DNA of 46,773 nucleotides from a virus. Position 1 is the first letter of the stretch. Each line of letters opens with the position of its first letter. Shown in pieces: positions 1-46,773 of the stretch. A model generated the notes under the pieces. That model saw nothing but the letters and a program-made list of their open reading frames with translations. It did no database searches and was not told where the DNA came from. Position numbers and translations under genes: made by a program. The DNA lies in the IMG/VR virus record IMGVR_UViG_3300033143_004479, positions 1-46,773 of that record. One strand, written 5' to 3'.

Positions 1-14
1 CCGGGTGAGAACCT
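1..14. repeat. Terminal redundancy, left copy
   Basis: The first 14 bases (CCGGGTGAGAACCT) are identical to the last 14 bases of the window. Joining the ends through this overlap restores an open reading frame, so it is best read as the overlap of a circular assembly. It is too short to be a typical physical terminal repeat. Confidence 0.9.
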
Positions 15-78
15 CATCCAGCTCTTCCTGCCTCAAATCTTGCTCCTCATTGATGAAATCTGCCATTTCTGGCATCAT
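1..78 (-). CDS. Junction-spanning small protein, N-terminal part
   Basis: Leftward gene starting MMPEMADFINEEQ with a good ribosome site (AAGGAG 5 bases before the ATG at 78). It runs off the left end after exactly 26 codons. Across the 14-base terminal overlap it continues in frame at 46759 and stops at 46655, giving a 60-residue, highly charged protein (acidic N-terminal half, basic C-terminal half ending RLGREK). It sits between a small membrane protein and the Sak4-like ATPase. Function unknown. Confidence 0.75.
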   Translation of the reverse strand, partial: MMPEMADFINEEQDLRQEELDEVLTR

Positions 79-104
79 TTAGCTCCTTCTTGCCTACCCC
101 CCCC

Positions 105-245
105 CTATTCTACCTTACCAAGGAATGCAAGTATAAACAGAACTGTGCTGAGGATTCCAAGCAGGAGGCCAATAATAAAGCCTGCCAGCCTATTATTCCC
201 CAATGTTCGGTCATTTGTCCAGTAGTACTTGTCCTTGTTTTTCAC
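105..245 (-). CDS. Small single-span membrane protein (46 aa)
   Basis: GTG-initiated leftward ORF, MKNKDKYYWTNDRTLGNN followed by one long hydrophobic segment (about residues 20-42, rich in I, L, F) and a short charged tail. A weak ribosome site (AAAGAG) precedes the GTG and a clear leftward promoter lies just upstream at 274-302. The charged N-terminus followed by a single span suggests an inner-membrane protein. A run of nine C residues at about 97-105 follows the stop. No family recognised. Confidence 0.6.
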   Translation of the reverse strand: MKNKDKYYWTNDRTLGNNRLAGFIIGLLLGILSTVLFILAFLGKVE

Positions 246-273
246 GACTAGCTCTTTACCTATCCCTGGTTAC

Positions 274-302
274 ATAATACCCTGTTAACCAGTAAAAGTC
301 AA
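274..302 (-). promoter_or_regulatory. Leftward sigma-70-type promoter
   Basis: On the minus strand TTGACT (302-297), a 17-base spacer and TATTAT (279-274). A TCTGCATT box at 309-316 sits just upstream of the -35, as in the other leftward promoter at 3351-3378. It would drive the membrane protein at 105-245, the junction gene and the Sak4-like recombination genes beyond. Confidence 0.65.
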
Positions 303-490
303 GTGGTTTCTGCATTATTTATAGAACAAAGTTCATATTCACAGCATACCACAGTCTCACCTGTTTTGAAGCTAACTACAATTTTAGCTGGCTCGACCCG
401 TGATACACAACCAGGTACTTCCTCTAAATGCTCAATAGGTCCCGGTCCAAGAGACCCCTTCTTAATTAAGACTTTATCACCTGGCTTCAT
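299..490 (-). CDS. Small hypothetical protein (63 aa)
   Basis: MKPGDKVLIKKGSLGPGPIEHL... The N-terminal half resembles a small beta-barrel, KOW/SH3-like opening (GDKVLIKKG), and the rest has two adjacent cysteines (VVCCEYE). Strong ribosome site AAAGGAG upstream of the ATG. Its 3' end overlaps the -35 of the next leftward promoter. It follows the nuclease gene in the same direction. A nucleic-acid-binding role is possible from the SH3-like look but is inference. Confidence 0.6.
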   Translation of the reverse strand: MKPGDKVLIKKGSLGPGPIEHLEEVPGCVSRVEPAKIVVSFKTGETVVCCEYELCSINNAETT

Positions 491-516
491 TATTTCTGCT
501 CCTTTGGAATCTCACT

Positions 517-1395
517 TTACCAGCCCAGCCCAGGGAGCCATAAATCCTTACTATAGCTAGATTTATTTCCAGACCAGCAAGCCTCCCAATATGGGCAAGC
601 TCGCTGGTAGTAATTGCAGGCTGTATAGTTCTCAGGCCAAGTTTGCTCAGGAACTGGTGAACGCGTTTGGCATCCTTCTAATTGCATTAACTGCCACCCT
701 AGCTCAGCCTTGAATCTATCGACTCTATCCCGGTTAAAAGGTACATCAATAAACTGAAAACTCCCGGAGCTAATGTTAATGGCATGAATAATACACTCAC
801 CAAACTCATCACCATAAGCAGCCTTGCCTAGAGCCAGTTGCCCGGACATCTGCCCATGTGAGTACAGATAGTGTTCAAGCATAACTGGGCCGACCTCATA
901 CCTACTGGTCTTATGGTCAATAAAATAAACCAGCCCATCCTTTCTAACAATAAGGTCTATCCGGGCAGAATACCGTAGCTCCTTATCTGAGACACATTCC
1001 TCAGTACCCAGTACCTCTACCCCTTCTAACCACTCCTTAACCCCAGCTAGGTATTTCTCTAGCAAAGGAGGCAGCTTATCTCTATGATAAGGGTTAGCTC
1101 TCATACTGCTGCCACTCTGCACCTTCTCATCGAACTCAGAGCTAGGGAGCAGTTGTTCTAACAATGACTTGTGTATATAGTCACCAATTAAATCAGGTGG
1201 AACCTGGCCGGTCCTCTGTAACTGATTATAGAGGAGTTCCATAACCTTATGCCAAGCTATTCCAAATAGAGCTGGCCTACTATTAAACGCCTGTTCCTTA
1301 CCTCTCAACTCCTGCTGCCTGAAGAACAACCTCTTAGGACAAAGCATGAAGTCACTTAAAAGGGTCCAGTCTAGGGTTTTGTAAATATACATCAT
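517..1395 (-). CDS. Cas4/RecB-like PD-(D/E)XK nuclease with probable Fe-S cluster
   Basis: 292 residues. The nuclease core shows H49 (AWHK), D147 (RIDLIV) and D160-H-K162 (the DHKTS motif), followed by a Q-containing helix (QMSGQLALG), the usual RecB/Cas4 arrangement. One cysteine near the N-terminus (C19, LCPKRLFF) and a C-terminal trio (C260, C267, C273) match the split four-cysteine pattern that holds a 4Fe-4S cluster in Cas4 and AddB. Expected to be a DNA exonuclease that makes ends for recombination. Two adjacent ATGs overlap the upstream stop (ATGATG); the second (1392) is better spaced from AAGGAG. It pairs functionally with the Sak4-like ATPase in the same leftward arm. Confidence 0.85.
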   Translation of the reverse strand: MMYIYKTLDWTLLSDFMLCPKRLFFRQQELRGKEQAFNSRPALFGIAWHKVMELLYNQLQRTGQVPPDLIGDYIHKSLLEQLLPSSEFDEKVQSGSSMRANPYHRDKLPPLLEKYLAGVKEWLEGVEVLGTEECVSDKELRYSARIDLIVRKDGLVYFIDHKTSRYEVGPVMLEHYLYSHGQMSGQLALGKAAYGDEFGECIIHAINISSGSFQFIDVPFNRDRVDRFKAELGWQLMQLEGCQTRSPVPEQTWPENYTACNYYQRACPYWEACWSGNKSSYSKDLWLPGLGW

Positions 1396-1943
1396 TTCTC
1401 CTTATCATCTAGCACACGGGTACAAGGGGTGTCATTGTCATAACTGCATACCATAAAGTAGCCGTTTTCTAGGTACTGGTATCCGCTGTGCATCGGGGCA
1501 CCGGCAAGACGCTTATATTCCATACCACTCAGACCATTCAGAATCGCACGCTCTCCTGGCTTCAATTCCCCTACTGTGGTTTCCAGCGAGGAGCGGGGAG
1601 GGTGCATGCACGTGCTGTCCACAAACCAAGTTGCATATAATTTGTTCCGCCTTATTTGCATAAACACTTTTCTATTACATGATGGCACACCCGTGCAAAC
1701 AAACCACCAAGCAGCGTCAACGTCCCAGTAATACCAATTCCCAGCCTTGCAATGCTTTACCCTGATCGTTTCTTCCGCTGCCTCAATCCCCTCCGGCGGG
1801 GTTAGAGAATCCAGAAGTTGCAGGGCGGAAAGAATGAGGTCGGCTTTCGGTTTATCCACGTCGTGACAAATCGTCCGACCGTCTTGACGTATTCGACACT
1901 GCCCTGCGTGCTCGTAGCATTCCTTTATTTCATACTCACTCAT
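1392..1943 (-). CDS. Cys-rich hypothetical protein (183 aa)
   Basis: Starts MSEYEIKECYEHAGQC after AAAGGTAAG; its TGA overlaps the start of the nuclease gene, so the two are translationally coupled. It has many Cys and Trp residues (for example WYYWDVDAAWWFVC) and no motif I recognise. Its DNA is visibly richer in G and C than the genes on either side, which could indicate separate acquisition. Function unknown. Confidence 0.65.
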   Translation of the reverse strand: MSEYEIKECYEHAGQCRIRQDGRTICHDVDKPKADLILSALQLLDSLTPPEGIEAAEETIRVKHCKAGNWYYWDVDAAWWFVCTGVPSCNRKVFMQIRRNKLYATWFVDSTCMHPPRSSLETTVGELKPGERAILNGLSGMEYKRLAGAPMHSGYQYLENGYFMVCSYDNDTPCTRVLDDKEK

Positions 1944-1948
1944 AATTC

Positions 1949-2140
1949 TTACCTTTCGCTTGCTGCTAGTTCGCTCAGGTGTTGAAGTCTTTCCCTTAAA
2001 TAAGAAAAACTCTGCTCACCATACACCATTACATCACCCTGCACCTCTCTTTGTTTGTTCTCGGCAAGCATCATCTCGCGTTCACAAATTATGCCTTCCA
2101 TTTCGCACCTGATACTTAATAATCTAGCCTCACTCATCAT
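1949..2140 (-). CDS. Small helical hypothetical protein (63 aa)
   Basis: MMSEARLLSIRCEMEGIICEREM... Almost wholly predicted helix with charged residues, coiled-coil-like. Spaced 5 bases before the next leftward gene and preceded by AAAGGCGAG. A typical small early phage protein; no function assigned. Confidence 0.6.
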   Translation of the reverse strand: MMSEARLLSIRCEMEGIICEREMMLAENKQREVQGDVMVYGEQSFSYLRERLQHLSELAASER

Positions 2141-2160
2141 TCTCGCCTTTCTTGGTAGGT

Positions 2161-2360
2161 GCGGGCAGACGCGGGCATGAAGCTAGTGCCGTTGTCGAGT
2201 AGCGTGGGCTTACTCTACGATCACAGACGGCCTAGCTTTGAATCCGCCCACGCGCCCGATCCAATCTAAAGCCATGCCGCGCCGCCCTGCCTCTCTAGGT
2301 GCAGCCGGGAACTACCACCTCAGCCACACTCGGCTAGAGGCTATCCCGGATTCTGCACCA
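2161..2360. ncRNA. Putative structured RNA element with pseudoknot
   Basis: GC-rich intergenic stretch dense in perfect complementarities. P2 is an 11-bp helix, 2180-2191 with 2228-2238, with one bulge at 2187. Inside it P3 (GAGTA 2197-2201 / TACTC 2211-2215) closes a 9-base loop. Eight bases of that loop (GCGTGGGC, 2202-2209) pair perfectly with GCCCACGC at 2246-2253, outside P2, making a pseudoknot. Outer pairing CGGGC 2172-2176 / GCCCG 2254-2258 closes the unit. A second arm pairs 2298-2310 with 2344-2359 (13 bp with a 3-base bulge) and carries hairpin 2318-2325 / 2332-2340. Helices are fully Watson-Crick, so the strand is not decided, but flanking genes are leftward. A 21-codon leftward ORF (2275-2210) overlaps it and is not convincing. 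No T-run follows, so it is not a terminator. Confidence 0.5.
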
Positions 2361-2362
2361 TT

Positions 2363-2479
2363 TTATTCCATCATATGCATAATCTTGTCTAAGCTACACA
2401 TTACAGCTACCGAGTATATTGTGAACGCAATCATATACCAGCTAACAAATACCCAAACTAGTTTTTTAAGAAGTGTCAT
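2363..2479 (-). CDS. Small membrane protein (38 aa)
   Basis: MTLLKKLVWVFVSWYMIAFT... with a long hydrophobic stretch (about residues 7-30) after a Lys-containing N-terminus. Ribosome site AGAGGAAA lies in the end of the preceding membrane-peptide gene, 4 bases from its stop. Length, charge pattern and coupling suggest a real small membrane protein of unknown role. Confidence 0.5.
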   Translation of the reverse strand: MTLLKKLVWVFVSWYMIAFTIYSVAVMCSLDKIMHMME

Positions 2480-2483
2480 AATC

Positions 2484-2561
2484 TTATTTCCTCTTAACAA
2501 TCCCACCCAAAAACACCAATACCCATACCGTTAAACCTGCCAAAGCTACCACCTCAATCAT
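2484..2561 (-). CDS. Very small membrane peptide (25 aa)
   Basis: MIEVVALAGLTVWVLVFLGG then IVKRK: one hydrophobic span with a positive C-terminal tail. Preceded by AAGGATAAACTGA and followed within 5 bases by the start of the next small membrane gene. Very short, so support rests on ribosome site, spacing and hydrophobicity. Confidence 0.4.
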   Translation of the reverse strand: MIEVVALAGLTVWVLVFLGGIVKRK

Positions 2562-2573
2562 TCAGTTTATCCT

Positions 2574-2879
2574 TTACACCATACAAGGTTTATCATCCCG
2601 CTCCACAAACGTAATCCAGTCAGTTTGATACCATTTTGGGCCATAGCCACTTGACAGGTCTTGATTCCAGAAGCTATGAGTAAAGCCACAAGTAATACGC
2701 TCCCCATCCGGGCCATCAATATACACCTTCCTAGTCATCCTCGACATTTTACCATATCTTTCCTTGAGTGCGGCCCTCATTTCCTCCCTGTTGTTAGCAT
2801 ACAAGGTATCCTCACCAAAAAGCTCAGCCTCAGCCCTCAAATAGGGCCGCCCAGTTTCATGTATGGTTGCCACTATCAT
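2574..2879 (-). CDS. Hypothetical protein (101 aa)
   Basis: MIVATIHETGRPYLRAEAELFGEDTLYANNREEMRAALKERYGK... An alpha/beta composition with an aromatic C-terminal half (SFWNQDL, WYQTDWITFVE). Ribosome site AGGAAGG. Its start overlaps the end of the upstream leftward gene, as in an operon. No family recognised. Confidence 0.7.
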   Translation of the reverse strand: MIVATIHETGRPYLRAEAELFGEDTLYANNREEMRAALKERYGKMSRMTRKVYIDGPDGERITCGFTHSFWNQDLSSGYGPKWYQTDWITFVERDDKPCMV

Positions 2880-3138
2880 TAGTACACCTTCCTTTCAACT
2901 GCTTAATTGCATCTATAATATCCTTCAACCGAGACTTACTCGGCATCTCATTGCCATTTTTGTCATACAGGCCAAAACATAAGGGTACAGCAGCTAGAGA
3001 CTGGGGATAGCCCTCCCACCATTTAACCTGGCCGCCAAAGGCACCAAAGTCCCGCATTGCTTTTGACCAGCGGCTTTCACCACACCAATCTTCCCAGGCC
3101 TCGGCCACTTCAATAGCTGGTTGTAATTCAATTTTCCT
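2857..3138 (-). CDS. Hypothetical protein (93 aa)
   Basis: The start chosen is the internal MRKIELQPAIEVAEAWEDW at 3138, because it has TTGGAGG eight bases upstream; the longer frame to 3180 adds a Ser-rich, unlikely N-terminus and would overlap the Cys-rich gene. Contains GGQVKWWEGYPQS and a basic helical C-terminus. Overlaps the next gene by 23 bases. Function unknown. Confidence 0.65.
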   Translation of the reverse strand, partial: RKIELQPAIEVAEAWEDWCGESRWSKAMRDFGAFGGQVKWWEGYPQSLAAVPLCFGLYDKNGNEMPSKSRLKDIIDAIKQLKGRCTNDSGNHT

Positions 3139-3145
3139 CATCGAG

Positions 3146-3298
3146 CTAATCCTCCAACTCGAAGATGCTGCACTCCTCACAATCAGCTACATGGACCGGC
3201 CAGCAGTTCTCGCAATAAGGATCACCATCTTTGGCACAGTAACCATAATCCTCATGAACTGCTCCACATTTAGTGCATATTTCTTGGTCATCCTGCAT
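3146..3298 (-). CDS. Cys-rich zinc-ribbon-like small protein (50 aa)
   Basis: MQDDQEICTKCGAVHEDYGYC... contains CTKCG, then C21, C29, C32 (CENC) and a last pair CEEC, in total four CxxC-type or single Cys sites with two His, the look of one or two small zinc knuckles. First gene of the leftward arm, 53 bases from the promoter -10 at 3351-3356, with a GAGG ribosome site. A small zinc protein in this first position could be an early regulator or host-takeover protein, but that is inference. Confidence 0.65.
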   Translation of the reverse strand: MQDDQEICTKCGAVHEDYGYCAKDGDPYCENCWPVHVADCEECSIFELED

Positions 3299-3350
3299 TA
3301 TTAGTCCTCTACTTCAACATTTAACCTGTTTTCCTTACCTTTCTACCCCA

Positions 3351-3378
3351 AGTATAACACAAAAAGGCAAGAAGTCAA
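3351..3378 (-). promoter_or_regulatory. Leftward early promoter
   Basis: Minus strand TTGACT (3378-3373), a 16-base spacer and TATACT (3356-3351). Start of the leftward arm, first gene at 3298. Two TCTGCATT boxes lie just upstream. Confidence 0.7.
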
Positions 3379-3686
3379 GCCAAAATCTGCATTTTTCTGC
3401 ATTTTGCCATAACTCCTGCCCGTTTCACTACTTACAACCTTAACCATTTACCTATCAATCCAACCCTCCTACCATTCTATTATACCCCAGCTTTGAGTAA
3501 TAGTCAAGGGGATTTAACTCATTGCCAGGATTACACTTGTAATACTTCAACCTTGTATTTAAGGGTACTTTGGCACCACTTGCCCTGCTATCTTTCAGCC
3601 TAAGTGATTCTGAACGGTTTTATTTGTTAAGATAGGCAAGATAACCCCAAATCAAGGTAAAAGATGAGATTATCTTGATTTTCTAC

Positions 3687-3714
3687 TTGACAAAGCTAAA
3701 ACCTGTGTTATACT
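3687..3714 (+). promoter_or_regulatory. Rightward early promoter P1
   Basis: Consensus TTGACA (3687-3692), a 16-base spacer and TATACT (3709-3714), 49 bases before the first rightward gene. The inverted repeats ending at 3680 abut its -35. Confidence 0.75.
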
Positions 3715-3762
3715 TGTTGCAGTTGAGTAATAAGACTTGCAAAGATACAGGAGTCAAAAACC

Positions 3763-3948
3763 ATGAATGAAGCAATTGAACTAGAACAAGCTACCCTGGC
3801 AAGAGTCAAATCGGAAATAGAGGCCAAAGAACAGGTTGTCAAAGATTATCTCAAAGATACCAGCAACGCTAATACAAGATACTGGCTGGAAGGCAAGCTA
3901 GACGGGATAGGTATTGCTCTCCAGACTGTTGATCAATATATCAGCTAA
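3763..3948 (+). CDS. Small helical early protein (61 aa), paralogue of the gene at 4255
   Basis: MNEAIELEQATLARVKSEIEAKEQ... helical, coiled-coil-like. Its second half, with DYLKD, YWLEGKLDGIGIALQT and a final I, aligns with DYRQT, YLRGKIHGLGEAAQT in the protein at 4255-4509, so the two are diverged duplicates. Strong AGGAG ribosome site. First gene behind promoter P1. Function unknown. Confidence 0.7.
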   Translation: MNEAIELEQATLARVKSEIEAKEQVVKDYLKDTSNANTRYWLEGKLDGIGIALQTVDQYIS

Positions 3949-3975
3949 CTTATAGAACAATAAGGAGCTAGAACA

Positions 3976-4209
3976 ATGGCACGATACAGAGGAACAATCC
4001 AAGGGAACAGAGGCCAGGCTAGTAGGCTAGGCACAGCTAACAGCCAGCTAGTAGCAACAATCAACGGTTGGCATATTGGGGTTTCTGTGATCATCGGTCC
4101 TGATCCTGATAATCCAGATAGAGACCTACTCATTGTCCGAGCTACCAATGGAAGCGGTTATGGGCCCGAGCCAAAAACAAAGCCTATGATCCTACGTGGT
4201 CCATCATAA
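3976..4209 (+). CDS. Hypothetical early protein (77 aa)
   Basis: MARYRGTIQGNRGQASRLGTANSQLVATINGWHIGV... A small beta-rich protein with IIGPDPDNPDRDLLIV. Proteins opening with this GxIxGNRGxASRLG pattern are common among small phage proteins of unknown role, in my recollection. Ribosome site AAGGAGC. Lies between the two helical paralogues. Confidence 0.7.
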   Translation: MARYRGTIQGNRGQASRLGTANSQLVATINGWHIGVSVIIGPDPDNPDRDLLIVRATNGSGYGPEPKTKPMILRGPS

Positions 4210-4254
4210 ACCTTTATAGCAAAACCACTTAACAACAGAAGGGAGCTAGAAATA

Positions 4255-4509
4255 ATGGTGGAACAGCTAAAAGAAGCCATGAGACGGATAGAGCTTACCC
4301 AGTCGATAGCTCAAAATGCAATCCAGGATTATCGCCAGACACCGAAAGCGAGCAAGGCGCACGAATACCTTCGCGGTAAGATTCACGGTCTGGGCGAAGC
4401 AGCACAAACTATTCAAGGGATGATCACTGACCTAGAGTTACACAACCGGGTAATTCGTGAGGCACTAGACATTGAGCAGAGCGCAGCAGAAGGGAGCAAA
4501 AAACAATGA
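4255..4509 (+). CDS. Small helical early protein (84 aa), paralogue of the gene at 3763
   Basis: MVEQLKEAMRRIELTQSIAQNAIQDYRQ..., with the shared YLRGKIHGLGEAAQTI segment and an extra 25-residue acidic and basic tail. Ribosome site GGGAGC. Overlaps the next gene by 4 bases (translational coupling). Function unknown. Confidence 0.7.
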   Translation: MVEQLKEAMRRIELTQSIAQNAIQDYRQTPKASKAHEYLRGKIHGLGEAAQTIQGMITDLELHNRVIREALDIEQSAAEGSKKQ

Positions 4510-4793
4510 GCAAGGACAAGAACACACATACACCGGGACCGTGGCATGAAAGTAAGACAGGTGATCACCAAGGCTTAATTATTTCAGAAGCTACAGGGGA
4601 TAATATAGCTGTATCTTATGACAAAAGGGATACTAACCCGATAGCTGCTGCACCTGACCTGCTAGAGGCTTGCCAAGAATATCAAGTCTTGAGTGAACGA
4701 ATCAAGGACAACCTATCAGGAGATGTTTGTGCGGAGATTGGTTTGTATCGCTTTGATAATCAGGTTCAAGAAGCAATTAATAGATGTGGATGA
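4506..4793 (+). CDS. Phage early protein with HTPGPWH/AAAPDLLEACQ motifs (95 aa)
   Basis: Carries the hallmarks of a widespread small phage protein family of unknown function: HTPGPWHES near the N-terminus, then an IAAAPDLLEACQEY helix. Ends with VQEAINRCG. The neighbour at 4814 carries the same AAAPDLLEACQ helix and VQEAI tail, so the pair arose by duplication. Confidence 0.8.
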   Translation: MSKDKNTHTPGPWHESKTGDHQGLIISEATGDNIAVSYDKRDTNPIAAAPDLLEACQEYQVLSERIKDNLSGDVCAEIGLYRFDNQVQEAINRCG

Positions 4794-4813
4794 GGAATAA
4801 GGAGTAAAAAGCA

Positions 4814-5143
4814 ATGAGTAGAAACAACTATCTAATGCTAATTTACTGGGGCGATGAGCTTTTGTATGCTAAGTTAACAAAGGACCGAGAGGAATCCGCT
4901 CTTGCGTTTAGTGCTTGGATTGATGGTGATCATTATGATTTGGTTGAGATACCAATAGAACAAGCTGCCGCCGCACCTGATTTGCTGGAGGCTTGCCAGG
5001 CTTTTGTCAATGGTTGGTCCGACTTCTTGGATTGTATCGACTTTAGCAGTAGCAACCTCGATGCAGAAGCTATTCAATACATGAACGAAATGCCCGGCCA
5101 GGTTCAAGAAGCAATCACAAAAGCCACTAGCACAAACAGTTAG
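4814..5143 (+). CDS. Paralogue of the AAAPDLLEACQ family (109 aa)
   Basis: MSRNNYLMLIYWGDELLYAKL... replaces the HTPGPW opening with a different N-terminal domain but keeps AAAAPDLLEACQAF and the GQVQEAITKA tail seen at 4506-4793. Ribosome site AAGGAG. Same operon. Role unknown. Confidence 0.75.
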   Translation: MSRNNYLMLIYWGDELLYAKLTKDREESALAFSAWIDGDHYDLVEIPIEQAAAAPDLLEACQAFVNGWSDFLDCIDFSSSNLDAEAIQYMNEMPGQVQEAITKATSTNS

Positions 5144-5227
5144 CACCACAATCTACCCAAACCCAGTAACAACAACACCTTCCAGAAGTTAGTTAGATAT
5201 CTATCTAACACCCCTAAAAGTTAGGTA

Positions 5228-5277
5228 AAAATAGTGCATATTTTCCACTTGACAAACGGTAACTCACGTGCTATACT
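5228..5277 (+). promoter_or_regulatory. Rightward promoter P2 with upstream box
   Basis: TTGACA (5249-5254), 17-base spacer, TATACT (5272-5277). Four bases upstream of the -35 is AAAATAGTGCATATTTT (5228-5244), a partly palindromic 17-mer found at identical spacing at promoter P3. Confidence 0.8.
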
Positions 5278-5331
5278 AGAGATAGATGACAAGAAACACG
5301 GTTTGTGGGGTATGGAAAGGAGTATAGAATC

Positions 5332-5556
5332 ATGGTGACAGTAACATTGACAGACAGTGCCGCGTATCATTTGGTAGGTGCAGCACTAGGAGCAGTTATG
5401 ACAATAGGCCGGGCAGTGGGAGAAGCTGAGATAGCTGCTCGTGGCCATTATCAAGAAGCAGCAGAGGAGCTATTATCCCAGCTTGCACAAGCAGGCTCGG
5501 ATATACCAGAACGGGTAGCTTATGGTGTAGCTACCTTTCAAGCGTCAAGAGCCTAG
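5332..5556 (+). CDS. Small early protein (74 aa)
   Basis: The start used is MVTVTLTDSAAYHLVG at 5332, which has AAAGGAG nine bases upstream; a longer frame from 5305 lacks a ribosome site. Mostly helical and Ala-rich (ALGAVMTIGRAVGEAEIAARG). First gene under promoter P2. No function recognised. Confidence 0.7.
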   Translation: MVTVTLTDSAAYHLVGAALGAVMTIGRAVGEAEIAARGHYQEAAEELLSQLAQAGSDIPERVAYGVATFQASRA

Positions 5557-5596
5557 AGTAACAGGTAACAAGGGGGATATGTAAGGAGCAATAAAC

Positions 5597-5806
5597 ATGA
5601 AAGAGCCCTGGCAAATGACGAAGAACGAGTATTTTCAAGTGTACACACGCCCAAAACTGGGCATTGAGCTAACATCAGCCCAAAGACGGAGTAATAAAGC
5701 TAAGAAGGCACGAGGTAGGGATCGGCACGCTAGATATATCCAGCAGGCGATAGCAGAAGGCAAGGATGTGCCTGCTGTGGTACTGGCGGAGTTTAGGAAA
5801 GGGTAA
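5597..5806 (+). CDS. Small basic early protein (69 aa)
   Basis: MKEPWQMTKNEYFQVYT then a Lys/Arg-rich middle (RRSNKAKKARGRDRHARY) and the end AVVLAEFRKG. MTKxEY openings are seen in many small phage proteins. The basic middle suggests nucleic-acid binding (inference). Ribosome site AAGGAG; ends just before an intrinsic terminator. Confidence 0.7.
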   Translation: MKEPWQMTKNEYFQVYTRPKLGIELTSAQRRSNKAKKARGRDRHARYIQQAIAEGKDVPAVVLAEFRKG

Positions 5807-5829
5807 AACAACAAGCAAGGGGGGTTGCA

Positions 5830-5864
5830 GGCTCGGATCATAACAAGGTCCGGGCCTTCTTTAT
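5830..5864 (+). terminator. Intrinsic terminator
   Basis: Stem 5830-5839 with 5847-5856 (10 pairs, two G-U) and a 7-base loop, followed by TTCTTTAT. It lies after the gene ending at 5806 and before promoter P3. Confidence 0.75.
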
Positions 5865-5897
5865 GCACTGATATGCTGATAGCTGGTAGGCCCAGTG

Positions 5898-5947
5898 AAA
5901 ATAGTGTGTATTTTATGCTTGACACGGGGCTGGTTGTGTGCTATACT
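5898..5947 (+). promoter_or_regulatory. Rightward promoter P3 with upstream box
   Basis: TTGACA (5919-5924), 17-base spacer, TATACT (5942-5947). Upstream box AAAATAGTGTGTATTTT (5898-5914) lies four bases from the -35, as at P2. Confidence 0.8.
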
Positions 5948-5996
5948 TATCATAGTCAAGTAATAACCTGTGGGGATATGTAAGGAGTAGCAGATC

Positions 5997-6203
5997 ATGG
6001 CAAAGACAGCGATGTTATGCAAGGGTGACTTCAGGACAGAGCGTGGCGGGTATCACTTTGATGTATGGCCGGATACCTGTGAGATGTTGGGCCTGCCGAA
6101 AGACTATGAAGGTATGATCGAGGTAGCACTGGTATCTCACGAGCCGGCAGCCAGTGAGAACCTAGTCAATGAGCCTAGTATCAAGAGCATACTGGGAGGG
6201 TAG
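5997..6203 (+). CDS. Small early protein (68 aa)
   Basis: MAKTAMLCKGDFRTERGGYHFDVWPDTCEMLGLPKDY... a compact alpha/beta protein, alone between promoter P3 and a strong terminator, so it forms a single-gene transcript. Ribosome site AAGGAG. No family recognised; a small host-takeover or regulatory protein is possible but unproven. Confidence 0.65.
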   Translation: MAKTAMLCKGDFRTERGGYHFDVWPDTCEMLGLPKDYEGMIEVALVSHEPAASENLVNEPSIKSILGG

Positions 6204-6231
6204 AGCAGAGAGAGCAGCAAGGGGGGGCTAC

Positions 6232-6261
6232 AGGCCAGGCATGACAACCTGGCCTTTTCTA
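6232..6261 (+). terminator. Intrinsic terminator
   Basis: Perfect 8-bp stem, AGGCCAGG (6232-6239) with CCTGGCCT (6248-6255), with an 8-base loop, followed by TTTTCTAT. It ends the transcript from P3. Confidence 0.8.
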
Positions 6262-6947
6262 TGTGCTGGTAGCCAACCGGCAATGCGGCAATGGTTCACG
6301 TGTGCTGTGCTGGGCCAGTAACAGGTACCAGAACACCTGCCAGCCCTTATCATCTAACCTGGCCTAATCTGGCGTGCTCTACAATGACCTAGCCATAGGG
6401 TGAGGCTTTTATACCGAACCCTAAAACCCCCACGGGTCTAGGTGGTGGTATCGACCTTGCTCTTGGCTACGTTCCTATAATTAGCAAATAACCATAATCA
6501 GTACCTGTTTCTACTGTTATAGATGCTAGAGGCCTTCTCATGGTCAAGTGGTAGGCCCAGATGGAACTAGCCAAAATAAAAAAAAAAAGTAACTTTTTTC
6601 CATCCATAACTCCTTATCCAATAAGGAATAAACTTTTTTCTGTTATAATCCCTTACAGTTTCAGTAATTAGGTCAAAAGCAAAAAAGCCCCTGTTATAAC
6701 TCCTTATCAGTAAAGCAAATAACTTTTTCTTGGCTTGTATGGCTTAGAATAACCCTTTTTAACACTTTTCCAAAATAAAGCTGTTTCAGATGCAGCTAAC
6801 GCTGTTTTTTCGATGGGGTGACGAATATAGGGGGTAAAATAGTTATATCTAGTCTATATTGTAGTATATAACTGATAACTATAATTAGCACCTAGCTAGG
6901 TGTAATGAACTATAATAAGAAAAAATGAATAATTTTATATTTTTCAC

Positions 6948-6976
6948 TTGACTTTAGCCTTTTTCAGTAGTACTAT
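6948..6976 (+). promoter_or_regulatory. Rightward promoter P4 with no ORF behind it
   Basis: TTGACT (6948-6953), 17-base spacer, TACTAT (6971-6976), with an AT-rich upstream stretch. The next supported gene starts 400 bases on, behind its own promoter P5, so P4 may make an untranslated RNA. Confidence 0.55.
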
Positions 6977-7274
6977 GTAAACGGAAAGGTCTAATAAAAG
7001 AATAATAATAATAAGAGAGAGAGACAGGTAGAGAGATAGATATGACCTCTCTTTAGGCCCATCCGCCAGAGCACCCCCTCTGAGAGGCTAAAAACGCCAC
7101 TTACCGTTGTAAGTCCTTATAAAAAGGTCGAACTTTTTCAAGCACTTTTTGCCCTTTTGCATAACTGTAGTAATAACAGTAGATTATATCAGAATCCGGT
7201 CGGAAAAAGTTAATTACTTGTCAATAAAGGGTTTATGACGTGATAAAAGTTACTTTTTCTGAACCGCTTGTTAG

Positions 7275-7299
7275 CTTAATGAGAACCGTTCTCATTAAG
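7275..7299. promoter_or_regulatory. Near-perfect 25-bp palindrome (operator-like)
   Basis: Arms CTTAATGAGAAC and GTTCTCATTAAG are perfect 12-base inverted complements around a single central C. It lies 33 bases upstream of the -35 of promoter P5. With almost no loop it suits binding of a dimeric regulator or a replication protein better than a transcript hairpin. Confidence 0.65.
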
Positions 7300-7332
7300 G
7301 CGAGATTTTTCCACATTTTTCTAATTTTTCCC

Positions 7333-7361
7333 TTGACTTTTACCCTCCTCATTGGTATTAT
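7333..7361 (+). promoter_or_regulatory. Rightward promoter P5
   Basis: TTGACT (7333-7338), 17-base spacer, TATTAT (7356-7361). The next gene starts 22 bases later. Likely promoter for the segment leading into the terminase genes. Confidence 0.7.
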
Positions 7362-7383
7362 GTAACTGGGCAAGGTAGAGTAT

Positions 7384-7548
7384 ATGGCTAAAAGTAAAGA
7401 AGAAAGAAAAGCTCATGCACGTAAGTATTATCAGGACCATCGAGAAGCCCGCCTTGCTTATCAAAGTGATTATAGCAAACGTGATGAGGTCCGAAAGAAG
7501 CGAAATACTTATATGAAGAAGTATAGGCAGCAACAGGTAACAGGATAA
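7384..7548 (+). CDS. Small very basic protein (54 aa)
   Basis: MAKSKEERKAHARKYYQDHREARLA... One continuous Lys/Arg/Tyr-rich helix (also RDEVRKKRNTYMKKYRQQ). This type resembles the basic N-terminal segment often found ahead of phage HNH endonucleases, but there is no HNH domain here. DNA binding is likely from charge. Short leader after promoter P5, weak AAGG ribosome site. Confidence 0.6.
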   Translation: MAKSKEERKAHARKYYQDHREARLAYQSDYSKRDEVRKKRNTYMKKYRQQQVTG

Positions 7549-7552
7549 GATA

Positions 7553-7756
7553 ATGACACTCTCAAGAGTTGACCCAGATGGTGCCCTAAGAGACCGCCTT
7601 GCTGCAGCAAGAGCCTTTCAAGTTCCGCCGGATAATATGGAGCAGATAGATACACCTAACCCAGTTATTATTGAGCAGCTTCGAGATGAGGCCCAGAGAG
7701 CAGTGGACTATTTTAACCACCTGATAGAGAATTGGGATATAAAAGGTGATAGCTAA
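7553..7756 (+). CDS. Small hypothetical protein (67 aa)
   Basis: MTLSRVDPDGALRDRLAAARAFQVPPDNMEQID... two helical segments, the second acidic (EQLRDEAQRAVDYFNHLIENW). Starts 4 bases after the previous stop with AGGATAAG upstream. Unknown function, upstream of the packaging genes. Confidence 0.6.
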   Translation: MTLSRVDPDGALRDRLAAARAFQVPPDNMEQIDTPNPVIIEQLRDEAQRAVDYFNHLIENWDIKGDS

Positions 7757-7758
7757 TA

Positions 7759-7890
7759 ATGCTGCCTTTTAATCAATATACCTACCCCCTTTCGCTGGCT
7801 GGAGGCTATGGTCAACCAAACACCTGGTTAAGAGGCTTGAGGGGAGTAGGTTATCATAATACCGACTACACTCGTTATAGGCAGATATAA
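7759..7890 (+). CDS. Small Gly/Tyr-rich protein (43 aa)
   Basis: MLPFNQYTYPLSLAGGYGQPNT... starts 2 bases after the previous stop; ends RYRQI. No clear ribosome site, so expression would rely on coupling. Its composition (G, Y, R, N) resembles short virion or DNA-associated peptides, but nothing specific can be said. Confidence 0.4.
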   Translation: MLPFNQYTYPLSLAGGYGQPNTWLRGLRGVGYHNTDYTRYRQI

Positions 7891-7906
7891 TGAGTTTAGT
7901 ATAATA

Positions 7907-7936
7907 GGGTACCCTGATCTGCCCACCAGGGTGCCC
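7907..7936 (+). terminator. Hairpin, possible weak terminator or leader structure
   Basis: 9-bp stem GGGTACCCT (7907-7915) with AGGGTGCCC (7928-7936), including one G-U pair, and a 12-base loop. It is followed by CGGCCCTTTAT, which is a poor T-tract. It may attenuate rather than terminate transcription into the packaging genes. Confidence 0.35.
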
Positions 7937-8000
7937 CGGCCCTTTATAAATTAGCTCATGTAAAAAATGAAATAACCTGCATAAAAAAGGAGTAAAAACA

Positions 8001-8195
8001 ATGCCAGGACGAGATAAAACCGGACCAAGAGGTGAAGGCCCTTTGACAGGTGGCCAAAGGGGAGATTGTGTAAAGCCAGGTTATATTGGCTGGTTTGAGC
8101 GGATAGAGGCGAACCCTCGTGGCCAGTTACGACCGAGAGACGGTAGGGGCAAGGGAATTGGAGTACCAGGTGGCAGGCGGAATCGTGGCAGATAA
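8001..8195 (+). CDS. DUF5320-like Gly/Arg-rich small protein (64 aa)
   Basis: The N-terminus MPGRDKTGPRGEGPLTGGQR followed by GDC closely matches the start of DUF5320-type proteins (pattern MPGGDxTGPxGxGPxTGRGxGxC) of anaerobic bacteria and archaea. The C-terminus is unrelated and basic (GGRRNRGR). Strong AAGGAG ribosome site. Overlaps the terminase small-subunit gene by 11 bases. Its role in a phage is unknown; host-derived capture is a possibility. Confidence 0.65.
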   Translation: MPGRDKTGPRGEGPLTGGQRGDCVKPGYIGWFERIEANPRGQLRPRDGRGKGIGVPGGRRNRGR

Positions 8196-8757
8196 CCAGG
8201 AGCAGCTTGCAACAGCAACAGCAATAACTGATGCCCGATTCTTAGTACCACTAAAGCTCCTCCCGCTCCTCAATGAGACCGAGCTGGAGGTTCTTGGCCT
8301 GGTAGCCCAAATCCCTGCTGGAATGGACCTGGCCAAAGCTAAAACAGCCATTGGCAAGCAAGTAGGCATATCCAGGGTCAAGGTATATGAAATATGTAGA
8401 AACAGCACCTTTAAGCAGGCCTTGAAGGCTGTAAAATACCGCCTTATCAACGGGCCTCCTGAACCTGTCAATTTGGCAGCTTCAGCAGAATGCGAGGTTT
8501 TAGTTGAGTTCACAAGCCGGGTACTTAACCCTGAAACTCCGGATGAATACCGGTTGAAATATGGGGAAGCAGTTTTGCGCTACCGGCCCTTATTAAATAA
8601 AGCACTGCCATTTTTAGTGGCAGGGCAGGCCCTGGAGCAGAAGCTGGATAGTGAAGTAGCAGATAGAATACAGAAGAGGATAAAGGTGAATGTAATAGAA
8701 GAAATAGAAGAAATAGAAGAAATAGAAGATAAAGGCAGCGCAGAGGTTGCTCAATAA
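8185..8757 (+). CDS. terS: Putative terminase small subunit (190 aa)
   Basis: Directly upstream of the large terminase gene. The middle has a helix-turn-helix-like segment (ALKAKTAIGKQVGISRVKVYEI region: AKAKTAIGKQVGISRVKVYE) expected for DNA recognition, then a helical oligomerisation region and an acidic repeat tail (IEEIEEIEE). The GTG at 8185 is chosen because it overlaps the upstream stop; an alternative GTG at 8119 adds 22 residues that overlap the small basic gene. Assignment rests on position, size and the HTH; no sequence family is certain. Confidence 0.65.
   Translation: MADNQEQLATATAITDARFLVPLKLLPLLNETELEVLGLVAQIPAGMDLAKAKTAIGKQVGISRVKVYEICRNSTFKQALKAVKYRLINGPPEPVNLAASAECEVLVEFTSRVLNPETPDEYRLKYGEAVLRYRPLLNKALPFLVAGQALEQKLDSEVADRIQKRIKVNVIEEIEEIEEIEDKGSAEVAQ
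8698..8724 (+). repeat. 9-bp tandem repeat inside terS
   Basis: Three exact copies of GAAGAAATA encoding an EEI repeat in the acidic tail of the putative small terminase. In-frame, so copy-number change would alter only tail length. Confidence 0.8.
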
Positions 8758-8850
8758 CTATACCCATATATTATAAAGGAGTAAGCTGAAACCTGCCTTT
8801 TTTATTTACTTTTTCAGTTAGATTTTTACCTATTATCTGGATAAGTTTGT

Positions 8851-10560
8851 TTGATTACTAAAAAACAACTAGAAAAGCACGATTTAAGCGACGTTCGTTA
8901 TTGGTTCTTACACGACCTTTTTTACGCCTGCCAGGTGATTTTTCCCGATGTGGCTATTGAGCCCCACCTTGAGATGTGTAATTTTCTTGAGAACATGGGA
9001 AACCCAATCTCTGCTGCTAAATATAAAGAGCACCGTGAGTCTGTTACTCTTAAACAGCCAAACAAACTTTTGGTAGGGAGCAGAGGCATCCTCAAAAGTT
9101 CCATAAAGCAGGTTCATCTCGTGCGTCTTGGACTGATGAATCCAAATCTTAGGATTTTGGATTTGTTAATGACTCTTGAGAACGCAAAAGGGGATTTGTC
9201 CATGATTGCCAATATCCTGGACCATCCAGTTCTCAGGAGAGAGTTCGCTGATATAATCCCAGATGAGAAAGAAAGAAAGTCCTTACCCTGGAGCCAAGAA
9301 CGCCTTTGTCTAAAGCGTCCCAACAAGGTCCCGGAACCAACTTACACCGCTGCCGGGGTAGGTAAAAGGCTAACTTCCCGCCACTTCAACATTATAGCTG
9401 TAGATGATGGTGTAGCTGCTACTATCCATGATATGACCTCTGAAGAGATAAGACCTAATCCTAAAGATATAGACAGGATGATAGGAATGCACCGGGTCCA
9501 GTTTTCCGGCCTACTGGATGAGAAACCAGCCCACCGAGGCGACCCTAACTGGCTATACCCTTCCCAAATACTCTCACTTAACAACCGTTGGTGTGATGAT
9601 GATTATGTGGATTACATTGAGCGCTTTGAACCTAGCTTCGATGAGATGGTAATCCCTATCCGTTGGCCTGATGACCATCCTGATAAGAAGAAACGCAATA
9701 AACCAAGCTGGCCTACCGGTCCTTATGGCACCGAGCAAGCCCTGGGGGAGCTGGAGAGCAAGGTAACAACTTATATCTGGAACACTCAATACCTTTGTAA
9801 TCCTCATAATCCCGCAGAACAGATATTCAAAAAGGAATGGCTCCAGTTTTTTGATAAGTTCCCCGGCAAGCCACTTAACACTGTAGCTATAATGGACCCA
9901 GCCCTGAGCCTGGATAAGACAGCTTGCTTCACAGCAGTTATTGTAGTAAGCCAGGATGAGCTGGGTAACTGGTACATCAGGGAGGCCATTAGGGAGCACG
10001 CTGATACGGATAGGCAGCTAGATTTAGTGTTTAGCTTATGTGAGTCCTACCAAGACCAGGCCATGAGCTTATTTGCTATTGAGGATGTGTTGTTCCAGGC
10101 TAAAATTTTAGACCTGACCCAGAAAGACCCCAGGTATAGAAGGTTAAAAGAACTGGGGATAGCCCTAGTAGGGGAGCATCCTTACAAGAATGAGATAAAG
10201 GAGCAAAGGATAGAGGCCATGCAGCCCCGGTTCAGGAATAGCTCCATCTTCATCAGACGGGGGCTGAATGAGCTGGTTAATGAGCTTATCAGATACAGGA
10301 GAAAGACAGCTTCTATCAGAGACCTGATAGATGCCTTGTCTTATATACCCAGGTTACTATTTGACCCCCTGGGCAGAAGAGCCAAGCCTACTATTCAAGC
10401 AGGTGATAGTTTTAAGGATGGTATCAGATATGAAGATATAGAAGCTGAGATAATGGGGGCTGGTGGGCTGGATATATTTTCTGAACAGAGCCCGGAACTG
10501 GATACCGATGGCAGGTTAAGCTATGCCCAGGAAGGTGAGCTTGTTGCCGCCAACTGGTAA
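8851..10560 (+). CDS. terL: Terminase large subunit (569 aa)
   Basis: ATP-driven DNA packaging motor. The Walker A segment is the deviant GSRGILKSS at about residues 76-84, preceded by NKLLV; the Walker B-like FNIIAVDD is at 179-186. The C-terminal RNase H-like nuclease shows D349 (VAIMDPALS), E411-D412 (LFAIEDVLF) and D494 (DLIDALSYI). The order and spacing match phage large terminases of about this size. An in-frame stop lies just upstream of the TTG at 8851, so TTG is the only available start near the N-terminus; no strong ribosome site is seen. Confidence 0.92.
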   Translation: MITKKQLEKHDLSDVRYWFLHDLFYACQVIFPDVAIEPHLEMCNFLENMGNPISAAKYKEHRESVTLKQPNKLLVGSRGILKSSIKQVHLVRLGLMNPNLRILDLLMTLENAKGDLSMIANILDHPVLRREFADIIPDEKERKSLPWSQERLCLKRPNKVPEPTYTAAGVGKRLTSRHFNIIAVDDGVAATIHDMTSEEIRPNPKDIDRMIGMHRVQFSGLLDEKPAHRGDPNWLYPSQILSLNNRWCDDDYVDYIERFEPSFDEMVIPIRWPDDHPDKKKRNKPSWPTGPYGTEQALGELESKVTTYIWNTQYLCNPHNPAEQIFKKEWLQFFDKFPGKPLNTVAIMDPALSLDKTACFTAVIVVSQDELGNWYIREAIREHADTDRQLDLVFSLCESYQDQAMSLFAIEDVLFQAKILDLTQKDPRYRRLKELGIALVGEHPYKNEIKEQRIEAMQPRFRNSSIFIRRGLNELVNELIRYRRKTASIRDLIDALSYIPRLLFDPLGRRAKPTIQAGDSFKDGIRYEDIEAEIMGAGGLDIFSEQSPELDTDGRLSYAQEGELVAANW

Positions 10561-10604
10561 TTATTACCTGTTGCATAAATGGATAAATAAAAGGAGATAA
10601 TGAA

Positions 10605-11204
10605 ATGCCTGTTACTGCTGCACCCCTGAAGGCCGGTCGTCCATTAGCCACACCTAGCTTTGGTTGGCAATTGCTCAGGGCTAATGCCACCGAGGACCAA
10701 GCTGCTGCTCATGATCTTACTGCTGATAATCTTGATTGGTCTGATATTATCATCAATGTAGAACATGCCCAAAACACTGATGGAATTATTGACATCAGGA
10801 GCTTCGGTAAGGTTGGTAATGGAGTGGACATTGCCTTTTTTACCAATGCCACTGATGCTGCTAATGATACTTTTGATTTTGAGCTTATTGCTTATAAAGA
10901 GGGGCCTTATGGCCCAGGTAAGCATGTTTTCCTCACATCTGGAAACCAATGCATTGTAGGCACCCATGACTGCAAGAAGCACCCTACTCTTGGCACTGCT
11001 CAATCGGCAGGTTTATGGGTAGATACCATAGCTGGGACAGATTGCTGGCCTTCTGGTGTGGTTATCACAGATACTGCTGTTAATAGGATAGCGGTTATGT
11101 CATTTGACATGAGGGGCTTCAGATACCTTTACCTCAATGTATTTAATGCGGGCGGCACAGGTACTGAAGCAGCTACAATTGGTTGTATAATCACAGCCTA
11201 TTAA
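10605..11204 (+). CDS. Putative structural protein (199 aa)
   Basis: MPVTAAPLKAGRPLATPSFGW... beta-rich throughout, with many Thr, Asn, Gly and Asp residues (LDWSDIIINVEHAQNTDGIIDI), typical of virion surface or head-fibre proteins. Strong AAAGGAG ribosome site. First of four co-directional genes of surface-protein type lodged between terminase and portal. Exact role unknown. Confidence 0.7.
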   Translation: MPVTAAPLKAGRPLATPSFGWQLLRANATEDQAAAHDLTADNLDWSDIIINVEHAQNTDGIIDIRSFGKVGNGVDIAFFTNATDAANDTFDFELIAYKEGPYGPGKHVFLTSGNQCIVGTHDCKKHPTLGTAQSAGLWVDTIAGTDCWPSGVVITDTAVNRIAVMSFDMRGFRYLYLNVFNAGGTGTEAATIGCIITAY

Positions 11205-11215
11205 GAGATAACTTT

Positions 11216-11542
11216 ATGAGTCCAAAATCAGTACAACTGGCTGAGCATGACAGAATCATGGCTGAGACAGAGGCCAAGATCATTGCTGAGGTAGAACGCT
11301 CTACAGGAATAACCCTGGCTGAGACAACTGCGGCCCAATTTGATGCTGTAAAGAATCCAAGTAGCTCCCTTGAAGGCCAGGCTATCTGGGCCAAGAAGCG
11401 CCAGCAGCTTGCCAAAGCAGATACCTTACGGGAAAATGCAGCAAAGATGAAAGCACGTTATCAGGCATGGGCTGATAAGGGTTTTCCTAGTGACCGAGTT
11501 ACTGAGTTATTTGGCACAGTGGGCTTGATGGAGATAAAGTAA
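11216..11542 (+). CDS. Helical hypothetical protein (108 aa)
   Basis: The start taken is MSPKSVQLAEHDRIM at 11216; a frame opening 33 bases earlier overlaps the previous gene. Long amphipathic helices rich in A, E and K (AETEAKIIAEVERS; AIWAKKRQQLAKADTLRENAAKM), suggesting a coiled-coil linker or assembly protein for its beta-rich neighbours. GAGAT precedes the ATG. Function unknown. Confidence 0.65.
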   Translation: MSPKSVQLAEHDRIMAETEAKIIAEVERSTGITLAETTAAQFDAVKNPSSSLEGQAIWAKKRQQLAKADTLRENAAKMKARYQAWADKGFPSDRVTELFGTVGLMEIK

Positions 11543-13036
11543 ATGGCAGTTACACTTGTCATAGGTGGTAAGGGTAATCAGTCCGCTGCTGCCTCATCCA
11601 ACGGTGGAGCATGGGATGACTCTGGCGCTATGACCTGGGCACTTATGCAGGGGGCAAATGGAGGGCCTAAAAACGCTATTGTCTCTGGTGCTACTGCCAG
11701 TGACAATGGTAGTGGTAAAGTAAGACTCACTTCCAATGGTGACTTCCAAACAGGCTTGACAGATATTTATGCTTACTGCACCGGCTGGACAGCAGTCTAT
11801 AATGCAGGTAGATATAAGGTAATTGCCTCTACGGCTGACTATGTGGATTTAGACCTGGCTTATCAAGCCCCAGGGAATGGTGAACCCACTTGTGATATTG
11901 TAGTTGGTGGGGCTCTTGGTGCAGATGGTTCTGCTGAATTTAGTTATGCCTTCCAGGTTGCGTTTGATTGTCTTGCCACTGCTGGTGACAGCATCAAAGT
12001 AGCCTGTGACGGTAGCACTACCTATACCTTGTCCGGCACCTCCGCAGATGTTGATGGGGTGGCGGGCACGGCGGCGGCCAGGATGACCATTGAGGGGGTT
12101 GATCCAGATGGGGTACGATTAACTGCCGCAGATGTGTTGCCAATAATAACAACTGAAACTGATATGGTTGGTGCCTCCGGCGGTATGTTCGAGGTATCAG
12201 GTGCTACCACTTATTATGACTGGCGGATGCTCGACATGGATGGTGGGGGCAATGGCAAGGCGGAGCATTGTATTTATTGTGATGACGGCAATTCAGATCA
12301 CCATCGGTTCTTCAATGTAAAGATGCACAATACCGAGGATGAGGCACTGTATTGGGGTGGACATTATGCGTTGTGGCGATGCTGTGAGGTTTATCAAGCT
12401 GATCAGGCGGCTGGAAGTAATGTTCCGGGTGCTTATATCACATCGTCAAGTTGTAAGATTTTGGGTTGTAGTTTCCATGATAATGCTGAGGCGGGGTTAC
12501 AAGTCGATAAGTGGAATGCTGAAGTTCTGAATAGTTTGTTTTATGCCAATGGCGGCAATGGTTTAGAAATGGAAAGCACTTGCTATCATTCATCCATAGC
12601 AAACAACACCGTGTGGGGGAATGGTGGAGTAGGGGTATTTATTGATACAGGTGCCTATGGTTCCAATTGCTTCAACAACACCTCCAGCGGCAACACGGGG
12701 GATAATTGGGACTTGGACAATGACATTGATCACTTTGCTTACTTTGCTCACAACCACTCCTTCGGTGGAAGCGGTGCCTTGGTAGCCGACGGCATGACCT
12801 GGGCCACCCTGGGTGAGGGCAATAACATTACGGGTGATCCGTTGTTTAAGAGCACTGCTGATGGGCAGGAGGATTTTACTCCTAGATATAATTCTCCCTT
12901 GCTGGGTAATGGAGCGCCTGAACACCTGGCAATAGCTGGGGACCTAAATCACCTTACCTGTTTCAACAATATAGGAGCCATAACCCCGGAGAGAAAGAGC
13001 TTTTCCAGGAGAACCAGGTATGGAGCTAAGGTATAA
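11543..13036 (+). CDS. Parallel beta-helix surface protein, tailspike or head-fibre-like (497 aa)
   Basis: Gly/Asn-rich with repeated turns: LGCSFHDNAEAGLQV, EVLNSLFYANGGNGLEM, SSIANNTVWGNGGVGVFI, the rung pattern of right-handed parallel beta-helices (pectate-lyase fold, about residues 220-400). Such proteins in phages bind or cut host polysaccharide. Catalytic residues cannot be assigned by eye. Lies between the helical protein and the LamG-like gene and shares GGAG ribosome spacing; its position before the portal is unusual for a tailspike, so a head-attached fibre is an alternative. Confidence 0.75.
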   Translation: MAVTLVIGGKGNQSAAASSNGGAWDDSGAMTWALMQGANGGPKNAIVSGATASDNGSGKVRLTSNGDFQTGLTDIYAYCTGWTAVYNAGRYKVIASTADYVDLDLAYQAPGNGEPTCDIVVGGALGADGSAEFSYAFQVAFDCLATAGDSIKVACDGSTTYTLSGTSADVDGVAGTAAARMTIEGVDPDGVRLTAADVLPIITTETDMVGASGGMFEVSGATTYYDWRMLDMDGGGNGKAEHCIYCDDGNSDHHRFFNVKMHNTEDEALYWGGHYALWRCCEVYQADQAAGSNVPGAYITSSSCKILGCSFHDNAEAGLQVDKWNAEVLNSLFYANGGNGLEMESTCYHSSIANNTVWGNGGVGVFIDTGAYGSNCFNNTSSGNTGDNWDLDNDIDHFAYFAHNHSFGGSGALVADGMTWATLGEGNNITGDPLFKSTADGQEDFTPRYNSPLLGNGAPEHLAIAGDLNHLTCFNNIGAITPERKSFSRRTRYGAKV

Positions 13037-13038
13037 AG

Positions 13039-13743
13039 ATGGCTAGAAAGTTTGTAGCAGCCTCTAATCAATACCTTTACAATGCTAATGCTGTAAAGGA
13101 TGCAGTACCTCTGACTATGGCCTGTTGGGTTAAGCCTGCTGATGTTAGTGCTTCTTACATTCCCATGTCCCTAACTGATACAGCAGGGCAGATAGATTAC
13201 TTCTGCCTCCAATTAACAATTACAACTGGCACCCTGGTAGCACGGACTCGGAGTGTTGGAGGTGGTGATAATGCAGAGACAGCTAATGTAGTTACGGCTG
13301 GTAAATGGCATCATATCTGTGGAGTTTGGGCAGCTACAGATGACAGGAAAAGTTATCTCGATGCTGGCACGGCTGGAACAGGCACTGCCGATTTGACTCC
13401 AGCAGGCATAGATACAACCTCAATAGGAGCCCATAAGGACTCAGTAATTCTCCAGCATTTGAACGGCCAGATAGCAGAAGCAGCCATCTGGGATGTAGCT
13501 TTATCAACTGATGAGATTAAACAACTTGCTCACGGAATGTCACCATATCTAGTAAATAGGGCTAACTTGCTGGCTTATTGGCCTTTAACTTTAGATGATA
13601 CTGATTTAGCTGGTGTTTACGATTTAACAGCCATAAATAGCCCAACATTTTCTAACTCACCACCTGGAATTATCTACCCTGGAAGAAGGGGTAAAGCAGG
13701 TAGAGTCTGGGGGAGTAAGCTAAGCACAGCAGGAAGGAGATAG
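13039..13743 (+). CDS. LamG/concanavalin-like adhesin domain protein (234 aa)
   Basis: One concanavalin-like jelly-roll domain over almost its whole length: MACWVKPADVS, GKWHHICGVWAATDDRKSYLD, LNGQIAEAAIWDVALSTDEI, LLAYWPLTLDDTD are the standard blocks of the LamG-like family. Typically binds glycans. C-terminal tail basic (GRRGKAGRVWGSKL). No signal peptide, fitting a virion protein. Follows the beta-helix gene directly. Confidence 0.85.
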   Translation: MARKFVAASNQYLYNANAVKDAVPLTMACWVKPADVSASYIPMSLTDTAGQIDYFCLQLTITTGTLVARTRSVGGGDNAETANVVTAGKWHHICGVWAATDDRKSYLDAGTAGTGTADLTPAGIDTTSIGAHKDSVILQHLNGQIAEAAIWDVALSTDEIKQLAHGMSPYLVNRANLLAYWPLTLDDTDLAGVYDLTAINSPTFSNSPPGIIYPGRRGKAGRVWGSKLSTAGRR

Positions 13744-13745
13744 CT

Positions 13746-13928
13746 ATTCCAGCAGATTTCCTATCTTGTGTAAAGCGTGGCGGTGAAATGGTTACAAAGT
13801 CACTACCAGATGGTTACTATATCCGTGGCTGTAAAATAGATGGAAAGTGGCATTGGGGTGAGAGAAAGAAGTCTAAAACTGGCAACAGACCCAAAAAGAT
13901 ATTAAGTCATGTGAATAAAGGTAAATAA
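13746..13928 (+). CDS. Small protein with apparent ATT start (60 aa)
   Basis: The open frame starts right after the LamG gene stop and reads IPADFLSCVKRGGEMVTKSL... with DGYYIRGCKIDGKWHWGE, a pattern I associate with small phage proteins (PADF-x-C-V near the start, then GG and TKSL). AAGGAGATAGCT precedes the ATT at 13746 with ideal spacing, and there is no ATG, GTG or TTG before codon 17. Either ATT is the start, or translation begins at the ATG at 13794 and loses the conserved part. TAATG overlap with the portal gene. Confidence 0.6.
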   Translation: MPADFLSCVKRGGEMVTKSLPDGYYIRGCKIDGKWHWGERKKSKTGNRPKKILSHVNKGK

Positions 13929-15721
13929 TGCCTACTGATAAAGAGTTAATACAAACCTGGGCCGGGAATATCCAGCGAGGTTCAGCCTTCAGAAAGCGTT
14001 TGTACTCAGATGCTGTTTGGAAACGGCTGGAAGCGTATTTCAGGAACAAATACCCTGGTGTAAAGCCATCCAGCTATGACCCTGACTCAAGGAGGGGTTT
14101 GCAAGTCCAGGTTGATAACCTCTTGGTGAGAGAAGCCAGGCGTGCAGTACCTAAGACTATCTTTGGTATCCCTTACTTGAGAATAAGGCCTCTAGCTGGC
14201 AGGCTTCCAGTTCATGCCAAGGTGCTTGAAAGGGTAATAAATGGTATCCTTGAGACTATAGAGATAAATAATGAACTCCGCCCCCTTGTACTCAGCACCG
14301 AGCAGCACGGAACCAGCTTCATCAAGGTAGGTTATGACAGTATCTTCGTCCCTGACTATCAGGAAATATCTTTCAGCGGCTTCTCATCCGGGGCCTTTGA
14401 CAAGAAAGGAGACAGATTAGAGTTCTCCGATACAGTATTTCCTGGAATGCCCTGGGCAAGTTGGCAGCACCCTAGAAATGTCATCCTCCCTGAAATGTTA
14501 GAGCACTTTCCTAATGCCAGATGGTGTGCTTTCAAGTATTTCCGTCCCACTGAGGATGCTAAAAGGGATAAAAGGCTCAGTAATACAAGTGGCCTGCAAC
14601 CGGTAGGTTACAGATATGATGAACTGGACCCTGGCTTTGCCACTGACTTACCACGATACCCCAGCACTAAGGGCTTATCTCTATTCACTGAAGTAAGGGA
14701 TAAAGAAACCGGTATGATGTATCTCTTTGCCGAGGATTATGACAAGATTCTTTACAAGGAGCAAGATGTCCTTATGGCGGTGCTGGGTGGTAGGCTCCCT
14801 TTACATCCATTAGTATTCAACATAAACACAGATTACTTCTACGGCACCAGTGATATTGAGATGGCGGAGAATGAGCTGAAGGAGCTTATAGATTTAAGGA
14901 CTCAAAGGGTTAAGAGTAGAAGGATTGCGATTCCTAAATTGGGAGTCAGGAAAAATACCATGAGTCCTGAGCAGATGGCTCGTTTTGTCAGTGGTGATGT
15001 GGGAGCTGTCTTTGAGTATGAAGGAAGTATGGACAATATCAAGGCATTTGACCTATCCAGCAAGAATGAGTTTATCTTGGAGGAAAAGGAGCTGGAGCGG
15101 CGAATCAAGAACCAATTTGGCTCAGATGCTTTTGGAACCTACCCATCATCCAGGAGAACCCAGCCTGAGATACAAGGTTCCCAGAGTGAAGCTGGCCTGG
15201 GTATGGCTGAGAGACAAGCCCTGGTAAGAACCTTGGTAGTTGATATAGCCAAGGATATAGCGGCTATGGTATTTAATTTTTGGCCTGATGATATAGTGAT
15301 AGATGTCCTGGCTCCTGTAACCGTACCCATGCCCAACCCCCAAACTGGTCAGATAGAAGAGACAGATGTAACCAGGCAAGTTTGGGTTAGCTTCACGGGT
15401 GATGAGTTAAGGGGTAACTTTGATTATGCCATCTCCCCCACAGCAGGCAGGTTTCAAGATACCACCTCTAGTAAACGAGAGGCTCTGGAATTGATTAAGT
15501 TCTTCTCCCAAGTTCCTGGCGTCAACATGCCGGAACTGGTTAAGATGCTCAGTGACAGATTTGATGGTATTGATGCCGATAGGTTGTTCATGCCGGTTAA
15601 TACTTCCGGCAGTGCTATGAGTATGCAACAGTTGCAGGGTATGATGGGTGGGGGTGGGCAAGGTCAACAAGGGATAAAAAGTGGGCAACAGCCTCAGTTA
15701 GGTGCCGGAGGTGGGATGTAA
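13928..15721 (+). CDS. Portal protein (597 aa)
   Basis: Forms the dodecameric vertex through which DNA is packed. Evidence: position downstream of terminase and upstream of scaffold and capsid, size, and content: basic RRAVPKTIFGIPYLRI region, a long helical stretch with QPEIQGSQSEAGLGMAERQ and the low-complexity tail MQQLQGMMGGGGQGQQG, as in portal proteins of podovirus-like phages. Start overlaps the preceding stop (TAATG). Confidence 0.82.
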   Translation: MPTDKELIQTWAGNIQRGSAFRKRLYSDAVWKRLEAYFRNKYPGVKPSSYDPDSRRGLQVQVDNLLVREARRAVPKTIFGIPYLRIRPLAGRLPVHAKVLERVINGILETIEINNELRPLVLSTEQHGTSFIKVGYDSIFVPDYQEISFSGFSSGAFDKKGDRLEFSDTVFPGMPWASWQHPRNVILPEMLEHFPNARWCAFKYFRPTEDAKRDKRLSNTSGLQPVGYRYDELDPGFATDLPRYPSTKGLSLFTEVRDKETGMMYLFAEDYDKILYKEQDVLMAVLGGRLPLHPLVFNINTDYFYGTSDIEMAENELKELIDLRTQRVKSRRIAIPKLGVRKNTMSPEQMARFVSGDVGAVFEYEGSMDNIKAFDLSSKNEFILEEKELERRIKNQFGSDAFGTYPSSRRTQPEIQGSQSEAGLGMAERQALVRTLVVDIAKDIAAMVFNFWPDDIVIDVLAPVTVPMPNPQTGQIEETDVTRQVWVSFTGDELRGNFDYAISPTAGRFQDTTSSKREALELIKFFSQVPGVNMPELVKMLSDRFDGIDADRLFMPVNTSGSAMSMQQLQGMMGGGGQGQQGIKSGQQPQLGAGGGM

Positions 15722-15723
15722 CT

Positions 15724-15894
15724 ATGATTAAAGAATGTAATAAGCTCTGTCTAGCTCCTGGTGTTCTATACCAGCCAACTATAGAACAGTGGCGTCTTAC
15801 AGATACACAGAAAAGACTCCTGCAAAATCTGTTTGAATGGGAGGAGCGTTCGCGCAAAACTCACTGGATTCTTGGCAAGCCGGTAGGGGTGTAA
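15724..15894 (+). CDS. Small hypothetical protein (56 aa)
   Basis: MIKECNKLCLAPGVLYQPTIE... with a Trp-containing basic second half (RSRKTHWILGKPVGV). It lies immediately after the portal stop and overlaps the next start (TAATGA), so it belongs to the operon. Function unknown. Confidence 0.55.
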   Translation: MIKECNKLCLAPGVLYQPTIEQWRLTDTQKRLLQNLFEWEERSRKTHWILGKPVGV

Positions 15895-15998
15895 TGAGCT
15901 GGGGCAAAAACATGAGACTAAAAATACTTCAAACAGTTATAAACACGTTCCTGAAAATCTTTGACCTTCTAGATAGGCTCTGGAGGGCACTGAAATGA
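15894..15998 (+). CDS. Very small amphipathic peptide (34 aa)
   Basis: MSWGKNMRLKILQTVINTFL... one amphipathic, positively charged helix. Overlaps both neighbours by the usual one to four bases (TAATGA, ATGA). Short, but coupling on both sides supports translation. Confidence 0.4.
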   Translation: MSWGKNMRLKILQTVINTFLKIFDLLDRLWRALK

Positions 15999-16291
15999 TA
16001 TACGAATACAAGTGTAGCAATGAGAAATGTAATAAGAAGTTTGAGTCTCATCATAGTATGGAGCTGTCCGAGGCTCCTACCTGGTGTCCTGAATGTGGCT
16101 CTTTAGCAACTAAGCTCCTGTCTAGCGGCATCCAGACCAGGGTAGCTAATAACCAGCTAAAGACAGACTTTGGGGCTGGTGAGGGAGAGAGAACTTATAC
16201 CAGACATGAATATCTGGAAAGATGTAAACAGTTGAGAAGAGACCCTGTAGGGCTGACCTTCCAGGGGCTTAAAGGAAAGCGAGTAACCTGA
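15995..16291 (+). CDS. FmdB-like zinc-ribbon protein (98 aa)
   Basis: MIYEYKCSNEKCNKKFESHHSM... then CPECGS at about residues 32-37: a C-x4-C and C-x2-C zinc ribbon of the FmdB/putative regulatory type that often starts MPxYEYxCxxC. The C-terminal part, with RTYTRHEYLERCKQ, is charged. Small zinc ribbons of this type occur next to portal and capsid genes in several phages; the role is not known. Confidence 0.75.
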   Translation: MIYEYKCSNEKCNKKFESHHSMELSEAPTWCPECGSLATKLLSSGIQTRVANNQLKTDFGAGEGERTYTRHEYLERCKQLRRDPVGLTFQGLKGKRVT

Positions 16292-16293
16292 GA

Positions 16294-16533
16294 ATGGGAT
16301 GGGAAGAAATTGAAAAATGCTACGCAGAATGGTCCTTCAGGCTGCATGAAATTGTAGATGAGATGAAAGAGGATGGAATGCCGATGACTCCAGCTTATGG
16401 TTATAGTGTTATTGAAGCTGTAAAGATGAAAATAGAAGAAGCTGCATGGTGGTTAGAGATGATAAGGGCAGAATGTTGTGAGTTGATGCTTATTGAAAAG
16501 AAGGAGCAAGGAAATGAAAATGAGATTAAGTGA
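16294..16533 (+). CDS. Small helical protein (79 aa)
   Basis: MGWEEIEKCYAEWSFRLHEIVDEMKED... acidic, helical, ending EKKEQGNENEIK. Two bases after the zinc-ribbon gene; overlaps the next gene by 20 bases. No known family. Confidence 0.6.
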   Translation: MGWEEIEKCYAEWSFRLHEIVDEMKEDGMPMTPAYGYSVIEAVKMKIEEAAWWLEMIRAECCELMLIEKKEQGNENEIK

Positions 16534-17269
16534 TGTAGTAAGGTTAATGGATATAGAGCCTAGTAGTGCTTACAGTTTTGTAGCCAAGAAATTGGGTGTA
16601 GAGAGGTCCCAGGTGAATGGAGCTGGTGAGGTCAGCCTGCAGATGTTGAAAGCTCTGGCAGATAGATACCCTGCTCATAACAAGCAGCTTATCATTACCT
16701 GCACTCCCCAGGATACCATTAGTGTATGCCTTCTGGGTCATTGGGATGGCAGGCTGATGCGAGCAGCGGGCAAGGTGTTTAATAAGTGTTATAAGCTGTT
16801 CAAGCAGGCAACAATGGCGGGTAAGGAGGAAACTACCTTTAGAACCAGGCCCAGTGCTGATATGATTAGGCAGGAAAGGAAAGAGCGAGCCCAGGTAGTA
16901 CTAGAGAGAGAAATAGCTGAAGGGATAAGAAATGAAGATGGCACAGTGAAACCAGAGAGAATGGGAGAGCTGAACCTTGCACCTAGCCAGGAAGAGATAG
17001 CTTCCACTGCAGAGGAGCTAAACTTTCCTATAAGTAAAGAGAATCCTATAAGTGAAAAGAATCATGGAGGAGAGAACATGGATACTGTTCCCAGAGCAAG
17101 AGTGAGAAAGCAAAAAGGTGATGCAGTACTGGTAAGTATTCCTGAGCCTGAGCCGGTTACACCTGTTACACCAGGTCAGAAACCAGCCCCTCAGCATGAT
17201 GCTGTAGCCCACAGGACTAATGCTCCTAACGGTGGGGTAGGGACAGGCGTTCAGGTAATAAAGGATTAG
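16514..17269 (+). CDS. Hypothetical assembly-region protein (251 aa)
   Basis: The start MKMRLSDVVRLMDIEPS at 16514 has AAGGAG seven bases upstream; the TTG at 16493 is rejected. The first 50 residues look like a small HTH or SAM-like helical domain (VRLMDIEPSSAYSFVAKKLG). The middle is basic and helical and the C-terminal 60 residues are Pro-rich and disordered (PEPEPVTPVTPGQKPAPQH). Between portal and scaffold, so possibly an assembly or minor capsid protein. Confidence 0.6.
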   Translation: MKMRLSDVVRLMDIEPSSAYSFVAKKLGVERSQVNGAGEVSLQMLKALADRYPAHNKQLIITCTPQDTISVCLLGHWDGRLMRAAGKVFNKCYKLFKQATMAGKEETTFRTRPSADMIRQERKERAQVVLEREIAEGIRNEDGTVKPERMGELNLAPSQEEIASTAEELNFPISKENPISEKNHGGENMDTVPRARVRKQKGDAVLVSIPEPEPVTPVTPGQKPAPQHDAVAHRTNAPNGGVGTGVQVIKD

Positions 17270-17295
17270 TCAGCAGTAATTAGTCAGCAGTAATT
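17268..17295 (+). repeat. 14-bp direct repeat (2 copies)
   Basis: AGTCAGCAGTAATT twice in tandem (17268-17281, 17282-17295), in the 108-base gap before the scaffold gene. Confidence 0.85.
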
Positions 17296-17334
17296 AGTTA
17301 GTGGTAATCAGTAAAAAGTAATTAGTAAGAAGCA

Positions 17335-17374
17335 AGAAGATAAGAAGATAAGAAGATAAGAAGATAAGGAGATA
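17335..17374 (+). repeat. 8-bp tandem repeat supplying the scaffold ribosome site
   Basis: Four exact AGAAGATA units (17335-17366) and a fifth, AGGAGATA (17367-17374), in which one base change creates the AAGGAG ribosome site of the gene at 17378. Confidence 0.85.
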
Positions 17375-17377
17375 ATA

Positions 17378-18157
17378 ATGCCCGAAAGTAATGCCAATAA
17401 CCAGATACCTGCTCAAGCAGGCCAAGTGCAAGAACCTATTACGAGTGCCCTTAATCCGGCTCCTACCAGTGTCGCTTCTCCACAAGGAGCTGCTACACTG
17501 CCTTCTTCACAACAAGGAGCCACAGCATCCCCGATATTAGAGAAATTAAAGACCCTTGAACAGATGGTGAGTGACCAGCAAAGAGTAATTGCTAAGCAGC
17601 AAGAACTATTAACCAGTCCTGAGTTCCTAACGGGCAGGCAGCAACCAGCCCAGCAACAGCAGCAACCGGAGCTAAAAACTCCTCAAGACCTGCTGGCGGC
17701 TATTCAAAAGAATACTACCCAACAGATTGAGGCTGCTATAGACCAGTTCAGTAAACAGTTTACCCCTCTATTGAAACAAGCTACTGCAGATGCCCCGGTC
17801 TGGAATAGAACCAGAATGGCTGAGCAGATAGTCAGTGAAAAGCCTAACATAGATATGGAAACTGCTCTGGAACTGGCTGAAATCAGGATGGCTAAACAAG
17901 CTCAGGCAGAAGCAGCTCAGAAGGCGGAAGCCAATAAGCTAGACACCCAATTAGCCGCTGAAGCTGCCTCAATGGGTAACAAGGGTAATACCTCTGTCAG
18001 TGCCCCTGAGGATGCTGGGCAGTCTAGCCTGCTGGACATTATGAACAAAAACTGGGACATCACCGGAATGGACGAGGCTCAAGTACAGCTTGACCAGGAG
18101 AGCGTTGACGTTTGGGCACCCCCAGCAACTGCTGGGGTCCAGGTGCAATTAGCTTAA
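17378..18157 (+). CDS. Putative capsid scaffolding protein (259 aa)
   Basis: Hydrophilic, Gln/Ala-rich and predicted helical, with a coiled-coil core (LEKLKTLEQMVSDQQRVIAKQ, about residues 55-78), long low-complexity Q runs and a disordered N-terminus. Position immediately before the major capsid gene, no Cys, and acidic C-terminal helices are all typical of scaffold proteins. There is no protease motif. Very strong ribosome site. Followed by a hairpin terminator. Confidence 0.75.
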   Translation: MPESNANNQIPAQAGQVQEPITSALNPAPTSVASPQGAATLPSSQQGATASPILEKLKTLEQMVSDQQRVIAKQQELLTSPEFLTGRQQPAQQQQQPELKTPQDLLAAIQKNTTQQIEAAIDQFSKQFTPLLKQATADAPVWNRTRMAEQIVSEKPNIDMETALELAEIRMAKQAQAEAAQKAEANKLDTQLAAEAASMGNKGNTSVSAPEDAGQSSLLDIMNKNWDITGMDEAQVQLDQESVDVWAPPATAGVQVQLA

Positions 18158-18186
18158 ACCCGGACTAAGAGTCCAGGTTTATTTTC
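18156..18186 (+). terminator. Terminator-like hairpin before the capsid gene
   Basis: AAACC-C-GGACT pairs with AGTCC-A-GGTTT (10 bp with one mismatch, 3-base loop), followed by ATTTTCT. It overlaps the scaffold stop codon. It may set the scaffold to capsid ratio or protect RNA ends. Confidence 0.6.
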
Positions 18187-18251
18187 TGGGCTATTCCTAG
18201 AAAAGAAACCTAGTCAAGTTAACAATTAGATAAGATGGAGACTTAATAACT

Positions 18252-19247
18252 ATGGCACTTCCAAGTTATAGCCAGACTCTATCTACCTTTGTCAGTTCCA
18301 CTCTTGATGAACATACCAAGAATGTAATCGACCAGATATGGCGTGCTACTCCGTTAATGGCCTGGGCTGCCTCACACAGGCGTCCTCAGGTAGGCGGCAA
18401 GCGCGTCTTTATCCCGGTGGAATATGGCAAGAATACCGCTTTAATCCGTGCTGTAGGTAGGGGCACTAGTCTGCCTATCACCCAGGACGAGATTATCACA
18501 GAATGCTGGTATAATTGGCATACTTACATGAGTGGGTTGGCAAGGTATAGAGATGATGATTTAGAGAACACCGGCAAGTATGCTGTTTTTAACAAGCTGC
18601 AAGCCGAGATTGACAACATGGTAGCAGCCTTTAAGGAAGGTATTGAAGAGGATTTGTTCTCTGATGAGTCAACAGGAGCTAATAAGTTCTGTGGCTTACA
18701 AGGATTGATAGAAGATGTGGATACTGCAGCGCATGATACCAGTCAGACTGCTGGTGCTAAGACGGTAGGCAATTTGAACCGTGCCACCTATACCTGGTGG
18801 GGCAACTGGGGCCGGAACATGACCGGAAAAGACCCCTCGGTATGGATGACTTACTTCATGCGTGAGCAGTGTGATAATGTAGAGGCTTACACTGGTAGAT
18901 TGCCTGAGGTTATCATAACCCATGCAGTTGACCGGAACTTTTATGAGGATGAAGTAGGCGAGACTGTGCGAACCCTGCAGGTTAAGCTGGGTGATGTCGG
19001 CATCAGAGCGGTTGAATATAAGGGCATACCTTTCTTAACCAGTACCTATGCCACCCAGACCAGGATGTACTTCATAGGTGCTAATACTATGGAGTTAATT
19101 TATGAACCCAGAATGTGGTTCAAGAAAACCCCCTGGAAGGAACCTACCCAGCAGGCCTTTGATTATGCCCAGCAGATGCTGGCCAAGGGTCAGATGACCA
19201 TAAAGAAGCCTCGCGGGACCTCAGTTTTGTATAACATCAACAATTAA
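18252..19247 (+). CDS. Major capsid protein (331 aa)
   Basis: MALPSYSQTLSTFVSSTLDE... an N-arm helix followed by an alternating alpha/beta body, with KRVFIPVEYGKNTALIRAVGRG (E-loop-like), a long spine-like helix (NKLQAEIDNMVAAFKEGIEEDLFSD), an A-domain-like segment (EVIITHAVDRNFYEDEV) and GIPFLTSTYA near the end. Size, scaffold upstream and decoration-like gene downstream support an HK97-fold capsid subunit. No prohead protease is seen, so the N-arm is probably not cleaved by a phage-encoded enzyme. Confidence 0.88.
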   Translation: MALPSYSQTLSTFVSSTLDEHTKNVIDQIWRATPLMAWAASHRRPQVGGKRVFIPVEYGKNTALIRAVGRGTSLPITQDEIITECWYNWHTYMSGLARYRDDDLENTGKYAVFNKLQAEIDNMVAAFKEGIEEDLFSDESTGANKFCGLQGLIEDVDTAAHDTSQTAGAKTVGNLNRATYTWWGNWGRNMTGKDPSVWMTYFMREQCDNVEAYTGRLPEVIITHAVDRNFYEDEVGETVRTLQVKLGDVGIRAVEYKGIPFLTSTYATQTRMYFIGANTMELIYEPRMWFKKTPWKEPTQQAFDYAQQMLAKGQMTIKKPRGTSVLYNINN

Positions 19248-19409
19248 AGTAGGGACAGTTGTGAGCTGGGATGTTCCTGGCTCATAACTTCCATAACCTT
19301 CCAGCTAAGTTGGACCATTGATATTAGGGAGATAGACAATTAGGCAGGTAAGGCTGCTGATTGCTCCGTAAGCAAGTCAATGTGTTAATAAAAATGGAGA
19401 GTATTAAAA

Positions 19410-20222
19410 ATGGTTAGAGAAAATTATTCTATGGGACGCTATACTGATGATAGCGGCAAAGTACCTATTAGACTGGGCATATATGAGAAGTCTGCCGTCA
19501 GTTTAGAAAAGGGCTGTGTGCCCAGTAATATAGGCAGAGAAATCGAGGTCGGGATACGGAAGTTTGTACTCTGCACTACTACTGCTGATATTGGGGTTAG
19601 TGACCCTGTTTCCGCTGATATTAGTGCTATGATAATCTCTGGCACCAATGCTGTTAAAACGGGTACTACACCTGCTCCTATTGGAGGCACAGTAATTCAC
19701 CTGGATGAAGCATCTTTCGCTTCTGTTAGTGAGGATGATTATGCTGGTGGATGTATTTCTATCTCTGGTGGGACAGGTATAGGTTACACTTATGGTATAG
19801 CTGGTAATACGGCTACCTCCAACACGGATGAGATTTATGTCTATATCCATGATGGCTTGGTAGTGGCACTAAGCACTGATACAGACATTGAAATCACCCT
19901 ACCTAGAGAAAAGGACGTGCAAATTGCCGACCAGGCAGTAGATTTCCTGAATATCGGTTTTGCCACAATAGCTGTTCCCGCAGCTACTGATATTGCTGCG
20001 GGTACTATTACCGGTAGATATTACTTCTGGGCTCAAACTGACGGTCCTGCTGTTATTGACCCTGATGCTGATAACACTGTAGGCCAGTTGGTAATGGTTG
20101 ACACCGATGTGGGCCAGGTGGTAGATGAAACAGCAGGCTTTCCTACTGTTGGTGTCTGCCTACTGGATGGTGCTACTCAGGGCACAAATAGTGAATTGAC
20201 ATGGCTTCATGTCCAGCGTTAG
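19410..20222 (+). CDS. Putative capsid decoration protein (270 aa)
   Basis: Beta-rich, Gly/Thr/Ala-rich protein with little Lys, such as GGTVIHLDEASFASVSEDDYAGG, AAGTITGRYYFWAQTDGPAV and NTVGQLVMVDTDVGQV. The latter block (a YYFWxQxxG element followed by GxxVxxD) is typical of head-stabilising or decoration proteins placed after the major capsid gene. GGAGAG ribosome site; followed by a strong terminator. Confidence 0.7.
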   Translation: MVRENYSMGRYTDDSGKVPIRLGIYEKSAVSLEKGCVPSNIGREIEVGIRKFVLCTTTADIGVSDPVSADISAMIISGTNAVKTGTTPAPIGGTVIHLDEASFASVSEDDYAGGCISISGGTGIGYTYGIAGNTATSNTDEIYVYIHDGLVVALSTDTDIEITLPREKDVQIADQAVDFLNIGFATIAVPAATDIAAGTITGRYYFWAQTDGPAVIDPDADNTVGQLVMVDTDVGQVVDETAGFPTVGVCLLDGATQGTNSELTWLHVQR

Positions 20223-20234
20223 TCTTATTGAAAC

Positions 20235-20276
20235 TAGGAGAGGAGTAATTAGCTCCTCTCCTATACTTGTTTATTT
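20235..20276 (+). terminator. Strong hairpin terminator after decoration gene
   Basis: Perfect 11-bp stem TAGGAGAGGAG (20235-20245) with CTCCTCTCCTA (20253-20263) and a 7-base loop, then a T-rich run (TACTTGTTTATTT). Confidence 0.75.
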
Positions 20277-20278
20277 AA

Positions 20279-20309
20279 CTTTGAAACAATTTGAAACGAT
20301 TTGAAACAA
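20279..20309 (+). repeat. Short TTTGAAAC triplet repeat
   Basis: Three near-identical copies of TTTGAAACRA-type units in tandem, immediately before the ribosome site of the zinc-ribbon gene. Confidence 0.6.
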
Positions 20310-20321
20310 GGAGAGATGAAA

Positions 20322-20645
20322 ATGACAGGTGAAAATGAGAAGAGAAAGCAGCAGAGAGAAATTGATACCTATGCTGAGAAACATGAGAAGCAGGAGAATG
20401 AAAAGAAGCAGAAGCCGGGCAATCAGGAAGAAGAGCATGGAGATGTTAGGTTGATAGAACTGAAATCAGCTCTTTGCCCCAAGTGCAGGAGAGTGTTTAC
20501 TGGCGTAATTAAACCAGTTAAAGACCTACCAGCGTTTCCGGAAGATAACTTGTGCCCGGTCTGTACTGGTAAGATACAACCAACTAACCTGGTAGTGCCT
20601 ACTGCTGCAGTAGGCAGAAAAATGAGAAAGAGACTTGTAAACTAA
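20322..20645 (+). CDS. Zinc-ribbon protein with charged N-terminus (107 aa)
   Basis: The chosen start at 20322 (MTGENEKRKQQREI) fits GGAGAG spacing better than the upstream TTG (20301) or ATG (20316). First 45 residues are very charged (EKHEKQENEKKQKPGNQEEEHG), then a zinc ribbon: CPKC at about 56-59 and CPVC about 30 residues later. Such small zinc ribbons may be minor virion or chaperone proteins. Function unknown. Confidence 0.65.
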   Translation: MTGENEKRKQQREIDTYAEKHEKQENEKKQKPGNQEEEHGDVRLIELKSALCPKCRRVFTGVIKPVKDLPAFPEDNLCPVCTGKIQPTNLVVPTAAVGRKMRKRLVN

Positions 20646-20751
20646 TTGGAGCATAAATTAACTCGTCGAGAGATTATGCTAATTCAGCTAAACTAGAGGC
20701 AAACGGAACACAGGAAGACGTAGCCTCGACACTCTAGGAGATTTAAGTACG

Positions 20752-22044
20752 ATGTCGCTAACAGTTAACATTGATGGATTCTCCGGTGGAAACCGTGCCG
20801 GTACCGCTGTTCAGAGAATCTCCCGTGATATAGGAATGATTACCGGCACTATTACTTTTGATGATAGCTATAAAGAAGGTGGAGAACCCCTTACAGGGTC
20901 TGATGTAGTAGATGATGATTCCAAGTACACTGGCCTAGAAAACTTTTTCTACACCGCTGGCACCAGCTCTCCTATCCTTCAGCTAGAGATGGAAATGCCT
21001 AATGGTTATACCGCCAGGCTGGATAACTCTACTAAGAATAGTGAGCTACTCAGGGTGTATAACCCCCATGTACCACCTATCGTCTTTGAAGAAGCATTTG
21101 ATGCAGACGCTGATACAGCTACCTTAAAGTATCCTGCAGCTCATATTAACTACATAGCTACCGAAGCAGCTCCCTTAATTCCTATCTTTGCTGGAGTAAC
21201 CCCTGTAACAGGTTCAGTTGCCGTAGCAATGGGATATAATACTACTACTGGCGTTGTTACTTACGGTACTCAGCCAGTGCTTACCTTCAAATCAGGTGAA
21301 GGTTCAGCTACTACCTACTGTTCTTATATTACCCAGGCCTGGAAGGATGTAGCTGATAATATGTCCTCTTGCAAGGTGGTAGGCAATGGGACTGACATGG
21401 ATGAGACCTGGGGCGATGGTATTGAATGGTCAAGTGATGTACTTGATTTAGGAGATGACATTGTAGCTATGACTTCCCATACCTGGAGTAATGGTGGCAC
21501 AATTACCATTCCAACAGGCATATTGGCCGTAGGTATCACTCCTGGAGCGACTGCCAGGTTTGCCATTGACTTCCTTGATTCTAACGATGCAGATATAACC
21601 TATCATGCTACTGACGCAACTGAGACTGATGGTGATATTATCTGGGTCCAATATATCAAGCAGCCTGCAAGTGGCTTCTTGGTAGAGCGTTTTGTTAATG
21701 CTGAGATAACCGCTGCTGCTGATACTTGTGAGTTCCCTGGAAATCCCTTGATATATGGCACCTGTGGTATGCTGCCCATGAAAACAGCAGGTAAGACTAC
21801 TAAATTGGTTACTATAGATGATGCAGTTGCATCAGGAGAAGGTCACTGGACTTCTGTTGCGGCTAAACCTAATAGTATTTCTGCTCCTGAAATTACCAGA
21901 GAAGCCGGTACGGATGACAACTGTACTCCTGCCTGGATTCAGGGTGAGATAGGGGAAATTGAAACCCAGGCTATTGAAGTGCCTGGTTATGATTATTCTG
22001 GGCTAGGTGCTCTTAGGTTCAGGGCTATTGGTAGAATCCGCTAA
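20752..22044 (+). CDS. Virion structural protein (430 aa)
   Basis: Beta-rich protein, MSLTVNIDGFSGGNRAGTAV..., with many Thr, Gly, Asp residues and repeated strand-like blocks (TGSVAVAMGYNTTTGVVTYG; GGTITIPTGILAVGITPGAT). Placed between capsid and tail-connector genes, it is likely a decoration, head-fibre or tail-tube-related protein. A 106-base gap precedes it. No family recognised. Confidence 0.65.
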   Translation: MSLTVNIDGFSGGNRAGTAVQRISRDIGMITGTITFDDSYKEGGEPLTGSDVVDDDSKYTGLENFFYTAGTSSPILQLEMEMPNGYTARLDNSTKNSELLRVYNPHVPPIVFEEAFDADADTATLKYPAAHINYIATEAAPLIPIFAGVTPVTGSVAVAMGYNTTTGVVTYGTQPVLTFKSGEGSATTYCSYITQAWKDVADNMSSCKVVGNGTDMDETWGDGIEWSSDVLDLGDDIVAMTSHTWSNGGTITIPTGILAVGITPGATARFAIDFLDSNDADITYHATDATETDGDIIWVQYIKQPASGFLVERFVNAEITAAADTCEFPGNPLIYGTCGMLPMKTAGKTTKLVTIDDAVASGEGHWTSVAAKPNSISAPEITREAGTDDNCTPAWIQGEIGEIETQAIEVPGYDYSGLGALRFRAIGRIR

Positions 22045-22056
22045 CAGGAGCCTATA

Positions 22057-23538
22057 ATGGCTAACTATGACCAGATGGTTATGTATAATGCCTCTAGCCC
22101 CTATAATGGGCTGTGTAATAGAGTAGGCAGGAGGCTAGGTTTAGGAGAAACACCTACTGCTGCCCAGCTTAGGCTCATTGAGGAGCTGCTTAATGATGCC
22201 CAGAAGATGATAGTTAGGCGTTATGACCTGAGCTGTATGGAGAGAGTTGATTCAAGCCTGATTCTGGAGAAGGGAAAGCTGAGCTATCAGCTCCCTCCCC
22301 AGGTCAGGAAAATCATCTCTGCCAGGTTAATTGATGATAATTGCTATGTGCTGGATAGCTGTGAATCGGGTTGGACAGGTACTACTAACATAACCAAGGC
22401 TTATACATCTAGCTATAGAAGGCAGGGGAAAACAGGCTTATCTCTCCTAGGCACTGCTACTCCCGTAACTGGCCTGATAGCTTATTCAGCCAGCAAAAAT
22501 GGTTCTATTACTGCTTTTGCTGATGCTACTGAAGATAGAACTAAGGTAACTTCTGCCTCTCACGGCCTCAGCCCAGGTGATAGCATTACTATAGATGGTA
22601 GTACCAATTATGATGGTACTTATACTGTGCTAAATCCTGATAATGATAGTGATTACTTCTTCATTATAGCTGATTATACTGCTGAGACACCTTCTGGGGT
22701 TACTTGGCGTACTCATGTAATGGACCTATCAGCCCTGAATAATGCTGCTATTGGCATGTGGATATATGCTACCGAGGCAGTTACTGATTTATCCATTACC
22801 CTAACCAGTGCAGCCTCAGGCGCTGAAACAGGAACCCAGGGCACTGATTTTATTACTGAATCTTTACCCAGTATCGCAGCCTTCACCTGGACCTATGCCA
22901 AGATAACTGGCATTGACTGCACTTGCCTAGATGACTTCAAGTCTATTGGTATTAAGAAAACAGCAGCCTTATCTAGTGGCAAGTATATCTACATAGATAG
23001 CATCAACCTGTATGACCAGGATCATGGCGGCTTTAGCTGGCCTTTATCTGGTGTCTATTCCAAGCAGCTAGATGCTGTGATAGCTAATCCTGAATATGGC
23101 CCTAACCTACGGCCCACTCACCTGGCCCTATCCGGGCACAAGGATACCGAACTGGGTAATGCTCTTGAAGTCTATCCAGTACCTAATAACAGTTACCCAG
23201 TATGGATAAGGTATTACAAGTGGCCGGAGAAACTGGACTACGCTAATAACCCTAGTGGCTATAGCGAGCTTACTGATATGGATGATGTCCTCACTGCCTG
23301 TGCCACCATGCTAGGCTTCAGGGCTGAGAGGGCTTGGAAGTCAGCTAATGAATGGGAGGGTACTTATAGAAGGCTGTTAAGTGAGGCTGGTCTGGATGAC
23401 CAGAAAAAATCTGGTGTCCAGCTTACCATGCAGCCCTTCCAGGCCAACGCTAGTATGGGTATGGACCTATTGGAGATAGCTACTGAATCTGCGGAAGGTG
23501 AGAGGGGTAGCTCTACAGGTTATTTCTACTTGTATTAA
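22057..23538 (+). CDS. Putative head-tail connector with inserted beta domain (493 aa)
   Basis: The N-terminal 100 residues (RRLGLGETPTAAQLRLIEEL, LNDAQKMIVRRYDLSCMERV) and the C-terminal 120 (YPVPNNSYPVWIRYYKWPEKL, MDDVLTACATMLGFRAERA) resemble the two halves of a helical head-tail adaptor. They are split by beta-rich inserts, one of which (about residues 149-222) is the same module found twice in the next large gene. Ribosome site AGGAG. Likely forms the ring between portal and nozzle; inferred from position and fold pattern. Confidence 0.65.
   Translation: MANYDQMVMYNASSPYNGLCNRVGRRLGLGETPTAAQLRLIEELLNDAQKMIVRRYDLSCMERVDSSLILEKGKLSYQLPPQVRKIISARLIDDNCYVLDSCESGWTGTTNITKAYTSSYRRQGKTGLSLLGTATPVTGLIAYSASKNGSITAFADATEDRTKVTSASHGLSPGDSITIDGSTNYDGTYTVLNPDNDSDYFFIIADYTAETPSGVTWRTHVMDLSALNNAAIGMWIYATEAVTDLSITLTSAASGAETGTQGTDFITESLPSIAAFTWTYAKITGIDCTCLDDFKSIGIKKTAALSSGKYIYIDSINLYDQDHGGFSWPLSGVYSKQLDAVIANPEYGPNLRPTHLALSGHKDTELGNALEVYPVPNNSYPVWIRYYKWPEKLDYANNPSGYSELTDMDDVLTACATMLGFRAERAWKSANEWEGTYRRLLSEAGLDDQKKSGVQLTMQPFQANASMGMDLLEIATESAEGERGSSTGYFYLY
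22501..22722 (+). repeat. FCCH-like protein module, copy 1
   Basis: Encodes an ITAFADATEDRTKVTSASHGL...GDSITIDG...YDGTYTV module, related to the two modules in the gene at 23848-25980. Approximate limits. Confidence 0.75.
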
Positions 23539-23548
23539 GGAGTTAGTT

Positions 23549-23656
23549 ATGAATAAATACAATAAGGGCCTGCGGGACGACATAACAAGTGCTATTGTTA
23601 TAACTTTGTTTATTATTACCATAGTTGTATTTGTAACAATGCTTTTCTCAGGATAA
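23549..23656 (+). CDS. Small membrane protein (35 aa)
   Basis: MNKYNKGLRDDITSAIVITL... polar N-terminus then one hydrophobic span to the C-terminus (ITLFIITIVVFVTMLFSG). Excellent AAGGAG ribosome site and overlap-like spacing with neighbours. Its place in the late operon could mean a role in entry or lysis, but that is speculation. Confidence 0.6.
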   Translation: MNKYNKGLRDDITSAIVITLFIITIVVFVTMLFSG

Positions 23657-23667
23657 GGAGCTTAGAT

Positions 23668-23847
23668 ATGCCGGGTGAAAGCTGGCAAGATAGAGAGATA
23701 AAAAGAATGTCACTTATAATCTTTGGCAATGGCACGGAGAGTTTAATTGTTAAGGTAGCTAAGGTTCAGACCACGAATAAAGTTATTATAGGGCTGAATA
23801 TCCTTATCTTCCTTTCCCTCATAGGCTTGTACCTTAACGGTAATTAA
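23668..23847 (+). CDS. Small membrane-anchored protein (59 aa)
   Basis: MPGESWQDREIKRMSLIIFG... polar 38-residue N-terminal region and a C-terminal hydrophobic span (VIIGLNILIFLSLIGLYL). AAGGAG ribosome site; stop abuts the next ATG (TAAATG). A tail-anchored topology is likely. Confidence 0.6.
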   Translation: MPGESWQDREIKRMSLIIFGNGTESLIVKVAKVQTTNKVIIGLNILIFLSLIGLYLNGN

Positions 23848-25980
23848 ATGGCAATTAACCAGCAGAACATTCCTGTCACCTTAATTGATGCTGGCCTGAA
23901 GCAAGACAAGAGTTCTATTGCTATAGGCCCCCAGTTCACCCCCAGGTGCCAGAATATAGTAATCCATGATGGTGAGGTTAAGAAGAGAACCGGTCTTGTC
24001 ATGTCATGGAATAAGCATGATGGTTCTGACGGTTATAATACCTTGCCTAACCTGGGCTTCTATCATTATGAAAACTTCCTCGCAGGCGTAAAAAACTTCT
24101 TCAAGGTTTCATTGATAGATGTAGATGCTGTTGAGCCTACTACAAAGGATATCAGTGCTTTTGCAGACGCAACCTCTGCTGTCCAAGTTACTTCTGCTGC
24201 TCATGGTTTGTTGAGCGGTGAAACAGTTGCTATAACTGGTACTGATAACTATGACGGTACTTATCATGTATCTGTTATAAATACCAATGACTTTGAAATA
24301 TCTCCTGCAACTTGGGTATCAGATGATGCTAAAGGAACCTGGACCAAAGATGGCTCCAGCCAGATATTTGTAATGTATTGGGATGCAGCTAATAGCAAGT
24401 GGAACGAGATAGCTAGTTTCACTGCTGAGCATGGTGGAGCTTTTGACACAGATAACAATGATTATTATGTTAATTTCTGTGAGGCTGTAGATGATGATGG
24501 ACTTGATGGTGGAGGTGCATCTGCTGATGGTAAACCCACCAATGAAGAACTAATTATAAACATAACCAGCACTGACCCTAAGAATAATATCAAAGGTTGT
24601 GACATACTCAGAATATATCGGGATGCAGGTGCCTGGAAAGGAAAGAAGATAGAGCCTGCTTCAGGCACTCAGTGGTATAAAGCCAAAAGAGTCTTGTTCT
24701 TCTTCGGCAGGTTGGTGCTCTTGGGTGGGGATGACGACGGCAGGTCCACTAATAATGTTCATAAGATACTCTGGTCATCCCAGTGGGACCACAGCCGCCT
24801 TGCCAGTGGTACAAAGGGAGCTGGGCATTTCTTCACCTATGATACTGCTGGAGCTATCCTCAATGGAGAGATTCTGGACAATAAAATAGTGTGTTTCAAA
24901 GAGGATAGTATCTGGGAAGGCACTAACATAACCAGTGATCCTTACATCCACTGGACCATTAAGGATCATGGGATAGGATTATTGGGCTGCCAGCTCCTGG
25001 CTAAGTTTGGCAATGCTCTTTACTTTGTAGGCACTAATGGTATTTATTCATACAAGTCCGGTGGGCAGCTAGAGAATATAGGTGAGCCAATTTGGACTAG
25101 CTTCCTCTCTGACCTGAGGGATGGCGGGATTAGCGACACTCAGCTTTATGTTCATAGATGTTTCACTGCAGTTCATAGGGATAAAGGTGATATAGCTTTT
25201 TGGATAGTTGCGGGCACAAGCAATTGGCCCAATAAGGCTTATGTATATAATGTATTTGACAGAACCTGGACTACTTGGTCCTTGCCAGGAACTGCTTGTG
25301 TAACCTGTGCAGGGGAGTATGAGCATGATACAACGGTTACAGATGCTGAGTTCATCCCTTACTATGGTGGGATGGATAGTGATGGAACCGGGGTTAGGGT
25401 GCTCAAATATGATTATGCTACCTTCACTGATGTAAATGATTCAGGGAGGATTACCTTATTCGAGGATGCTGGAGATTCTACTCATGTAGTAGTTACCTCT
25501 ACTGCTCATGGTTTAGCTGATGGTGATTCAGTTGTTATAGCTGAGACTACTAACTATAACGGCACCTTTACTGTAAGCAGTAAGACAGATAATACCTTTG
25601 AAATAATAGATACTTGGGTAGCTAATGATGCTACCGGTCATTGGCACACTGTAGCAGCTATTGATGCCAGGTGGGAAAGTAAGGATTTTGTAACCAGTTT
25701 GGCTGATGAGACTCAATGGGATAGATTATATGTTGATATAAAGGGTGAAGGCACCAGCCCTACTATAGATATAGAAATGAGCCTGGATAGTGGTACTACC
25801 TATGAAGGTGATTATACCACCCAGGCATTAAGTACTACAGACTATGACGTGCACATGGCTAAGTTCAACAGGCAGGGTTATAAGAGCAGATACAGAATGA
25901 AGAATGCTAGTGTGGATATGGGCTTTATAGCAAGAGCCTTTGAGGTCCAACCTGGCTCAGATGAGGCGGAAGAAGCATGA
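23848..25980 (+). CDS. Tail nozzle / gp12-like tubular protein B (710 aa)
   Basis: Opens with LIDAGLKQDKSSIAIGPQFTPRCQNIVIHDGEVKKRTG, the standard beginning of podovirus nozzle proteins, and continues with beta-propeller-like blades (ILWSSQWDHSRLASG, FTYDTAGAILNGEILDNKIV, DPYIHWTIKDHGIGLLG, GNALYFVGTNGIYSY). Two copies of an FCCH-like module are inserted near residues 101-169 and 533-602. No ribosome site; expected to be coupled to the previous stop. Strong pointer to podovirus-type tail. Confidence 0.8.
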   Translation: MAINQQNIPVTLIDAGLKQDKSSIAIGPQFTPRCQNIVIHDGEVKKRTGLVMSWNKHDGSDGYNTLPNLGFYHYENFLAGVKNFFKVSLIDVDAVEPTTKDISAFADATSAVQVTSAAHGLLSGETVAITGTDNYDGTYHVSVINTNDFEISPATWVSDDAKGTWTKDGSSQIFVMYWDAANSKWNEIASFTAEHGGAFDTDNNDYYVNFCEAVDDDGLDGGGASADGKPTNEELIINITSTDPKNNIKGCDILRIYRDAGAWKGKKIEPASGTQWYKAKRVLFFFGRLVLLGGDDDGRSTNNVHKILWSSQWDHSRLASGTKGAGHFFTYDTAGAILNGEILDNKIVCFKEDSIWEGTNITSDPYIHWTIKDHGIGLLGCQLLAKFGNALYFVGTNGIYSYKSGGQLENIGEPIWTSFLSDLRDGGISDTQLYVHRCFTAVHRDKGDIAFWIVAGTSNWPNKAYVYNVFDRTWTTWSLPGTACVTCAGEYEHDTTVTDAEFIPYYGGMDSDGTGVRVLKYDYATFTDVNDSGRITLFEDAGDSTHVVVTSTAHGLADGDSVVIAETTNYNGTFTVSSKTDNTFEIIDTWVANDATGHWHTVAAIDARWESKDFVTSLADETQWDRLYVDIKGEGTSPTIDIEMSLDSGTTYEGDYTTQALSTTDYDVHMAKFNRQGYKSRYRMKNASVDMGFIARAFEVQPGSDEAEEA
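24148..24354 (+). repeat. FCCH-like protein module, copy 2
   Basis: Encodes ISAFADATSAVQVTSAAHGL...GETVAITG...YDGTYHV. Approximate limits, close in sequence to copy 1 in the preceding connector gene. Confidence 0.75.
25444..25653 (+). repeat. FCCH-like protein module, copy 3
   Basis: Encodes ITLFEDAGDSTHVVVTSTAHGL...GDSVVIAE...YNGTFTV, more diverged than copies 1 and 2. Approximate limits. Confidence 0.7.
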
Positions 25981-26276
25981 TTGATTTAAGCAAAGTTATT
26001 TTACCCACACCACCTGACTTGACAGGTGAAGCTCCAGTTAAGGAAAAGCTGGCCCAAGTACAGACCTTCTTGCATGACCTCATAGCTGCCCTTAGTTCTT
26101 TTGATTTCATACCTGAGGGCCGTGTAAAGAGTATCCTTGACACCAATACTACAGATACCCCTACCACAGACCCAGGTTGGACTACATCCAGCACAGTTAA
26201 TATGACAGCCCCTGATGGGTATATCCAAGCCTTAGTAAATGGGGCTTTGGTAGTTATGCCTTATTGGGATACATAA
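25977..26276 (+). CDS. Small tail-region protein (99 aa)
   Basis: MIDLSKVILPTPPDLTGEAPVKEKLAQVQ... helix followed by a short beta-rich tail (GYIQALVNGALVVMPYWDT), the layout of a trimeric coiled-coil attachment peptide. Overlaps the nozzle stop by 4 bases (ATGA). Probably a minor tail or fibre component. Confidence 0.6.
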   Translation: MIDLSKVILPTPPDLTGEAPVKEKLAQVQTFLHDLIAALSSFDFIPEGRVKSILDTNTTDTPTTDPGWTTSSTVNMTAPDGYIQALVNGALVVMPYWDT

Positions 26277-26294
26277 AATAGGAGAATAAATAAA

Positions 26295-26753
26295 ATGCCT
26301 TGGCCCGCAATAGCAGCTGCAGCCGCAACAGCCATCAGTGGCTACCTGGCTAGTAGAAAAAAGCCCGGTAAGATAAAAAGAATATCTACCCAGACCCCGC
26401 AACAACAAGCTATAACTAATATGCTGCTGAGTAAGGCTGGTAGGTCAGTACAGGACTATAAACCCTATCCAGGGATGCAACCTGTACAAGGAGCTAATCC
26501 TTTAACCAGTGGGATGCCCTATCCCACCAGTATGCAGAAAGGCATATTCTCTGCTGCCAATCAAATGCAGCAGCAGATAGGCCAGAGAATGGGACAACCA
26601 CGGGGTCAGATGCCAGGAGCAGGTCAGCAAAGGCTCATGCAAGGTGGCCAAGGTGGTCAGCAAGGGCCACCTAAGCCACCTGAGAAACCTGCTGATATTG
26701 TAGCTGGTGGCATGAGTAGTATTATCAAGAAGCTCTTGCAGTATGTGAGGTAA
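26295..26753 (+). CDS. Putative small ejection (internal virion) protein (152 aa)
   Basis: MPWPAIAAAAATAISGYLAS: an Ala-rich hydrophobic N-terminus, then Lys-rich, then long Gln/Gly/Pro/Met low-complexity region and a C-terminal helix. The layout resembles gp14-like ejection proteins of podoviruses, which line the channel in the host membrane. AGGAG ribosome site. Assignment from position and composition. Confidence 0.6.
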   Translation: MPWPAIAAAAATAISGYLASRKKPGKIKRISTQTPQQQAITNMLLSKAGRSVQDYKPYPGMQPVQGANPLTSGMPYPTSMQKGIFSAANQMQQQIGQRMGQPRGQMPGAGQQRLMQGGQGGQQGPPKPPEKPADIVAGGMSSIIKKLLQYVR

Positions 26754-26758
26754 ATAAA

Positions 26759-28516
26759 ATGCCTAATTATAACCCATCTACAGGAACCTATACAGACCCT
26801 TATGGAGTGCTTGCTGAGAGCAGGAAGCTAGGCTACAAGACCTGGAATCCAGCAACCAGCCAGTGGGAAACTGCTGACTGGAGCCAGTATGTAGCTCCTG
26901 AATGGGCAGGTGGTAGTTTGGGAGACTGGACTGAACAAACCATGTCCGGCATTTGGGGGGCGCAGCAAGCGCAGCCTGAGCTTGAGCAGATACTAAAGAC
27001 CCAGCCTGGATTAGGTGCTTACCTAGCCAGCCAAGTCCAGCCAGCTTGGTCAACTGGCCCCTTGGCTGAGGCAGGCTGGGAATCTCTCCCTTATGGACAG
27101 AAGGCTCATGCTATCCATCAATGGCTCAGGAATCAGCCAGTAGGCGAATATGGCACCCAGGCCCAGCGAGCTGGTATCACTGGTGGTGCTGAGCCCTTAC
27201 TAGGTGCCGAGGACATTACCCCCTGGGCTGAATGGATGGCTGGGGGAGGTTGGAGAGAAGCTGGTATTCCTCTTACTCCCCTGGCAGCTTATGGTGAAGG
27301 GGCTAGGTTCGATGTTCCTGGAGAAGTAGATGTTGATAAAATGCGGCGAGCTGTTACTGAGTTCTACTTTCCTTATAAAGCTGCTGCCGGTGAGGAAGCT
27401 GTAGCTACAGAGGTAAAAAAAGAAGAAGCTGAGATAGCAGCAGAAGCTATGGTAACTGATGAGCAACTCAGCGATTATATGGCTGAGGCCATGAATCTAA
27501 CCGGTCTTGGCCAGCCCCAGTTTATATCCAGCTTTGGTGAGTTCCTTTCAGCCAAGATACCAGGAACAGATATAACTTATGGAGATTATTGGGGTGGTGT
27601 GACCCCTACTGATATAACCAGGGAAGGTATCCTGTATGAAGGTGACAGACCTAAACCACTAGAGATACAAGGGCTGCTTAGAGAATATATTACCTGGTAT
27701 GGTGAGAAGCAAGCTATCCAGGATTTTGCTGATGCAGAAGGGGTAGATGTCAGCCAGGTCATCCTTGATGAAGAGGGTAATCCACAACTGGTTGAAGAGC
27801 CTGCGGCAGGTGTGCTCGGAGATGAGGGGGTAGCAGATGTTATCACCCAGTGGTTTGGTGAAGAAGGTCGGAAGGAGATGCAAGAAGCCATTATGGGTGG
27901 GGTTAAGACTCCCACTGAGATAGAGCAGGCTTTCAAGGATTACTGGGGGCCACAGGAAAGGGACTGGCAGTATTTTGGCCAGCCGGGAGCTATAGCTACT
28001 GGTACTGCAAGGGCTGGTGGATTGGGCAGTGGAGTTGAGGGGGAAATGAGCAGACGCCAGGCTATGTACGAAGCCTCCAAGGTTTCAGCTTACCAGCAAT
28101 ATAGTGATGCAGCTACCGGGCAGAATATAGCTTATCTTTCTACAGCTCTGGAATATGCTAAGACCCCTGCTGAAGTGGCTAACTTATACTCTCAGACTGG
28201 CTTTAACTTGGCTAACATTGAGCTGACCATGAGCCAGGCAGCAGGGATAGATAATGCTACTTGGCGGGATAATGTGCTGCTCCCCTATAATATTGAGAAA
28301 CTTGAGAGAATGATGGAAGGCTATGATATAGATAATATGTATAAGCTCCTCCAGATAGCTGCTGCTGAACAGGGCTTTGATGCTAATATGCTCATAGCTA
28401 ATATGAATATGTACATGACCAACCAGGCTTACGGGATTGACAGCCCCTGGATGGCTCTTATTATGGCTCTTACTGACCAGGATTTACTTGCTGCTTATGG
28501 TACAGCAGCTTCTTAA
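26759..28516 (+). CDS. Putative ejection / tail protein (585 aa)
   Basis: MPNYNPSTGTYTDPYGVLAE... Trp-, Gln- and Glu-rich, largely helical; VATEVKKEEAEIAAEAMVTD is a charged coiled-coil segment. No enzymatic motif seen. Sits in the gp14-gp15-gp16 position of the podovirus late operon. Function inferred only from place. Confidence 0.6.
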   Translation: MPNYNPSTGTYTDPYGVLAESRKLGYKTWNPATSQWETADWSQYVAPEWAGGSLGDWTEQTMSGIWGAQQAQPELEQILKTQPGLGAYLASQVQPAWSTGPLAEAGWESLPYGQKAHAIHQWLRNQPVGEYGTQAQRAGITGGAEPLLGAEDITPWAEWMAGGGWREAGIPLTPLAAYGEGARFDVPGEVDVDKMRRAVTEFYFPYKAAAGEEAVATEVKKEEAEIAAEAMVTDEQLSDYMAEAMNLTGLGQPQFISSFGEFLSAKIPGTDITYGDYWGGVTPTDITREGILYEGDRPKPLEIQGLLREYITWYGEKQAIQDFADAEGVDVSQVILDEEGNPQLVEEPAAGVLGDEGVADVITQWFGEEGRKEMQEAIMGGVKTPTEIEQAFKDYWGPQERDWQYFGQPGAIATGTARAGGLGSGVEGEMSRRQAMYEASKVSAYQQYSDAATGQNIAYLSTALEYAKTPAEVANLYSQTGFNLANIELTMSQAAGIDNATWRDNVLLPYNIEKLERMMEGYDIDNMYKLLQIAAAEQGFDANMLIANMNMYMTNQAYGIDSPWMALIMALTDQDLLAAYGTAAS

Positions 28517-28545
28517 CTTAATGAGAAGAAGGAGGTATAGATAAA

Positions 28546-29757
28546 ATGCCCCAGATGCAATTCATGGGCTGGCAACCTGAAGCCTCTACTGGTGTACCGG
28601 AAGCTATATCAGCGGCAGGAACAACTCTTGATGCTATGTTCAAGGCACAAGAGGTTAAGCAGAAGCAACAACAGCTGCAGCAACAGTTAGAGGACTTACG
28701 CTTGGGAAGGCAGAAAGAGGCGCAACGGGCTAAAGAGTTTGATGCCAGCCAAGCAGAAAAGGCCCTAGGTGCTGTTGCAGATATGGCTGATGAGACTGGT
28801 AATAAGGAACTAGCTTATGCAGTAGTTAAAGAAGCAGGTAAGGACATCCCTACTATAGCAGCCTTACTTGAAGTACCAGGCTTCAAGGAGCGGTTCATAG
28901 GAGAAGGTGATGATAACTATGGCCAGGTTATGACTACTGTAACTGATGGCATTGTAAAGCGTTTCATAACTACCAGGGCCAGTATTCTCCAAGCTGTGAA
29001 TAGCCTGGCCAAAGATATGGAGCCAGAGGATCGTAGCCGGATCACTACTGACCTGTACAAAGTACTAGAAAGTCCAGACCTGAAGAGAAAGTGGGCCTTG
29101 GCTGACGCTATAAAAATCCGCTCTGCTGAACCTGGTACTTATACTGAGGACCAGTTAACACAGGCTGATAGAACTATAGAAGCCGAAAAGCAGCTGACTG
29201 CAACTAATATCTTCATGCAGGGAGTAAAGGCTGAGAGGGCTGAAGTTGACCTTGTTGGAGCCAAGCTGGGGGTTGCAGCTAAGGAGATAAAGGCTGATGA
29301 GGCGCATGTAGAGGCTGTCCATAAACAATATGCCAATCAGGGTGATATACTACAGAGGCTTTATGCTGAGAGGGGTGTAGATCAGAGGGCTCCAACTAAG
29401 GAAAGGGAGGCCCTTGGTAGAGAGGCTGGAGAAATTCAAGCCTTTGAGATGAAGTTATACAATGGCTGGAAACAGGCCCAGTTGACAAGAAACCGACTGG
29501 GAGAAAAGGACCCTATTGCTATTACTGGCGCTGTTATAGACTTTGCCAATGCTCCTATTGAAGGCTGGGAAAAGATAGAGAATCCTGTGCTCCTAGCTAT
29601 CTGTGTGGGCATTCTCAAGGCTAATCAGGGCATCTTGTTTAAATACCTAGATACAGCACATGGTTTCACTGCTGCTGACCGGGCTCTTGTCGCTACCATC
29701 TTAACTGAGAATGGTATGACCCTTGAGCAGATTCGTGAAATTAGGGGCATAGATTAA
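28546..29757 (+). CDS. Putative ejection protein (403 aa)
   Basis: Largely helical with a Gln-rich coiled coil near the N-terminus (QEVKQKQQQLQQQLEDLRLG). No membrane span or enzyme motif. Very strong ribosome site (GGAGG). The next gene starts right after its stop, linking it with the large 1364-residue protein. Likely internal virion protein. Confidence 0.6.
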   Translation: MPQMQFMGWQPEASTGVPEAISAAGTTLDAMFKAQEVKQKQQQLQQQLEDLRLGRQKEAQRAKEFDASQAEKALGAVADMADETGNKELAYAVVKEAGKDIPTIAALLEVPGFKERFIGEGDDNYGQVMTTVTDGIVKRFITTRASILQAVNSLAKDMEPEDRSRITTDLYKVLESPDLKRKWALADAIKIRSAEPGTYTEDQLTQADRTIEAEKQLTATNIFMQGVKAERAEVDLVGAKLGVAAKEIKADEAHVEAVHKQYANQGDILQRLYAERGVDQRAPTKEREALGREAGEIQAFEMKLYNGWKQAQLTRNRLGEKDPIAITGAVIDFANAPIEGWEKIENPVLLAICVGILKANQGILFKYLDTAHGFTAADRALVATILTENGMTLEQIREIRGID

Positions 29758-29758
29758 C

Positions 29759-32700
29759 ATGCCAGTTGCCACCCAGGAAGAAATTGAACAGCTAGAAAAA
29801 GAGTACCAAGCTCACCAGCTCAAAATGCGCCAGGAGCAGGAGCATCTTGAGAAGGCTAAACTGGAGCAGATTGTAGCTCCTGAACTTATGGCTCCTGGTG
29901 GTATGGTAGGGCCAGAGAAGATAGGTAAGACTATCACTACTAGGGCTGTGGAGCAATGGTGGGAGGAAACTGAAGAAGTAGCTTCAAAAGCAGCCCTGGT
30001 TGAGCAAGTGGCTATTCAAAAAAGGGGTGAAGAGAGAAAAGAGCTTACCAAACGTACTAAAGAGGCAGCTTATGATTTAAGGCAGGATGCCAGGACCGGC
30101 TTTTGGAGTACCTTGGCCCAGGTATCAGGTGGGTTCAGGATAATGGGCAATGAGCTACTTAGCTTTGCCCTTGATGCGGCAGGGCTTATTAGTAGTTATA
30201 CTACCTATTATGCCAATGCTCCTATCCGTGCTGCACTAGGTCTGCCTCAGCTTGACCCGCCCTGGTCAGATGCTGAGATAGAGAGAACTGATTGGGGTAA
30301 GAGATTCCATACCAGAGCTGGGGAGATAAGACAGCACCTTGCAGAAACCCATCCTCACAGCGTGCCCAGCTTAGAGGACATCAGACCGGGTCATGAGATG
30401 TATGACTTTGCTCAGTGGGCTGCTGGAACCGGTATTAACCAGGTTCCCCTTCTAGCCACCTCATCAGCCTTGTTCTTTGGCGGCGGGGTTGCAGGAACAG
30501 GGAAAGCTACCAGTTTATGGCTGGCCACCTTACCCAGTATGGCCCAGATTAGAGAGGAAACCTATTCCCAGCTAGAAGCAAGGATAGGTAAAGACCCCAA
30601 GAATAAAGACCTAGCTACTCTAGTGGGTATGATAGGTGGTGCAGTTGACCGTTTGCCCCTGGGGATGTTCTTCAACAGAACCAAGATGGTTGACATCTTC
30701 AAAGGCAAGGTGGTTTACAATGTACTTAAAAGAAAAGCCCTTACTCACAGTTTGCTCAGTGCCATAAAACAAGGCCCTGCTGAGGCCGTTCCTGAAATGC
30801 TCCAAGAAGTCCTGATGCTCATGGCAGTTTATTCTACTGATGAGAATAAAGAGATGTTCGGTGAAGACTGGCCGGAGCTGTGGGATGAGCTTTACAGAAG
30901 CACTAGAGAGGCCGGTGCTGCGGCATTTCTTTTTGGTTCTGTCATGGGTGGGGCCAGTGGCTACCAGCAAGCCAGACGTGGCGCAAAAGGGATGAGGGCT
31001 CAGGCTGGTTTGGTAGGAGCACTTATCCAGCAGCAGCAAAATCCTGATGTAAAACTAGATATAGAGCTGCCCCAGAATGTGCTTGATGCCTTAAAAGAGG
31101 CAGGTAAAGAGGTTACTGAAGAGACAGGTACAATCTTTGCTCCTTACAAGGGTAGAGACCTGGGTGGGCTGATGAACCAGGCACCCCTGCAGATAGCTAT
31201 TGAGATGGTAAGTGATAAACACCCAGCTAAATCCCGGCTTACACAAGTTGGTAACTTTTTGCTTGGTATCCCTTTAACTACCTCAGATAATATCCAGGCT
31301 GACTTGACCTATGATAAGGATGTCTATAACAAGCTGCCTAAGGAGATGAGGAAAAAGGTTGAAGATATAGGCAAGGGTATAATGACCCAGAAGTTCTTTG
31401 ACCTTATGGACCAGGAATCCACCCCTGCTGAGATAGATGCTATGGCAGAGAGAGGAGAGATAGACCTTATCACCAGGGATGTAGCCAAGTTTTTCCGCCA
31501 CCGCTATGAGGCTATGAGGCTAGATGTCAGAGATACCATAAGAGATGGTGTCAGAGGTTCCCTTAGTACCAAAACAAATGCGGAGTTGGTAGCTGATATA
31601 AAGTCTGCTGGTCTGGAGGGGGTAGAAGCTAGAGAAGAAACTGAAACCAGGACAAATGCCCTGGGTGAAGAATACGAGCTAACTGTCACCAAGTTCTATG
31701 AAGCTGGTACAGAGACTGAGGTTAAAAAGGCAAATGTAATCAGGCAGATAGCTGAGCTACAAATCCCAGAAAATTGGGGCCACCAATACGCTTATGTTCA
31801 TCACATCTTTACCAGCAGCTATGACTTATCCTGGATAGATGAGAAAGGTGAGAAGCACCGGATACCCCCACCAGCAGGCAAGGAGATAAGAAACCTCTGG
31901 GATGCTAAGAGAGCCTTGGAGAACTGGAAGGAGATTCCAGAAAACCTTGGGCTCTGGACTGCCTTTGCTATTGAGCCCCGGATAACCATGCCCCTTGACA
32001 TCTTACGGGTTAGCAAAGGTAGATACTATAGGTTTATCAGCAATGTAAAACAAGCTGCCGATATAGAAAGCCAAGCTGTTGCCCAGGATGTAACCAGGGG
32101 CATCATAGGCAAGAGAGGAGCTAAGCAGAAGTTCTGGGCAGCTAGGCTCCCACGTGAGGGACTGGAAGGTTATACTAGAGACTTCTGGAGAGCCCACCAA
32201 GCCTATATTATAGGGTATCATAAGTGGAAAGAATACACTAACCTTAGAAAACTGGCAACTCCCCTTATTGAGGACTTACGCAATGATGGCTACACTCGCT
32301 GGGCCAATGCTTTAGAGGATAGGCTAGAGTACACTTGGGGCCGGAAGAGGAGCATAGCAGCCGAGTCCCTGGATGACCTGTGCGCCATTCTTGCTCGACA
32401 CTTACCATTTGAGCCCTTGAGAAACTGGATGGGAAAACCATTCAAAGCTGAAGGGATAGCAGCAACTCTTAAAAGTATCAACTATTACCTCCATCTGCAA
32501 ACCCCCAAGTTCATGCTTATGCAGGAGATGCAGCTTGCCCAAACTCTCTATCCTATCATCGGCTACGATGGTATGGCTGGGATGTACAGAAACTGGAAAA
32601 CCCCCGAGTGGCAGGCTATCTTAAAGAAATATAATGTCCTCGGTCCTACCGGCAAGCTAAAAGAGGCGGCTGAGCTAGGGGCACTCAAGGGCAAGTGGCT

Positions 32701-33853
32701 GCCTGCAGCTTGGACTGAGGCCAGGAATCAGCAACGGTCTTTTCTAGCTATCTATGACCTGTGTGTCAATAAACTGGGTATGAAACCTGATGACGCTGCT
32801 GAGCTTGCCAACTTGAAAGGCAGGATATGGACTCAGTTTGCCCACACCCCTGCAGATAGAGCTAAACTGACCAGGGGCAATCTTGGTAGTGTCCTCTTGC
32901 AGTATAAGCACTTTGGCATGAAGAACTTGGGTATGGGGCTGGTCTTTGCTAGGCACGGGCAGATGACTCCCTTTGCTCGGTGGCTGGGGGCTCAGATTTT
33001 CCTTGGCGGTGCCAAAGGAGCCTTGGCAACTTTACCTTTTACCACTATTGCTGGAGTAGCTCATGCCTTGGGCCTGATAGGAGTAAAAGGGCCTAAAGCC
33101 TTACTGAGCAAACTGAAAGATAAGGTAAGTGAAGAGCTGGGAGAAGATGCAGGTAATATGTTCAACTGGGGCATTTTTGCTGCCCTTAACATAGACCTGA
33201 GCCAGAGCATCTCCATGATAGATGCTCCCAGGTTCAAGGATACCAGAGATATTCCAGAGGGGCTGGCTAAAATGCTAGGTGGCCCCTGGATGCAGACCCT
33301 TATCAGGGGTGGCTATGAGATGTTTGATGAGTCAAGGGCTCTGCCTATGGGTAAGCCTGAGCGGGCAGCCAGATTCCTAGGCAGGAACTACATTGTCCTG
33401 CGCCAGGCTAGAGACCTTATCAAGGTTCTTAATGAAGATGCTACTGTGTATGACCATAGGGAGCGGGTTCTTTATAAGCTCAAGATGAGTGAGCAGCTCA
33501 TGCGTGGCTTTGGCTTCAGGAGCTTGACTGAGGCTGGCAGGTCAGAGATAATAGATATACTCTTTGAGACTAACCTCTATTATAACAGGGTAATGAACCA
33601 GGCAGCTCAGCAGGCCAATGCTGGCAACTGGGTAAAGGCTCTGGAAATAGTCCGTCCCTGGAATGCAACTACTATAGGGGGCCAGATAACTCCAGAGGAC
33701 ATAACCAAGCGGGGTGAGAAAAAAATGAGAGGCTACATTTTGGGCCTGGGCAGGCTTGAGCGGGGCCTGGAGCAAGCACCCAAAAATGTGCAACAGATGA
33801 TACTTGAACAGAGTAAGGAGGCTAGAGACATACACCTCTTAACTCCTAGGTAA
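29759..33853 (+). CDS. Large internal virion (ejection) protein (1364 aa)
   Basis: The largest gene. A charged coiled-coil N-terminus (EEIEQLEKEYQAHQLKMRQE), then a hydrophobic part (GFRIMGNELLSFALDAAGLI and GGAVDRLPLGMFF), a long soluble middle and a C-terminal third with amphipathic helices (LGAQIFLGGAKGALATLP, FTTIAGVAHALGLIGV). This matches the size and position of gp16-like DNA ejection proteins of podoviruses. I could not see a transglycosylase or peptidase active site, although such proteins often carry one. Codon use matches its neighbours. Confidence 0.7.
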   Translation: MPVATQEEIEQLEKEYQAHQLKMRQEQEHLEKAKLEQIVAPELMAPGGMVGPEKIGKTITTRAVEQWWEETEEVASKAALVEQVAIQKRGEERKELTKRTKEAAYDLRQDARTGFWSTLAQVSGGFRIMGNELLSFALDAAGLISSYTTYYANAPIRAALGLPQLDPPWSDAEIERTDWGKRFHTRAGEIRQHLAETHPHSVPSLEDIRPGHEMYDFAQWAAGTGINQVPLLATSSALFFGGGVAGTGKATSLWLATLPSMAQIREETYSQLEARIGKDPKNKDLATLVGMIGGAVDRLPLGMFFNRTKMVDIFKGKVVYNVLKRKALTHSLLSAIKQGPAEAVPEMLQEVLMLMAVYSTDENKEMFGEDWPELWDELYRSTREAGAAAFLFGSVMGGASGYQQARRGAKGMRAQAGLVGALIQQQQNPDVKLDIELPQNVLDALKEAGKEVTEETGTIFAPYKGRDLGGLMNQAPLQIAIEMVSDKHPAKSRLTQVGNFLLGIPLTTSDNIQADLTYDKDVYNKLPKEMRKKVEDIGKGIMTQKFFDLMDQESTPAEIDAMAERGEIDLITRDVAKFFRHRYEAMRLDVRDTIRDGVRGSLSTKTNAELVADIKSAGLEGVEAREETETRTNALGEEYELTVTKFYEAGTETEVKKANVIRQIAELQIPENWGHQYAYVHHIFTSSYDLSWIDEKGEKHRIPPPAGKEIRNLWDAKRALENWKEIPENLGLWTAFAIEPRITMPLDILRVSKGRYYRFISNVKQAADIESQAVAQDVTRGIIGKRGAKQKFWAARLPREGLEGYTRDFWRAHQAYIIGYHKWKEYTNLRKLATPLIEDLRNDGYTRWANALEDRLEYTWGRKRSIAAESLDDLCAILARHLPFEPLRNWMGKPFKAEGIAATLKSINYYLHLQTPKFMLMQEMQLAQTLYPIIGYDGMAGMYRNWKTPEWQAILKKYNVLGPTGKLKEAAELGALKGKWLPAAWTEARNQQRSFLAIYDLCVNKLGMKPDDAAELANLKGRIWTQFAHTPADRAKLTRGNLGSVLLQYKHFGMKNLGMGLVFARHGQMTPFARWLGAQIFLGGAKGALATLPFTTIAGVAHALGLIGVKGPKALLSKLKDKVSEELGEDAGNMFNWGIFAALNIDLSQSISMIDAPRFKDTRDIPEGLAKMLGGPWMQTLIRGGYEMFDESRALPMGKPERAARFLGRNYIVLRQARDLIKVLNEDATVYDHRERVLYKLKMSEQLMRGFGFRSLTEAGRSEIIDILFETNLYYNRVMNQAAQQANAGNWVKALEIVRPWNATTIGGQITPEDITKRGEKKMRGYILGLGRLERGLEQAPKNVQQMILEQSKEARDIHLLTPR

Positions 33854-33882
33854 GATGAAACCACTAATAATGAAAGGAAAGA

Positions 33883-34896
33883 ATGATGAAAACTCTAGTA
33901 ATAGCTTCAAGAGACAATGGAACCTGGCTGGCGGAGCACCTTGGCTGTACCCTTTATAATGAAGGTAGCCAGGCTGGGTCAGGAATTGTAACCAAGGTTA
34001 ATGAAGTTCAGGATGTGTGGGAAAGGGTCATTGTCCTGGACGGTAATAACTATCCATCCCTCACACTTCTTACTCCCCAGGATTTGATAGCAGTAAGTCC
34101 TCTAGCTACCAAGTTCAATAATGATTACACCTATGCAGTTACCCTCCTGGAGGCTGAAGGACTAAGGGCTGCTACCAGCACCATCCCAGCCCTGGAGTGT
34201 GGAGTAATGGGCTGGTGGCAAGATGGCGAGTGGCAAGGTAAGCAGTGCCTGGCCATAGAGCAGAATGGCTTTATGAACCGAGACCTGGGCCTGCACTTAC
34301 CTGAAGCTCAAGGGGTTACAGTTTTAGGTATCCCTTCTAGTAGCTCACTTCTATCCAGCACCTTGTTTAAGCTGGATAACCTTCTTAAGGACCATTACAC
34401 TGGGCCTGTATGCTTACGCCTCTCGCTTCTAGGCAAGGACATCAGGGTAAGGTTTTTGAAGCTGGGTTTCCTCCCTGGATGGTTCGAGACAGTGCTGGAG
34501 ATTCAGCACCCTAATAGTAACCTTCTTGATATGCCCCTGAACATAACAGATAACATGGCAGTGGGGATTCTAGTATCTGTACCTCCTTATCCTTACCATG
34601 ATATAGACCAGGTAACTCAGGGAACTGTGATAACCAGGCTAGAACCTGGAGCAGCTAGGCACCTGAGATGGCTGGATGTGAAGAAGGATAATGAGCACTA
34701 TAGATGTGTTGGTAATACGGGAAGGATGTTCTACGCTACAGCCTGGGGAAGTGCTGAGGCTTCTAGTAAAGAAGCTCGAATGCGTATTTATAGAAGCCTA
34801 AGGGGTATAGGCTTGGATAACATACAGTATCGAACAGATGTGAATACTACTAGTGGGGTGGTTATTGAGCAGCTTGAAGCCTTAAAACTTCTCTAA
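33883..34896 (+). CDS. Degenerate PurD-like (ATP-grasp fold) protein (337 aa)
   Basis: MKTLVIASRDNGTWLAEHLG resembles the N-domain of glycinamide ribonucleotide synthetase (PurD). The C-terminus aligns with its last domain: NMAVGILVSVPPYPY, TQGTVITRLEP, GRMFYATAWGSAEASSKEA and LDNIQYRTDVN correspond to the PurD blocks for vvLas-GYP, G-I-gl, GRVL-vta-G and f-yR-DIg. The catalytic EFNxRFGDPE block is replaced by RFLKLGFLPGWFET and the ATP-grasp Lys loop is not recognisable; it is also about 85 residues shorter than typical PurD. So it is probably a non-enzymatic derivative. ATGATG start; the second ATG is likely. Its last 35 bases overlap the convergent gene. Confidence 0.65.
   Translation: MMKTLVIASRDNGTWLAEHLGCTLYNEGSQAGSGIVTKVNEVQDVWERVIVLDGNNYPSLTLLTPQDLIAVSPLATKFNNDYTYAVTLLEAEGLRAATSTIPALECGVMGWWQDGEWQGKQCLAIEQNGFMNRDLGLHLPEAQGVTVLGIPSSSSLLSSTLFKLDNLLKDHYTGPVCLRLSLLGKDIRVRFLKLGFLPGWFETVLEIQHPNSNLLDMPLNITDNMAVGILVSVPPYPYHDIDQVTQGTVITRLEPGAARHLRWLDVKKDNEHYRCVGNTGRMFYATAWGSAEASSKEARMRIYRSLRGIGLDNIQYRTDVNTTSGVVIEQLEALKLL
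34862..34877 (+). repeat. 16-bp direct repeat, copy A
   Basis: TTATTGAGCAGCTTGA at the end of the PurD-like gene; an identical copy is at 35231-35246, and the gene at 34862-35218 lies between. Confidence 0.85.
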
Positions 34897-35218
34897 GTGC
34901 TCGTTGATATGCTTCAATACCATCTCTTCTAGCCTCACAGGTAGGGCACCATCTATCATCATGGTGAGGATCATGGCAATCTACTGCTACACGTTTTGCT
35001 AGGTCATCATCATCAAGTAGCTCTAGTAACCCTAGTTTGGGCCAGTTTAGCTTTCCCTCAAAACCACCATAACCTGGGGGCTCATGCCAGCCAATGCCCC
35101 TTAAAGAGCCATCACTCCTGAGTTCAATAGTATCAATCCAGTCCAAAAGAACTTTGGTGCCTTGGGGTGAAAATACTATATCATCATCCAGACTCAGTAT
35201 AACTTTGACTTGGTTCAT
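34862..35218 (-). CDS. Hypothetical protein with HxC/CxxC cluster (118 aa)
   Basis: Last gene of the leftward arm. MNQVKVILSLDDDIVFS... acidic N-terminal half, then a metal-site-like segment (CHDPHHDDRWCPTC: His, Cys and Asp rich, about residues 81-94) and a helical tail. Strong AAAGGAG ribosome site. Converges with and overlaps the PurD-like gene by 35 bases. It lies between 16-bp direct repeats, as if inserted or duplicated. Function unknown. Confidence 0.65.
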   Translation of the reverse strand: MNQVKVILSLDDDIVFSPQGTKVLLDWIDTIELRSDGSLRGIGWHEPPGYGGFEGKLNWPKLGLLELLDDDDLAKRVAVDCHDPHHDDRWCPTCEARRDGIEAYQRALREVLRLQAAQ

Positions 35219-35230
35219 TACCAGACTCCT

Positions 35231-35246
35231 TTATTGAGCAGCTTGA
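35231..35246 (+). repeat. 16-bp direct repeat, copy B
   Basis: Identical to 34862-34877, in the 38-base gap upstream of the leftward gene 34862-35218. Confidence 0.85.
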
Positions 35247-35256
35247 GGTTTTGAGG

Positions 35257-35526
35257 TTAATCTAGCCCCTTAAACAAAGGTAGCTCATCGTTACTTGGCC
35301 CAGCTTCACTAGGTTCCAGCATTTCATTTATAGCTGCTTGTAGGGCTTTGAGACTAGGGGCACTAAGCCTTAAATGACAGATACTATCCCCTTTAAGGAG
35401 GTAGCAATAGTAATAACCGCTCTCTGTCCGGTAGCTTGGGAGCTCAGCCAGTTCCATAGTGACTGTTGCACCCAAATCATTGTATTCTACCAAGACACTT
35501 TTTGTCTCTTTTACTGTAATCTCCAT
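35257..35526 (-). CDS. Hypothetical protein (89 aa)
   Basis: MEITVKETKSVLVEYNDLGAT... beta-strand-rich first half, helix around APSLKALQAAINEMLEP, acidic tail. AAAGGAG ribosome site. Part of the distal leftward operon; no family recognised. Confidence 0.65.
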   Translation of the reverse strand: MEITVKETKSVLVEYNDLGATVTMELAELPSYRTESGYYYCYLLKGDSICHLRLSAPSLKALQAAINEMLEPSEAGPSNDELPLFKGLD

Positions 35527-35565
35527 AACTAATCTCCTTTCTGTCTAACCTAGTTTCTATCTAAC

Positions 35566-35925
35566 CTAGAACACCTCAGCATCCCATAAATCATAAAGCA
35601 TCTTCCCCAATGCATCTGACAAAATCTCAAACTTGAACTTTCCTATATTCAGTTTCAAGTGATCCTCAAGATATGTATGAGCTATTTCGTGGAATAGGGT
35701 CTTAACCAGAGATACATTATCCTTCTTACATAGATTAACATTAAGCCAGATATAAACCCTCTCCTCATGCACCCAGCACATGCCATAATCCTTTTTCAGC
35801 TCAGCATCCCTGGGTACTTTGGTTACAGCTATACTAACATTAGGCCAGTAAGCCTCATGTATCTCCAGGTAATCACAAGCCTTGTAAGCTATACTTGTTA
35901 GGTGCTTTTTGGTTATCTTGGCCAT
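35566..35925 (-). CDS. Putative zinc metalloprotease-like protein (119 aa)
   Basis: The motif LFHEIAHTYLEDH at about residues 78-89 has H79-E80-x-x-H83 and a nearby third ligand candidate, the zincin signature, preceded by a helix and an N-terminal beta part (VSIAVTKVPRD, GMCWVHEERVYIWLN). It resembles minimal SprT or M48-type phage domains. Could cleave a host or virion protein; there is no signal peptide. Start overlaps the upstream stop. Confidence 0.65.
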   Translation of the reverse strand: MAKITKKHLTSIAYKACDYLEIHEAYWPNVSIAVTKVPRDAELKKDYGMCWVHEERVYIWLNVNLCKKDNVSLVKTLFHEIAHTYLEDHLKLNIGKFKFEILSDALGKMLYDLWDAEVF

Positions 35926-36113
35926 TTTACCCTCACCTCTGGAAAGTTCCCAGTTACTTCTATCTTATCTAGCCAAAAGCAGAAATCTAGTAGCTTCCCA
36001 AGCATTTCATACTGGCTGGAGATTCGAGTACTTCTCAACTGTATCCTAGCCTTCAAGACAGAGATAGCTTCATCCAGGTTCTTGCATATCTGGATGTCAT
36101 CTTGTTTGCTCAT
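35913..36113 (-). CDS. Small hypothetical protein (66 aa)
   Basis: MSKQDDIQICKNLDEAISVLKARIQ... helical, then a short basic C-terminus (VRVKWPR). Only one base separates it from the YopX-like gene and it overlaps the protease-like gene by 13 bases, so it is in the same operon. No known family. Confidence 0.6.
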   Translation of the reverse strand: MSKQDDIQICKNLDEAISVLKARIQLRSTRISSQYEMLGKLLDFCFWLDKIEVTGNFPEVRVKWPR

Positions 36114-36114
36114 G

Positions 36115-36483
36115 TTAAGGGCTCTCTACCAATTCAGGATTCTCATAGAGGTTCCCAATAATCTTATACCTAAGAGGAATCACCTCGGTTAGTTTATAAC
36201 TCCTATCCCCATCCATCCAGGAGATATACCACGACCCATGCAGCTTATCCCATTCAATTATACCTCTGGCTCCATCTTCTTCATCTTCTACAATATCCTT
36301 GTGATATTCCTCTTTGCCAGTTGAGTCTTTGAAACCAGTAGCTTGCATAAGAACACAATCTGGCGCAGAATAACCAGCCACTTGGCCCTTCTGACCCGCC
36401 CAACTACCATCACTATAAATCGTAACACTATCTAACCAACAATGGTTCTTTGTATCCCAGGCTTTATACTTTGTCTCTCCCAT
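36115..36483 (-). CDS. YopX-like protein (122 aa)
   Basis: YKAWDTKNHCWLD near the start, LMQATGFKDSTGKEEYHKDIVED in the middle and YKIIGNLYENPELVES at the end are the three standard blocks of the YopX family, common in phages and prophages; function unknown. TAATG overlap with the metallophosphoesterase gene. Confidence 0.88.
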   Translation of the reverse strand: MGETKYKAWDTKNHCWLDSVTIYSDGSWAGQKGQVAGYSAPDCVLMQATGFKDSTGKEEYHKDIVEDEEDGARGIIEWDKLHGSWYISWMDGDRSYKLTEVIPLRYKIIGNLYENPELVESP

Positions 36484-37367
36484 TACTCACCGCCTTTCAA
36501 AAACCCCTTATCTAACCCAGTAAATAACAATGGCTCATTATCAAGCAACAGCAAGAAACCATTAACCCATTTAGGATGAGTAGTAAGCTGCTGCATCACA
36601 TATTCACACTTCTCATAATGCACCAGCCCACCTATATCTATACAATGAAACCTGCCGCTCCTGTCAAAGGTATGACAGGTGAGATGCCCATGAGTAATAA
36701 CTTGATGACACAGATGTTTAGCTGCCATGTCCTTGCCAACCTGCCCAGATATTTGTCTATAGCTCTTGGGATGTGATACCATCCATTGCTCCGGGCCGGG
36801 ATTTATCATAGCCATTGGCCTTTGGCTAATGTGCAGCCGAGCATCTTGCATAACCATGCAAACCACATCAGTGAACTGTAGCTCATAGTTAAGCAGCCTG
36901 AGTAACCTGGCATCATGGTTGCCCATTATAATAGTAATCTTGTCAAACTGCTCCAGCAGCATGAGCAAGCATTTCTCAACTCCCTTACTCTCCTGTTCCC
37001 AAGTACTCTTCAAGCTGCTCTTGAAGACACTAAACATAGCCTGGTCAAACATATCCCCGGCTATCAATAGCTCTTTACACCCGTGCTCCCTGGCTATATC
37101 CATAAAGTAAAGGGTGAAGGGAATATGAATATAAGGTAGGTGAAGGTCTGAGATTATAGCCAGGTTACTGGAGGTTATCTTAGGATAATCAGTAAAGGTC
37201 TTAACCCAGCTTAGCCCCCATACAAAATCAGCAGTCTTAATGACACGGTAAACTGTAGCCCGGTGCACCCCACATATCTCAGCAACCTGGTCAGGCTTCA
37301 TGCCTTCTGCAGTGAGCTGTAATATCTCTCGCTTTACTTCTTCTGTTACCTTATTTGGTGTTGCCAT
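36483..37367 (-). CDS. HTH-metallophosphoesterase fusion (294 aa)
   Basis: Residues 1-45 form a resolvase/IS-type helix-turn-helix (GMKPDQVAEICGVHRATVYRVI). The rest is a calcineurin-like phosphoesterase with SDLHLP (about 74), AGDMFD (105), GNHDAR (150), a SHPKS block and THGHLTCH near the end: the full set of metal ligands. Phage homologues with this HTH fusion are known as putative DNA-associated phosphatases. The ATG at 37367 follows a TTG in the same frame; TGATG overlap with the upstream gene. Confidence 0.88.
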   Translation of the reverse strand: MATPNKVTEEVKREILQLTAEGMKPDQVAEICGVHRATVYRVIKTADFVWGLSWVKTFTDYPKITSSNLAIISDLHLPYIHIPFTLYFMDIAREHGCKELLIAGDMFDQAMFSVFKSSLKSTWEQESKGVEKCLLMLLEQFDKITIIMGNHDARLLRLLNYELQFTDVVCMVMQDARLHISQRPMAMINPGPEQWMVSHPKSYRQISGQVGKDMAAKHLCHQVITHGHLTCHTFDRSGRFHCIDIGGLVHYEKCEYVMQQLTTHPKWVNGFLLLLDNEPLLFTGLDKGFLKGGE

Positions 37368-37882
37368 CAATACACCTTTCTAGTCTGCTCAGGCTCCTTC
37401 CTCGCAAACTTACCCCCTTTGTCTCTAACCCTCTTAGGTACATATTCTACTGGCCCTTTATACCGGTGCTCATCAAGCAAACCCCAGAGCCTTAGCATTC
37501 CCCTGACCCCGGAAGCAAAACCATCATAATTAGGGTCAACAGTTATTATCTTAACCCCATTCTCCAAGGCTGTGTCTATCTCACAATCACAACCCTGGCT
37601 AATGCCATAAGGAGTAGCAGCTATCAAGACCTTGCACAGCTTTACTATCTCAGCTTGATAAGCCAGGACATCTTCTACGGTACATACATCTTTCAAGAGT
37701 GCACTGGTAAAAGCCTCTACTTTATGGGGTACATAAAGGGCCAGCTCAGGAATCTTCTCCTCTAGGTGCCTGGCTACTTCTATAGCCGCCAGCACATTTG
37801 CTGACATCTCTAGCCCAGTAGCCTCATCGCCTGCTTTGCCCCTTATCTGCATGGAGAAATATGCTGGTATCTTATTATTCAT
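37367..37882 (-). CDS. DUF4406/nucleoside-deoxyribosyltransferase-like protein (171 aa)
   Basis: The start chosen is MNNKIPAYFSMQIRG at 37882, after AGAAAGG. IPAYFSMQIRGKAGDE, NVLAAIEVARHLEEKIPEL and ATPYGISQGCDCEIDTALENGVKIITV are the blocks of the DUF4406 and deoxyribosyltransferase-like fold (Rossmann-type, with a conserved Ser/Gly near the end). Possibly acts on nucleotides or bases; the catalytic glutamate cannot be assigned with confidence. Confidence 0.65.
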   Translation of the reverse strand: MNNKIPAYFSMQIRGKAGDEATGLEMSANVLAAIEVARHLEEKIPELALYVPHKVEAFTSALLKDVCTVEDVLAYQAEIVKLCKVLIAATPYGISQGCDCEIDTALENGVKIITVDPNYDGFASGVRGMLRLWGLLDEHRYKGPVEYVPKRVRDKGGKFARKEPEQTRKVY

Positions 37883-38105
37883 TCTTTTCCTTTCTAACCT
37901 GCCCGACATAAACATATTGTGGCTGCTTCCTTAACGCTGTAAGTAGCCTCATCCCTTCAGGTGTAAAAGCCTTCAAATCACAGGTCATAACTGTAGGGTC
38001 TTTCTTTGTGATAGATGTTTCCGAGGACTCCATCAAGGAGGGCAAGGCATCCATGCCCAAGTGTTTCCACTGCTTTTCCATAATTGTAAACAGGTTATTG
38101 TTCAT
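37875..38105 (-). CDS. Hypothetical protein (76 aa)
   Basis: Start chosen at MNNNLFTIMEKQWKHLG, 38105, since the longer frame begins inside the upstream gene. Basic, mixed alpha/beta (LKAFTPEGMRLLTALRKQPQ). Overlaps its neighbours by 8 and 11 bases, as in a tight operon. Unknown. Confidence 0.6.
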   Translation of the reverse strand: MNNNLFTIMEKQWKHLGMDALPSLMESSETSITKKDPTVMTCDLKAFTPEGMRLLTALRKQPQYVYVGQVRKEKNE

Positions 38106-38349
38106 CTTTCTTCTGCTCCCTTTTACGTTGTATCTCAGCAAGTGCCTCACAGACTCTCAAAGCAGATGAAGGCCAGAATACCCAGAGCACTGGAGTCAGG
38201 TAAGGGTGTGGCACCTCACGAATAATATCCCTTAGCTCCATCTTCTGTTCCTTGGTAAAAGCATTAGGAAGCTTCTTATCCAGTTCTTCATCACTCAGCT
38301 TGGCATGGACTGAGATATGTTCTTCTGGCATAGGCCACTTACGCTTCAT
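38095..38349 (-). CDS. Hypothetical protein (84 aa)
   Basis: MKRKWPMPEEHISVHAKLSDEELDKKLP... helical, charged, ending in a Lys/Glu/Gln tail. GGGAG ribosome site seven bases before the ATG. Overlaps the dATP/dGTP diphosphohydrolase-like gene by 11 bases. No family recognised. Confidence 0.6.
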   Translation of the reverse strand: MKRKWPMPEEHISVHAKLSDEELDKKLPNAFTKEQKMELRDIIREVPHPYLTPVLWVFWPSSALRVCEALAEIQRKREQKKDEQ

Positions 38350-38854
38350 CTTTTTTCTCCCCTAAGTGCACAACAGCCATTAAATTGAAAATAGCATGAG
38401 TCAAATGATCCTCATCCCTTAACCCTTCCCGAAACTGGTTAATGTGTCTCATGGCTGAATCTAAAAACCTATCAATAGGCATTCCCTTTTCCCAGTTCTT
38501 ATCTCCATACTTGGCCGCTCCCCATTCCAGTAGGATAGCCAGCCTACGAAGCATAATGGGAGAGATTAAATCATACCTACCCTTACCTTCTCTGGTATCC
38601 CTTTGGGCACCTGTAGAGAAGTGCTCCTTTTGGTCTTCATACTCATCATATAGTGCTGCTTCCTCTGGGTGCTGTAGCCAGTAAGTTGCATCTTTAACAG
38701 GATTACCCCTGCTATCCAGTTCTGTCATCGCCTGCTCAGTATCCCGTATTGCCTGCTGGAATCCAGTTTCAGGAACAAGCCTTCCAAGGGTTGCTTTGGC
38801 TGGAAGGCTCGGCCCATAATCATCTACTGGTTTACTGATTCCTGCTCCACACAT
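38339..38854 (-). CDS. dATP/dGTP diphosphohydrolase-like protein (171 aa)
   Basis: The segment STGAQRDTREGKGRYDLISP, RRLAILLEWGAAKYGDKNWEKG, DSAMRHINQFREGLRDEDHLTHAIFN closely follows the DUF5664-type domain (GAxRDxxxGKxRxDL...GAxKYgxrNWekG...SalRH...GEDxDEDsgh) annotated as dATP/dGTP diphosphohydrolase, a MazG-like fold with E/D metal sites in the DEDH region. N-terminal 50 residues are unrelated. Expected role: hydrolysis of host or modified deoxynucleotides. AAAGGACA ribosome site. Confidence 0.82.
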   Translation of the reverse strand: MCGAGISKPVDDYGPSLPAKATLGRLVPETGFQQAIRDTEQAMTELDSRGNPVKDATYWLQHPEEAALYDEYEDQKEHFSTGAQRDTREGKGRYDLISPIMLRRLAILLEWGAAKYGDKNWEKGMPIDRFLDSAMRHINQFREGLRDEDHLTHAIFNLMAVVHLGEKKDEA

Positions 38855-39063
38855 ATCGCTGTCCTTTCTACCATATCAAGAAACAACATATCACTCATCA
38901 GCACCCCATCAAAGGGCACCATATCTCCCTTCCACACCCTCTCAGCCCGAAAGCCTGGCATTAAGGGCCTTGCTGGTGGAGCCTTACAGCTACTTACCCC
39001 TATCATCAGGATGAGACAAATGCTTACTAAGCTCCAGCTCCTCAAGAATCTTATACAGCTCAT
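38824..39063 (-). CDS. Rz1-like outer-membrane spanin lipoprotein (79 aa)
   Basis: Signal peptide (FLRSWSLVSICLILMIGVSS) ending in a lipobox with C26, then Pro-rich KAPPARPLMPG and a short conserved PFDGVLMSD/LFLDMVE segment. Begins within the preceding i-spanin-like frame and overlaps it by 74 bases in another frame, the typical Rz/Rz1 nesting. Implies that the host has an outer membrane. Translation start (39063) is preceded by AGGGCTAAT, a weak site. Confidence 0.72.
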   Translation of the reverse strand: MSCIRFLRSWSLVSICLILMIGVSSCKAPPARPLMPGFRAERVWKGDMVPFDGVLMSDMLFLDMVERTAICVEQESVNQ

Positions 39064-39415
39064 TATTAGCCCTTGTGATATTCTCTTTAGAATACCTTAA
39101 CATCTTTCTAGCCCTATCAACCTTTTTCCTAGCCCGCTTAGCCTTCTGGCCAGGTGAGTGATACCAGGAGAACAGTTTAAGCCCTCCCAGTATCACCCCT
39201 ACCAGACCTGCTAGGATCAAGTAACCTGTACTATACCAGTCAGCATTATCGTCACCTGGCCGTAAGTAACCAGGAATACAAGTGGCCGGTCCACAGCTTA
39301 TGCCCACACCATCACAGGGCATTAGGTCTCCCACTTTGCAGCCACAGTCATAAGAATAGAGCCCATCGAAACCGTTGTCTATCAGGTACTGCTTGACTAT
39401 CTCCTTAACAGTCAC
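38990..39415 (-). CDS. i-spanin-like protein with Cys-rich N-terminal domain (141 aa)
   Basis: The start taken is the GTG at 39415 because AAAGGAG lies five bases upstream and overlaps the previous stop. The N-terminal domain has VKEIVKQYLIDNGFDGLY followed by six cysteines (DCGCKVGDLMPC..C..C), a module seen as a stand-alone small phage protein. A single transmembrane span (about residues 64-82, YLILAGLVGVILGGLKLFSW) and a basic coiled coil follow, as in Rz-type spanins. The domain order differs from ordinary Rz, where the span is at the N-terminus. Confidence 0.65.
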   Translation of the reverse strand: MTVKEIVKQYLIDNGFDGLYSYDCGCKVGDLMPCDGVGISCGPATCIPGYLRPGDDNADWYSTGYLILAGLVGVILGGLKLFSWYHSPGQKAKRARKKVDRARKMLRYSKENITRANNELYKILEELELSKHLSHPDDRGK

Positions 39416-39576
39416 CTTAACTCCTTTGTAAATAGTGGTACAGGCCGGATTCCCCACCCGGCACACTGTCCGCACTTCTTACCACACTGGGCAGCAGTAA
39501 GTTGCGATATCTTCCCTAGCCTGGTGCTGCCACACCACTGTACCACATAGCTATAACTGTTAATGCACCGCTCCAT
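39412..39576 (-). CDS. Small Cys-rich hypothetical protein (54 aa)
   Basis: Start taken at MERCINSYSYVVQWCG, 39576; a longer frame to 39615 exists but starts inside the holin gene. Contains CGKKCGQCAGWG. Overlaps the holin gene by 17 bases and the next gene by 4. Function unknown; its place between holin and spanins suggests a lysis accessory, which is inference. Confidence 0.5.
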   Translation of the reverse strand: MERCINSYSYVVQWCGSTRLGKISQLTAAQCGKKCGQCAGWGIRPVPLFTKELR

Positions 39577-39784
39577 TATTCTCAGTATCCTTCTTATCCA
39601 CCAAGCCCTGAGCAATGATATACACCGAGCCTAGAATTGCAATGATGGCATTGACAATAATAGTCCCAGTAGTTACCACTTTCTCCCCAGCTTCCTCACC
39701 ATACTGGGTACCCCAGGCGATAGCTATCACAGTAAGGATAGCTACCAGCAACTTCCTACTTACCCATTTTTGTAACAGTTCCAT
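39560..39784 (-). CDS. Holin-like membrane protein (74 aa)
   Basis: MELLQKWVSRKLLVAILTVI... has two hydrophobic spans (about residues 12-25 and 37-61: TGTIIVNAIIAILGSVYIIAQ), a short basic N-terminus and a charged C-terminus (DKKDTENNGAVH), typical of small phage holins. Strong AAAAGGAG ribosome site. First of the lysis cassette; followed by spanin genes. No endolysin gene recognised nearby. Confidence 0.75.
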   Translation of the reverse strand: MELLQKWVSRKLLVAILTVIAIAWGTQYGEEAGEKVVTTGTIIVNAIIAILGSVYIIAQGLVDKKDTENNGAVH

Positions 39785-39790
39785 TTTTTG

Positions 39791-39928
39791 TTACTCCTTT
39801 TCTTGTTCTTGTGTAACATCAAAATCTAACTCCATCCATTTTGCCCAGTTTACTTGTATCGCAGGGCCTTTATATGTCCACCACTTATAAGTAGCCTCAC
39901 TAAGATCAAGCCCTATCAGCAAAAAGGG
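39791..39928 (-). CDS. Open frame with no ATG, likely -1 frameshift extension (43 aa)
   Basis: Reads LLIGLDLSEATYKWWTYKGP...NWAKWMELDFDVTQEQEKE and ends in a TAA nine bases before the holin start, with a tail coding for its ribosome site. It has no ATG or GTG before residue 30. In the -1 frame of the upstream gene it begins at heptamer C CCT TTT (39928-39922), right before that gene's TGA. If the ribosome slips, the product is a 111-residue fusion; otherwise a TTG start is needed. A sequencing error in the T run is the alternative. Confidence 0.5.
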   Translation of the reverse strand, partial: PFLLIGLDLSEATYKWWTYKGPAIQVNWAKWMELDFDVTQEQEKE

Positions 39929-40125
39929 CGAACCAGCACCCCCATTGTCTTGGGGTCATACTTTTCTATGCCAGCTACTCGGCTTCTTTCAGGTTCCACA
40001 GCAAGGAACTCTGCCACCATGATCGCGGCAGTCTGGCTGTCCTTAGCTACAAAGAGGCCACTAACAAAAACCAGCTCCTCACTTTCCTTACCAGCATCCT
40101 TAACAATCACACCTTCATAAATCAT
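39916..40125 (-). CDS. Small phage protein (69 aa)
   Basis: MIYEGVIVKDAGKESEELVFVSG... an alpha/beta protein with FVAKDSQTAAIMVAEFLA and the end MGVLVRPFC, which recurs in small phage proteins (C-terminal VLVRPF). AGGAAG ribosome site. Upstream partner of the -1 frame extension at 39791-39928. Function unknown. Confidence 0.7.
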   Translation of the reverse strand: MIYEGVIVKDAGKESEELVFVSGLFVAKDSQTAAIMVAEFLAVEPERSRVAGIEKYDPKTMGVLVRPFC

Positions 40126-40172
40126 CTTACACTTCCTTCCTTTCTCTCTTTATCAAGTTTACATAATTGTTA

Positions 40173-41366
40173 TCACTGTAACAAATCCTCCCCAGCCCCA
40201 GCCTCAGTAACCAGCTCCCACAGCCTCTTAGTTCCTTTATACCCTTGAGCTACAGGTGTAACAGCTTTATCAATCAGCTTGTTAACATAAAGCTCCTGCA
40301 CCAAGTGCTGGGCTGAAGTCTCTGGAATCCTCAGCTCCCTAGCCACGTCTCCTAAGCTCACAGGCCCCTGCTCTTTAGGATAAAGAGGATAAAGCCTTCT
40401 CCAGAACAACTTTAACACCATGAGCTTAATCCGGGGCAAACTGCCGAGGACAAGCTGACGAGCCAGGGCTATTTCTTCTTCCCCCACCCTGGCCTTGCCC
40501 CTTACCGCTGCCAGACCTAAGCAGAAACTAGCCAATTGCTGAGCCGCCCTGGTGGGGTACTCATCAACTGGCAGTACTGCCAGAAAACCAGCAGTATCTC
40601 TAGCTGAATGAGCCCTTAACCCTGCCAGCATCAAGCCCAGATCAGTGAAGGTATCTATAAACTCATCTGGTATCTCAGGCTTAGTCAGTTTGGCATAAGA
40701 CAGGAAACTCCTAACCTGTTTAGTCAGGGCAAGTTGCTTATCTCTCTTATTCTCCTGCCTACTCGCCATCCTGCCTATCTCTTTCAACTCCCGCCTGTCA
40801 AGCTCAGGCACCCGGTAATACAAGAACCTGGAGCCCAAGTAATCAGTTTGAGCCGTAACCCGGTCAATAGCATCAGTGCAACCACCCAGTACATTGAAAA
40901 AATTATCTATAAGATTTACTTTCACCCTGTTGCCCCATTGCTGGAAATAATGTGCGTCATAAAGCACTCGTAACTGGTCAAATACCTTCCTGGCTTCCTT
41001 TCCCTTACCCAGCAATAGGGTCATATCCTTCATCACCAAGGTTTTATCCTTTAGCCTCTCAGCAACAGCAGGGGTAAGCTCAACATCAGGGTGCCGCTTT
41101 TCCCATTCATCATCCTTGTAACCACTTATCAAACTGGCTCCGGATAAGTCATCTATAAAATAAGTTTTGTTACTGTCTCTCAAGCTCATCAAAACTTCAC
41201 TCTTGCCACAGCCACTTGGTCCTATTAAAAAAACCCAACAATTTTCTACTCCAAATCTTCTTACCACTGTAACCGCCAGGGCAATATCCATCATGTTATA
41301 GAGAGCCCTGTGCGGATAGAGGAAAGCATCCATCTTTGCATATACATCTTTAAGAGTTGTTGGCAC
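40173..41366 (-). CDS. AAA+ ATPase with winged-helix C-terminus, candidate helicase (397 aa)
   Basis: P-loop ATPase: Walker A GPSGCGKS at 49-56, Walker B TLVMKD at 109-114, sensor-1-like GGCTD at 161-165, and the arginine-finger-like LGSRFLYYRVPE with R180. After a helical lid, residues 310-390 form a winged-helix-like domain (SLGDVARELRIPETSAQHL). Order of parts (ATPase, lid, wHTH) recalls MCM-type and related AAA+ helicases. No other replicative helicase is visible, and it lies just downstream of the polymerase, so it is the best helicase or loader candidate. GTG start after AAAAGGAG. Confidence 0.7.
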   Translation of the reverse strand: MPTTLKDVYAKMDAFLYPHRALYNMMDIALAVTVVRRFGVENCWVFLIGPSGCGKSEVLMSLRDSNKTYFIDDLSGASLISGYKDDEWEKRHPDVELTPAVAERLKDKTLVMKDMTLLLGKGKEARKVFDQLRVLYDAHYFQQWGNRVKVNLIDNFFNVLGGCTDAIDRVTAQTDYLGSRFLYYRVPELDRRELKEIGRMASRQENKRDKQLALTKQVRSFLSYAKLTKPEIPDEFIDTFTDLGLMLAGLRAHSARDTAGFLAVLPVDEYPTRAAQQLASFCLGLAAVRGKARVGEEEIALARQLVLGSLPRIKLMVLKLFWRRLYPLYPKEQGPVSLGDVARELRIPETSAQHLVQELYVNKLIDKAVTPVAQGYKGTKRLWELVTEAGAGEDLLQ

Positions 41367-41502
41367 AAGGCTTTTGCTCCTTTTCTAGCAAGCTAACAAT
41401 CAGTTCAAGCATATCATCTATAGCTTTGTTATCTCTCCACTGGTACACCCAGCAAACAGCCCAGCATATGTTACTAATAAGTAGTGCTATTGCCATAATC
41501 AT
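41350..41502 (-). CDS. Small membrane protein (50 aa)
   Basis: MIMAIALLISNICWAVCWVY... one or two hydrophobic stretches then an acidic helix (DDMLELIVSLLEKEQKP). The start at 41502 lies one base after the polymerase stop with GGCGGAG upstream; the longer frame inside the polymerase gene is rejected. Overlaps the ATPase gene by 17 bases. Confidence 0.55.
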   Translation of the reverse strand: MIMAIALLISNICWAVCWVYQWRDNKAIDDMLELIVSLLEKEQKPCANNS

Positions 41503-41503
41503 A

Positions 41504-44032
41504 TTAAAGCTCCGCCCAGTTGTTACCCACTGAAATGTTAGCAGGGATATAAAACATCTCACCACTAGGGGCAGTAAGAGGGATTTTCATAGCTTGCTGT
41601 ATCAACGACTTAAAACCTTCAACATCATCCGGTGCTACCGACCAAATCATTTCATCATGTACCTGTAATCTAAATCTTGGTTTATGCCCTTCCCATTCTA
41701 CAGTTTGTACCCCTTCCCACAACCTAGCCAATGCGAGGTTAAGCAAATCAGCCACGGTGCTTTGAGGTATGTAACTAAAGGCATCCCGCAATATATCCTT
41801 GTTCCATTTCTCAGTGATAAACCCGTGACTATCCCTATAAATGTTCTTTATCCTATCATAAAACACCCGTGACCTACCTAGCAAGTTCCGCAGGCACCTA
41901 TCCTTGTCCAGTTTCATCTTTATCTCTTCTCGCCACTGAGCCAGCTTGGGAAACTTTTTTTGGTAGCTTTGATAAATATACTCAGCCTCATTTAGGGACA
42001 GGTTAGCGTTAAAAGCAAACCCTTCAACACCCTGTCCATAGTTAGTTGCATGTACCAGTTTTTTAGCAAGCGCTCTTCTCTCCTCAGTAATATCATTACC
42101 GAATACGGTCCAAACTCTGTGGGCAACATAACTAAACAAATCATAGCCATTCTCAAACCTATCAGTAAACCCAGGCTCCTCAGCACAATAACCCACCACT
42201 CTAGCCTCAGCCTGGCTATAATCAGCAGAAACAAATACATCCCCTTCATCAGGTAGATACAGGCTTCTGATAATCCCACCTCTACCCTTACCCTTAGGCA
42301 CGTTCTGCAAGTTCCCGCCCGTACCGGTAATGCTTTTCTCACTTGCCAGCCTACCTGTCTTGGTCCCGGCCAACTTGTAACTACACCTCATCCTTTCATC
42401 TCTATCCAGCTTACACTCAAGATAAGTACCAATAAGTTTAGCCAGGCTCCTATATTCCAAGATGAGCTTACATAATTCTCTAACCGACTGTGTGGTCTTG
42501 GCCGCTTGCATAATTCTAGTAAGTGCTTCTTCATCAGTTGTTACCCTTTTGCTCCCATACTTTTTGTACTTGCTCCTATAACGTTTAGGAACCTTCAAGG
42601 CCCGGTACAACAAGTCACCTACCTGGTCATTAGAGGCTAGGTTGAAGTGAGGCTTGAAGTTATCTAGCTTAGTTACCCAGTTGAGAAAGTTCTTAGACCA
42701 GTGCCCCGCCTTAGTATAGTCCCTGCCACTAAGCTCATAGTCATAAATTTTTTGCTGAATTTTTTCCCTTCTTTTTACCTCACTAAGAGGCATCCAACCT
42801 TCAGGCAAGTAATCATCATTAACCTTTTTCTCAACTGCTTTAAGCTCCTCAACCAGCTTAGCCTTAACCTTTTCCCTACCAGCTACATTATACCTGACTC
42901 CTTCTAGTTGAGCTTCCATTAAGGGCTTTAACAAGTCAGTATAATGCTCCTGGTAAAACTCTGTCAAGCCCCTTGCCTTTATCTCAGCCTGCAGAACCTG
43001 AGCTATCTCCCAGGTGCAGATAACATCCATACAGTTATACCAGGCCAGTTTAGGCCAGGTCATCTTATCCAGCTCCACGGCTTTCTTAACCACACCCTTG
43101 TAATACGGGTGCCTGGTATGGATACTGGTTAGGAAGGCCAGTGACCTAGGAAACTCAACATTCAACAAGTGCTGAGCATACATAGTATCAAAGGACCAGT
43201 TATTAAAGGGATAACCAGCCCGTTTGAGATAGTTAATATCAAAGCTGCCATTTTGAGTTACCTTAGGTTTGCTGCTGTTCAATAATGCCCAAATTGCTTC
43301 CTTAGCACCAGCAGTACCTTTCTCCCCATCCTGATACATATAAGGATAAAGCCCAAAACTGACACCCTCACTGCCATCTGAGAACCCTACACAGGTAATG
43401 GCATGGGTCTGCATATTGGTTTCTATATCCACTGATAACATGTCTGCCTTTAGAAGCCGGGTAGCTGCACCAAGGGCAAGATATGCTCTATCCGGCCAGC
43501 TACAAACAGCTACAGGCTTTTCATACTCCCTTGTTTTACTCTCCTCCTTAGCCCTAGCCAAATCCAGTCTCAGCACGACCCGCCAGGGCACCCAGTTCCT
43601 GAGCACATAAGCAGGGTGAATAGTTGGGATTACTTTCCTTTCCTCGCCATTGATAATAACAGGTAAGATAGAACCCCGCCAGTCAGTAATCTTTTCATCC
43701 TCACCTATACCAGTAATAGCTCTGAGACTATGTTCACCAAGAGCTATAATAATGTTAGATTCACTAGCTATTATCTCCTGTGTCAGCCTGGTAACCCCAG
43801 CAGCCACAACAGAAGCTGGCAGCTTATTAAAATTATTATCAGGTGGCCTTACCTGGACCACATTAGTAATATAACAATCATCCCTACCCAGCCCCACCTC
43901 ACCCAGCACCTCATCCAGTAATCTGCCAGCAGCACCTACAAAAGGCACCCCACACTGCTCTTCTTCCCTGCCCGGAGCCTCACCCACAAGCATTATTTTA
44001 CTCTTTATATCACCACAGACTGGTACTAGCAT
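41504..44032 (-). CDS. Uracil-DNA glycosylase / family A DNA polymerase fusion (842 aa)
   Basis: Residues 1-165 are a family 4 UDG-like domain: GEAPGREEEQCGVPFVGAA (17-35), YITNVVQVRPPDNN (54-67) and IPTIHPAYVLRN (135-146). Residues 195-390 carry a DnaQ-like 3'-5' exonuclease (D202-x-E204; FDINYL; NCMDVICTWE). The rest is family A polymerase: motif A DYSQAEAR (D604), motif B RALAKKLVHATNYG (R653, K657, H661, Y665) and motif C HDE (792-794). H661 falls where most enzymes have Phe or Tyr. The UDG cysteines that hold Fe-S are replaced (see finding). ATG overlaps the sigma gene stop. Confidence 0.93.
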   Translation of the reverse strand: MLVPVCGDIKSKIMLVGEAPGREEEQCGVPFVGAAGRLLDEVLGEVGLGRDDCYITNVVQVRPPDNNFNKLPASVVAAGVTRLTQEIIASESNIIIALGEHSLRAITGIGEDEKITDWRGSILPVIINGEERKVIPTIHPAYVLRNWVPWRVVLRLDLARAKEESKTREYEKPVAVCSWPDRAYLALGAATRLLKADMLSVDIETNMQTHAITCVGFSDGSEGVSFGLYPYMYQDGEKGTAGAKEAIWALLNSSKPKVTQNGSFDINYLKRAGYPFNNWSFDTMYAQHLLNVEFPRSLAFLTSIHTRHPYYKGVVKKAVELDKMTWPKLAWYNCMDVICTWEIAQVLQAEIKARGLTEFYQEHYTDLLKPLMEAQLEGVRYNVAGREKVKAKLVEELKAVEKKVNDDYLPEGWMPLSEVKRREKIQQKIYDYELSGRDYTKAGHWSKNFLNWVTKLDNFKPHFNLASNDQVGDLLYRALKVPKRYRSKYKKYGSKRVTTDEEALTRIMQAAKTTQSVRELCKLILEYRSLAKLIGTYLECKLDRDERMRCSYKLAGTKTGRLASEKSITGTGGNLQNVPKGKGRGGIIRSLYLPDEGDVFVSADYSQAEARVVGYCAEEPGFTDRFENGYDLFSYVAHRVWTVFGNDITEERRALAKKLVHATNYGQGVEGFAFNANLSLNEAEYIYQSYQKKFPKLAQWREEIKMKLDKDRCLRNLLGRSRVFYDRIKNIYRDSHGFITEKWNKDILRDAFSYIPQSTVADLLNLALARLWEGVQTVEWEGHKPRFRLQVHDEMIWSVAPDDVEGFKSLIQQAMKIPLTAPSGEMFYIPANISVGNNWAEL

Positions 44033-44574
44033 TTCAACTTCTCCAAAGCCCTGGCATTAATTTGACATATTCTTTGCTTGGTAAGACCCAGCCTGACACC
44101 AATCTCAGTAAAGCTAAGTCCAGCTCTATAATGCAGCTCCGTAATCTGCTTTTCTCGTTGAGTCAGCCTAGTAGCAAACCTTTCTCCTAACATGCCTAGT
44201 TCATCAGGCTCTTGTCTATAAGCCCGTTCAGCAGGCCCCCTATCTCCGATAGCTTGCCCCATATAATCAACAGCAAGGTTGCCCAGCTCTCTATCAGGCA
44301 ACCGGTCCGGTCCCGGCAGTTCTTGTAACACCTCTTTACCTAACCGTTTCCCAAAGCTGTGATAAGCCCATTTCAGTTTCTGATAGATAAAGGTACTGAG
44401 CTTGCCCAACTCCGGTTTATAAGCCTGTATTGCCTTGACATAAGCTAGGTTAAGCACCCCATGCAGGTCATGGTTCCTCAGTGCCGACAATTGAATCCCC
44501 TGCCTTTTGCAGAACCCACCTATCAAGCCTATGTTTTTTTCAGCGAGGATTTTTTGTTCTTTATTTAGGGCCAC
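44026..44574 (-). CDS. Phage sigma-70-family RNA polymerase sigma factor (182 aa)
   Basis: Region 2-like part: YVKAIQAYKPELGKLSTFIYQKLKWAYHSF (about residues 49-78, with the G-K-x-S-T-F-x-Y core). Region 4: LTQREKQITELHYRAGLSFTEIGVRLGLTKQRICQINARALEKL, a classic HTH for the -35 element. Region 3 is absent or replaced by a charged linker. GTG start and overlap with the polymerase gene. Expected to redirect host RNA polymerase to phage promoters. Confidence 0.88.
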   Translation of the reverse strand: MALNKEQKILAEKNIGLIGGFCKRQGIQLSALRNHDLHGVLNLAYVKAIQAYKPELGKLSTFIYQKLKWAYHSFGKRLGKEVLQELPGPDRLPDRELGNLAVDYMGQAIGDRGPAERAYRQEPDELGMLGERFATRLTQREKQITELHYRAGLSFTEIGVRLGLTKQRICQINARALEKLKC

Positions 44575-44575
44575 T

Positions 44576-44755
44576 TTAACCTACTTCAACTTTGTACTTC
44601 GCCAGCATCTTCTCAAACTCCAGCTTGGCTTCTAAGTAACCTGCACCTGCCCCTCTCAGCTCTTCACAGTCCTCTATCTCGTCTGCTCTCTCGGCAAACT
44701 CATATAGCTCATAAGGTGCCATATGATAATGCTCTTGATACTCTACAAGTTTCAT
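44576..44755 (-). CDS. Small acidic helical protein (59 aa)
   Basis: MKLVEYQEHYHMAPYELYEFAE... almost entirely helical and acidic until a basic end (KMLAKYKVEVG). AAGGAG ribosome site; stop two bases before the sigma start. Unknown role. Confidence 0.6.
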   Translation of the reverse strand: MKLVEYQEHYHMAPYELYEFAERADEIEDCEELRGAGAGYLEAKLEFEKMLAKYKVEVG

Positions 44756-44766
44756 AACTTAGCTCC

Positions 44767-44934
44767 TTAATGAAATAACCCAGCCCAACGGAGAAGGCAA
44801 AACCAAACTACTACCTGGATTAAGACGGTCCAGAAGTCCCAACTTTGCTCAGTTTTGAGTTTACCATGTTTGTGAGCTGCTATTAGTAGGTCTATAAACC
44901 AGATCACAATAATTACTATCTCTGCCCAGTTCAC
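44767..44934 (-). CDS. Two-span small membrane protein (55 aa)
   Basis: GTG start after AAAGG. Sequence VNWAEIVIIVIWFIDLLIAA - charged loop (HKHGKLKTEQSWDF) - WTVLIQVVVWFCLLRWAGLF: two hydrophobic spans with a basic/polar loop. Such proteins recur next to replication genes in phages; role unknown. A rival frame through 45032 is less likely because it lacks a ribosome site. Confidence 0.6.
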   Translation of the reverse strand: MNWAEIVIIVIWFIDLLIAAHKHGKLKTEQSWDFWTVLIQVVVWFCLLRWAGLFH

Positions 44935-45032
44935 AACTTACCTTTCTACCTACCCCTAGGCACAAGCCAGTATGGACAGCCATACCGTAGCTTGGATCAT
45001 ATCCACACCAGCCCGTGCCTTCTTTGTACCAA

Positions 45033-45641
45033 TTAACCAGAAAAAGGATCACTACTAGCAACCTGCCCCGCACTCTCCTGGCCAGGGCCAAGTATATTAA
45101 TCCAGCCTGTGCTCTCAATTCCGGCATAAGGCCCATCTTTAGCCTTCCGAGGCTTCCCAACCTTGACCTGTAAGCTCTTGTTCAACAACCCACCATTGCT
45201 GCAGATAAACTCCTTGCCTGCATCATCAGTAAGTGCCCCAGTCAGGTAAAACTTCATCATCTTCAGCCAACCATTATCAGTGCTGAAATCAAGCTGCGGC
45301 TTCTCAGCAGCCTCATCCCAGTCAGGATGAGTACGGTCAAATAGACTGGAGATATAATCCAGTCCCGCCTGAGCCATAGCCCGTTGGGTATTCGCCCCGC
45401 CTCTCTTGAACGCCTCACCAGAGAAGGGCAGATAGGGCCAGAGCAACCTGTTCTTATACTCATCCCCTGCCGAATGGCTCTTAATCTCCATAGTAAGAGC
45501 TATCCTATACCCCCTTTCTGTTACCTCAGCCTCACCCGCTGCTACCAGTACATCACACCTGCCCGCTGGTACAATGTTACTCTCCTGCACATTTTCATAC
45601 GCCGGTCCATGCAACTTTTCCTGTTCTGTTAGCTCTACCAT
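45033..45641 (-). CDS. Putative ssDNA-binding / DUF669-like protein (202 aa)
   Basis: N-terminal half is beta-rich (ERGYRIALTMEIKSHSAGDEYKNRLLWPY, Sak4-linked type), C-terminal tail GQVASSDPFSG ends in an acidic-aromatic DPF element like SSB proteins' tails. KEFICSNGGLLNKSLQVKVGKPR is the typical strand. Adjacent to the Sak4-like ATPase, with which phages usually pair an SSB. AAGGAG ribosome site. Assignment moderate. Confidence 0.6.
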   Translation of the reverse strand: MVELTEQEKLHGPAYENVQESNIVPAGRCDVLVAAGEAEVTERGYRIALTMEIKSHSAGDEYKNRLLWPYLPFSGEAFKRGGANTQRAMAQAGLDYISSLFDRTHPDWDEAAEKPQLDFSTDNGWLKMMKFYLTGALTDDAGKEFICSNGGLLNKSLQVKVGKPRKAKDGPYAGIESTGWINILGPGQESAGQVASSDPFSG

Positions 45642-45668
45642 TTTCTTTTAGCTCCTTATTCTAGCTTC

Positions 45669-45845
45669 TTAGTATCCATGCTTCCAATTTGCCACTAACT
45701 CACTAGCACAACCTTCTTCATAGAAGAACTTAATCGCTGCATCTGAAACCCCGGCCAGAAATATCTCAGCCAGCTTTATAGCAGCGTGATCAAAGATTTC
45801 TAGGTCTCTTTGCTCTTTAGCAGTCGGTTTCTTCTTCTTAGCCAT
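45669..45845 (-). CDS. Small basic/acidic helical protein (58 aa)
   Basis: MAKKKKPTAKEQRDLEIFDH... basic start then helical acidic body ending ELVANWKHGY. Overlaps the Sak4-like gene by 8 bases. Possibly an accessory to recombination proteins; no family. Confidence 0.55.
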   Translation of the reverse strand: MAKKKKPTAKEQRDLEIFDHAAIKLAEIFLAGVSDAAIKFFYEEGCASELVANWKHGY

Positions 45846-46644
45846 TTTCAGTTACTCCTGTATCAAACTTCTTCCTAACCTTAACCAACATCTTCTCAAT
45901 ATCCGGTTCCTCAAACATTTCAAAGCAATCCCATCTGCTGGTTGCTCTAAATCCTTCTCCGCCCCTGGTTTGCAATTTATAGTTTAACTGCCCTTTTTCC
46001 TTACCTGGAAATACCCTACATCTCCACCTCTCATCAAACCATTTACTAATAATGCTACCGGTTTTGAGCTTCTTCCCAGCAGCATCAATTTGAAACTCCA
46101 TAGCACCCGTTACTTCATTCATCTCATAAGTTTCATGGCATATTAAGATGCGATTACAGGGTAAGGCCAGAAAATTATGAAAAAACTGCATGGCTCGGAA
46201 GGCTAAGGCTCCATAAATAGGTAAAAAACTACTGCCCTTTTCAGGTAAGAGTGGAAGCCCGCCCATTTCCATCTGAGCCTTGCACCATTCAAAGCAGCAC
46301 TCAGTCATTGACAAAAAGCTATCAACAACCACTACATCATAAGGGCAATCCCTAGCTAGTTCCTTCATCTTTTTACATGCCAAACCAAAATCATGCCCAG
46401 CCTCTTTACCCGCATAAGGAGCTGCCCGGTACTGGTTAAAATCGATCCTACCAGCTAGGCCTGGTCGGTGGGCTAAGCTCATCATTCCTTGGTCAAAATC
46501 AAACCAGAAGTGTTTCCCCAAAGCTGTAGCAGCCGTTCTGGTCTTCCCGGTACCAGATGCACCTATCAAAGCTATTGCCCAGGGTTCCCAGCTTAGGTCA
46601 GCTAGTGACTGAACTTGTGACAGTTGGGTTGTTTGTTCCGGCAT
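45838..46644 (-). CDS. Sak4-like RecA-fold ATPase (268 aa)
   Basis: Walker A GASGTGKT (28-35) and Walker B VVVVDSF (104-110), with a DFDQG element (FWFDFDQGM) after the P-loop, and the KGQLNYKLQTRGGEGFRATSRW block near the C-terminus. This layout matches phage Sak4/AAA_24 single-strand annealing ATPases involved in recombination. GGAG ribosome site. Works with the SSB-like gene and the Cas4-like nuclease in the same arm. Confidence 0.85.
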   Translation of the reverse strand: MPEQTTQLSQVQSLADLSWEPWAIALIGASGTGKTRTAATALGKHFWFDFDQGMMSLAHRPGLAGRIDFNQYRAAPYAGKEAGHDFGLACKKMKELARDCPYDVVVVDSFLSMTECCFEWCKAQMEMGGLPLLPEKGSSFLPIYGALAFRAMQFFHNFLALPCNRILICHETYEMNEVTGAMEFQIDAAGKKLKTGSIISKWFDERWRCRVFPGKEKGQLNYKLQTRGGEGFRATSRWDCFEMFEEPDIEKMLVKVRKKFDTGVTENG

Positions 46645-46654
46645 TATTGGTCTC

Positions 46655-46773
46655 CTATTTCTCCCTACCTAATCTGTTCAGTTTCCGCAAGCGTTTCTGT
46701 GCAGTGATTTTGAACAGCCTGCTCACTTCCTGCTCACTTGTATTTCTTGGCTGAGATAACCGGGTGAGAACCT
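46655..46773 (-). CDS. Junction-spanning small protein, C-terminal part
   Basis: The continuation of the gene that starts at 78 (reading leftward across the closure): LSQPRNTSEQEVSRLFKIT... ending RLGREK and TAG at 46655. Followed by an AGGAG ribosome site for the Sak4-like gene at 46644. This segment includes the 14 bases shared with the other end. Confidence 0.75.
   Translation of the reverse strand, partial: VLTRLSQPRNTSEQEVSRLFKITAQKRLRKLNRLGREK
46760..46773. repeat. Terminal redundancy, right copy
   Basis: CCGGGTGAGAACCT, identical to 1-14. Removing one copy and joining the ends restores the reading frame of the junction gene. Confidence 0.9.

Follow-up and report, generated by a model that had tools for sequence, protein, structure and literature searches.

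A candidate kissing-loop structured RNA between two small genes of the leftward early operon of a tailed phage

Gene context of the 2161-2361 region

The sequence analysed is a 46,773-base IMG/VR virus record of a tailed phage, referred to in its entirety as the window, and the features discussed below are collected in Table 1. Leftward genes occupy the left end up to about position 3180 and, in a circular record, would continue from 46644 to about 34862. The order of exonuclease, Sak4, polymerase and primase is also kept in distant relatives, consistent with a circular or permuted genome that has been opened within its early block. In the polymerase fusion the uracil-DNA-glycosylase domain is N-terminal, an arrangement shared with distant phages of groundwater, cyanobacterial and methanogen origin. 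A further minus-strand gene (36483-37370) encodes a protein with an N-terminal helix-turn-helix and a metallophosphoesterase domain, and near the end of the late region a 337-aa ORF (33883-34896, plus strand) weakly matches a phosphoribosylglycinamide synthetase domain at its C-terminus, with a score that stays under the curated cut-off. The rightward early arm (5225-6260, plus strand) is built of short promoter-terminator units, unlike the leftward block, with similar promoters at 5249 and 5919 and strong hairpin terminators at 5829-5857 and 6232-6255.

Table 1. Coordinates of the structured element, its parts and the surrounding genes and signals.
Feature	Position	Strand	Remarks
Whole structured RNA element	2161..2361	-	Two domains, untranslated; lowest fold energy; sense-frame stops
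Domain I	2298..2359	-	Interrupted long hairpin; -36.9 kcal/mol alone
Linker	2288..2297	-	TAGAGAGGCA; joins the domains
Domain II	2163..2287	-	Three-way junction closed by P1
Arm P2	2238..2264	-	7-bp hairpin, 2264-2258/2244-2238, 13-nt loop
Arm P3	2181..2237	-	11-bp stem, 2237-2227/2192-2181, one bulge, loose middle
L2 side of 8-bp kissing helix	2246..2253	-	GCGUGGGC
L3 side of 8-bp kissing helix	2202..2209	-	GCCCACGC
Upstream small ORF	2363..2479	-	38 aa from ATG; membrane-spanning by eye
Spacer with ribosome-binding site of 63-aa ORF	2141..2160	-	GAAAGGCGAGA; unpaired in the fold
Downstream ORF	1949..2140	-	63 aa; no family
Two sigma-70-like promoters	3507-3479, 3378-3351	-	Could drive leftward early transcript
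Exonuclease	517-1395	-	
Terminase large subunit	8851-10560	+	phrog_38
Major head protein	18252-19247	+	
Uracil-DNA-glycosylase/family A DNA polymerase fusion	41504-44032	-	
Sak4-like annealing protein	45838-46644	-	

The element begins directly after the stop codon of the 38-aa ORF and ends 20 nt before the ATG of the 63-aa ORF, and both of these flanking ORFs are read on the minus strand. Its GC content is 62%, compared with 36% just upstream, 43% in the next gene and 45.7% overall, in agreement with the original prediction of a GC-rich stretch set among AT-rich immediate neighbours. Stops interrupt all three minus-strand (sense) frames. On the plus strand a single open frame (2238-2534) crosses the element, running against the operon, and gave no family match. 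A scan of the minus strand found no promoter-like site between 3351 and the element, and no T-run or intrinsic terminator (hairpin plus T-run) was found at the element in a pattern scan, so that a terminator, already considered unlikely when the locus was first noted, is excluded as far as such a scan can say. With no terminator of its own and no promoter-like site from 3351 onward, the element should be part of the operon mRNA.

Predicted fold and its rarity

The minus strand from 2361 to 2161 has a predicted fold of -97.3 kcal/mol, organised as two domains. The five helices originally predicted within these 200 bases are all present, some of them with bulges or interruptions, and two others had been overlooked. 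In domain I, what had been described as a 13-bp helix is present as outer stems of 7 bp (2359-2353/2304-2298) and 6 bp (2349-2344/2310-2305) separated by a three-base interruption, and the putative last 8-bp helix is an inner hairpin of 5 and 4 bp with one bulge (2341-2337 and 2335-2332/2325-2317). An alternative pairing is available between AGAGGC (2294-2289) in the linker and GCCTCT (2341-2336) of domain I.

Domain II is closed by stem P1, one of the two overlooked helices, which has 16 bp (2287-2272/2180-2163) and two 1-nt bulges; the chain then passes through a 7-nt joiner into P2, the other overlooked helix, continues without a gap into P3, and returns without a gap into P1. The junction thus has no unpaired J2/3 and J3/1 bases, and P1 stacked on P3 amounts to about 27 bp, interrupted by bulges. 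The 11-bp helix noted previously is the stem of P3, with one bulge, and the 5-bp helix (GAGTA/TACTC, 2215-2211/2201-2197) forms the hairpin at the top of this arm, with a 9-nt loop. The crossing helix proposed as a pseudoknot is also present, pairing GCGTGGGC at 2202-2209 with GCCCACGC at 2246-2253, and because L2 carries one side of these 8 bp, the crossing helix is a loop-loop (kissing) contact.

The energetic balance between the kissing and the nested forms of domain II was estimated. The nested fold has an energy of -60.1 kcal/mol; with both loop segments left free the value is -51.1 kcal/mol, to which stacking of the 8-bp helix adds -20.1 kcal/mol. For the kissing form to be the more stable of the two, the pseudoknot penalty must therefore stay under about 11 kcal/mol, and published penalties are near 9-12 kcal/mol. 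On these estimates the two forms may be closely balanced in energy.

Most helices of the element are plain inverted repeats with Watson-Crick pairs and are present on both strands. P2, which uses one G.U pair, is complete on the minus strand only; the combination of P2 and the loop-loop arrangement is therefore complete only there, and this favours the minus strand. A strand call from energy alone was rejected, as shuffled sequences differ by the same amount between strands; the lower energy of the minus strand is because of its G+U content. The minus strand is thus favoured by the operon direction, the tight fit between two minus-strand ORFs, P2 and the lack of open sense frames.

Among the 9,316 200-base segments taken from both strands of the 46.8-kb window, the one at 2161 on the minus strand has the lowest fold energy. 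This energy was equalled in 2 of 2000 dinucleotide shuffles, and the corresponding figure for the plus strand is 0 of 2000. Taken by itself, fold stability does not reach genome-wide significance once the many windows are corrected for, and it is matched in 30 of the 15,200 windows of related phage DNA (about 0.2%). The loop-loop match was equalled in only one of 2000 dinucleotide shuffles, and nowhere else in the window do two loops of predicted hairpins match each other so strongly. Across the 15,200 windows from distant phage relatives, neither the loop-loop score of the element nor a weaker one (18) together with an unusually stable fold was seen. In a sequence-only scan for kissing hairpins, which ignores the rest of the fold, the score of the element was met in 154 of 200 shuffles of the window. 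The rare thing is the combination of fold stability and loop-loop match, and the earlier argument that density of helices and GC-richness speak against chance stands for this combination and not for fold stability by itself.

A separate pair of hairpins of 9 and 10 bp, with complementary loops GGCAGAT/ATCTGCC, is located at 7870-7937 on the plus strand, just upstream of ORFs that precede the terminase gene. It tied for the best score in a 1.6-Mb scan, was reached by 4 of 200 window shuffles, and overlaps sigma-70-like -10 boxes; it may therefore be a late-promoter operator combined with a leader hairpin, and not a kissing contact in RNA.

Search for relatives and known families

None of the 4,227 families of Rfam 15, a library that includes the epsC/EAR family, matched the element at the gathering score or up to an E value of 10, and the only hit was a chance 26-base snoRNA match that adjoins the element (E 2.4). 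No tRNA or tmRNA cloverleaf was found in it by ARAGORN or Rfam, and inspection by eye led us to reject domain I as a tRNA-like fold, the order of its stems being wrong. A blastn search of the element against phages and plasmids gave no homologue. Exact 16-17-mers of the element are present in 25 stretches of IMG/VR, roughly the number expected by chance, and were rejected as homologues, those inspected all lying inside ORFs; a covariance model run on 24 16-mer loci gave one weak match, positioned away from the 16-mer site.

Neighbouring proteins used as bait yielded no relatives. The polymerase fusion could be aligned with 80 IMG/VR loci, and the best of these is only 36% identical. Two covariance models, R1 for domain II and R2 for the whole element, were each built from the single sequence, and such models reach only fairly close relatives. 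With these, 84 related loci, 50 complete records of relatives and about 1,200 prokaryote genomes were scanned without a credible hit. The strongest stray hit, from a phage record at E 0.18, has several helices broken and most of domain II missing. With its nearest polymerase relatives only 36% identical, the phage is nearly a singleton among the available sequences, and the missing homologues therefore say little.

Two censuses of non-coding GC-rich structures in the relatives relied on crude gene calling with the phage's own element masked, and are left out of account. One distant relative has a structured, GC-rich stretch of its own, placed between two early ORFs and likewise before a 63-aa ORF (L038, 133-260, plus strand), for which Rfam gave no match; it is not homologous to the element and was rejected as an analogue. 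Structures in L083 and L084 were rejected as a tRNA neighbourhood and a terminator-like stretch, and those in L077 because they lie inside ORFs.

Possible roles of the element

The sequence gives good support to the proposition that the leftward early arm contains a pseudoknotted, structured, untranslated RNA. The element is probably a functional RNA of the fold described, and most likely an untranslated structured RNA made within the leftward early mRNA. As to the particular mechanism, we tentatively propose, at a confidence short of probable, that it acts in cis as an intercistronic block. The element of about 200 nt would be transcribed inside the leftward early mRNA, possibly from one of the two promoters in Table 1, and would fold during its synthesis into two domains, a hairpin and a three-way junction, with the 8-bp kissing loop able to hold the two arms of the junction together. 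This rigid block between cistrons could then fix the ends of the flanking early messages, or how long these last. It would be cut within its helices (the stack of P1 on P3 among them) or next to them, and would protect the resulting ends from exonucleases; the ribosome site of the gene that follows, 3' of stem P1, would stay open. The T7 early region has RNase III sites that are single irregular hairpins between early genes of a polycistronic mRNA. These and the element are both stable intercistronic structures of early RNA, whereas the element has a two-domain fold. Such a junction goes beyond what a hairpin for processing or stability needs, and this counts against a cis block.

The main rival to an intercistronic block is a separate noncoding RNA that is cut from the early transcript and acts in trans, either by binding a phage or host protein or by self-pairing through its loops. 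The compactness of the 127-nt three-way junction, its paired ends, its two complementary loops and the tight boundaries between ORFs are consistent with this, but a promoter, terminator or processing site of its own was not found, and we consider such an RNA possible although on the unlikely side. The packaging RNA of phi29 is likewise a three-way junction, of about 120 nt, with paired ends and complementary loops on two arms, but the likeness is one of topology only. Packaging RNA pairs between copies, whereas the 8-nt complementary loops of the element can pair within one molecule; moreover, the element has no match to the phage packaging RNA family, which is included in Rfam, and is not near packaging genes. 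Rather than a phi29-type packaging ATPase, the phage has an ordinary terminase large subunit (phrog_38), located 6.5 kb from the element, and its polymerase is of family A and not B. GOLLD, ROOL and other ornate RNAs are also linked to phages or prophages and built with kissing loops, but GOLLD and ROOL are several hundred nucleotides long and have families, whereas the element has 200 nt and none. It is similarly conceivable, without being likely, that the element founds a class of phage RNA of its own, in which a two-domain molecule with a kissing-loop three-way junction is released from the early transcript and acts during infection in trans or as a self-assembling scaffold.

A cis-acting element in the nascent RNA that modifies RNA polymerase near the start of the long early operon would be in keeping with its position: the candidate leftward promoters lie about 1 kb upstream, and ahead is a block of leftward genes that amounts to about 15 kb if the genome is circular. 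The EAR (epsC) RNA of Bacillales is a pseudoknotted RNA located between genes inside a long operon, and in these respects resembles the element, which differs in having no Rfam match. The put RNAs of HK022 are found downstream of early promoters, and consist of about 70 nt in two simple stem-loops (PMC9378689). Both they and the element are structured, untranslated and act or would act in cis in an early phage operon near a promoter, but the element, at about 200 nt, is a kissing-loop three-way junction. An element of the put or EAR type is expected to have downstream terminators needing readthrough, but the leftward strand has no excess of terminator-like sites over chance, which makes an antitermination role less plausible, and further leftward promoter-like sites are positioned downstream (302-274 and 42967-42938). 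We therefore regard modification of the polymerase as unlikely.

That the element is a chance or neutral GC-rich stretch without function is improbable. It would be in keeping with the lack of any homologue and with the proportion of related-phage windows that match its stability, but not with the joint rarity of the fold and the loop-loop match, nor with the sharp island of GC exactly between two ORFs.

A folded single-stranded DNA or cruciform, serving replication start, strand switching or packaging, is very unlikely. The Watson-Crick helices present on both strands, and a plus strand that also folds far better than its shuffles, agree with a DNA structure, but the full arrangement of P2 and the loop-loop contact exists on the minus strand only, and the terminase genes are far away. 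The suggestion of a replication structure found no specific support, and a better candidate for the replication origin is the 750-base AT-rich stretch at 6560-7320 (plus strand), which is without convincing genes and contains repeats, for example ATAACTCCTTAT and AAGTAACTTTTT, in direct and inverted order.

A self-cleaving ribozyme or riboswitch is highly improbable: hammerhead ribozymes and purine riboswitches also have three-way junctions with loop-loop contacts, but no Rfam ribozyme or riboswitch matched, the junction lacks the unpaired J2/3 and J3/1 bases, no terminator follows the element, and the unpaired ribosome site argues against a switch that hides it, so that the earlier suggestions of a ribozyme or leader switch were not borne out. 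In the T4 gene 32 operator, a small mRNA pseudoknot is bound by gp32, which then spreads over the ribosome site. Both it and the element are pseudoknotted and placed ahead of a phage gene, but the next gene here is the 63-aa ORF without a family, and no binding stretch of this kind was identified.

In genomes as dense as those of phages, a 200-base stretch with much structure and no gene suggests that the RNA is useful. The element is a single orphan sequence and a well-defined candidate for a new phage RNA, and confirmation by homologues would make it a phage RNA family not yet listed.
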